Shown here in pieces: positions 1 to 39,096 of a stretch of DNA of 39,096 nucleotides. The notes under the pieces are model-generated. The model saw only the letters and a list, made by a program, of their open reading frames with translations. It was not told the origin of the DNA and ran no database searches. This stretch comes from Oscillochloris sp. ZM17-4 (lineage in GTDB: Bacteria; Chloroflexota; Chloroflexia; Chloroflexales; Chloroflexaceae): positions 49,385 to 88,480 of the forward strand of contig NZ_JAIEWN010000001.1 of NCBI RefSeq assembly GCF_019599295.1, written 5' to 3'. The position numbers were made by a program, and so were the translations under genes. The first letter of the stretch is position 1, and each line of letters starts with the position of its first letter.

Positions 1-1341
1 TGGATGCAGATCCTCCTTCTCATCGCCCTCGGCGAGGGCGATGAGAAGGAGCGCGCAGGTGCGCTCGCCGACGATCTGGTGGCAGAGATGTCGCAGCGCG
101 GCGACGGGCTCTTCCTGGCCATCGTCCGATTCTATCGGGCGACACAGGGCCGGCAGCACCGCGACGAGCAGAGCGTCACTGATGATATGCAGGCCGGCTG
201 GCAGATCTGCGAGGAGCACGGGTTCGGCTACCTGCCCTTCCTCCCCCCGGCCACGATCGAGGCCGCAGCGGCGCATAACCTCCAGGTGGAGGTCGCCACC
301 CGTGTCGTGGGCGAGGTGCTGCGCCGCCAGCTGCCCGCCGAGGCCCCCAGCCTGCTCCTGCGCATGCTCGACACCGGCCCCGGCCCGAACGCCCGCGTCC
401 GTATCGCCGAGCTCCTCGGCGACGCCGGCTCCGCGTCGGCCTACTCATCGCTGCGCGCGATGCTCAAGGATCGCCACGGCCCCGTCCGCCTCGCCGCCGA
501 GCACGCCCTGGAGCGGCTCGTCTACCGGCCAGCCTACACCCTCCACGTCCGCAGCCTGGGCGGCTTCGGCGTCTGGCGCGGCGAGGTGGAGATCCGCGAC
601 CGCGACTGGCGCAGCGTCAAGGCCCGCCAGCTGCTCCAGCTGCTCCTGGTCGAGCGCGGGCGCATGCTCCCCCGCGATAGGATCATGGATATGCTCTGGC
701 CCGGCCTTGAGGCTGAGGCCGCCGCCAACAACCTGCGCGTCACGCTCTCGCGGCTCACCAAGGCGATCGAGCCCAACCGCCCCGAGGGCGCCCCCACCTA
801 CTATGTTGTCCAGCAGGGCGACACCTATGGCTTCAATGTCGAGAGCGACCACAGCTATGACGCGGCTGAGTTCTCGGCGAAGGCCGATCAGGCCCGCAAC
901 GCATCCCAGCGCGACCACCGCGATGAGGCGCTGGCCCTCTACCGACGAGCGATCGAGCTCTATGGCGGCACCTTCCTGCCCGACTGTCTCTATGAGGACT
1001 GGTCGGTGGTGGAGCGCGAGCGGCTGAGCCTGCTCTTCACCGAGGCGTCGCTGCGGCTTGGGGGGATGCTGATCGAGGATGGCCTGCCCCACGATGCGAT
1101 CGGCCTTGCCTGGCGCGTGCTGGAGTATGACCAGGCCCAGGAGGAGGCCTACCAGCTGCTGATGCGGGCCTACGGCGGACTTGGCGAGCGCAGCACGGCG
1201 CTCCGGCTCTACGCGCGCTGCGTGGCCGCCCTCGAGCAGGATCTCGGGGTCGAGCCGCTGCCGGAGACGGTGGCGATCTACAACCAGATCAAGGCCGGGG
1301 CAGACATGCTCCGCAGTAGTCAGCCGGGGAGACGTCCGTAG
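1..1341 (+). CDS. BTAD-domain transcriptional regulator (5' end outside window)
   Basis: The reading frame is open to the window edge, so the N-terminus is missing; the first ATG at base 4 is probably internal. Counting from that ATG, residues about 130-172 resemble HEAT-type helical repeats (RVRIAELLGDAG, then GPVRLAAEHALERL). Residues about 180-275 form an OmpR-type winged helix (LGGFGVWRGEVEI, KARQLLQLLLVERG, NNLRVTLSRL). Residues about 283-435 match the bacterial transcriptional activation domain (SYDAAEFSAKADQA, GGTFLPDCLYEDW, LLMRAYGGLGERSTALRLYARC, LGVEPLPET). This winged-helix plus BTAD order is the AfsR/SARP and large ATPase-regulator type of Chloroflexota and Actinobacteria. Family knowledge suggests a DNA-binding activator. 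Its targets cannot be read from the sequence. An upstream ATPase or TPR part may exist beyond the edge. Confidence 0.85.
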   Translation, partial: WMQILLLIALGEGDEKERAGALADDLVAEMSQRGDGLFLAIVRFYRATQGRQHRDEQSVTDDMQAGWQICEEHGFGYLPFLPPATIEAAAAHNLQVEVATRVVGEVLRRQLPAEAPSLLLRMLDTGPGPNARVRIAELLGDAGSASAYSSLRAMLKDRHGPVRLAAEHALERLVYRPAYTLHVRSLGGFGVWRGEVEIRDRDWRSVKARQLLQLLLVERGRMLPRDRIMDMLWPGLEAEAAANNLRVTLSRLTKAIEPNRPEGAPTYYVVQQGDTYGFNVESDHSYDAAEFSAKADQARNASQRDHRDEALALYRRAIELYGGTFLPDCLYEDWSVVERERLSLLFTEASLRLGGMLIEDGLPHDAIGLAWRVLEYDQAQEEAYQLLMRAYGGLGERSTALRLYARCVAALEQDLGVEPLPETVAIYNQIKAGADMLRSSQPGRRP

Positions 1342-1450
1342 GCAGCAGGGCACCGGGGCTATGCAGAGGGGCTGGGGGCTGGGAGGAGAGCATAGGGAAG
1401 ACAGGGCGAGGTGGGCGGGCTAGCTGCTGCCTGGATCTCGGGGTATGCGA

Positions 1451-1669
1451 TCATTCGATCGCCCGCACGGGCTCAAATGTGAACTCTCGGCCGCCATAGC
1501 TGCTCAGATGATTGGTGATGAAGGCAACTGCCTGCGCGAGCTCGTCGATCTGCTGCTCGGCGCCACTGGCAACATGCTGAATCCGCCCGCGCCACTGGGG
1601 CGGCTCAGCGCGAGAATCATCAGAGACTACTATTCGCAGGAGGAACGACTCGATCCTTCGCGTTGCCAT
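1451..1669 (-). CDS. Small conserved protein, 72 aa, unknown function
   Basis: The frame is open further upstream, but the start at 1669 (MATRRIESFLLRI) is chosen because a purine-rich GAGAGGGAA element sits just before it. The body reads like a family I associate with Chloroflexota and cyanobacteria: a short beta strand rich in R/I/V, then WRGRIQHVASGAEQQI, then a helix DELAQAVAFITNHL. It has no signal peptide, membrane segment or catalytic motif. It faces the BTAD gene convergently. The function is unknown; recognition of the family is from memory and moderate. Confidence 0.6.
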   Translation of the reverse strand: MATRRIESFLLRIVVSDDSRAEPPQWRGRIQHVASGAEQQIDELAQAVAFITNHLSSYGGREFTFEPVRAIE

Positions 1670-1771
1670 AAGTTCCCTCTCTGTACGGCCCTGGTGACGT
1701 GTGCTGAAGCGTTGCCGTTTGTTACCTGGGCGCAGTATATGGGCCAAAAGTTACCCGCACGTTACCAACGA

Positions 1772-1806
1772 GGGGACAGGGGATAGGGGACAGGGGACAG
1801 GAGCAG
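1772..1806. repeat. Heptanucleotide tandem repeat, GGGGACA units
   Basis: Four to five tandem 7-bp units (GGGGACA, GGGGATA, GGGGACA, GGGGACA, then degenerate). The related opposite-strand array of TTCCCTG units at 2020-2068 faces it, so the two could pair as the outer arms of a stem enclosing the element at 1834-1962. Confidence 0.85.
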
Positions 1807-1833
1807 AGAGAGATACCTGTAGATCATAAAGTC

Positions 1834-1962
1834 ACTATAGGCAATACCGCATAAGTAACCCTGTACGGTGTTCGGTCATGCTGAGCGAAGCGAAGAATCC
1901 TGACCGGGACACTTCGCTTCGCTCAGCGTGACAGGGCGACTTCTGCGGTATTGCCACTATAG
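1834..1962. mobile_element. MITE-like element with nested inverted repeats
   Basis: The ends at 1834-1864 and 1931-1962 are imperfect inverted repeats of about 31 bp sharing GGCAATACCGCA and CCCTGT blocks. Inside them, 1875-1895 and 1912-1932 are a second inverted pair of 21 bp with one mismatch (core CTGAGCGAAGCGAAG). The inner motif is familiar from many environmental genomes, where it often yields spurious peptides containing HAERSE. No transposase is encoded, so if mobile it would depend on an enzyme elsewhere. It sits in the leader region of leuB. Confidence 0.65.
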
Positions 1963-2019
1963 CCATGCGGGAACGTATGGTATCATCGGCAGAATGTGTG
2001 CAGAGACAGCAGCGCAGCG

Positions 2020-2068
2020 TTCCCTGCCACCTGCCACCTGTTCCCTGTTCCCTGTTCCCTGTTCCCTT
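2020..2068. repeat. Heptanucleotide tandem repeat, TTCCCTG/CCACCTG units
   Basis: Seven consecutive 7-bp units: TTCCCTG, CCACCTG twice, TTCCCTG three times, TTCCCTT. The tract ends immediately before the GAGAGAGG ribosome-binding site of leuB, so it lies in that gene's untranslated leader or promoter. Confidence 0.9.
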
Positions 2069-2083
2069 GAGAGAGAGGTTGAC

Positions 2084-3154
2084 GTGGACTACACAATCAC
2101 CGCCCTGCCGGGCGACGGCATCGGCCCCGAGGTGGTGGCCGAGGCGACGAAGGCGCTCCACGCCGTGGGCGCGCGCTTTGGCCATAGCTTCCAGATCCAC
2201 GAGGCTCTGATCGGCGGCATCGCGATCGACCAGACCGGCTCGCCCCTGCCCGATGAGACCGTCGCCGCCTGCCGGGCGGGCGGCGCAGTGCTGCTGGGCG
2301 CCGTCGGCGGCCCCAAGTGGGACGACCCCAACGCCAAGGTGCGCCCCGAGCAGGGGCTGCTCGGCATCCGCAAGGCCCTCGGCCTCTACGCCAACCTGCG
2401 CCCCGTCACCGTCCACCCGCTGCTGATCGACGCCTCGCCCCTGCGCCCCGAGCGCCTCGCCGGAGTGGATCTGATGGTCGTGCGCGAGCTCACCGGCGGG
2501 ATCTACTTCGGCGAGAAGCGCCGCGACCGCGACGAGCACGGCGAGTGGGCCAGCGACCTCTGCATCTACAGCCAGGCTGAGGTCGAGCGGATCGTCCGGC
2601 TGGCCGCCGGCCTGGCCCGCGAGCGCAACGGCCACCTAACCCTGGTCGATAAGGCGAACGTCCTGGAGACGAGCCGGCTCTGGCGCAGCATCACCACAAA
2701 GATCATGCGCGAGGAGTTTAGCGACCTCCAGTTTGACTGGATGCTGGTGGACGCCTGCGCCATGCACCTGCTGCGACGGCCGAGCGACTTCGATGTGATC
2801 GTCACCGAGAATATGTTCGGCGACATCCTCACCGACGAGGCCTCGATGCTGGCCGGCTCAATGGGCATGCTGCCCAGCGCCTCGCTCGGCGCCGGCCAGA
2901 TGGGCCTCTACGAGCCCATCCACGGCAGCGCCCCCGATATCGCCGGCCAGGGCAAGGCCAACCCCCTGGCAACGATCCTCAGCTCCGCGCTGCTGCTTCG
3001 CCACTCCTTCGGCCTGGAGGCCGAGGCCCGCGCCGTCGAGGCCGCCGTCTCCGCCGTGCTTGAGGCCGGCATCGTCACCGGCGACATCGCCCGCGGCGAC
3101 CAGGTCGCCCGCAGCACCTCCGAGGTTGGCGACGCCGTGGCGAGTAGGATCTAA
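2084..3154 (+). CDS. leuB: 3-isopropylmalate dehydrogenase LeuB
   Basis: This 356-residue enzyme oxidises and decarboxylates (2R,3S)-3-isopropylmalate with NAD+ in cytoplasmic leucine synthesis. The frame opens further upstream, but that part is repeat DNA. The GTG at 2084 is chosen because GAGAGAGG lies 5-6 nt before it and the protein then begins at the family N-terminus ([14 protein letters not shown]). Other family motifs follow: [38 protein letters not shown], the metal and substrate block [19 protein letters not shown], and the NAD-binding [18 protein letters not shown]. The length is normal for LeuB. No other leucine genes are in the window. A 25-bp perfect hairpin overlaps the stop codon. 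Confidence 0.96.
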
Positions 3155-3202
3155 TCTACTGGTGTGGGCGCAAGCAGTGCTTGCGCCCACACCAGTAGAT
3201 TA
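3152..3202. terminator. Long perfect hairpin at the leuB 3' end
   Basis: Arms 3152-3176 and 3178-3202 are perfectly complementary over 25 bp around a single base, and the left arm includes the leuB stop codon. There is no U-tract. The right arm ends 7 nt before the ATG of the next gene, so it could also affect translation there. It probably acts as a terminator or mRNA 3' stabiliser. Confidence 0.6.
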
Positions 3203-3209
3203 ATATGCG

Positions 3210-4016
3210 ATGAGCACAATGACCTGGCACCCCTACATCTCAGATACCACCGTCGGCGATATCCGCGTCTACCTGGGGTTAGCGAGCCCGCAACTGGGCA
3301 ACCGGCGCGACATCGCCGTCTACCTGCCGCCCTCGTATGCGAGACAGCCTGATCGGCGCTACCCAGTGGTCTATATGCAGGACGGGCAGAATCTCTTCGA
3401 CGAGGCGACCAGCTTCGCCGGCGAGTGGCGGGCCGACGAGACGATGGAGGAGCTGGCTGGGGAGGGGCTGGAGGCGATCATTGTGGGCGTACCCAACGCC
3501 GGTGCGGACCGCATGGCTGAGTATAGCCCCTTCCGCGACCAGCGCCACGGCGGCGGGCAGGGCCACGTCTACCTACGCTTCCTGATCGACACGCTCAAGC
3601 CGCTGATCGACCGCGACTTGCGCACGCTGCCGGGCCGCGCCCACACCGGCATCCTCGGCTCCTCGATGGGCGGCCTGATCAGCATCTACGGCTTCTTCGC
3701 CTACCCCGAGCAGTTCGGATTTGTCGGCGCGATGAGCCCCTCGCTCTGGTTCGCCCGCGGCAAGGTACTGACAGCCATCCGGCGCTGCCCGCCCATCCTC
3801 GGCCAGATCTACCTGGACATGGGCGACGCGGAGCCGGCCCGCTCGGTCGGCCTGTGCGGCGATCTCCACGCGCTGCTGCTCGCCAAGGGGTATATGCCTG
3901 AGCGCGATCTGCGCTACGTGCTTGAGGAGGGCGCCGGGCACGATGAAGCCGCCTGGGCCAGGCGGCTTCCCGACGCGCTGCGGTTTTTGCTCAGGGGGCG
4001 ATCACATCCGCTGTAA
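3210..4016 (+). CDS. Alpha/beta hydrolase, putative esterase family
   Basis: This 268-residue protein resembles the Fes/esterase D-like hydrolases (COG2819 type). After an N-terminal beta-sandwich-like stretch, residues 37-65 read VYLPPSY...YPVVYMQDGQNLFD, typical of the family. The nucleophile elbow GSSMGG places the serine at 152, and the candidate catalytic histidine is H244 in GAGHDEAAW. There is no signal peptide, so it is probably cytoplasmic. The substrate is unknown; relatives hydrolyse siderophore, S-formylglutathione or acyl esters. The start has no clear Shine-Dalgarno sequence because the leuB hairpin occupies the space before it, so translation may depend on that structure or on read-through. 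Confidence 0.88.
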   Translation: MSTMTWHPYISDTTVGDIRVYLGLASPQLGNRRDIAVYLPPSYARQPDRRYPVVYMQDGQNLFDEATSFAGEWRADETMEELAGEGLEAIIVGVPNAGADRMAEYSPFRDQRHGGGQGHVYLRFLIDTLKPLIDRDLRTLPGRAHTGILGSSMGGLISIYGFFAYPEQFGFVGAMSPSLWFARGKVLTAIRRCPPILGQIYLDMGDAEPARSVGLCGDLHALLLAKGYMPERDLRYVLEEGAGHDEAAWARRLPDALRFLLRGRSHPL

Positions 4017-4072
4017 GGGCGCAGCAGCAGCGATGACATCACCCACCATAGGGCAACTGGGCTGCTGCGCCC
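4017..4072. terminator. Inverted repeat between convergent genes
   Basis: GGGCGCAGCAGC at 4017-4028 pairs with GCTGCTGCGCCC at 4061-4072 across a 32-nt loop. It begins directly after the esterase stop and lies just beyond the stop of the convergent Os1348-like gene, so it can serve both strands. Confidence 0.5.
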
Positions 4073-4086
4073 CTGCAGCCTGGGGA

Positions 4087-4311
4087 TCAGATGAACCCCT
4101 TGCCGCCGCTCTTGGTGATACGAACATCCAAGCTGCCGGCGAAGGCCTTGAGGCTCTCGGCGTCAAGGGCCTCAAGGGCGTTCAGCTCATCGGCTGTCAG
4201 GTCGTAGCCCTTACAGGCCTCGTGGGCGTTATCGATCAGCTGCTGGCGGAACGCGGCGTCGGTGACGGCGCGGCCGATGATCTGCTGGACGGCTTCCTGC
4301 GACATTGGCAT
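4087..4311 (-). CDS. Os1348-like NHLP-clan peptide (RiPP-precursor-like), 74 aa
   Basis: The sequence follows the nitrile-hydratase-like leader pattern as I know it from Os1348-family proteins: SQEAVQQIIGRAVTDAAFR, then GYDLTADELNALEALD, then SLKAFAGSLDVRI, ending SGGKGFI. In related RiPP precursors this helical region is the leader recognised by maturases and a Gly-Gly marks cleavage. Here the Gly-Gly is at residues 69-70, leaving only four residues, so an exported core is doubtful. The ATG at 4311 overlaps the cyclase TAA stop as TAATG, with AGGAG a few bases before; a second ATG at 4305 is also well spaced. The overlap implies translational coupling with the cyclase. Its role is unknown. 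Confidence 0.72.
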   Translation of the reverse strand: MPMSQEAVQQIIGRAVTDAAFRQQLIDNAHEACKGYDLTADELNALEALDAESLKAFAGSLDVRITKSGGKGFI

Positions 4312-7300
4312 TACTCCTGTTTCTCATTGACAGTGCGCTGCGCCGCAATCCGGCCCAGCTCAGCGTTGGCCCCAATCCGGCGGAATGTCTCCCCCGCCTG
4401 CCTAAGATACGCAGCTGAGGCCGAAGGGTTTCGCTCGGCCAGGTACTCGCCATAGCGCGCCCAGGCGCGGGCGAGCTCGAACGCGCTGCGGATCGACTCA
4501 AAGATCACCGCAGCGGCAAGAAACTGCTGGTCGGCAGACTCGGCCCGCGCGGCGGCGATCTGGCCGCCGAGCCTCATGGCGACGCCGAGCTCAAGCCGGC
4601 TGCCAATCTGCTCGGCCACCTCGGCGGCCCGCGCGGCAGACGCGGCGGCGCGGGCCAGCACCTGCGCATCAGGCTCGGCATCCCTGGACGCCAGCAGATC
4701 GGCCTCGGCGAGCGCACAGAGCGCCTCGACTTCCAGCTTCGGCACATCGATGCGGATAGCGATCTGCTGCGCCTGCTCGGCCACAGCCCGGCCCTGATAG
4801 TATTCGCCCTGCGCGTTATACACCCCGGCGATCAGAGCCAGGGTATTCCCCTCCTCGTAGCCGCCGCCCAGCTCGCGATGCAGCCCCAGTGCGCGCCGGT
4901 ACTCGGCAGCCGCGGCGGCGTAGTCGCCGCGGTTAAAGGCGATCGAGCCGAGCACCCCGTAGACCTTGGCGACCCCATCGCGATCTCCGATCTGGGTGCA
5001 GAGTGCCAGCACCTCGTGGCATGCCTGCGCCGCCTCATCATAGCGATCAAGCAGGTAATAAGCGTAGGTGAGGTTGAGCTTCACGCTGCTCAGCACATAT
5101 TTCGCGCTGACCTTCTCGGCCAGATCCTCTGCATGCTCGTAGTGGGCCACCGCGCGATCATAGTCGCTCTGGAGCTGAGCCAGGTAGCCCAGGTTATTAT
5201 GTGATCGGGCGCAGCCGAAGAGGTCGTCGATCGCCTCCTGGGCAGCCAGGGCGTTCTCGAAGTGGAAGCGGGCCTGGTCGTACTGGCCGCGCATGCCATA
5301 GATAGTGCCGATCTGCTGCTGGAGGTCGGCCTCGATCCGCTCATCCTCGGCGCTGCGCCGGTCGTTGCGGATCTTCGCCAGGCCGGCCTGGCAGATCTCC
5401 AGGGCCTGGTCGTACTCACCGAGCCGGCGCAGCACCAGGCCCATATCGGCGGAGATCGCCGAGAGCAGCAGGGGCGGCACCGCATTGATCGCCGCCTCGC
5501 AGGTGGCCTCGGCCTGACGCAGCTTCTCCAGGGCCTCGCCGTAGCGCCCCTGCTTCTCCAGGGCGTCGCCCCAGGAGCGCAGCACCTCGGCGCTGACGGC
5601 GGGCGGTAATGTTGAATGTTGAATGTTGAATGTTGAATGTTCTGAAGGTTCGGCATTCAACATTGATAATTCAACATTCAAAATTGCCGCATACTCCAGC
5701 TGGGCCTCATCGTAGCGACCGAGGGTGCAGAGCACATCGCCGAGTGCCTCGCGGGCCTCCCATGAACGCGGGCTATTGGGGGTGGCGGACAGCGCCTCCA
5801 GCGCCCAGCGGTAGGACTGGATGGCCTGCTCGTTGGCGTAGTCATCGCGGGCGATGTGGCCGGACAGCAGCAGGTAGGGCACCGCACGCTCGACCGCGTC
5901 GCTGTGGCGGTAGTGGTGGGCCAGCAGGAAGATCGCCGTGCCGTTGCTGCGGGCGGCCCGGCTCATCACCGAGCCGTTGCGCCCGATCTGCACCAGGTAG
6001 TTCTTACCGTCGTCGCCATACTCGGCCCGCACCTGGACAAGGTCGTCGCGGTAGCGCTGCTCCAGGTACTCGCCGATGCGGCGGTGCAGCTCGCGCCTTC
6101 TGGCATAGAGCAGGCTCTGATAGACCACCTCCTGCATCAGGCCGTGGCGGAAGAGATGCACCTGCTCAGGGATCTCGCGCTCCATGCTGGTGAGATCCTG
6201 GGCGTCGAGGTGGGCGAGCTGGCTGAGCAGCGCCTCCTGATCCTCCATGTGTACCGACTGGAGCAGGCCGACGGGGAATCGCTGCCCGATCACGGCGGCG
6301 ACACGCAGGATGGAGCGTGATCGCTCGTCGAGCCGGTCGATGCGGGCCAGCATCAGGCCGCTCAGGCTATCGGGCAGCGCGTCGATGCCGGTGCCGCTGC
6401 TGCGCAGGGCGCGCAGCAGCTCCTCCAGGAAGAGCGGGTTCCCGGCGGCGCGGGCGACGATCTGGCCGCGCAGCTCATCGCTCAGGGGGGCATCGCCAGC
6501 GAGGCTGGACAGCAGGGCCGCACAGCCATCGGCGGGCAGGTCGCCCAGCTCCAGCTCGGCGGCCCCGTCGCCCTGGGGGCCGCCGCCCCAGTCGAGCCGG
6601 CTGCGGTGAAGGCCGAGCAGCAGCAGTGGGGAATCGGGAAGCGCGGCGGCCACGTGCTGCCAGAGGTCGAGCGAGACCTGGTCGGCCCAGTGGAGGTTGT
6701 CGAAGACGATCAGCAGGCCGCCCTCGGCGCGGGCGGCGGTCTGGAGCAGCGTATTGATCATCTCGAAGCGGCGAGACTGGCGCTGCTGCGGGTCGAGGGC
6801 GCGCACGATCACCGTATCCTCAACCTCGATCCGCACCAGCTCGGCCAGGATCGGCAGCCAGTCGTCGGCGGGGATGCCAGCCGACTCCATGAGCGCGCCG
6901 AGCTTCGCAGCCCGCACGTCGTGGCCGTCCGCCGGCGCGATCCCGCAGAGGTCGCGCAGCAGCTCGCCCCAGGGGGCGTAGGGGGTGTTCGTGTTGAAGG
7001 AGAGGCAGCGCACCTGGATGGCGCGGATGTCGGGGCGCGCGTCGAGCAGCGCGGCGGCCAGCCTGCTCTTGCCGATGCCTGCGTCACCGCTCACCCGCAC
7101 AACCCGGCCCACGCCCGTGTCGAGGGCGGCCAGGTTATCGCGCAGCCACGCCAGCTCCTCAGACCGGCCAATCAGCGGGGCGGTCGGCACGGCGCCATCG
7201 GGGGCGATGGCGACCTCGCCGGTGAGCCGCAGCAGCTCCAGGGGCTCGGCCTTCCCCTTGACCATCACATGATGCGGGTCATCGCAGCCGAGGGCGTGGC

Positions 7301-8765
7301 AGATCAGGGAGGCGGTCGCCGCCGAGCAGCGCACCTCGCCCCACACAGCCTGCACCATCACCCGCGCCGCCACATTCACCGCGTCGCCCATCACGGTGTA
7401 CTCTTTACGCTCGGCGGTGCCCACGTTGCCGGCGAAGACGTTGCCGGTGTTGAGGCCGATTCTCAATTGCAGATTGCAGATTGTAGATTGTAGATTTGGG
7501 CCGGAACTCGGATCGAGCAGAGCGTCAATCTGCAATCTGCAATCTGCAATCTGCAATTGCATGGCCAGGGCGGCGCGGGCAGCCCGCTCCGCGTGGTCCT
7601 CGTAGGCGATCGGCGCGCCGAAGACGGCCAGCAGCTTGTCGCCCTCATCGGCCAGGTCAAGCTTGTTCACAAAGCCGCCGTACTGCTGCACGACGGCCTG
7701 AATAGGCAGCAGGAAGGCGTCCACCACGGCGGCGGCGCGGTCGGCGGGCAGGCGCTCGACCAGATCGCCGAGGCCGAGCACCTGGGCGAAGAGCACCGTG
7801 ACCGGGCGCAGGTCGGCCTCGACCACGGGGCGCTGGGGGTCGGCCAGGATACGCATAACAAGGCTGGGCGGCAGGTAGGGGCTGATCCGGTCGATCTGGC
7901 CGGCGAGGTGGGTGAGCGAGGCCAGGTCGAAGCCGGCGAGCGGCTCATCGGCGGCGGGCGGGGCGACCGGCGCGGCGGCCCGCAGGTCGTGCACACGCAT
8001 GTAGCCATCGGCCACATCCTCGCCCAAGGCGTCGGCGGCGACGGCGGACCAGGCCTGCGGGCCAAGCACCAGCTCGCCGCGACCACCGTGACCCTCGGCC
8101 ATAGCGACGCCGTTAACCGTGTGGCCCATGGCGCTATAGCGCAGGGCACGGGGCTGGCCGGCACTCACCAGGGCCACCCGGCCACGCTCCACACCGATGT
8201 GCATGCTCAGGGGGAAGGTGCCCACACCGGGGACGTGGCGCTGAAATTCGCTCAGCTCGCGCAGCAGGGAGAGCGCGGTGGCGGTGGCGGCGTGGGTGTG
8301 ATCCGCGCCCTCGAAGAGCACGAGCAGGGCGTCGCCGCCAAAGGTGATCAGGTCGCCGCCAGCACGCTGGATGATCTCGATCATCGTGCCAAAATAGCTG
8401 TTGAGCGTGTCGGTGACGATCTCGGTGCCCTCGCGCCCAAGGGTCGAGAGGCGCTCGGCCAGGGCGGTGGAGCCGCTGACATCGGCGAAAAGCAGGGAGC
8501 CCTCGACCCACTCCAGCCAGGGCTGGGCGCTAGCACCGGTGAGCTGGCGCTGGAGCAGGCGGCGCGGCAGGTAGGTGCTCAGGGCGTAACGGGCGCTGGC
8601 CAGCTGGGCGGCGGCGGCGTAGCGGTCGTGATCACGCGCGGAGCCATCGATCAGGCGGCCGGCCAGATCGGCACCGAGATATCGGCGCAGCGGCGATTCG
8701 ACAGTCGGTGTGGGGGCGGCGTCCTGGCCGGCTACTGCATTCAGCATGTGATCGGCGTGAGGCAT
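4311..8765 (-). CDS. Class III adenylate/guanylate cyclase, AAA ATPase and TPR protein (1484 aa)
   Basis: Domains in order: a first class III cyclase homology domain at about 88-235 with both metal aspartates (FADVSGST, D95; FGGDALLVLF, D145). A second domain at about 320-470 (DEGDKLLAVFG, D376; LRIGLNTGNVFAGNVG; YTVMGDAVN) has FAQV where F-x-D is expected, so its first metal aspartate is replaced (Q328). An AAA ATPase follows with P-loop GDAGIGKS at 560-567 and a Walker-B-like LLIVFDNLHWAD. The C-terminal half, about 940-1480, is TPR repeats. This is the signalling ATPase architecture common in Chloroflexota. It may make cAMP or cGMP through domain 1, or act as an ATP-driven switch. Two in-frame heptamer insertions lie at residues about 404-433 and about 1026-1052. 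It is coupled to the Os1348-like gene downstream. Confidence 0.92.
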   Translation of the reverse strand: MPHADHMLNAVAGQDAAPTPTVESPLRRYLGADLAGRLIDGSARDHDRYAAAAQLASARYALSTYLPRRLLQRQLTGASAQPWLEWVEGSLLFADVSGSTALAERLSTLGREGTEIVTDTLNSYFGTMIEIIQRAGGDLITFGGDALLVLFEGADHTHAATATALSLLRELSEFQRHVPGVGTFPLSMHIGVERGRVALVSAGQPRALRYSAMGHTVNGVAMAEGHGGRGELVLGPQAWSAVAADALGEDVADGYMRVHDLRAAAPVAPPAADEPLAGFDLASLTHLAGQIDRISPYLPPSLVMRILADPQRPVVEADLRPVTVLFAQVLGLGDLVERLPADRAAAVVDAFLLPIQAVVQQYGGFVNKLDLADEGDKLLAVFGAPIAYEDHAERAARAALAMQLQIADCRLQIDALLDPSSGPNLQSTICNLQLRIGLNTGNVFAGNVGTAERKEYTVMGDAVNVAARVMVQAVWGEVRCSAATASLICHALGCDDPHHVMVKGKAEPLELLRLTGEVAIAPDGAVPTAPLIGRSEELAWLRDNLAALDTGVGRVVRVSGDAGIGKSRLAAALLDARPDIRAIQVRCLSFNTNTPYAPWGELLRDLCGIAPADGHDVRAAKLGALMESAGIPADDWLPILAELVRIEVEDTVIVRALDPQQRQSRRFEMINTLLQTAARAEGGLLIVFDNLHWADQVSLDLWQHVAAALPDSPLLLLGLHRSRLDWGGGPQGDGAAELELGDLPADGCAALLSSLAGDAPLSDELRGQIVARAAGNPLFLEELLRALRSSGTGIDALPDSLSGLMLARIDRLDERSRSILRVAAVIGQRFPVGLLQSVHMEDQEALLSQLAHLDAQDLTSMEREIPEQVHLFRHGLMQEVVYQSLLYARRRELHRRIGEYLEQRYRDDLVQVRAEYGDDGKNYLVQIGRNGSVMSRAARSNGTAIFLLAHHYRHSDAVERAVPYLLLSGHIARDDYANEQAIQSYRWALEALSATPNSPRSWEAREALGDVLCTLGRYDEAQLEYAAILNVELSMLNAEPSEHSTFNIQHSTLPPAVSAEVLRSWGDALEKQGRYGEALEKLRQAEATCEAAINAVPPLLLSAISADMGLVLRRLGEYDQALEICQAGLAKIRNDRRSAEDERIEADLQQQIGTIYGMRGQYDQARFHFENALAAQEAIDDLFGCARSHNNLGYLAQLQSDYDRAVAHYEHAEDLAEKVSAKYVLSSVKLNLTYAYYLLDRYDEAAQACHEVLALCTQIGDRDGVAKVYGVLGSIAFNRGDYAAAAAEYRRALGLHRELGGGYEEGNTLALIAGVYNAQGEYYQGRAVAEQAQQIAIRIDVPKLEVEALCALAEADLLASRDAEPDAQVLARAAASAARAAEVAEQIGSRLELGVAMRLGGQIAAARAESADQQFLAAAVIFESIRSAFELARAWARYGEYLAERNPSASAAYLRQAGETFRRIGANAELGRIAAQRTVNEKQE
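5608..5685. repeat. Intragenic heptamer hairpin in the TPR region
   Basis: Tandem AATGTTG units at 5608-5641 face AATTCAACATT-type units at 5655-5685, giving a stem-loop inside the cyclase gene. It is in frame and encodes a NVELSMLNAEP...FNIQHST segment between TPR helices, which breaks the usual repeat spacing. It belongs to the same unit family as 26283-26340, 34798-34832 and 35291-35474. Confidence 0.85.
7464..7559. repeat. Intragenic heptamer hairpin inside the second cyclase domain
   Basis: Arms of ATTGCAG-type heptamers at 7464-7497 and 7526-7559 are near-perfect inverted copies separated by 28 nt. The whole element is in frame and adds about 30 residues (LQIADCRLQI ... LQSTICNLQ) between the helix ARAALAMQ and the strand LRIGLNTG, which are normally joined by a short loop. 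The unit differs from the TTGAATG family but keeps the 7-bp period. Confidence 0.88.
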
Positions 8766-8790
8766 CGCGCTCCGCTGTGGCTAGGCGAGA

Positions 8791-8874
8791 GGGGACAGGG
8801 GACAGGTGATAGGGAATCGCGATGGCCACCGCGATGCAATGGTTCGCCTGTACCCTGTACACTGTTCCCTTGTT
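8791..8874. repeat. Heptamer tracts upstream of the cyclase gene
   Basis: GGGGACA twice plus degenerate units at 8791-8818 face CCTGTAC/ACTGTTC units at 8847-8874, a weak inverted pair like that before leuB. The tract lies in the cyclase leader on the minus strand. A TATAAT (minus strand, 8895-8900) follows, but no convincing -35 is visible. Confidence 0.6.
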
Positions 8875-9019
8875 GAAGGCCACTTTTACAGCCTATTATA
8901 TACCCGCCGCGCCGGTGGCGCTGCTCCGTTTGGCGGATCTCGAGGCTTACCTCCCTATTTAACGACGGAGAGATGACAATTGGATGACAGGGGATGAGCG
9001 AATCCAGGCCAGAGCGCCT

Positions 9020-11689
9020 CTATCGCGGCGCGTCTTTCCCAAAGTAGATAACTTCCTTCCAGACCGCCGTGATGTTGTCAGCAAAGATCACCACCAGGTC
9101 GCCGGGCTCGGCGATGCTGAGGGCGTGGCGGGTGGCCTCGATCTCGTCCAGCACGGTGATAATCTGGGCGGCGGGCATGCTGGCGGCGGCGGTGGAGCGC
9201 ATCAGGGCGGCGATCTCGCCGGGCGCCCGCCCGCGCCGGTCGTCATCCTCCTTGAGGATGAGCGTATCGAACATTGTGCCGGCGATCGCGCCGACCTCCT
9301 GGATGTCCACGTCGCGGCGGTCTCCGGGGGCCGAGGCCATGCCGATCACGCGCTGGTAGGAAGGCCGCAGCCGCTCGATCAGGTCGCGCATGGCCTGGAA
9401 GGCGGCCGGGTTGTGGCCGTAGTCCACCAGGACGCGGAAGGGGTGCTCATCGAAGATGTTCAGCCGGCCGGGGGCCTGGTAGAAGCTGGTGGTGAAGGTG
9501 CGCAGTCCCTGGCGGATGTTCTCCACGCTGACCCCGTGGGCGTAGGCGATCGCCGTGGCCGCCAGCGCGTTCGCCACGTTATGTCGAGCCTTGCCTTCCA
9601 GAGTGGCCGGGATGAGGTGGGTCCAGAGCAGCGGGATGTACTGCTCCTCGTCGTAGATAGCGATCATCTCGCCGCGCACGCCGGGCTGGAGCGCCACGGC
9701 CACGCCGCCGTCGGCGATGTGCTGCCGCACCAGGCCGCTAGACGTCTCGCCGCCGTGCATGCTGAAGTAGACGATGCGGCCCTCGGCGCTCGCGGCCATG
9801 GCGGCCACCAGCGGGTCGTCGGCGTTGAGCACGCTGGCCCCGTCCTTGCGGACGACCTCGACGATCAACGCCTTAACCTCGGCCAGGTCCTCCAGGGAGT
9901 TGACGCCGCGCAGGCCGAGGTGGTCAGCGCTGATGTTGAGCACACAGCCGACGTCGCACGTATCGTAGCCGAGGCCCTCGCGCAAGATACCGCCGCGTGC
10001 CGTCTCCAGCACCGCCGCGTCGACGGTCGGGTCCTTGAGCACCATACGCGCCGACCAGGGGCCGGTCATGTCGCCCTTCATGTAGATCTGGCCATCAATG
10101 TAGATGCCGTCGGTGGTGGTGAGGCCGACGCGAGCGCCAGTCATCTTGAGGATGTGGGCAACCATGCGGGCGGTGGTGGTCTTACCGTTGGTGCCGGTGA
10201 TCGCCATGATCGGCACGCGCGAGGGGGTGCCGCGCGGGAAGAGCATGTCGATCACATTGCGGGCGACATTGCGCGGGGTGCCCTCAGAGGGCTGGAGGTG
10301 CATGCGGAAGCCGGGGCCGGCATTGACCTCGACGATGCCGCCGCCAACCTCGCGCAGGGGCTGGGCGATGTCCGGGGTGATGATGTCGATCCCGGCGATG
10401 TCGAGGCCGACGATCAGGGCGGCCCGGCGGGCGATCTCGCGGGTCTCGTAGTGAATCTCGGTGGTGCGGTCGATCGCGGTGCCGCCGGTGGAGAGGTTCG
10501 CGGTGCTGGCTAGCGCGAAGACCTCGCCGGTCGGCAGGATGGTATCAAGCGTGTAGCCGGCGCGCTGGAGCAGCAGATCCGACTGGTGATTGAGCTTGAT
10601 CCTGGTCAGCACCTTCTCGTGGCCGAAGCCGCGGCGAGGGTCGCTATTGATGATCTCGATCAGCTCGGCGATGCTGTGCTGGCCGTCGCCGACCACGTGG
10701 GCGGGGACGCGCTCGGCCACTGCCACCACCTCGCCATTGATCACCAGGACGCGGTAGTCCTTGCCGTGCAGAAAGGTCTCGACAAGGACGGAGGAGCTGT
10801 ACTCGGCGGCAATCTCATAGGCGCGGGTCACCTCCTCGACGCTACCGAGGTTGAGCGAGATGCCGCGGCCGTGGGAGACATCGAGCGGCTTGACGACCAG
10901 CGGGAAGCCGAGGCGCTCGGCGGCGGCGGCGGCGGCCTCGGCCGAGCGCACCAGCTTGTGGCTCGGGGTGGGCACGCCGACATCGGCGAGCAGGGCAATG
11001 GTCAGCTCCTTATCGGAGGCCGTCTCCACGGCGATATTGCTGGTCTGGCCGGTGACGGCGGCGCGGATGCGCTGCTGATACTTGCCGTAGCCGAGCTGGA
11101 CAAGGCTCTGGTCATCGAGGCGAATGGCCGGGATGTCGCGCCTGCGGGCCTCATTCACCAGGGAGGCGGTGGTGGGGCCGAGGACGATATCCTGGGCGCG
11201 GGCGATCAGGTCGTCGCGCTCCTCGGCGAAGTCGAAGGCGTCGCGCTCCTCGGCGGGCATAGCGCTCGGCAGCTCGGGCGGGAGCAGCGAACGGATGAGG
11301 CGCAGGGCCAGATCGCCAGCCTCGCGGCCGACCCGCTCCTCAGCGTAGGAGTAGACCACATAGTAGACGCCGGGCCGGCCCGGCACCGAGCGAGTCTTCC
11401 CATAGGTCACATCAGTGCCGGCGAGGCACTGGATCTCAATGGCGATATGCTCGGCGATATGGCCGATCCAGGTGCCCTCGTAGAGGCGACGGATGAATCC
11501 GCCGGGCTCGCCGTAGGAGCAGCCGTGCTCGTGGAGGGTGGGAATCAGCGCGACCAGGGCGTCGCTGAAGCCGGGGAGTTGTGTCGACGGGTACTCCTCT
11601 AGCTCCTCCAGGTCGAGCGTCATCCGGATCACGGGGCGGTAGCCGTAGGGGTTGGGGCCGCGGTAGACCCGCACTTCTTCCACACGCAT
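9020..11689 (-). CDS. cphA: Cyanophycin synthetase
   Basis: The 889-residue protein has the full CphA layout. The N-terminal domain at about 1-160 begins MRVEEVRVYRGPNPYGY and contains the EHIAIEIQ block. An ATP-grasp domain at about 215-470 contains GFPLVVKPLDVSHGRGISLNL and GIDIITPD. A Mur-ligase-like domain at about 490-889 has P-loop ITGTNGKTT near 494-503 and a later YGHNPAA. CphA builds multi-L-arginyl-poly-L-aspartate by adding Asp to the chain end through the ATP-grasp site and Arg to its side chain through the Mur-like site, using ATP, as a nitrogen store in cytoplasmic granules. Length is typical. No cyanophycinase or isoaspartyl dipeptidase gene is in the window, so degradation genes must be elsewhere if present. 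Confidence 0.95.
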   Translation of the reverse strand: MRVEEVRVYRGPNPYGYRPVIRMTLDLEELEEYPSTQLPGFSDALVALIPTLHEHGCSYGEPGGFIRRLYEGTWIGHIAEHIAIEIQCLAGTDVTYGKTRSVPGRPGVYYVVYSYAEERVGREAGDLALRLIRSLLPPELPSAMPAEERDAFDFAEERDDLIARAQDIVLGPTTASLVNEARRRDIPAIRLDDQSLVQLGYGKYQQRIRAAVTGQTSNIAVETASDKELTIALLADVGVPTPSHKLVRSAEAAAAAAERLGFPLVVKPLDVSHGRGISLNLGSVEEVTRAYEIAAEYSSSVLVETFLHGKDYRVLVINGEVVAVAERVPAHVVGDGQHSIAELIEIINSDPRRGFGHEKVLTRIKLNHQSDLLLQRAGYTLDTILPTGEVFALASTANLSTGGTAIDRTTEIHYETREIARRAALIVGLDIAGIDIITPDIAQPLREVGGGIVEVNAGPGFRMHLQPSEGTPRNVARNVIDMLFPRGTPSRVPIMAITGTNGKTTTARMVAHILKMTGARVGLTTTDGIYIDGQIYMKGDMTGPWSARMVLKDPTVDAAVLETARGGILREGLGYDTCDVGCVLNISADHLGLRGVNSLEDLAEVKALIVEVVRKDGASVLNADDPLVAAMAASAEGRIVYFSMHGGETSSGLVRQHIADGGVAVALQPGVRGEMIAIYDEEQYIPLLWTHLIPATLEGKARHNVANALAATAIAYAHGVSVENIRQGLRTFTTSFYQAPGRLNIFDEHPFRVLVDYGHNPAAFQAMRDLIERLRPSYQRVIGMASAPGDRRDVDIQEVGAIAGTMFDTLILKEDDDRRGRAPGEIAALMRSTAAASMPAAQIITVLDEIEATRHALSIAEPGDLVVIFADNITAVWKEVIYFGKDAPR

Positions 11690-11732
11690 GGCACTCTCCA
11701 GGTCGGTAGGGTACAGCGAAGCCTACGTCAAT

Positions 11733-11779
11733 ATCGATAATAGGGGTGAGCAGCTTCGCCGCCCACCCCTATTATCGAT
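11733..11779. terminator. Hairpin between the beta-helix gene and cphA
   Basis: A 16-bp perfect inverted repeat, 11733-11748 with 11764-11779, with a 15-nt loop. It lies just after the stop of the minus-strand beta-helix gene and before cphA, so it probably terminates the former and separates the two transcripts. Confidence 0.6.
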
Positions 11780-11782
11780 CTA

Positions 11783-13525
11783 TCATTTGCTCGGCGCGCA
11801 GGGCGGGGGCTGAGTCTGCCAGGGGATGAAGAGAATATTGCTGCCCACCGAGTCGCCGCGGCCATCGGGGTTCGCATCAGGCTCGTAGGGGCCAGATGCC
11901 TCGCCCCACCAGTTGTCGCGCATATCGATCAGCACCTCGCTGGTGGCCCCGCGGCCGAGACCATACTTCAGATAGACCGGGATGACCGGCGGGATGTGCT
12001 CATCGAGAAAGTTATTCGTGAAGGACAGGCCCAGCGGCGGGACGCCGTTCGGGTTCACCTGCGGGGTCTGCGTGCGCAGGCCGAAGCCCTGGCCCTCGCC
12101 AATGAGGGCATTACAGGTGACGCCGCCCTGGAGCGGGCCGTTCGTGATCAGCTGGAGGTTCGGCGTGCCGCCACGAAACAAGTTGCCAGAGATATCAAGG
12201 ATCAGCGTGCTAAAGGTGCTCTGGTTGGCGAAGCGCACCATCGGCGCGCCGTCGCTGAGCCGATTGCCGCCGATACGGTTGTGCTGCAGCGTGACATACG
12301 TACCGCGAGCGTAGGATCCATCGAGGGCTGCGCCGAAGGGCACATCGTTGCCGGCGATCTCGGTGTCCTTCACCTCAAGCTTCGTATCGGTGACCAAGAT
12401 ACCGCCGCCGTTGTCATCGATCCGGCTGCTGCGCACCACCAGCTCGCTGCTATCGACCGCCATCACCGTGCCGCCGGCACCGCCGCCGCGCACCTCCGTG
12501 TTCTCCATCACGATAAAGCTGCCGGGGCGCCCGAAGATGCCGCTCCAGCGCGCCCGCGTGCTGCCCACGAAGCGCACCGGCTGGCCGGGGAGGCCGAGGG
12601 CCAACAAGCGCGCGCCATCCACGTAGATCGAGACGCCGGGGTCGATCCGCACCTCCACGCCGGGCTCGATGATCAGCTCGGCGCCGGGGGCGAGCTGCAC
12701 ATCGTTATGCAGGGTGATCGGGCTCTCGCCAGTAGACCAGCGCACATTGCCGCGCAGCACATCGACCGGCGGGGATGTCGGGACCACAGGTGCGGGGGGC
12801 GACGTGGGCGGCGGCTCCTTGGGCTGCGCTGGGATGTCGGTGGGCGGAGGCGGGCTGGTTGGAACAAAGGGCGGGCTGGTTGGTGGCAAGGCAACCGTGG
12901 GTGACGGTGCGAAGGTCGGGGTGCTGGCAGGCTGCTGGCCACCGGCCGGGGCCGACGTCGCTCCCTGGGATGGGGATGTCGCCGTCGTCACTGCGGGGTT
13001 AAAGGTAGGCGCCGGCGGCGGCGTGCCCTCAGGCTCGGGGTAGGGGTTATCGTCCTCGGGGGTCGGCGAGTCGAGGGCGAGGGCCGTCTCGCCCTCAAGG
13101 CTCGCGCTGGCGGTGATCGTCTGCTCAGCGTTGGCGGTAGACGTCTCGCCCTGCGCGGCGGCCACAGCATCAGCGGCGCTCGTCTCAATCTCAAGGCTCG
13201 GGTAGGCATCTGTCCCAGAGTCCCCGACCGCACTAGGCTCAGGGTAGCCCGATACGGTGGTGGCATCCGACGAGGGGTAGGGGCCGCCAGGCTCGACCGT
13301 AACAGGTGTGCTTATGCCCTCACCGCCGACCGGCGTCAGCGCGTTGGCAGAGGACGTCTGCGCAACCTGACCCGCCTGCGGGCCCGAGCTCGGCGTGAAG
13401 AGAAATGTCAGTGTAACAGCGATAATAAGGAAGGCCAGCGCACCAACGAGGAGCATCGTGTCACGACTAAAGCGCGGGCCAGGGGCTGAAGGGCGGTCAG
13501 GTGGCGGCGTTTCATCCTGTGACAC
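11783..13525 (-). CDS. Membrane-anchored protein with Pro/Thr-rich stalk and beta-helix domain
   Basis: A 580-residue protein with three parts. Residues 1-23 are a short Pro-rich cytoplasmic tail, and 24-43 are one hydrophobic helix (MLLVGALAFLIIAVTLTFLF). About 50-250 is a low-complexity Ser/Thr/Pro linker with repeated YPEP and TSPP motifs. About 255-575 looks like a right-handed parallel beta-helix: it has LAPGAELIIEPGVEVRIDPG and repeated short strands with Asn turns (MENTEVRGG, VRSSRIDDNGGGI, EIAGNDV). The layout suggests an extracytoplasmic domain held off the membrane by a stalk. Substrate or partner is unknown; such domains occur in polysaccharide-active and adhesion proteins. The GTG at 13525 is chosen because GGAG lies 7 nt before it. 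Confidence 0.75.
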   Translation of the reverse strand: MSQDETPPPDRPSAPGPRFSRDTMLLVGALAFLIIAVTLTFLFTPSSGPQAGQVAQTSSANALTPVGGEGISTPVTVEPGGPYPSSDATTVSGYPEPSAVGDSGTDAYPSLEIETSAADAVAAAQGETSTANAEQTITASASLEGETALALDSPTPEDDNPYPEPEGTPPPAPTFNPAVTTATSPSQGATSAPAGGQQPASTPTFAPSPTVALPPTSPPFVPTSPPPPTDIPAQPKEPPPTSPPAPVVPTSPPVDVLRGNVRWSTGESPITLHNDVQLAPGAELIIEPGVEVRIDPGVSIYVDGARLLALGLPGQPVRFVGSTRARWSGIFGRPGSFIVMENTEVRGGGAGGTVMAVDSSELVVRSSRIDDNGGGILVTDTKLEVKDTEIAGNDVPFGAALDGSYARGTYVTLQHNRIGGNRLSDGAPMVRFANQSTFSTLILDISGNLFRGGTPNLQLITNGPLQGGVTCNALIGEGQGFGLRTQTPQVNPNGVPPLGLSFTNNFLDEHIPPVIPVYLKYGLGRGATSEVLIDMRDNWWGEASGPYEPDANPDGRGDSVGSNILFIPWQTQPPPCAPSK

Positions 13526-13572
13526 GAATGCGCTCCACAGTAAGAGGCGGTTCTTCGATGCATCTTACCATA

Positions 13573-13655
13573 GGCAACCGGCAACCGGCAACATGGGGGT
13601 TGGGGGTTGGGGGGCGAAGTGACTCATCCCTAACCCCCAACCCCCAACCCCCAAG
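13573..13655. repeat. Two heptamer tracts, GGCAACC and TGGGGGT/CCCCCAA
   Basis: Three GGCAACC-type units (13573-13593) run into three TGGGGGT units (13594-13614). The latter face CCCTAAC/CCCCCAA units at 13628-13655, making an inverted pair. The tract fills the gap between the beta-helix gene start and the PhoU stop. It is G-rich, so it could also fold as a quadruplex on one strand. Confidence 0.85.
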
Positions 13656-13656
13656 A

Positions 13657-14316
13657 TCAGTTCAGAGTCTCAACGCTATTGGTGGCCAAAAAGATCACCC
13701 GCTCGCCAATATTCGTGGCGCGGTCGGCGGAGCGCTCAAGGGCGTGGATCACATCGAGCATATCGATCGCCGCCTCGATCTTCTCCGGGTCAGACTTCGC
13801 CAGCGTGATAATCTCGGCGCGCAGCAGATCCTCAAGCTCATCAACCCGCTCGTCGCTCTGAGTCAGGCTATGGGCGAGGGCCGAGTCCTGACGGAGAAAG
13901 GCCTCCAGGCTGGTGTTCACCATCTGGACGGTGAGGGTCGCCATCTCCTTGATCGAGGTCGGCGGGGTAACAAACGAGGGGCGGCGGGTGGCCCGGCGCA
14001 CGCGGCGAGCGATGCTGTTCGCGTAGTCGCCGATACGCTCAAGCTCGCCGGCGATGGCCGTGACCACCGTGATCAGACGGAGATCGCTGGCGACAATTGG
14101 CTGTTGGGTGGCCAGGAGGTGGATCGTCCGCTCCTCAAGGGCACGCCAGGCGTCATCGATCTGGACATCGTCGTTGATGATCTGCGCCGCCGCGGTAGAG
14201 TCCCATGTGTTGAGGCTGTCGATCGCCCGTAGGAGGGCTTGCTCGACCATGCTGCCGAGCCGAAGGAGATCCTCGCGCAGGCTGCTGATCTGACGTGTAT
14301 AGCGCTCGCGAACCAT
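13657..14316 (-). CDS. phoU: PhoU-family phosphate signalling protein
   Basis: The 219-residue protein has two PhoU three-helix repeats. The motif ERIGDYANSIARR at about 108-120 and its second copy ERSADRATNIGERVIFL near the C-terminus are the metal-binding E-x-x-x-D signatures. Family members link the PstSCAB phosphate transporter to the PhoR histidine kinase and repress the Pho regulon when phosphate is ample. No pst or phoBR genes are nearby, so this is an orphan copy within the window. The ATG at 14316 is preferred over the upstream frame because homology starts at VRERYTRQISSLREDLLRLG and GAGGAG lies upstream. Confidence 0.93.
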   Translation of the reverse strand: MVRERYTRQISSLREDLLRLGSMVEQALLRAIDSLNTWDSTAAAQIINDDVQIDDAWRALEERTIHLLATQQPIVASDLRLITVVTAIAGELERIGDYANSIARRVRRATRRPSFVTPPTSIKEMATLTVQMVNTSLEAFLRQDSALAHSLTQSDERVDELEDLLRAEIITLAKSDPEKIEAAIDMLDVIHALERSADRATNIGERVIFLATNSVETLN

Positions 14317-14411
14317 TGGTCTCTTCTCCTCATCCCACAGTGGTGTAGCCACAGGCCCGCTGACATAAATGCGCCCATAGGATAGCATACTTTCGGGGGC
14401 GGCGCAGGCTC

Positions 14412-14440
14412 TTGACAACGGTGGTTCAAGCTGCTATAAT
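14412..14440 (+). promoter_or_regulatory. Consensus sigma-70 type promoter
   Basis: TTGACA (14412-14417), a 17-nt spacer and TATAAT (14435-14440) match the vegetative consensus exactly. It points to the isochorismatase-family gene, whose ATG is at 14479, giving a leader of about 30 nt with a GGAGG ribosome-binding site. A second TATAAT begins near 14458. Confidence 0.85.
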
Positions 14441-14478
14441 TAGTGTCAATAATACACTATAATACGCTGGAGGCCCCC

Positions 14479-15192
14479 ATGACCCGCAGCCTGAACCTAA
14501 CCGCAACCGCAGCGCCCTTCCTGAGCTACCTCGACCGCTGGTACACGAGCCTGCCAAGCGCCGACCTCGCCAGCATCGTGGGCGACACGCCAGATCGCGT
14601 GGCCGTCCTCTCGATCGATATGATCAATGGCTTCTGCAAGCAGGGGCCGCTGTCCGGGCCGCGGGTGGGCGCGCTCATCCCGGCGGTGGTCGACATCTTC
14701 ACCCGCGCCCACTCCCTCGGCGTGCGCAGCCTCGTGCTCACCCAGGACACCCACGACCCGAACACGCCGGAGTTCGGCTTCTACCCGCCGCACTGCATCG
14801 CCGGCACGCCCGAGAGTCAGGCGGTGTCCGAGCTGGCCGAGCTGCCCTTCGCCGATCAGATCACCACAATCGAGAAGAACTCGCTCAGCTCGCACCTGGG
14901 CACCTCGCTGGGCAGCTGGCTGGCCGCGCACCCGCAGGTCGACACCTTCATCATCGTGGGCGACTGCACCGACCTGTGCGTGTTCAGCGCGGCGATGCAC
15001 CTGCGGCTGGAGGCCAACGCCCTAAACCTCCAGCGGCGGGTGATCGTCCCCGCCGCCGCCGTGGACACCTTCGACACGCCGGTCGATCTCGCCCAGAGCC
15101 TGGGGATCATGGCCCACGACGGAGACCTGCACCACGCCCTGTTCCTGCACACCATGGCCCAGAACGGGGTCGAGGTGGTGGCCACGGTGTAG
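14479..15192 (+). CDS. Isochorismatase-family cysteine hydrolase (nicotinamidase-like)
   Basis: A 237-residue protein with the catalytic triad of the family: D47 in LSIDMINGF, K133 in TTIEKNSLSSH and C167 in VGDCTDLCV. The family hydrolyses amides or ethers such as nicotinamide, N-carbamoyl compounds or isochorismate through a covalent cysteine intermediate. The combination HDPNTPEFGFYPPHC and the K-containing loop is closest to nicotinamidase/pyrazinamidase-like members, but the exact substrate is not fixed by these motifs. The start at 14479 is supported by GGAGG 5-6 nt upstream. It is expressed from the consensus promoter at 14412-14440 and ends in a perfect hairpin shared with the convergent aminotransferase gene. 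Confidence 0.9.
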   Translation: MTRSLNLTATAAPFLSYLDRWYTSLPSADLASIVGDTPDRVAVLSIDMINGFCKQGPLSGPRVGALIPAVVDIFTRAHSLGVRSLVLTQDTHDPNTPEFGFYPPHCIAGTPESQAVSELAELPFADQITTIEKNSLSSHLGTSLGSWLAAHPQVDTFIIVGDCTDLCVFSAAMHLRLEANALNLQRRVIVPAAAVDTFDTPVDLAQSLGIMAHDGDLHHALFLHTMAQNGVEVVATV

Positions 15193-15248
15193 GGCCGAAG
15201 CAGTTGGCCGGTTCGCAGAGCGAACCGGCCAACTGCTTCGGCCCTACA
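15188..15248. terminator. Perfect 29-bp hairpin between convergent genes
   Basis: Arms 15188-15216 and 15220-15248 are complementary without mismatch around the loop AGA. The hairpin includes the stop codons of both convergent genes. It is far longer than a standard intrinsic terminator stem and lacks a U-tract on either side, so it is best called a bidirectional terminator or mRNA 3' end structure. Confidence 0.65.
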
Positions 15249-16542
15249 TGTTTCGCATCGCCCGGCCAATCCGGGCGATGCCATCCTGGATCTTCTCGGC
15301 GGACTGGAAGCTGAAGGCGAGCCGGATGGCGTCCTCGCCCTGGCCGTTGGCGTAGCAGTTCACGCCGGGCAGAAAGGCGACACCCTCGTCCTTAGCCCGC
15401 TCGGCCAGGGCCGTGGCGCGCATCCCCTGGGGCAGCCGACACCAGACAAAGAACCCGCCGTCGGGGCGGCCCGCCTGCACCTCAGCCGGGAACTCGCGCC
15501 CGATCGCATCGAGCATCAGATCGCACTTCTGGCGGTAGTGGTCGCGCAGCTGGGCGATGTGGGCGTCAAGGCGGCCCTCGGCGGCGTAGCGGGCGATCAC
15601 GCGGGTGAGGAATGGCCCGCTGCCGCCCTCGTGCTTGAACATGTTCAGCCGCTCGATGATCTCGGGGCGGGCGTAGGCCCAGCCCATACGCACGCCGGGG
15701 GCGAGGATCTTCGAGTAGGTGCAGACCCGCATCACCCAGCCCTCGGCGTCGAGGGCGGCCAGGGTCGGCAGGTCGTCCCCGCGGAAGCGCAGCTCGCCGT
15801 AGGCGTCGTCCTCGACCACCAGCACCTGATGCTCGGCGGCCAGGGCCACCAGGCGCTGCCGGCGGGCCAGCGGCATCGTCACACCGCTCGGGTTGTGAAA
15901 GGTCGGGATAGTGTAGATAAACTTCGGCCGCACCCCGCGCGCCGCCAGCTCGCGCAGCGTCACCTCCAGCGCGTCCACATCCATCCCCTCGCCGTCGGTC
16001 GGCACCGTCACCAGGTTCGCCCCCGACATAGCGAAGCGGCGCACCGCGCCCATAAAGCTCGGCCCCTCGATGATCACCGTGTCGCCCCGGTCGACGAAGA
16101 CCTCGGGGAGCAGGGCCAGGATCTGGCTTGAGCCGTAGCCGACCAGGATGTTCTCGGGCTCGGCCTCGACACCCTGGGCGCGCAGGCGGCCCAGCACCTG
16201 ATCGGTGAGGCCGGCGAAGGACGGGCCATAGTTTAGGGCGGCCGGCGCGTCGTCAGCCATCACGGCGGCGGTGGCGGCGGCCAGCTCCTCCCGCGGGAAG
16301 AGCGCGGGGTCGGCAAGGCCGAAGGCCAGGCTCAGCACAGGAGCGGAGCCGGCCTGGGCCGCGCCCTGGAGCGTCGGCAGGGACTCTTTGGCGCGGGCGG
16401 CGTACAGCGAGTCCTGAAGTCGCGGGCTCGCGTTTGGCGAAGCCCACCTGCGTGGGCTTTGGAATGCCGCGCAGGCGGCACTCGCAGATTCTCGCCCGCC
16501 CGTGTACGCGCCGGGCGAACGACAATGACGTGGTCCTACCAC
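15244..16542 (-). CDS. PLP-dependent aminotransferase, class I/II (MocR/LysN-like fold)
   Basis: A fold-type I aminotransferase. From about residue 65 it follows the family: VLSLAFGLADPALFP, ALNYGPSFAGLTDQVLGRLRAQG, ENILVGYGSSQIL, then PTFHNPSGVTM, VVEDDAYGELRF and the PLP-lysine motif CTYSKILAPGVRMGW, ending in the small domain with GGFFVWCRLPQGM. It is the 2-aminoadipate/aromatic aminotransferase type without a GntR domain. The substrate is unknown. The first about 45 residues are doubtful: they derive from a hairpin repeat (16440-16480) and do not look like a family N-terminus. The GTG at 16542 is given only as the longest open start. The real start may be a non-ATG codon nearer 16410, or the original N-terminus was replaced. 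Confidence 0.85.
   Translation of the reverse strand: MVGPRHCRSPGAYTGGRESASAACAAFQSPRRWASPNASPRLQDSLYAARAKESLPTLQGAAQAGSAPVLSLAFGLADPALFPREELAAATAAVMADDAPAALNYGPSFAGLTDQVLGRLRAQGVEAEPENILVGYGSSQILALLPEVFVDRGDTVIIEGPSFMGAVRRFAMSGANLVTVPTDGEGMDVDALEVTLRELAARGVRPKFIYTIPTFHNPSGVTMPLARRQRLVALAAEHQVLVVEDDAYGELRFRGDDLPTLAALDAEGWVMRVCTYSKILAPGVRMGWAYARPEIIERLNMFKHEGGSGPFLTRVIARYAAEGRLDAHIAQLRDHYRQKCDLMLDAIGREFPAEVQAGRPDGGFFVWCRLPQGMRATALAERAKDEGVAFLPGVNCYANGQGEDAIRLAFSFQSAEKIQDGIARIGRAMRNM
16440..16480. repeat. Double-hairpin repeat at the 5' end of the aminotransferase gene
   Basis: Two small adjacent stem-loops, AAGCCCAC-ctgc-GTGGGCTT (16440-16459) and TGCCGC-gcag-GCGGCA (16465-16480), lie in a longer stretch of about 16415-16500. 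It resembles a REP-type dispersed repeat. It lies within the nominal coding region of the aminotransferase. Confidence 0.55.
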
Positions 16543-16548
16543 GCGGCC

Positions 16549-18351
16549 CTACGCCTTGTGGTAGCTCTCGGCCAGGCCGTAGACCGGCGTGTCGATGCCC
16601 TCGTAGCGCGCCTTGAGCTGGAGCGAGAGGAACTGTGAGTAGTGGCGCGACTGGTGCAGGTTGCCGCCGTGGAACCAGAGCGCCTCCTGCTGGGTTGGCT
16701 TCCACATGTTGCGCTGCTCGCCCTCCCAGGGGCCGGGGTCCTTGGTGGTGTTCGAGCCGAGGCCCCAGCACTTGCCGACCTTGTCGGCCACCTCCTGCGA
16801 GATCAGCTGGGCCGCCCAGCCGTTCATCGAGCCGTAGCCGGTCGCGTAGACGATCAGGTCGGCCGGCAGCTCCGTGCCGTCGGAGAGGACGACGCCGCGC
16901 TCCGTGATCCGCTCGACCTGCACCCGGCTTTTCAGCTTGATCTCACCGTCGATGATCAGCTGCGAGGCACCCACATCGATGTAGTAGCCCGAGCCGCGCC
17001 GCAGGTACTTCATGAACAGGCCCGAGCCATCGTCGCCCCAGTCGAGCCAGAAGCCGGCCGCCTCAAGCTGCTGGTAGAACTCGGCGTCGCGCTTCGCCAT
17101 CTCCTGATAGACCGGGATCTGGAACTCGTGCATGATCCGGTAGGGGATGGATGCGAAGATCAGGTCAGCGGTGTCGGTGGTGACGCCGTTGGCCAGGGCC
17201 TGCTCGGAGTAGAGGCCGCCCAGGGCCAGATCCATCAGGCTGTCCGAGCGGGCGATGTGGGTCGAGGATCGCTGGACCATCGTCACGTCGGCGTCGTTCT
17301 CCCAGAGCGCCGCACAGATGTCGTGGGCCGAGTTGTTCGAGCCGATCACCACGCACTTCTTGCCGGCGTAGGCCTCGGGGCCGGTGTGCTGGCTGGAGTG
17401 GTGCTGCTCGCCCTTGAAGCTCTCCATGCCGGGGAAGCTGGGGATGTTCGGGCGGCCCGACATGCCGGTGGCCAGCACCAGCTGCTTCGGCCGCAGCACG
17501 ACCGTCTCGCCCTTGCGGACGACCGTCACCTCCCACTCGCCCTTCTCCTCATCGTAGCGGGCGCCCTTGGCCTCGGTGGAGCCCCAGTAGTTCAGCTCCA
17601 TCACCTTGGTGTACATCTCCAGCCAGTCGCCGACCTTATCCTTGGGCGAGAAGATCGGCCAGTGCTCGGGGAAGGGCAGGTAGGGCAGGTGATCGTACCA
17701 GACCGGGTCGTGGAGACAGAGCGACTTGTAGCGTTTGCGCCAGGAGTCGCCGGGGCGCTCGCTCTTCTCGATGATGATCGTCGGGATGCCGAGGCGGCGC
17801 ATGCGCGCGCCGAGGCCGATGCCGCCCTGGCCGCCGCCGATGATCAGGCAGTAGGGCTGGGTGCTGTAGCCGAGCTCGGCCTCCTCCTGCTGCCTGCGCT
17901 CCAGCCAGCTCTTGCGATCCTTGAAGGCGCCGTGCTGCACGCCCTTCTCACGGGTCGGCCCGCGCTTCTCCTCGTGGCCCTTCAGCTCGACCATCGTGGT
18001 CAGCAGGGTCCAGCACAGGTCGCCCTTCATGCGGATGTGGCCCTTGCCGCGCGAGACGGCGGTCTCGAAGGTGATCCAGGCGTCGGTCACGCCGCCGGCC
18101 TCGGTGGCCTCGCCGGAGATCTGCCAGCCGGAGGGCTTCACCTGATCCAGGGTCGCCGCGAGCATCGCGCCGATGGCGTCTTTGCCCTCCACCGTCTTGA
18201 TGTTCCAGGTGAAGGAGACCAGATCGCGCCAGTAGCAGTCGTCCTCGAACATATCCACCGCCGCCGGGATGTCACCCCGCCCGAGGGCGTCGCCGAAACC
18301 GGCCAGCCACGCGGATACCCGCTCCGTAGGCGTGCGTGCGCCGTCGCTCAT
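16549..18351 (-). CDS. NTF2-like/flavin-containing monooxygenase fusion
   Basis: A 600-residue protein. Residues about 10-125 resemble a SnoaL/NTF2-like cone (VSAWLAGFGDALGRGDIPAAVDMF, DCYWRDLVSFTW). From about 165 it is a group B flavin monooxygenase: FAD site GGGQGG at 172-177, PGDSWRKRYKSLCLHDP, the FKGEQHHSSQ version of the FMO/BVMO fingerprint, the NAD(P)H site VIGSNNSAHDI and the C-terminal YATGYGS. Relatives of this fusion are annotated as NAD(P)/FAD-dependent oxidoreductases and oxidise ketones, amines or indole compounds; the substrate here is unknown. The ATG at 18351 has GAGGAG about 8 nt upstream. It is followed within a few bases by the aminotransferase, so the two may be co-transcribed. 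Confidence 0.9.
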   Translation of the reverse strand: MSDGARTPTERVSAWLAGFGDALGRGDIPAAVDMFEDDCYWRDLVSFTWNIKTVEGKDAIGAMLAATLDQVKPSGWQISGEATEAGGVTDAWITFETAVSRGKGHIRMKGDLCWTLLTTMVELKGHEEKRGPTREKGVQHGAFKDRKSWLERRQQEEAELGYSTQPYCLIIGGGQGGIGLGARMRRLGIPTIIIEKSERPGDSWRKRYKSLCLHDPVWYDHLPYLPFPEHWPIFSPKDKVGDWLEMYTKVMELNYWGSTEAKGARYDEEKGEWEVTVVRKGETVVLRPKQLVLATGMSGRPNIPSFPGMESFKGEQHHSSQHTGPEAYAGKKCVVIGSNNSAHDICAALWENDADVTMVQRSSTHIARSDSLMDLALGGLYSEQALANGVTTDTADLIFASIPYRIMHEFQIPVYQEMAKRDAEFYQQLEAAGFWLDWGDDGSGLFMKYLRRGSGYYIDVGASQLIIDGEIKLKSRVQVERITERGVVLSDGTELPADLIVYATGYGSMNGWAAQLISQEVADKVGKCWGLGSNTTKDPGPWEGEQRNMWKPTQQEALWFHGGNLHQSRHYSQFLSLQLKARYEGIDTPVYGLAESYHKA

Positions 18352-18371
18352 GGTGTGTACTCCTCATTGAG

Positions 18372-18399
18372 TTGTCGCATCTACCAGTGGGGATATAAT
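18372..18399 (+). promoter_or_regulatory. Possible promoter for the STAS operon
   Basis: TTGTCG (18372-18377), 16 nt, then an exact TATAAT (18394-18399). It reads toward the STAS operon starting at 18548, with a leader near 140 nt, and lies in the only gap between divergent genes here. The -35 match is weak. Confidence 0.4.
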
Positions 18400-18547
18400 A
18401 AGTATACACTAGGTTCGCGGGCCGGGCAGACCGCGAGCGACACGCTTGCCTGCGATCTGCCCCAGGGGCTATACCACTACTGGTAAGGCTATCGTTTACA
18501 ATAGGTGATGTAATCCGGACGCTAGACAGCCAGAGGGAACGACAACC

Positions 18548-18940
18548 GTGCAGCGTGAGCCCGTGCAGACCCGCACAACGACAATCCGCTATGGCGAGGA
18601 CGGTATTCTCTATATCACCTTGCTCCCCGGTGCCCAGGAGATACTCGCCGATGCGCAAGAGAATGTTCGCGTCATGATGCGGCTCTCGGGCGAGCGGCGC
18701 ACCCCGCTCCTGATCGACATTCGCACGATCAAGTCGCAGAGCCGCGAGGCCCGCGACTACTATAACTCCCCCGAGGCCCTGCGAATCACAGCGGCCATGG
18801 CGCTGCTAGTCGGCTCGCGGATCAGCTCGCTGATCGCCAACTTCTTCATCTCGATCTCTGCCCGCGAGGGCACCTGCCCAATGCGTATCTTCACCGACGA
18901 GGCCGAGGCGCAAGCGTGGCTGAAGGGTTTCCTGCGATGA
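18548..18940 (+). CDS. SpoIIAA/STAS-like small protein (DUF7793 type)
   Basis: A 130-residue protein whose pattern matches a SpoIIAA-fold family that I recall as DUF7793: YGEDGILYITLLPGAQEIL, then LLIDIRTIKSQSREARDYY, ITAAMALLVGSRISSLIANFF and a C-terminal FTDEAEAQAWLKGFL. It has no membrane segment or enzyme motif. The GTG at 18548 is chosen because it fits the family N-terminus and follows an AGAGGGAA purine stretch. Its TGA stop overlaps the ATG of the next gene (ATGA), so the two STAS-related proteins are translationally coupled and probably act together in a partner-switching or stress-sensing circuit. That role is inferred. Confidence 0.78.
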   Translation: MQREPVQTRTTTIRYGEDGILYITLLPGAQEILADAQENVRVMMRLSGERRTPLLIDIRTIKSQSREARDYYNSPEALRITAAMALLVGSRISSLIANFFISISAREGTCPMRIFTDEAEAQAWLKGFLR

Positions 18941-19698
18941 GCACAGACCTCGGCTCACCGCCGGACGCGCGGATTAGCCAGATCCTCGACATGGTCTCGC
19001 ACATGGTTAGCGACGACCAGGCCGAGCCCGAGCGCTCAGATGAGCAGGGCGACCTCCTAGACCGCATCATCGACGGGCTGAGCCAGGCCTCAGCCGCCAG
19101 GGAGCAGCAGCAGGCGGCTGAGGCCCAGGCCGAGCGACAGAGCCAGGAGATCCTCGATGTCATGTTCGCTGCGGCGGCGCAGGACTACTCGCAGCGGGCG
19201 CCGGTGGGCGACGATGACACACTGCTCGACGCCCTCGCCACCGGCCTGAACATGTTGCTCGACGAGCTGGTGGCGAGCCAGGTCTCGACGCTGCATCTCC
19301 AGCAGGAGATCATCCGCACCCAAGATGCGGCGCTGCGCGAGCTGTCCACGCCGCTCATCCCGATCGCCGACCAGGTTGTCGTGATGCCGCTGATCGGGAG
19401 CCTGGACAGCCGGCGGACGCAACAGGTGATCGAGACGCTGCTCGAAGGCGTCTCCACGCTACGCGCCCGCGTGGCGATCATCGATATCACCGGCGTGCCG
19501 GTGGTCGACACGCAGGTTGCCAACACCCTGGTGCGTGCGGCCCAGTCGGTCAAGCTGCTTGGCGCGAAGGTGATCCTCACCGGCATCCGCCCCGAGGTCG
19601 CCCAGACTCTGGTGGGCCTCGGGGCCGACCTAAGCTCGATCATCACCCGGGGCACGCTCCAGAGCGGTATCGCTCTGGCCCTACGGAATAGCCGCTAG
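18937..19698 (+). CDS. RsbR-like STAS-domain protein
   Basis: A 253-residue protein. The N-terminal about 130 residues are helical and acidic, with a QQQAAEAQAERQSQE coiled-coil stretch. The C-terminal part has the RsbR-type STAS domain: LRELSTPLIPIADQVVVMPLIG, VAIIDITGVPVVDTQVANTLVRAA, LGAKVILTGIRPEVAQTLVGLG. In RsbR proteins, Thr/Ser residues in the DITG and TGIRPEVAQT region are phosphorylated by RsbT to release it from the stressosome; equivalents are present here. No RsbS or RsbT gene is in the window. The ATG at 18937 overlaps the upstream stop. The STAS domain is closely similar to that of the membrane protein at 35563-36633. Confidence 0.88.
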   Translation: MSTDLGSPPDARISQILDMVSHMVSDDQAEPERSDEQGDLLDRIIDGLSQASAAREQQQAAEAQAERQSQEILDVMFAAAAQDYSQRAPVGDDDTLLDALATGLNMLLDELVASQVSTLHLQQEIIRTQDAALRELSTPLIPIADQVVVMPLIGSLDSRRTQQVIETLLEGVSTLRARVAIIDITGVPVVDTQVANTLVRAAQSVKLLGAKVILTGIRPEVAQTLVGLGADLSSIITRGTLQSGIALALRNSR

Positions 19699-19722
19699 AG
19701 CGGAGAGCGCAGAGCGCATGAG

Positions 19723-19762
19723 GGGGAGGTTCGAGCGGGCGATGCCCCGCCCGAACCTCCCC
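19723..19762. terminator. Terminator after the STAS operon
   Basis: A 17-bp stem with one mismatch (19723-19739 with 19746-19762), a 6-nt loop and TTTCT on the + strand after it. Together these resemble a rho-independent terminator for the STAS pair. Confidence 0.7.
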
Positions 19763-19831
19763 TTTCTCCGCCGCTGGCCCGAGGGCATAGAGGCGCGCTT
19801 CCTGCTACACTTGTGCTAGAAGGAGGCAGCC

Positions 19832-21187
19832 ATGTCCATGAAGCCCCACCAGCTCATCGCGCCGTGGAAGGGCGACAAGCGGTTCACCACGATCGCGAAG
19901 CGCGCCGCCGCGCTGAAGAAGGACGGGCACGACGCCGAGGGCATCCTGGCGGCGGTGCGGGCCGAGTTCGGCGCGCCGCCGGAGCTGCTCGGCCTGCGCG
20001 AGCAGCCCGCCCCGGCCGCCGTCTTCGGCACGGTCGGCGCGGATGTGGGCGCGGGCGGGGCCGACATCGAGCCGGGGGCGCTGGCCCAGCTCCAGCTGGC
20101 CCTGCGCCTGCCGATCGCCGACCGGGGCGCGCTCATGCCCGACGCCCACGTCGGCTACGCCCTGCCGATCGGCGGCGTCTTCCGCGCCCACCGCGCCGTC
20201 GCCCCGGCCATGGTCGGCGTCGATATCGCCTGCCGCATGATGCTGACGGTCTTCGAGACCCCGCCCGACGAGCTGCTGCGCCGGCGCGACGAGCTCTTCG
20301 GCGTGCTCAAGTCCGTGACGACCTTCGGGGCCGGGGCGCCGCGACCCTACAAGGCCGACCACGCGGTGCTGGACGACCCGCGCTGGGGGGCGACGGGCCA
20401 GCTGCGCGGGCTGCGCCAGAAGGCCGCCGACCAGCTGGGCACCTCGGGCAGCGGCAACCACTTCGCCGAGCTGGTGGTGGGCGAGCGGCTCCAGGAGCTG
20501 CTGCCCGGCGCGCCGGCCCACTTTGCCGGCCTGCTCACCCACAGCGGCTCGCGCGGGGTCGGCTACGCCGTGGCCAACCACTACATGCGTGTGGCCGCCC
20601 AGGAGACGGCCCGCGTCGCCAAGGTGCCGCGCTACTACGAGTGGCTCGACCTCGACAGCGAGGCTGGCCAGGAGTACTGGACGGCCATGGAGCTCTGCGG
20701 GGCCTACGCCAGCGCCAACCACCATGTCATCCACGATCTGTTCGCCCGCAGGGGCAAGCTGCCGGTGGCCGCCCAGGTCGAGAACCACCACAACTTCGCC
20801 TGGCGCGAGGGCGACATGGTCGTCCACCGCAAGGGGGCCACCCCCGCCGAGGCCGGCGTGCTCGGCCTGATCCCGGGCAGCATGGGCACTAGCTCGTATG
20901 TGGTGGCCGGCAAGGGCAGCCCCGACTCGCTCATGAGCACCTCGCACGGGGCGGGCCGGCGCGGCTCGCGCACATGGGCCAAGAACACGATCGCCATGGG
21001 TGCGGTGCGGCACGACCTCGCCGCACGTGATATCCTGGTCGAGGGCCTCTCGGCCGACGAGTCGCCCCTGGCCTACAAGGATATCGAGCGGGTGATCGCG
21101 CTCCAGGAGGCCGCCGGCCTGCTGGAGAAGGTCGCCCGCATGCGGCCGGTCGCCGTGCTGATGGCCGGCGAGCCCGGCGAGGATTAG
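19832..21187 (+). CDS. rtcB: RtcB-family RNA-splicing ligase
   Basis: A 451-residue RtcB-type ligase, which joins RNA 2',3'-cyclic phosphate or 3'-phosphate ends to 5'-OH ends with GTP and Mn2+ in tRNA splicing or RNA repair. The metal and active-site residues of the family are visible: D131 and C134 in VGVDIACRM, H210 in GTSGSGNHFAE, H237 in THSGSRG, H319/H320 in ENHHNFAWRE, and the guanylated histidine H372 in SHGAGRR, with HRKGATPAEAG and GSMGTSSY. The GVDIACRM version differs from the commoner GVDIGCGM and marks a distinct RtcB subgroup. GGAGG lies 6 nt before the ATG. No archease or RtcA gene is adjacent. Confidence 0.94.
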   Translation: MSMKPHQLIAPWKGDKRFTTIAKRAAALKKDGHDAEGILAAVRAEFGAPPELLGLREQPAPAAVFGTVGADVGAGGADIEPGALAQLQLALRLPIADRGALMPDAHVGYALPIGGVFRAHRAVAPAMVGVDIACRMMLTVFETPPDELLRRRDELFGVLKSVTTFGAGAPRPYKADHAVLDDPRWGATGQLRGLRQKAADQLGTSGSGNHFAELVVGERLQELLPGAPAHFAGLLTHSGSRGVGYAVANHYMRVAAQETARVAKVPRYYEWLDLDSEAGQEYWTAMELCGAYASANHHVIHDLFARRGKLPVAAQVENHHNFAWREGDMVVHRKGATPAEAGVLGLIPGSMGTSSYVVAGKGSPDSLMSTSHGAGRRGSRTWAKNTIAMGAVRHDLAARDILVEGLSADESPLAYKDIERVIALQEAAGLLEKVARMRPVAVLMAGEPGED

Positions 21188-21212
21188 GGCTCGCCCCGAG
21201 GAGACAACGTAA

Positions 21213-21273
21213 GGGCGTAGCAGGCGAAGGTGCGTGCGCCATTATGGCGCACGCACCTTCGCCTGCTACGCCC
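21213..21273. terminator. Perfect 29-bp hairpin after rtcB
   Basis: Arms 21213-21241 and 21245-21273 pair without mismatch around the loop TTA. It lies between rtcB and the co-directional small gene at 21293 and ends 19 nt before that ATG, so it is both the 3' end of rtcB and part of the next gene's leader. Confidence 0.6.
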
Positions 21274-21292
21274 CAACCAGAGAGGAAGGTTC

Positions 21293-21505
21293 ATGGAGAA
21301 CACTGACGAGTGGGCGAACCAGCTTGAGGAGGCCGAGGCGAAGATCGCCGAGGCCTACGAGATCCTGTCCGCCCTGCGCCAGGAGCTGCGCGACGCGGGT
21401 AAGAAGCAGGACGCCAGCGCGATCGGCGAGGCGGTGGACCGGCTGGCCCGCTACGGGCGGCTCTTCCAGGACATCCGCGAGAGCTGGGCCGACCCGGATC
21501 AATAG
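21293..21505 (+). CDS. Small helical protein, 70 aa, unknown function
   Basis: A short protein made almost entirely of charged alpha-helix (LEEAEAKIAEAYEILSALRQELRDAG, then IGEAVDRLARYGRLFQDIRESW), probably a two-helix coiled coil. GAGGAAGG lies just before the ATG at 21293. It has no membrane segment, cysteine or recognisable motif. It follows rtcB on the same strand but is separated by a perfect hairpin, so co-transcription is uncertain. I do not recognise the family. Confidence 0.65.
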   Translation: MENTDEWANQLEEAEAKIAEAYEILSALRQELRDAGKKQDASAIGEAVDRLARYGRLFQDIRESWADPDQ

Positions 21506-21581
21506 CCGATAGCCGATAGCTGATGATCAATAGCCGACCGCCGATAGGGTATCCCTATCGGCTGTCGGCTGTCGGCTGTCC
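21502..21581. repeat. Heptamer inverted repeat, ATAGCCG / TCGGCTG units
   Basis: ATAGCCG-type 7-bp units (21502-21543) meet CTGTCGG-type units (21559-21580) around a perfect 9-bp stem (21541-21549 with 21553-21561, loop TAT). It fills the gap between convergent genes, so it probably also functions as their shared terminator. Confidence 0.85.
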
Positions 21582-21585
21582 CCGG

Positions 21586-23295
21586 TCAGGCCGGCAGCAG
21601 CCGGGTGTAGTGCGGCTCCCACATCAGCTCATCGATGCGGCGGGCCAGTTCCTCGGGCTCGCAGGGGTCGGCCACGCCGGCGCGCTGGGCCTCGGCGCCG
21701 ACGGCCAGGGCCACATGGCGCGAGGCGATCCGCACATCTTCCAGGGTCGGGTAGAGCGAGGCGGCCGGGTCGATGCGGGCCGGCGAGAGCGCGCTCAGCG
21801 CGCGCGCGGCGGCGACGAACATGCCGTCGGTGACGCGGCGCGCGCCCGAGGCCAGCACGCCCAGGCCGACGCCGGGGAAGATAAAGACGTTGTTGCACTG
21901 GCCGATCGTCACCGTCCGGTCGCCGAAGACCACCGGCGCGTAGGGGCTGCCGGTGGCGATCAGGGCGCGGCCATCCGTCCAGGACAGCAGGTCGGCGGGC
22001 ACAGCCTCGCTCTTCGAGGTCGGGTTGGAGATCGGGAAGATGATCGGCCGATCCACGTGGCTTGCCATCTCGCGCACCAGGGCCTCGTCGAAGGCGCCGG
22101 GCTGCGCGGCCGCGCCGACCAGGATGCCTGGGCGCACGTTGTGGACGATGTCGGCGAGGGTCACGGGGCCGGGGGCTGTCCTCTCCCAGCCGTCGGTGCA
22201 GCCCGCCGGGCGGGCGTAGGCCACCTTGAAGGGCTCATCGCCCAGGTCGTTGCGCCCGGCGTGAACCAGGCCGCGGCTGTCGACCAGCCAGATCGCGGCG
22301 CGGGCCTCCTCGGGCGTGGCCCCGTCGGCGCACATGGCGGCCACGATCTGATCGCAGATGCCGTGGACCGAGGAGCCGGCGCCGAGCATGACGATGAGCT
22401 GCTCGCGCAGGGGCACATCGGCCACATCGGTCGCCGCCATCAGGCCGGCCAGAGTCACGGCCCCGGTGCCCTGGATGTCGTCGTTAAAGGTGCAGAGCCG
22501 GTCGCGGTAGCGCTCCAGCAGGGTGGCCGCGTTCTGCTTGGCGAAGTCCTCCCACTGGAGGATAGCGTTGGGGAAGACCCGCATCACCGCCGCGACAAAG
22601 GCCTCGATGAAGGCCTGGTAGGCCGAGCCGCGCATGCGCTCGTGACGCCAGCCGAGGTAGAGCGGGTCGTCCAGCAGCTCACGGTTATTGGTGCCCACAT
22701 CGAGGGTGATCGGCAGGGTGGTGGCCGGGTGGATTCCGGCGCAGAGCGTATAGAGCGAGAGCTTGCCGATCGGGATGCCCATCCCGCCGATGCCGAGGTC
22801 TCCCAGGCCGAGGATGCGCTCGCCGTCGGTGACGACGATCACGCGCACGTCGGGGTTAGGGGCGTTGCGCAGCATCTGCTCGATATGCGCAGCGTCGGGG
22901 TAGGCGATGTAGAGGCCGCGCGGGCGGCGGTAGATGTGGCTGTAGTGCTGCGAGGCGGCGCCGACGATCGGGGTGTAGATGATCGGCGTCATCTCGGCGA
23001 TGTGGGCATGGAGCAGCCGGTAGAAGAGCACCTCGTTGCGGTCCTGCAGGCCGGTCAGGAACACATAGCGCTCCAGGTCGTCGGTCTTCTGGCAGTAGTT
23101 CGCGTAGGTGCGCTCCAGCTGCTCGTCCATGGTGGCGATGTGGGGCGGCAGCAGGCCGAGCAGGCCGAGCTCGCGGCGCTCCTCCTCGCTGAAGGCGCTG
23201 CCCTTGTTCAGCATCGGCGTGTCGAGGATCTGGTGGCCGCGCAGGGCGACTCGCTGGCCGTCGGACTCAGTGTGGCTGGTCTGGGGTAAGCTCAT
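21586..23295 (-). CDS. maeA: NAD-dependent malic enzyme (oxaloacetate-decarboxylating)
   Basis: The 569-residue length and order fit the SfcA/MaeA type. It converts L-malate and NAD+ to pyruvate, CO2 and NADH in the cytoplasm. Visible are [23 protein letters not shown], the catalytic-tyrosine region [38 protein letters not shown] with the catalytic lysine, the metal block [10 protein letters not shown] and [12 protein letters not shown], and the Rossmann segment [15 protein letters not shown]. That last segment is slightly unlike the usual GAGSAGxGI. With pyruvate phosphate dikinase at the far end of the window it could feed C4-C3 interconversion, but the two are not linked as an operon. Confidence 0.94.
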
Positions 23296-23454
23296 TGATC
23301 AAGCTCGCTTACTAATATAGAGCGGCAATCGCTACCCCCATCATACACGCCGCCACGCACCTATACGGTGAAGTGCCTGTCGCCTGGGGGTTTCTAGGTG
23401 ATAACGAACACAGCCCTATGCATCTATCATGCCACCAGCCGCCCCACAAGATCC

Positions 23455-23498
23455 GGTATGATAGGCGCGGGCGTCTGCCCGCCCGCGCCTATCATACC
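23455..23498 (+). promoter_or_regulatory. Leader hairpin abutting the Shine-Dalgarno site
   Basis: A perfect 19-bp stem (23455-23473 with 23480-23498) with loop TCTGCC. The ribosome-binding site GAGGAG (23499-23504) starts at the very next base, and the ATG is at 23508. The nearest upstream gene is divergent, so this is not a read-through terminator for it; a translation-affecting leader structure is more likely. Confidence 0.55.
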
Positions 23499-23507
23499 GA
23501 GGAGTCT

Positions 23508-24173
23508 ATGCCCCGCTGCCTGATCATCATGGCCAAGGCCCCGATCGTCGGCCTGGCCAAGACCCGGCTGAGCGCCGGGGTGGGCGCCGAGCGCGCCGTG
23601 GCGCTCTACCGCTGCTTTCTGGAGGACGCCGTGGCCCTGGCCCGCCAGATCCCGGGCTGCAGGCCGGCCTTCTCCTTCTCGCCCGCCGAGGCCGCCTCGC
23701 TCTTCGCCGCGCTGTGCCCCGACGCCCTGCTGCTGCCGCAGTGCCCCGGCAACCTCGGCGACCGGCTGCTCGACGCCGCCGCGCAGGCGGCAGCCCTCGG
23801 CTACGACGAGATCGCGCTGCTCGCGGGCGACACGCCGGGGATCCCGGCGCATGTCGTCGAGGGGGCCTTCGCCGCCCTGGCCACATCGCCGGCGGCGCTC
23901 GGGCCGGCCGAGGACGGCGGCTACTACCTGATCGGCATGCGCGAGCCGCAGCCGGCCCTCTTCCGCCCCGGCATCGCCTGGGGCGGCCCCGAGGTGGCCG
24001 CGCAGACCTACGCCGCAGCCGAGGCGGCCGGGCTGGACATGGCCACGCTGCCCACCTGGTATGACATCGACACCGCCGCCGACCTGCCCCGGCTCCACGC
24101 CGACCTGCGCGCCGGCCGCGCCCGCGCGCCCGCCACCTACGCCGCCCTGGAGGCCATGTTTGGGGGAGGGTAG
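23508..24173 (+). CDS. DUF2064/TIGR04282-family glycosyltransferase
   Basis: A 221-residue protein of the DUF2064 family, a compact GT-A fold related to nucleotidyltransferases such as CofC. The N-terminal loop MAKAPIVGLAKTRLSAGVG is the nucleotide-binding signature, LLAGDTPGIP holds the metal-binding Asp, GPAEDGGYYLIG is the second conserved block, and WYDIDTAADLPRLHADL closes the domain. Some members are named arsenosugar-biosynthesis glycosyltransferases, but arsenic genes are absent here, so the substrate is open. The ATG at 23508 is fixed by GAGGAG directly after the leader hairpin. The gene stands alone, with a nested inverted repeat downstream. Confidence 0.88.
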   Translation: MPRCLIIMAKAPIVGLAKTRLSAGVGAERAVALYRCFLEDAVALARQIPGCRPAFSFSPAEAASLFAALCPDALLLPQCPGNLGDRLLDAAAQAAALGYDEIALLAGDTPGIPAHVVEGAFAALATSPAALGPAEDGGYYLIGMREPQPALFRPGIAWGGPEVAAQTYAAAEAAGLDMATLPTWYDIDTAADLPRLHADLRAGRARAPATYAALEAMFGGG

Positions 24174-24179
24174 GGGCAC

Positions 24180-24315
24180 CCCATGCGCATCAACGTTAGG
24201 GCTGCCGCCCTAAAAACCGGTGGTGTTTTGGCCACCATGGCCAGCGAAGCTGGCCATGGTGGCCAAAACAACAAGAAATTCCGGGGGGGCCGGGGCTTAC
24301 GTTGATGCGCATGGG
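24180..24315. repeat. Nested inverted repeats between convergent genes
   Basis: An outer perfect 17-bp pair (24180-24196 with 24299-24315) encloses an inner perfect 21-bp pair (24225-24245 with 24249-24269, loop GAA). Further out, GGGTAGGGGCACCC (about 24168) and GGGTGCCCTACCC (24331-24343) also face each other. This looks like successive hairpin insertions, or a small MITE with a terminator-like core. Confidence 0.75.
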
Positions 24316-24359
24316 TAGGACGCCCCAGCGTGGGTGCCCTACCCGAGGGCGATTGTCCG

Positions 24360-25307
24360 TCAGCCGGCCACGAGCAGCGGCACCGTGCTGGCCTGGATGA
24401 CCTTCTCGGCCGTGCCGCCGAGGAAGGCCGGCAGGGCGCCGCCGAGGCCGTGGCGGCCGAGCACGATCAGGTCGATGTGCTTGCGCCCCGCCTCGTCGAC
24501 GATCTCCTCGGCCACGTGGCCCACCGGCACGGTGGTCGTCACATGGCGGCCGACGTCGCGGGTGATCTGCTCGGCGATGTGGTCGAGGTAGCCGAAGGCC
24601 AGCTCGCGCAGCCGCCCGGTGGCCTCGTCGGCCGTGAGCGTGGCGATCGGCGCGTCGACCGGGTCGATCACCTGGGCCAGCAGCATGTCGGCGTGGGCCG
24701 CCCGCGCGAGGCCGGTGGCCAGCGGCAGGGCCCGCTCGGCCGTGAGTGAGCCGTCGAGGGATACCATGATCCGCCGCAGCGCCGGCGTGGCCGCAGCGCT
24801 GACGCCGGGCCTGGCGCCCCGGGCCACCAGCACCGGGTGCGCGGAGGACTGGAGCACCCGCGTGGTCACGCTGCCCAGCGCCCAGCGCAGCAGGCCGCCC
24901 TTACCGTGGGTGGCCATCACGATCAGGCTATCGCTGTGGCGCGAGGCCGCTGCCACGATCTGCTCGGCCGGCGTGCCGAAGGCCACCTCGTAGTCCACAT
25001 CACGGGCGATCGCGGCGAGCGGGCCGACCAGCTGATTCAGGTAGGACTCGGCCTCGGTCTCAAGCACCTCGCGCATCGCGTCCATCTGCTCGTCGCGGTC
25101 GCCGAGCGTGTCGCCGGCGGCGCTGAGCAGGGCGGCCTCGTGGCGCACCAGGCTTGAGACCACGGTGGGTGAGATCACGCGCAGCAGGTGGATGCTGGTC
25201 GGCGCCAGGGCCGCCAGCATGCGGGCCAGGGGGAGCGCCTGCTCCGCCAGGGGCGAGCCGTCGAGCGGGACGAGCAGATCGAGCGACGATACTGTCTGCG
25301 TTGACAT
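24360..25307 (-). CDS. Tandem universal stress protein (two UspA domains)
   Basis: A 315-residue protein with two Usp domains. Domain 1 (about 8-160) starts DLLVPLDGSPLAEQALPLA and ends with the ATP-binding pattern MATHGKGGLLRWALGSVTTRVL. Domain 2 (about 173-315) starts RIMVSLDGSLTAERALPLA and ends LGRHGLGGALPAFLGGTAEKVIQ. Both keep the G-2x-G-9x-G-S/T nucleotide signature. Usp proteins bind ATP or other adenine nucleotides and act in stress survival; the specific role is not visible. The ATG at 25307 is chosen because homology starts there and AGGA lies 8 nt upstream; the frame extends further as non-homologous sequence. Confidence 0.92.
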   Translation of the reverse strand: MSTQTVSSLDLLVPLDGSPLAEQALPLARMLAALAPTSIHLLRVISPTVVSSLVRHEAALLSAAGDTLGDRDEQMDAMREVLETEAESYLNQLVGPLAAIARDVDYEVAFGTPAEQIVAAASRHSDSLIVMATHGKGGLLRWALGSVTTRVLQSSAHPVLVARGARPGVSAAATPALRRIMVSLDGSLTAERALPLATGLARAAHADMLLAQVIDPVDAPIATLTADEATGRLRELAFGYLDHIAEQITRDVGRHVTTTVPVGHVAEEIVDEAGRKHIDLIVLGRHGLGGALPAFLGGTAEKVIQASTVPLLVAG

Positions 25308-25609
25308 ATCTTTTTCCTTGCTGCTCACACGAAGAGCCACTGTCATACGGGCGCGGCCCGCGGCGGGCCGCCGCCAGCGAGAGGCGCGACAGGATGAAAG
25401 CAGGGGGGCGCCAAGTGTGACCTGAGCATAGCAGAGGCGTCGCCGGCTGTGAGAGAAGAGCTGTACACGTGCGGGGGTAGATCTATGCACCTTCACGCTA
25501 TGACCGGCCGCTACCCGGCGCCCCGCTCCTATAGCACTGAGCAAAACGCTTGAGCCACTGAGGCACTGAGGCTGGTGGCTCGCTTCACTCGCACCTTCCT
25601 ATCATCGGC
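25308..25609. other. Intergenic region, no gene seen
   Basis: A gap of 302 bp between two minus-strand genes. It contains the leader of the stress-protein gene and a short CTGAGGCACTGAGGC direct repeat near 25556-25575. I see no convincing small gene, RNA or terminator. Confidence 0.5.
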
Positions 25610-26272
25610 TCAATCGATCTGCCCGCCGCTATAGATCGCGGCGAGCACCCGCGCCGCCACCGCATCGGCGGGGCCGTGGGCATCGACGGGGGTGAGCAGG
25701 CCGCGCTGGCGGTAGAAGTCGATCAGGGGCTCCGTCTCGTGGGCGTAGACCCGCAGGCGCTCTAGGACAACCTCGGGCGCGTCGTCGTCGCGCTGGGTGA
25801 GGGTGCCGCCGCGGGCCTGGCAGCGGGCCATGGCCTCGGCGTCATCGACGTGCAGGGTGAAGGGCTCGCCGCCACCGGCGCAGATCCGCCGGCCGGCCAG
25901 CCGGCGCACCGCCTCGGCATCGCCCAACTCCAGGGCGATCACCGCGTCCAGGGGGCGGCGCAGGTCGGCGAGCATGCCCTCCAGGGCCTGGGCCTGGGGC
26001 ACCGTGCGCGGGAAGCCATCGAGCAGGAAGCCCCGCCCGGCGGGGACGCGCCCCAGCCACTCGCGCATCAGCCGGTCCATCAGGGTGTCGGGGGCGAAGT
26101 GGCCCTGCTCAAGGAGCGGGCCGATCTCGCGGCCGATCGGGCTGCCCGCAGCGATCTCCTCGCGCAGGCGCTTGCCAGTGGCGATCACGGCCAGCGGGAT
26201 GTGGGCGACCAGCAGGTCAGAGATCGTGCTCTTGCCGGCGCCCGGCGGGCCGATCAGGACGAGGTGTTTCAT
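25610..26272 (-). CDS. Adenylate-kinase-like nucleoside monophosphate kinase
   Basis: A 220-residue protein of the adenylate kinase family, transferring phosphate from ATP to a nucleoside monophosphate. The P-loop GPPGAGKS is at residues 8-15, the NMP-binding TGKRLREEI and GFLLDGFPRT follow, and the LID region runs RRICAGGGEPF...CQARGGTLTQRDDDAPEVVLERLRVY. The LID has lost most of the four-cysteine zinc site of Gram-positive Adk, keeping only two cysteines. It may be a second adenylate kinase or act on another nucleotide; ribosomal neighbours typical of adk are absent. Two adjacent ATGs (26275 and 26272) are possible. Neither has a Shine-Dalgarno site, because a 58-bp heptamer palindrome ends 7 nt upstream. 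Confidence 0.88.
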   Translation of the reverse strand: MKHLVLIGPPGAGKSTISDLLVAHIPLAVIATGKRLREEIAAGSPIGREIGPLLEQGHFAPDTLMDRLMREWLGRVPAGRGFLLDGFPRTVPQAQALEGMLADLRRPLDAVIALELGDAEAVRRLAGRRICAGGGEPFTLHVDDAEAMARCQARGGTLTQRDDDAPEVVLERLRVYAHETEPLIDFYRQRGLLTPVDAHGPADAVAARVLAAIYSGGQID

Positions 26273-26282
26273 CATCAATATT

Positions 26283-26340
26283 GAATGCTGAATGTGGAAT
26301 GTTGAATGGCATGCCATTCAACATTCCACATTCAGCATTC
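26283..26340. repeat. Perfect 58-bp palindrome made of heptamer units
   Basis: The sequence is its own reverse complement over 58 bp, centred on GGCATGCC. Each arm is TGAATG-type 7-bp units. It fills nearly all of the gap between the kinase stop (26348) and the adenylate-kinase-like start (26272/26275). Confidence 0.92.
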
Positions 26341-26347
26341 CCAATTA

Positions 26348-28945
26348 TCACTTGCCGATCCGGTCGAGCGCGTCCTGGGCGCTGGTGTAGGATGGGTCGA
26401 GGTCGAGGGTCTGCTGGTACTCGGCGCGGGCCTCGTCGGTGCGGCCCAGCTCCTCAAGGGCGCGGCCGAGGCCGTAGTGGGCGGAGGCGTAGTCGGACGA
26501 GATCGCGATGGCCCGGCGGAACGATGGCTCTGCCTCGTCGTAGCGCCCGAGGTTGAAGAGGCTCCATGCCAGGCCGTTGTGGGTCTCGTCGTTGCCGTCA
26601 TCGAGGGCCAGGGCCTGCTCGAAGGCTGCGATCGACTCGTCGTACTTGTCCTGATACTGGAGCACCCAGCCGAGCCCGCTGGCGGCGGAGGCGTCGCTCC
26701 CGTTGATCGCGAGCGCGCTGCGGTAGGCCTCTGCGGCGCTCGCGTACTCCTGCTTCTGCTGGTCGCTGTCCTCGTTATAAAAGCCGCTAAACTGGTAGGC
26801 CTTGCCAAGCCATGTGTAGGCGGGGACACTGCGCGCATCGCGCTGCGTGGCGCTCTGGAAACGCTCGATAGCGGTGTCGTAGTCGTCCTGATCGAAGGCG
26901 AGCCGGCCCCTAGCGATGTAGGCGCTGACGCTATCCGGATTGAGCTTGATCGCCGCGTCGAAGGCCTCGGCGGCCTTGTCGGTCTCGTCCTGGCCGTAGT
27001 AGCTCCAGCCGATGCCGATCTGGGCGTTGGCGTAGCTCGGATCAACCCTGAGCGCCTCATGGAATGAATCGCGGGCGTCGTCGTATCGCTTGTCACTGCT
27101 GTAGAGGTAGCCGAGGTTGCTGTGGAAGAGGGCGATGTCCGGCAGCAGGTCGAGCGCCTTCTGATAGTCGGCCTCGCTCTCGGTCATACTGCTGGCGTTG
27201 CCGGTCAGGCTATAGTCATACGAGAAGGTGACGGCGATGGCGTTGTAGGTGAGCGCCTGGATCAGCGGCGTCTCGTCGGCCATACTGTCGACGGATGCGT
27301 CTGCCGCGCGGAGCGCCTCATCCATCGCGGCGGTGTCGCCGCTGTCATTGGCCTGGATGGCCATAATATTTGAGTGGATGGCCTGGGCCAGCGAGAGGCC
27401 GCTATCGAGATCGAGGGCCTGCTGGATGGGCTCAATGGCATCGGCGACTCTGTCCTGGGAAGCGATCGCGTCGGCCAGGAGGGTCAGCCCGAGCGCGGCG
27501 GCCTGGTCGTCGGCCAGGGCCGCGTTCACCAGATCGTTGGCGCTCGCCTCAGCCTGTGGCCAGTCGGCGTGCAGGTTGTAGGCCAGGGCGATGCCGCCGA
27601 GGGCGGCGGTGTTGCCCGCCGACTGCGCGACCGCCTGCCGGTACCCGGCGAGCGCCTTGTCGATCTTGCCGGCGGCGAGGTCCGCATCGCCCTGCGCGAT
27701 CAGTCCGGCGACCTGGGCGCTCGTCGGCGCGGGCTGCGGGTCGGGCTCGGGGCCAGGCCGGCCGATCAGGGCAAGGCCGCCGATCACGGCCAGCACGAGC
27801 ACCAGGGCGGCCGCGCCGATGCCGATGAAGAGGCCGGTCTTCGGCCGCGCCACGGGGGTGCCGGGCAGCGGCGGGGGCGCGGGCGTCGCGGTGATGGTGG
27901 GCAGCGGCGGCAGGGCGGGCGTCGGCGGGGTGCCCCACTGGGGCGTCCCCGCGGGGGCGCTCACCTGGGCCTGCGGCGGCGGCGTGGGGATCTGCGGCTG
28001 GACGTAGGGCGGCGTGGGGGCCGGCCGGCCGCCGGCGACGATCGTCTCGCCGACGGCGGGCGTGCCGCCGACCGGGGTGATCTGCGGCTGGGCGTGCGGG
28101 TCCGCGCCGATGCCGGCGGCGGCGCGCAGGGCGGCGACCATCGCGGCGGAGCTTGGGAAGCGGGCCTCGGGCTTGCGGGCCAGCGAGCGCATCACCACGT
28201 CCTCCACGGCGGGCGGCAGGTCGCCGCGCACATCGCGGGGCGGGATGGGTGCCTGGAGCAGGCGTGCGGCCAGCATCGCCATCGGCGTCTCGGCGTGGAA
28301 GGGGAAGGTGCCGGTGATTAGCTCGTAGAGCACCACGCCGAGGGCGTAGATGTCGGTGGGCGGGCCGACCGAGGGCAGCCCCTGGGCCTGCTCGGGCGAC
28401 ATATACTCGGGGGTGCCCATGACCGTGCCGGCCATCGTCAGGCCGCCGGTATTAGCACCGGTGCCGCGGGCCAGGCCGAAGTCGGTCAGGTAGACCCAGC
28501 CCTCGTCGGTGATCATGATGTTCGAGGGCTTGATATCGCGGTGGATGACGCCCTGGCGGTGGGCGTGGTCGAGCGCGTCGCCGACCTGGGCCAGGATCTC
28601 GGCGGCGCGGCGCACGCTCAGGGCGCCGTCCTCCTGGACGAGATCCTTGAGCGTGCGCCCCTGGATAAACTTCATGGCGATATAGTGCATCCCGTCAGCC
28701 TCGCCGACCTCGTAGATCGGCATGATGTGCGGGTGCTCCAGGCGCGCCGCGCTGCGGGCCTCCTGGCGGAAGCGGGCGATATAGCTCGTGTCGTGGGTCA
28801 TCTCCGGGGGAAGGATCTTGAGCGCCACGATGCGGTCAAGGTCGCCCTGGCGGGCCTTATAGACGACCGCCATGCCGCCCCGGCCGAGCTCGGAGATGAT
28901 CTCGAAGCGGCCGAGCGTCGTGCCAATCAGGTTCAGTTGGCTCAT
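26348..28945 (-). CDS. PknB-type Ser/Thr kinase with membrane anchor and TPR domain
   Basis: An 865-residue protein. The kinase domain (about 14-275) has the glycine loop LGRGGMAVVYK, catalytic Lys 43 (VALKIL), HRDIKPSN at 135-142, DFG at 155-157 and GTPEYMSPEQ. A Pro-rich linker (about 285-368) leads to one membrane helix at 371-394 (GLFIGIGAAALVLVLAVIGG). The C-terminal part (about 410-865) is a series of TPR repeats (for example LALDDGNDETHNGLAWSLFNLGRYDEAEPSFRRAI). This is the Hanks-type receptor kinase design, with the TPR part probably outside the membrane. Targets are unknown. The kinase and the adenylate-kinase-like gene are separated by the palindrome at 26283-26340 and could be one transcript. 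Confidence 0.94.
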   Translation of the reverse strand: MSQLNLIGTTLGRFEIISELGRGGMAVVYKARQGDLDRIVALKILPPEMTHDTSYIARFRQEARSAARLEHPHIMPIYEVGEADGMHYIAMKFIQGRTLKDLVQEDGALSVRRAAEILAQVGDALDHAHRQGVIHRDIKPSNIMITDEGWVYLTDFGLARGTGANTGGLTMAGTVMGTPEYMSPEQAQGLPSVGPPTDIYALGVVLYELITGTFPFHAETPMAMLAARLLQAPIPPRDVRGDLPPAVEDVVMRSLARKPEARFPSSAAMVAALRAAAGIGADPHAQPQITPVGGTPAVGETIVAGGRPAPTPPYVQPQIPTPPPQAQVSAPAGTPQWGTPPTPALPPLPTITATPAPPPLPGTPVARPKTGLFIGIGAAALVLVLAVIGGLALIGRPGPEPDPQPAPTSAQVAGLIAQGDADLAAGKIDKALAGYRQAVAQSAGNTAALGGIALAYNLHADWPQAEASANDLVNAALADDQAAALGLTLLADAIASQDRVADAIEPIQQALDLDSGLSLAQAIHSNIMAIQANDSGDTAAMDEALRAADASVDSMADETPLIQALTYNAIAVTFSYDYSLTGNASSMTESEADYQKALDLLPDIALFHSNLGYLYSSDKRYDDARDSFHEALRVDPSYANAQIGIGWSYYGQDETDKAAEAFDAAIKLNPDSVSAYIARGRLAFDQDDYDTAIERFQSATQRDARSVPAYTWLGKAYQFSGFYNEDSDQQKQEYASAAEAYRSALAINGSDASAASGLGWVLQYQDKYDESIAAFEQALALDDGNDETHNGLAWSLFNLGRYDEAEPSFRRAIAISSDYASAHYGLGRALEELGRTDEARAEYQQTLDLDPSYTSAQDALDRIGK

Positions 28946-28987
28946 AGGGGTTCTCGTTGTTGTGGCCTGTGTGTCCGGCTAGAGATA

Positions 28988-29100
28988 GCGTGCATCCTCG
29001 ATCTACACGCGTGCATCCTCGATCTACACGCGTGCATCCTTTATCTACACTACGCCTCACGCCTCACGCCTCACGCCTCACGCCTCACGCCTCACGCCTC
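28988..29100. repeat. Tandem 21-bp and 7-bp repeats upstream of the kinase
   Basis: Three copies of a 21-bp unit (28988-29050, core GCGTGCATCC) are followed by seven perfect copies of ACGCCTC (29052-29100). The 21-bp unit is three times seven, so both tracts keep the period seen elsewhere. They lie in the kinase leader or promoter region; no gene is supported in 28946-29175. Confidence 0.92.
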
Positions 29101-29175
29101 CACCATAGCATGCCCCTCGGGACTCGGGGAGTCCGGTGGCTGATCCGTGATGCGTGATGCGTTGATCAGATCCAA

Positions 29176-29460
29176 TTAGACGGGGCACAGAAACAAGTAA
29201 GGAGCTAGCTCAGGAATAAGCTGCTGGCGGAACTTGAGCTTCCGCCCGTAGATGTCGGGGGTTTTATTCTGAACATTCTCAACATGCCGACGAACAGTGT
29301 ACTGGCTGATACAGCGTATCGATGCTATACTCTGATCGCTGTGGCCCTGAACTGCTAGCATGACAATATCTCGTTCAGGTGGATGTAAGAGCCGTAGAAA
29401 TTGACGGGCATTCTCTAGCTGAATTCGTTTTTTGGAATTCAGATCATCGAGCCAGTTCAT
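29176..29460 (-). CDS. Small LuxR-type HTH protein, 94 aa
   Basis: The segment LLHPPERDIVMLAVQGHSDQSIASIRCISQYTVRRHVENV follows the LuxR/GerE helix-turn-helix pattern, from the E-R-D/E-I-V helix to the T-V-R-R-H recognition helix. It has no receiver or ligand domain, only a 25-residue N-terminal helix and a short hydrophobic C-terminus. The ATG at 29460 is fixed by AAGGAG 6-7 nt upstream; the frame extends further without homology. It lies 19 nt after the gene at 29480 and probably shares its operon. Base composition is clearly less GC-rich than the surroundings, consistent with transfer. It could be an orphan regulator or a mobile-element protein. Confidence 0.7.
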   Translation of the reverse strand: MNWLDDLNSKKRIQLENARQFLRLLHPPERDIVMLAVQGHSDQSIASIRCISQYTVRRHVENVQNKTPDIYGRKLKFRQQLIPELAPYLFLCPV

Positions 29461-29479
29461 AGCGTACTCCTTCCTGACG

Positions 29480-29707
29480 TTATAGTTGATCATCGTCAGG
29501 TAGCTGACGCAACTGCTGTTTGAGTTGAGCGATACGCTTGGCGGCCTGTCTTTCAACCTCCTCAGGCGCGACTGTCTCCAGACTCTGTAACTCTGCTTGT
29601 GCTGCTTCACAGTCACGAGCAAACCGTGCTGTAGCCCATTCCATGCGCTGTAGGATCGTCAGTGCGTTGTCTAGAGGGTCTTGCATACTTTCCTCGTTTA
29701 CCGCCAT
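29480..29707 (-). CDS. Small helical protein of unknown function, 75 aa
   Basis: The protein is mainly charged helix (LDNALTILQRMEWATARFARDCEAAQAELQSLE, then EEVERQAAKRIAQLKQQLRQL), probably a coiled coil, with an acidic end. Two starts are plausible, 29707 (AGGA 6 nt before) and 29686 (GAGGA 5 nt before). It precedes the LuxR-like gene by 19 nt on the same strand and shares its lower GC content. I do not recognise the family. The arrangement of two small co-directional genes, one DNA-binding, allows a regulator and partner pair, but nothing in the sequence proves it. Confidence 0.6.
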   Translation of the reverse strand: MAVNEESMQDPLDNALTILQRMEWATARFARDCEAAQAELQSLETVAPEEVERQAAKRIAQLKQQLRQLPDDDQL

Positions 29708-29805
29708 AGCAATCCTAATCATTAACCAGATCATTGAGTTTGCGTCTGCCGGTAGAATAGCATCTATTTCGAGGCAACGCAATGGTTAAGATCAACCATA
29801 ATAAA

Positions 29806-29837
29806 AACAGCACCAGTCAATATTGACTGGTGCTGTT
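29806..29837. repeat. Perfect 32-bp palindrome
   Basis: The sequence 29806-29837 is an uninterrupted palindrome centred on AATATT (half-site CAGCACCAGTC). It lies upstream of the two-gene AT-richer operon. With AAAAA before it and TT after, it could be a terminator or a binding site for a dimeric regulator such as the LuxR-like protein. Confidence 0.7.
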
Positions 29838-29915
29838 GCAATCCCTCAAAGGGATCGTGATAACGAGCAATCCTAACTCATTGTTTCAATCCGCCAGGCG
29901 GATGCGGTGGTGGAC
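29835..29915. repeat. Two CRISPR-repeat-like segments, no array
   Basis: GTTGCAATCC-CTCAAAGGGAT (from 29835) and GTTTCAATCC-GCCAGGCGGAT (from 29883) share the start GTTKCAATCC and a following short palindrome (CCCTCAAAGGG against CCGCCAGGCGG). This is the style of many CRISPR repeats in Chloroflexota and cyanobacteria. They are only 48 bp apart start to start and are not identical, so there is no normal spacer. They may be the degraded end of an array or two solo repeats. Confidence 0.35.
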
Positions 29916-29930
29916 AGTCAGTATAGCACA

Positions 29931-30360
29931 CTACAGATCCTCTGGCGTCAGCAGCTCGCCCGACGGGTACGGCGAATTGTTCTGCAATGAATTGTTCTGC
30001 AATGAATCGTCACCGCGTCGGGGCGGCCCTGGTGGCCACCCACAACGCCAATCATCGCAGCAATGCCGGGCATTGCCCGCATTGATCTCGCCAATGCGGG
30101 CAATGCGGCGCATTGGGGGCGGGCACACAGGCCCGCCCCTACGGCATTGCGTGCGCTGCGGTGCAGGAACATACGTCAGCAGCTCGCCCGGCTCCTCGTC
30201 ATGCTCCAGCCACTCGGCGATCACGCGCAGGGCCAGGGCCTGCGCCCGCGCGATAGCTTCTTCACGCGTTGATCCATAGGCAAGCACGCCGGAGAGCTCT
30301 AGGATCTCGGCGATCCAGCGTACATCTTCCTCATTGCTCAGTCTCCACCGTCAAATGCAT
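29931..30360 (-). pseudogene. HicB-family antitoxin, frameshifted and carrying an insertion
   Basis: Read from the ATG at 30360 (AGAGG 7-8 nt upstream), the protein starts MHLTVETEQ and stops at once. Removing one base near 30333 restores ETEQEEDVRWIAEILELSGVLAYG, which continues into STREEAIARAQALALRVIAEWLEHDE, a clear HicB antitoxin pattern. The frame then enters 76 foreign codons before ending GELLTPEDL. The duplicated GELLT at both sides of the foreign part shows where an in-frame insertion happened. Without both changes the protein would be about 70 residues, normal for this HicB subgroup. No HicA toxin is adjacent. It follows the Uma2 gene on the same strand. It is probably inactive, unless a later GTG at 30287 is used. 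Confidence 0.75.
29946..30190. mobile_element. Small insertion flanked by 17-bp direct repeats
   Basis: CGTCAGCAGCTCGCCCG occurs at 29946-29962 and again at 30174-30190, 228 bp apart (76 codons exactly), inside the hicB remnant. The segment between contains two copies of GAATTGTTCTGCAAT (about 29973-30002), GCAATGC-type inverted motifs (30060-30118) and a GGGGGCGGGC/GCCCGCCCC hairpin (about 30114-30140). It encodes no transposase. The direct repeats look like a target duplication or recombination footprint. Confidence 0.6.
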
Positions 30361-30398
30361 CAGCGTGCCTCTTTCACGGAATGCTATGCTCTCATGGC

Positions 30399-31019
30399 TT
30401 ATGCCAGCACCGCCTCCACATCCACCGCCCCGATGGCCGCACCATCGAGCGTCAGCGGGATATGCTCGCCGCGCCGGTAGTCATCGCGGCGGGCGAAGCG
30501 CGGCTCGCTGGCCGGCCCGCTCGGCTCCTGGTAGACCTCGACCAGCCCATCGACCAGGTTGACGATCCAGTAGGCCACGATGCCGGCGGTAGCGTAGAGG
30601 CGCTGCTTCGTCGTCCGGTCGCGCTGGAGCGTGCTGTCCGACACCTCAACTACCAGCGCAACATCATCGGGGCCGGGGTGGCGGTCGCGGTACTGCCGGC
30701 GGTCGCCGCGCACGATCACCACATCCGGCTCGGGCTCGCTATCGGCGGTGGTGATTGGCTCTTGGGCATCAACGTACCAGCCTGCGGGCACCAGCTGGGC
30801 CAGAGCCTCGCGCAGCAGCTGCGTGGCCAGGCGGTGCGGCGGGTTTTTGGGCATCTTCGTTACCAGCCATCCCTCAAGCAGCTCAACCGGATCATCGTCG
30901 GTAAGGATTCCACTCTGCACCATCTGGTGGTACTGGGCGATGCTCAGCCGCCAGATCGGGCTGTCTGGCACCATCAGGCTCGTGCTGGTGCGGGCGGCGC
31001 GCTGAGTGTCTACGCTCAT
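30399..31019 (-). CDS. Uma2-family putative endonuclease
   Basis: A 206-residue Uma2 (DUF820) protein with a PD-(D/E)XK-like nuclease fold. Typical blocks are MTTAQYHQMV-like RLSIAQYHQMVQSGIL, VELLEGWLVTKMPKNPPH, EPEPDVVIVRG, VALVVEVSDSTLQRD and KQRLYATAGIVAYWIVNL. The E-P-D, E-V-S and K residues correspond to the predicted active site. The family is greatly expanded in cyanobacteria and Chloroflexota and many members sit near repeats or small elements, but the natural substrate is not known to me. It stands just upstream of the broken hicB and downstream of the WYL gene. Confidence 0.9.
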   Translation of the reverse strand: MSVDTQRAARTSTSLMVPDSPIWRLSIAQYHQMVQSGILTDDDPVELLEGWLVTKMPKNPPHRLATQLLREALAQLVPAGWYVDAQEPITTADSEPEPDVVIVRGDRRQYRDRHPGPDDVALVVEVSDSTLQRDRTTKQRLYATAGIVAYWIVNLVDGLVEVYQEPSGPASEPRFARRDDYRRGEHIPLTLDGAAIGAVDVEAVLA

Positions 31020-31056
31020 AGTATTGCCTCACAGAACGCGGATCGCGGATCACGGA

Positions 31057-32007
31057 TCACCCATTATCATTATACAGCTCCGTCAGCCTGCGCACCTCCT
31101 CGGCCATGCGCGCGCGCAGCTCGGGCGGGCCGAGCAGCTCGGCGTTGGAGCGGTAGCGCAGCAGGGCCTGGATGATGAAGAAGTCGCTGCGCCCCTCGGC
31201 CTCGATGATCACATCGCCGCCGGGCAGCCGCTCGACCACGCGCTGCGCGGCGAAGCGCTGGCTCAGCTCGCCCTGGGCCAGCGCGGCGGCCAGGCGGTAG
31301 CGAAAGGTGATCGGGCGGCGCGTGTGCGCCATGCCCGGCGGGAGCGAGCGCAGCGCACCCGCCGCCAGGATCCGGTCGACGCGCAGGTCGTGGACCTGGC
31401 CGCTGTTGTGCGAGTAGGCCACCAGGTAGAAGTGGCGGTCGTAGTACTCGATGGCGTGCGGCTCCACCATGCGGTGGGTCGTCTCGTCGCCGCGCGAGTT
31501 GCGGTAGCGCAGGCGCAGCAGCTGGCGGCCCGCGATGGCCCGCTCCAGCTCGGCGATCCGCGCGGCGTGGGGGCCGTAGTCGATCGCCGGCTGGACGGGC
31601 GCGCCGCCGGCGCGCTGCGCATCGTAGGCGGCGCGCTGGGCGTCGCCCAGCGCGGCGGTGAGCCGCGCGAGCAGCCCGGCGACCTGGCGGGCGTAGGGGT
31701 GGTTGGGTCCGACGCTGTCGCGGAGCACGGCGAGGGTCAGCAGGTCGTCGTCGCCGTAGGCCGGCGCGCCGCCGCGCAGCGTGTAGGTCGTTGGGGTCTC
31801 ATCGCTGCGCTGGACAGTCACGCCCAGCGCAGCGAGGTGCTCGATATCGCGGGCGATCATGCGCCGCGCGCTCGCCGGGGAGGGGTAGGTCGCGCCGAGG
31901 CGGGCGATCAGATCCGGGTAGGCCAGCGGCCCGTCGCGCAGGGCGTCGAGCAGCGCCCGCAGGCGGATGATTAGCGCGGTGCTATGCGGCGAGAGCGGTG
32001 TGGGCAT
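31057..32007 (-). CDS. WYL-domain transcriptional regulator
   Basis: A 316-residue protein. The N-terminal about 70 residues form a DeoR-like winged helix (ALRDGPLAYPDLIARLG, ARRMIARDIEHLAALGVTVQR). A central WYL domain at about 160-240 reads LRLRYRNSRGDETTHRMVEPHAIEYYDRHFYLVAYS, with FYL in place of W-Y-L, and DLRVDRI. A WCX-type C-terminus follows (FFIIQALLRYRSNAELLGPPELRARM). WYL proteins sense ligands or nucleic acids and often control defence or stress genes. The ATG at 32007 is the first in homologous sequence and lies 25 nt after the candidate RiPP precursor stop, so it may be the last gene of the radical SAM operon. Confidence 0.88.
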   Translation of the reverse strand: MPTPLSPHSTALIIRLRALLDALRDGPLAYPDLIARLGATYPSPASARRMIARDIEHLAALGVTVQRSDETPTTYTLRGGAPAYGDDDLLTLAVLRDSVGPNHPYARQVAGLLARLTAALGDAQRAAYDAQRAGGAPVQPAIDYGPHAARIAELERAIAGRQLLRLRYRNSRGDETTHRMVEPHAIEYYDRHFYLVAYSHNSGQVHDLRVDRILAAGALRSLPPGMAHTRRPITFRYRLAAALAQGELSQRFAAQRVVERLPGGDVIIEAEGRSDFFIIQALLRYRSNAELLGPPELRARMAEEVRRLTELYNDNG

Positions 32008-32032
32008 GGCGGATGGCGCGCGGTCGGTGCGG

Positions 32033-32254
32033 TCAGCGTGGGCCGTGCATACACACCGCGATATTGCGCGCCGCCAGGTCGCCGCCGGCCGCGCCCTCGG
32101 TGGCGGGCGTGGTGGCCTCGCAGCCCCCGCCCTTAAAGAATTTATCGTGCATCGTCGATAGCATGATCTCCTCACCATCGGGGGTGAGGCTATCCTGGCC
32201 GAGCTCACGAAGCACATCCTCAAGGCTATACCTGATATCGATCTTCACGTTCAT
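32033..32254 (-). CDS. Candidate RiPP precursor peptide, 73 aa
   Basis: GGAGG lies five bases before the ATG at 32254; the upstream ATG at 32266 would place that site inside the coding region and is rejected. The N-terminal part (MNVKIDIRYSLEDVLRELG, then TPDGEEIMLSTMHDKFF) is helical and acidic like a leader. The C-terminal part is rich in Gly, Ala and Thr with just two cysteines: KGGGC (C45), ATTPATEGAAGGD and NIAVC (C68), ending MHGPR. Gly-Gly sites at 42-44 and 57-58 could mark leader removal. It starts 51 nt after the radical SAM/SPASM gene on the same strand. The class is not one I recognise, so the role as substrate is inferred from size, composition and position. Confidence 0.65.
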   Translation of the reverse strand: MNVKIDIRYSLEDVLRELGQDSLTPDGEEIMLSTMHDKFFKGGGCEATTPATEGAAGGDLAARNIAVCMHGPR

Positions 32255-32305
32255 CGCATCCTCCATGCATGGCCCTGATAGTCCACAAGCACAACCACCA
32301 TCGCA

Positions 32306-33469
32306 TCATATACCCAGGCTACAGAGATCACACCCCTCCAGCTCACGGGTAATGGTCTCGCGAATGCTGAGGACATCGGCAGAGCTTTGCCAGATCTCCC
32401 TGAACGAGCGCTGGGTAAGCTGGCCGAGCGGGGAGCGATACAGCCGCTTCATCTTCAGGCAGGGGAGCAGGCTGCCATCTTCACAGATCGAGAAGAAGGA
32501 GAAGCCCGCCTTGCATAGCTTCTGCTTGTACGGCTGCGTCTTTGCGCTGGCATTCGCGCGCATGAACTCCTGAATCTGCTGCGCATCAAGGCGCTCGACA
32601 AGATTCTCCGTCCCGCCATCATCCTTGGGGAATATCTCGGAGTCAAAATGCACCGGTATGCCCATCGGGTCGCCGATATCGTCGCGAACCTTCTGGAATG
32701 TGTCAACATTCGACTTCATGACCGAGCAGTTAATCCGCACATCGAAGCCGGCCTCTTGTAAGAGGTGCAGCGCGCGCACGGTCTTGTGGTAGGATCCAGG
32801 CGCGTGGGTGATCTGATCGTGAACCGCGGGCTCCGAGCTATACAGGCTGATATGGATCCGATAGATATTCGCCAGATCGTGCAGTGCGCGCACGACCGCC
32901 TCGTCAATCAGCGTGCCGTTCGAGTTGATCCGCACCACAAACTTCTGCTCAGACAGATAGCTCAGGATATCGAGGATATCCTTTCGAAAGAACAGCTCCC
33001 CGCCGGTCAGCACAAGCCCGAGCGTCCCACAGTCGCGCAGGTCGTCTAGAATCCGAAAGACCTGCGCGGTGCTCAGCGTGTCCTGCCTCGTAGCAAAGAG
33101 GCCATAGCAGTGGTTGCAGCGCAGATTGCAGCGCCCGGTGAGCTCAAAGTGGCCGCTCATCGGGATATGGTTCTTGAACGCCCACATGTTCAAGATGCCA
33201 ATATCGATCTCCTGGGCCTGCTGCGCCAGCGCGCGCCCGTCCGGCGCTGACGGCGGGCGCGCGGCGGCGTCGCCCAGCAGATCGAGGCTCACCAGCCGCG
33301 CGTAGAGCGGGTGCCCACGATCGGGCGGCCGCGATGGCCCGGCGGCCGCGATATCACTCCAGAGCTGGAGGGCCTGGCCTTGCAGCAGCGCCACACGGCG
33401 CGTCTTGACGTTCATGACAACCGCGAGCGAGTCGCCATATATTCGATACACGACTGCTTTGGGGATCAT
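32306..33469 (-). CDS. Radical SAM/SPASM peptide maturase with PqqD-like N-terminus
   Basis: A 387-residue protein. Residues 1-75 (VVYRIYGDSLAVVMNVKTRRVALLQGQALQLWSDI) resemble a PqqD-type RiPP recognition element. The radical SAM core has CNLRCNHC with C114, C118 and C121 for the 4Fe-4S cluster and the GGE motif in LVLTGGELFFRKDI. The C-terminal SPASM-type region carries C319, C329, C337, C380 and C383 (GFSFFSICEDGSLLPCLK ... GCDLC), which would hold auxiliary clusters. Such enzymes install thioether, carbon-carbon or epimerised residues in ribosomal peptides or mature enzymes. GGAAGG precedes the ATG. The downstream 73-residue peptide is the obvious candidate substrate; the reaction cannot be told from sequence. 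No peptidase or exporter is adjacent. Confidence 0.92.
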   Translation of the reverse strand: MIPKAVVYRIYGDSLAVVMNVKTRRVALLQGQALQLWSDIAAAGPSRPPDRGHPLYARLVSLDLLGDAAARPPSAPDGRALAQQAQEIDIGILNMWAFKNHIPMSGHFELTGRCNLRCNHCYGLFATRQDTLSTAQVFRILDDLRDCGTLGLVLTGGELFFRKDILDILSYLSEQKFVVRINSNGTLIDEAVVRALHDLANIYRIHISLYSSEPAVHDQITHAPGSYHKTVRALHLLQEAGFDVRINCSVMKSNVDTFQKVRDDIGDPMGIPVHFDSEIFPKDDGGTENLVERLDAQQIQEFMRANASAKTQPYKQKLCKAGFSFFSICEDGSLLPCLKMKRLYRSPLGQLTQRSFREIWQSSADVLSIRETITRELEGCDLCSLGI

Positions 33470-33486
33470 AGGTCACCTTCCTGCAA

Positions 33487-33612
33487 TCAGCGATCTGCGC
33501 CGCCTCGCTCGCCGCTCATCATAGCCGCCAGCTGGGCGCGGGCACGAATCGTTTCTGCCACCCGCAGAGAGGCTTTCGTAACAGTACTGCGCACAGTGAG
33601 GGTGTGTCCCAC
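33487..33612 (-). CDS. Possible 41-aa peptide ahead of the radical SAM gene
   Basis: A GTG-started frame of 41 codons (TLTVRSTVTKASLRVAETI, then RARAQLAAMMSGERGGADR) ends 17 nt before the radical SAM start. It is basic and Ala/Arg-rich, without cysteine. No Shine-Dalgarno is visible before the GTG. It may be only leader sequence; it is listed because small genes beside such enzymes can encode substrates. Confidence 0.22.
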   Translation of the reverse strand: MGHTLTVRSTVTKASLRVAETIRARAQLAAMMSGERGGADR

Positions 33613-33618
33613 AACAAA

Positions 33619-33665
33619 GCTGATGGTGCTGCGGCGCGGCGTAGCCGCGCCGCAGCACCATCAGC
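33619..33665. terminator. Perfect 22-bp hairpin after the acyl-CoA synthetase gene
   Basis: Arms 33619-33640 and 33644-33665 pair perfectly around the loop GTA. It lies 38 bp beyond the synthetase stop on the minus strand and before the radical SAM gene, separating the two transcription units. Confidence 0.65.
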
Positions 33666-33702
33666 TGCAGCATGTGCCTGCTGGGCACAGAGAGCAGGAC
33701 AT

Positions 33703-35277
33703 TTAGGCGAGCAGGTGCTTCTGCACCTTGCCCATGGCGTTGCGTGGCAGCGCGTCGACGTAGTGGATCTGGCGCGGGCGCTTGTAGGCGGCCAGCCCCT
33801 CGCGGCAGAAGGCGGTCAGCTCGGCGCTGAGCGCGGCCTCGGCGGCGGCGTCTGACGGGCGGGACTCGGGCGTCATCACCACCCAGGCCGCCACCTGCTC
33901 GCCGAAGTCGGCGTCGGGCAGGCCGCGCACCGCGCACTCGGCCACCGCCGGGTGGGCCAGCAGCCGCTCCTCAACCTCGCGCGGGTAGATGTTGTAGCCA
34001 CCGCTGATGATCAGCTCGCGCGCCCGCCCGGTGATCGTGAAGTAGCCGTCGGCGCTGCACATCCCCAGATCCCCCGTGCTAAACCAGCCGTCGGCCCCGA
34101 AGACCTCGGCGGTCGCCGTGGGGTTGCGCCAGTAGCCCGCGCAGACGTGCGGGCCGCGCACCTGGATCTCGCCGACCTCGCCGGCGGGCAGCGGCTGGCG
34201 CGAGCGCACGCCCACCACGCGGGCCTCCTGTCCGGGGAAGGGGCCGCCCACCGTGCCGGGGCGGCGCTCGCCAGCGTAGGGGTTCGTCAGGTTCATCACC
34301 GTCTCGGTCATGCCGTAGCGCTCAAGGATGGCGTGGCCGAAGGTGTTGCGGAACTCCTCAAACACCTGCGGCGGCAGCGCGGCCGAGCCGGAGACGAAGA
34401 GGCGCAGCGAAGAGAGACGCCGAGAGAAGTGGCCACTTCTCTCGGCGCTCTCTTCGCGAGGGGCGACATGCAGCAGCCGCCCGTAGATCGTCGGCACGCC
34501 GAAGAACATGGTGATCGTGCCGTCGGCCAGCGCCGCCAGGGCCTCGTCGGGGTCGAAGCGCGGGCGCAGGTCCATGCTGGCCCCGGCGAGCAGGGTGCCG
34601 TGGACGCCCACGCCGAGGCCGTGGATGTGGAACAGCGGCAGCGTGAGCAGCAGGCGGTCGCGCTCCGTCCAGCCCCAGGCGCTCGTCACCGCCGCGCTGT
34701 TGGACACTAAGTTGCTATGGGTGAGCATGGCGCCCTTCGAGCGGCCGGTGGTGCCCGAGGTGTAGGCTAGGATGGCGAGATCAGCCGCCTGCGGCGGCTG
34801 AATGTTGAATGTTGAATGCTGAATGTTGAATGGTGTACCGGGCGAGTCAGATAGCCCGAAAAGGGAGTCGTCACATGTAAGCTGCGCGATCTGAACGCCC
34901 TGGGCGCGCAGTTGTCCCAGGGCCATGCGCAGCTCGGGGGCGCTCTCGGCGTCGCCCACCACCGCGCGGGGTGCGCTGTCGGCGAGGATGTGGCCGAGCT
35001 CGGTCTGGCGATACTGGGTGTTGATCAGCACGGCGGCGGCGCCGGCCATGTGCGCGCCGAGGTAGGCGGCCAGGAAGGCCGGCGTGTTGCCCAGGTAGAG
35101 CCCGACCCGATCGCCGCGCATCACGCCCAGCTCGGCGTAGCGGGCGGCCCAGGCGGCGGCGGCGGCGGCCAGCTGGCCGTAGCCGATCACCGCGCCGCGC
35201 CAGATCACACAGGGGCGCTGCGGGTCGGCGGCGGCGTGGCCGAGCAGGGCGGCCAGGATGGAGTCGGGGGCAGGCAT
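33703..35277 (-). CDS. Acyl-CoA synthetase (AMP-forming), adenylate-forming family
   Basis: A 524-residue ANL-superfamily enzyme activating a carboxylic acid with ATP and CoA. Signature blocks are the P-loop YTSGTTGRSKG at 172-182, the A4-type LPLFHIHGL, ERYGMTETVMN, STGDLGM and GRARELIISGGYNIYPREVEE, and a C-terminal PRNAMGKVQK with the adenylation lysine. It is of the FadD/malonyl-CoA synthetase-like group; the substrate is not fixed. The frame opens further upstream, but that part is only the heptamer array, so the ATG at 35277 with GGAG 8 nt before is used. Two repeat-derived inserts are in frame: FNIQHSTFNIQ (150-160) and a hairpin-encoded segment ESAERSGHFSRRLSS (near 275-290). Confidence 0.9.
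   Translation of the reverse strand: MPAPDSILAALLGHAAADPQRPCVIWRGAVIGYGQLAAAAAAWAARYAELGVMRGDRVGLYLGNTPAFLAAYLGAHMAGAAAVLINTQYRQTELGHILADSAPRAVVGDAESAPELRMALGQLRAQGVQIAQLTCDDSLFGLSDSPGTPFNIQHSTFNIQPPQAADLAILAYTSGTTGRSKGAMLTHSNLVSNSAAVTSAWGWTERDRLLLTLPLFHIHGLGVGVHGTLLAGASMDLRPRFDPDEALAALADGTITMFFGVPTIYGRLLHVAPREESAERSGHFSRRLSSLRLFVSGSAALPPQVFEEFRNTFGHAILERYGMTETVMNLTNPYAGERRPGTVGGPFPGQEARVVGVRSRQPLPAGEVGEIQVRGPHVCAGYWRNPTATAEVFGADGWFSTGDLGMCSADGYFTITGRARELIISGGYNIYPREVEERLLAHPAVAECAVRGLPDADFGEQVAAWVVMTPESRPSDAAAEAALSAELTAFCREGLAAYKRPRQIHYVDALPRNAMGKVQKHLLA
34407..34457. repeat. In-frame palindromic insert in the acyl-CoA synthetase gene
   Basis: A 51-bp hairpin: GAAGAGAG and CGCCGAGAGAAGTGG blocks on one side are repeated inverted on the other, with one unpaired A. 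It encodes an arginine/serine-rich stretch just before the conserved LRLFVSGSAALPP, where relatives have a short loop. Confidence 0.8.
34798..34832. repeat. Five heptamer units inside the acyl-CoA synthetase gene
   Basis: CTGAATG, TTGAATG twice, CTGAATG, TTGAATG: 35 bp in tandem, without a facing inverted arm. It is translated as part of FNIQHSTFNIQ before the P-loop. Confidence 0.9.
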
Positions 35278-35290
35278 ATGCAGCGCTCCG

Positions 35291-35474
35291 TTGAATGTTG
35301 AATGCTGAATGTTGAATGCTGAATGTTGAATGCTGAATGTTGAATGCTGAATGTTGAATGCTGAATGCTGAATGCTGAATGCTGAATGTTGAATGCTGAA
35401 TGCTGAATGTTGAATGCTGAATGCTGAATGCGGCTGCCCGACCATTCAACATTCACAATTCAACATTCAACATT
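35291..35474. repeat. Twenty-unit heptamer array with inverted partner
   Basis: Twenty consecutive copies of YTGAATG without error (35291-35430), then 12 bp, then about four inverted CATTCAA-type units (35443-35474). It occupies the gap between the divergent acyl-CoA synthetase and STAS genes. A frame through it reads as an IQHSAFS repeat, which I treat as non-coding. Confidence 0.95.
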
Positions 35475-35485
35475 ATTATACCGTC

Positions 35486-35514
35486 GGTTCCGTGATACCT
35501 CGCCCTGCTATAAT
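35486..35514 (+). promoter_or_regulatory. Possible promoter of the membrane STAS gene
   Basis: TATAAT at 35509-35514 with a poor -35 (GGTTCC at 35486-35491, 17-nt spacer). It points to the ATG at 35563 and begins right after the heptamer array. Confidence 0.45.
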
Positions 35515-35562
35515 GGGATTGGCGCATTGCCCTTTTCTTGCACTATTAACCGGAGTGCCGCC

Positions 35563-36633
35563 ATGATTGATCGGCTGCTCACGATCCCCACGAATGACGA
35601 AGACATCCAGCGTCGCGGACGGACGATCCTGTCGGTCGCGCTGGTGCTGCTGGGGCTGGTGATCCTCGCCAGCGTGGCCGTGATCTTCCGCCCCGACGCG
35701 ACGCCATCGCTGCTGGGGCTGCTCGTCGCCGCCGTGGTGATCGTCGCCTCGATGGCCCTGACCCACCGGGGGCAGGTCGGCCTGGCCGCATGGGTGCTGG
35801 TGATCATGATCCTCGGCGCGGCGATGGTGCCGATCATGATCCGGCGCGAGGTGACCAGCGCGCTGCTCTACCTGACGCTGCCGGTGGTTGTCGCGGGGGT
35901 GGTGCTACGGCCCTGGCAGGTCTGGCTGGTGCTGTGCGCCGGGCTGCTGGTCGTCGCCTACAAGGCGCTGGGGGACGCGGCCGGCCCACAGAGCCAGCCT
36001 GAGCCGTGGGTGCTGCTGGCGAACAGCGGCATGGTGCTGGCGACCTTAGGGGTGATCAGCTTCCTGAGCGCCCGGATCGTCGTGCACGCCTTCGCCGAGG
36101 TGTCCGCATCACGGCGGGCCGCCGAGGCCGCCGCCCATCAGCTAGAGGAGCTCAACCATAGCCTAGAGGGCCGGGTGGCCGCGCAGACATCCGAGCTGCG
36201 CGCGGCCTTCGCGGAGGTGCAGGCCCAGGCGAACGAGAGGCAGGCGCTGCTCGACAAGATCACATCCCAGCGTGCGGTGATCCGCGAGATGAGCGTGCCG
36301 GTGCTGCCGTTGAGCGCCGACACTCTGGTGATGCCGCTGGTGGGCGACATCGACGGCGAGCGCATGGTCGCCATCCAGGCCGAGGCCCTGGCGGCGATCG
36401 AGCGCAGCCGCGCCCACACCCTGCTGATCGACCTGACCGGGGTGGCGGTGGTGGACACCTACGTGGCCCAGGGGCTGCTGCGCACGGTGCAGGCGGCCAG
36501 CCTGCTCGGCACGCGCTCCGTGCTGATCGGCATCCGCCCCGAGGTGGCCCAGGCGATCGTCGGCCTGGGGATCGATGTTGGCGATGTGAAGACGGCGGCC
36601 AACCTGGCGAGCGCCCTCTCCTCCTTATCATGA
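35563..36633 (+). CDS. Membrane STAS-domain regulator (RsbR-like)
   Basis: A 356-residue protein. The N-terminal part has about six membrane helices (near 21-42, 49-67, 73-93, 99-115, 119-133 and 149-174). A coiled coil at about 178-240 (RRAAEAAAHQLEELNHSLEGR) connects to a C-terminal STAS domain at about 240-350: REMSVPVLPLSADTLVMPLVG, LLIDLTGVAVVDTYVAQGLLRTV, LLGTRSVLIGIRPEVAQAIVGLG. This STAS domain is very like that of the soluble protein at 18937-19698, suggesting a membrane sensor feeding the same kind of partner-switching pathway. The ATG at 35563 is chosen because CGGAG lies 7-8 nt upstream and the frame above it is repeat DNA. Kinase and phosphatase partners are not in the window. 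Confidence 0.87.
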   Translation: MIDRLLTIPTNDEDIQRRGRTILSVALVLLGLVILASVAVIFRPDATPSLLGLLVAAVVIVASMALTHRGQVGLAAWVLVIMILGAAMVPIMIRREVTSALLYLTLPVVVAGVVLRPWQVWLVLCAGLLVVAYKALGDAAGPQSQPEPWVLLANSGMVLATLGVISFLSARIVVHAFAEVSASRRAAEAAAHQLEELNHSLEGRVAAQTSELRAAFAEVQAQANERQALLDKITSQRAVIREMSVPVLPLSADTLVMPLVGDIDGERMVAIQAEALAAIERSRAHTLLIDLTGVAVVDTYVAQGLLRTVQAASLLGTRSVLIGIRPEVAQAIVGLGIDVGDVKTAANLASALSSLS

Positions 36634-36634
36634 T

Positions 36635-36679
36635 CACAAAAGCGGCGCGGTGGGCGATGCCCACCGCGCCGCTTTTGTG
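36635..36679. terminator. Perfect 21-bp bidirectional hairpin
   Basis: Arms 36635-36655 and 36659-36679 pair perfectly around the loop GAT. The stem has AAAAG and CTTTT ends, so either strand yields a stem followed by a short T-run. It separates the convergent STAS and pyruvate phosphate dikinase genes. Confidence 0.8.
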
Positions 36680-36693
36680 CATCCTATGCGGGC

Positions 36694-39096
<2,403 letters not shown>

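Follow-up and report, generated by a model that had tools for sequence, protein, structure and literature searches.

A candidate two-gene RiPP-type cassette pairing a Twitch-type radical SAM enzyme with a small conserved peptide in Oscillochloris sp. ZM17-4

The window, by which we mean the whole 39,096-nucleotide stretch of Oscillochloris sp. ZM17-4 DNA that was analysed, carries on its minus strand a radical SAM maturase gene (33469-32306, 387 AA) and, after a gap of 51 nt (32255-32305), a precursor-like peptide gene (32254-32033) encoding 73 AA with two cysteines, C45 and C68. The gap translates in frame as CDGGCACGLSGPCMEDA and contains, immediately ahead of the peptide's start codon, a GGAG resembling a ribosome-binding site; an in-frame ATG further upstream at 32266 would give a peptide of 77 AA. 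The peptide is divided into a helical acidic leader (residues 1-32), block A (33-46), a loop (47-63), and block B (64-70). On the same strand, a WYL-domain protein gene (32007-31057) begins 25 nt after the peptide gene, and a 41-codon GTG frame (33612-33487) lies between the enzyme start and the terminator of an AMP-dependent ligase gene upstream. This terminator-like element (33618-33666, minus strand) is a perfect inverted repeat of 23 bp around a 3-nt loop, followed by a T-rich tail. It stands after the ligase gene and before the enzyme, and delimits the cassette on its 5' side. The gene coordinates, cysteine positions, and spacings of the original prediction for this DNA were all present on the minus strand.

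Several further features were observed around the cassettes. In both lineages, at locus L027 (9345-9405) as in the window, a long and perfect inverted repeat with a 3-nt loop lies just upstream of the cassette; the L027 repeat measures 29 bp and differs in sequence from the 23-bp repeat of the window. The Candidatus Chloroploca cassettes (L004, L005, and L006) share a conserved promoter-like TTGACA...TAGGAT just upstream of the enzyme, with no such match before the enzyme of the window. Short TTGAATG/CTGAATG repeats are dense at 35290-35470 of the window, and also at about 34800-34840, before and inside the AMP-ligase frame, and some of them translate as QHSAFSIQHS at the N-terminal end of the longest frame.

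Homologues were sought in 84,980 species genomes using single-sequence patterns of eight residues, so distant members may have been missed. The scan returned relatives of the enzyme from three Chloroploca genomes (71-72% identity) and, at 51%, from a MAG with the label Nitrospira japonica. The fifth locus returned, at 23% identity, encodes a different radical SAM protein. Directly after the enzyme in all four close relatives lies a small homologous frame, of 70 AA in Chloroploca (57% identity to the window peptide) and 77 AA in the MAG (34%). The original prediction had proposed that homologues be checked for a neighbouring peptide gene, and enzyme and peptide were adjacent, in the same order and in single copy, in 5/5 enzyme-bearing genomes from three lineages. 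Among 158 genomes of the class and 400 of the phylum, no genomes other than that of the window and those of the three Chloroploca had the enzyme, the peptide profile matched the same 4 of 400 Chloroflexota genomes as the enzyme profile, and in the MAG's class both profiles matched one of 230 genomes, the MAG itself. In these searches of Chloroflexota and the MAG's class, neither partner was ever seen alone. The enzyme was missing from five further genomes of the same genus as the window, and searches of viral contigs, plasmids, the 158 class genomes, and the phylum samples gave no additional close members. The carriers are certain filamentous green bacteria of the Chloroflexus type together with a single distant bacterium, and the distribution is rare and patchy. 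The pattern by which RiPP pairs are recognised, a modifying enzyme gene adjoining a short conserved precursor gene together with co-occurrence across genomes, was found here.

At all five loci (the window and L004-L007) the peptide start was in the reading frame of the enzyme, with gaps of 51, 24, 27, 24, and 12 nt. Full SPASM domains are present in the next relatives of the enzyme, which share about 30-33% identity in Nitrospirota and 27% on plasmids; when several of these loci were searched by pattern, no similar peptide was found. One of them, on Escherichia coli and Salmonella plasmids (L018:3566-5002), is a radical SAM protein of 478 AA, 27% identical and extended at its N terminus, which lies near a recombinase gene and has no annotated peptide partner.

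Conservation of the peptide frame, which the original prediction had singled out for checking, was evident from dN/dS ratios of 0.26 (0.34/1.31) between the window and C. asiatica, well below 1, and 0.23 (0.020/0.087) between C. asiatica and C. mongolica, the pairs used once the Khr17 peptide was left out; the ratio for the enzyme was 0.12. These ratios show that the peptide is under purifying selection. Between the window and C. mongolica, whose block sequences are the same as those of C. asiatica, 16 of 31 leader residues were identical, as were 14 of 14 in block A (STMHDKFFKGGGCE) and 7 of 7 in block B (NIAVCMH), with only 3 of 17 identical in the loop. The clustering of identities in the blocks (21/21 versus 3/17) has a hypergeometric P of about 3e-7, which is descriptive because the blocks were picked after inspection. 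Even in the MAG peptide, C45 and C68 are invariant, and D37, F39-F40, G42, G44, E46, and N64-I65 are also kept, although what is called invariant here rests on few sequences from three independent lineages. The MAG peptide has four cysteines, a loop longer than the 17 residues of the window, and a cysteine in place of H70 (NISICKC), giving C-x-C versus the C-x-H of the window and Chloroploca. Together, the adjacency at 5/5 loci, the purifying selection, and the clustered identical blocks indicate that the pairing of enzyme and peptide is more than chance.

Gly-Gly sites had been noted earlier, but the MAG has VGYGC, with G-x-G only, and since the double glycine is not kept there, it is not supported as a processing site for leader cleavage. 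A second suggestion, that the peptide fits no known precursor class, agreed with our library searches, in which the window peptide matched no curated NCBIfam or Pfam model; one family member gave chance matches to HGPRTase at E 0.1 and nothing else.

The enzyme begins with a predicted RRE-like wing of three strands followed by helices (residues ~1-65, from the structural model and fold alignment), continues with a radical SAM barrel containing C114, C118, and C121 in a CX3CX2C motif (~100-280), and ends in a tail (~317-387) with C319-X17-C337, C380-X2-C383, and an invariant C329. It matched the Pfam radical SAM model PF04055 and, weakly (27 bits), the SPASM model PF13186. The seven-cysteine SPASM motif CX9-15GX4C-gap-CX2CX5CX3C-gap-C was absent, with only C319, C337, C380, and C383 present, and in all five homologues the chain ends at L-x-I after C380-X2-C383, whereas aligned SPASM relatives continue past the CX2C with further cysteines. 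Judged from sequence, C319-X17-C337...C380-X2-C383 corresponds to the truncated SPASM, or Twitch, arrangement with ligands for one auxiliary cluster, the ligand set being that described for Twitch domains (PMC6231123). The tail is therefore of the four-cysteine Twitch type and not a full SPASM domain. The radical SAM/SPASM label given originally was correct as to C114/C118/C121 and five C-terminal cysteines (C319, C329, C337, C380, and C383), but its SPASM part must be replaced by Twitch.

Past the TGA of the window enzyme (32255-32308, minus strand), the frame reads CDLCSLGI-*-CDGGCACGLSGPC and would complete the SPASM CX2CX5CX3C exactly. No such cysteines follow the enzyme stop in Chloroploca or the MAG, and shuffled gap DNA contained at least four in-frame cysteines in 0.3% of cases. 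The post-stop cysteines may be a remnant, a sign of recoding, or chance. As a probe of enzyme-peptide contact, folding of the read-through fusion gave only a low-confidence model, with a pLDDT of 51.5 overall and below 35 in the peptide part.

To place the enzyme structurally, an AlphaFold2 model was built from 12 sequences (pLDDT 73.7). An RRE-type arrangement was found in the model, with strands at 6-11, 15-20, and 25-30 and helices at 31-46 and 56-61 (pLDDT about 60-80 there). Foldseek ranked SkfB first (E 4e-14) and SuiB next, and VIA-align gave Z scores of 22.6 for SuiB (rmsd 5.1, 323 aligned) and 22.4 for SkfB (rmsd 5.8, 301 aligned), the large rmsd (5-6 Å) implying either a different placement of the domains or a poor model of it. 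Because both alignments start at model residue 6, they include the RRE-like domain; the rows after these two begin near residue 100. SkfB was also the sole match at E<=1e-10 in a sequence search of the PDB (4.5e-14). The predicted fold is thus RRE, radical SAM, and Twitch, closest to SkfB and SuiB, with moderate confidence for the RRE. The N-terminal segment had been called PqqD-like, a description that survives as an RRE-like fold but as a structural likeness only: the PqqD model PF05402 matched none of three N-termini at E<=10 and nothing anywhere in the window's genome, and profile-profile comparison of the N-terminus with three PqqD-type domains returned nothing. No NCBIfam model reached its curated cut-off (265-650 bits). 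The best matches of the barrel included the SPASM families ScmE (118 bits, cut-off 400), AhbD (111.5, 500), NirJ2 (108.3, 500), WgkB (104.5, 650), and mycofactocin MftC (81.4), all far below cut-off, and the SkfB sactisynthase model TIGR04403 scored 62.6 bits versus a cut-off of 300.

The genes around the pair differ among carriers. Twelve other genomes of the family have the WYL gene and lack the cassette; the three Chloroploca genomes have the cassette with no WYL match at the threshold used. The gene does follow the peptide as first described, but since the two distributions do not overlap outside the window we rejected it as a component and regulator of the system. The 41-codon frame likewise exists but is not conserved, with nothing similar upstream of the homologues' enzymes, and was rejected as a second peptide. 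No protease or exporter adjoins the cassette or travels with it, as had been noted at the outset. One flank of the cassette in C. asiatica and C. mongolica holds what we take to be an olefin-synthesis-like set (hydrolase, ligase, and epimerase), the other flank in C. mongolica holds a very large secreted-type protein, the Khr17 cassette lies near an acetyltransferase-like gene, and that of the MAG lies between unrelated genes. The closest congener (G034) lacks the cassette, and the blocks that flank it in the window (28988-32011 and 33710-39096) are on different contigs there. Since the neighbours differ by lineage and the nearest relatives are without it, the cassette behaves as a stand-alone unit, and together with the WYL distribution and the split flanks in G034 this indicates that the travelling unit is the two genes alone. 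Comparison with G034 also places a rearrangement across window 28988-33710.

Among known systems, SkfB/SkfA, the sporulation killing factor sactipeptide system of Bacillus subtilis (PDB 6EFN), shares the RRE, radical SAM, and Twitch architecture, five C-terminal cysteines, and a first Twitch pair of C-X17-C. In SkfB this pair is C333/C351 and there is one auxiliary cluster (PMC6231123), and the enzyme, a Twitch RRE protein, makes a thioether in SkfA (PMC6231123, PMC8326336). In contrast, identity to the cassette enzyme is only about 20%, the last ligand pair is CXC in SkfB and CX2C here, the cassette peptide fits no NCBIfam precursor model, and no export or immunity genes lie beside the cassette. 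SuiB of the streptide-type RaS-RiPPs (SuiB/SuiA) shares the RRE and radical SAM fold (Z 22.6), but its SPASM domain is complete and the bond that it makes joins Lys to Trp, whereas the cassette peptide has no Trp and no quorum-sensing regulator gene accompanies it. The ranthipeptides (SCIFF, freyrasin/PapB) and the NxxC system (NxxcA/B) also place a cysteine-containing peptide beside a radical SAM enzyme, but their enzymes are SPASM and ours Twitch, and the peptide matched no NCBIfam model. Instead of the six cysteines in about 45 residues of SCIFF there are two here and four in the MAG, and N64-I-A-V-C68 is N-X3-C, so that the Asn four residues before C68 recalls the N-x-x-C core motif of NxxcA without matching it. 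Freyrasin has a CX3D spacing, which differs from the adjacent C45-E46 of the cassette peptide. The enzyme is thus predicted to be of the known RRE/radical SAM/Twitch kind; no paper describing the enzyme-peptide pair, or a family with such a precursor, was found in the literature searched.

Based on these data, a self-contained, co-inherited and co-conserved RiPP-type cassette of a radical SAM maturase and its cognate precursor is well supported, and the enzyme very probably modifies the 73-AA peptide. For the full reading, in which the product carries a radical thioether on C45 and/or C68, we estimate a probability of about 55%. By analogy with SkfB, CteB, and SuiB, the RRE-like domain would bind the leader, here at about residues 5-20 (Y-S-L-E-x-V-L-R-E-L); a 5'-deoxyadenosyl radical from the radical SAM centre would abstract a hydrogen in or near one conserved block; and the single Twitch iron-sulphur cluster would hold a cysteine thiolate and/or accept an electron. 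One or both cysteines would end up in an intramolecular thioether, with a mass change of -2 Da for each bond formed, and the unconserved, length-variable loop would act as a spacer between two functional ends. As the cassette is accompanied by neither a protease nor a transporter, any leader removal or export would fall to enzymes encoded elsewhere.

The fold does not fix the reaction, because SuiB shares it yet makes a C-C bond, and maturation may instead yield a C-C or C-O crosslink, an epimerised residue, or decarboxylation or oxidation at D37/F39-F40/E46 or N64, with the cysteines serving otherwise (disulphide or metal binding). SuiB (Lys-Trp C-C bond), PqqE, and EpeE (an epimerase) matched the fold at similar Z, and D37, F39-F40, G42, G44, E46, N64, and I65 are as invariant as the cysteines. 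However, SkfB, the solved protein nearest to the enzyme in both sequence and Foldseek ranking, forms a thioether, and a peptide that diverges elsewhere but keeps two cysteines unchanged usually points to thioether chemistry, so we consider maturation without a thioether possible but on the unlikely side. The change from C-x-H to C-x-C in the MAG is a His/Cys swap of the type seen at metal sites, and with a single copy per genome and neither exporter nor protease it suggests a small metal-binding peptide or carrier with an enzyme-aided C45/C68/H70 site and a cofactor-like or redox role in the cell; this we regard as improbable, since the swap is a single one, seen in one peptide, no family of metal sites was matched, and a leader-like acidic helix with an RRE-type enzyme fits ordinary RiPP logic.

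That the genes are chance neighbours, and the peptide a small regulator or toxin-like protein rather than a substrate, would suit the variation in neighbouring genes between lineages, but exact co-occurrence in two phyla, in the same order and with an RRE-type domain on the enzyme, makes this very improbable. A more speculative and rather doubtful proposal is an undescribed class of modified peptides, with two invariant blocks, FFxGxGCE and NIxxC-x-[HC], separated by a free loop and linked by a Twitch-type enzyme; the product would be a long-range cross-linked or metal-binding peptide that acts inside the cell, and its minimal two-gene cassette would have no protease, exporter, or regulator.

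Since none of the families in the searched libraries includes the peptide, the pair seems to represent a new, small branch of the peptides that are made by ribosomes and modified by enzymes. To our knowledge, few characterised RiPP enzymes are radical SAM maturases that combine an RRE with a Twitch tail alone; SkfB is the one with a solved structure, and little is known of the substrates of such enzymes. The cassette offers a compact two-gene enzyme-substrate pair with a conservation map that names the residues of interest, and its source, relatives of the phototrophic Chloroflexota, is a group scarcely present in the RiPP literature found. The pair would bear directly on the question of whether thioethers can be formed with a Twitch cluster alone, and on the possibility of a long-range bond across a variable loop.
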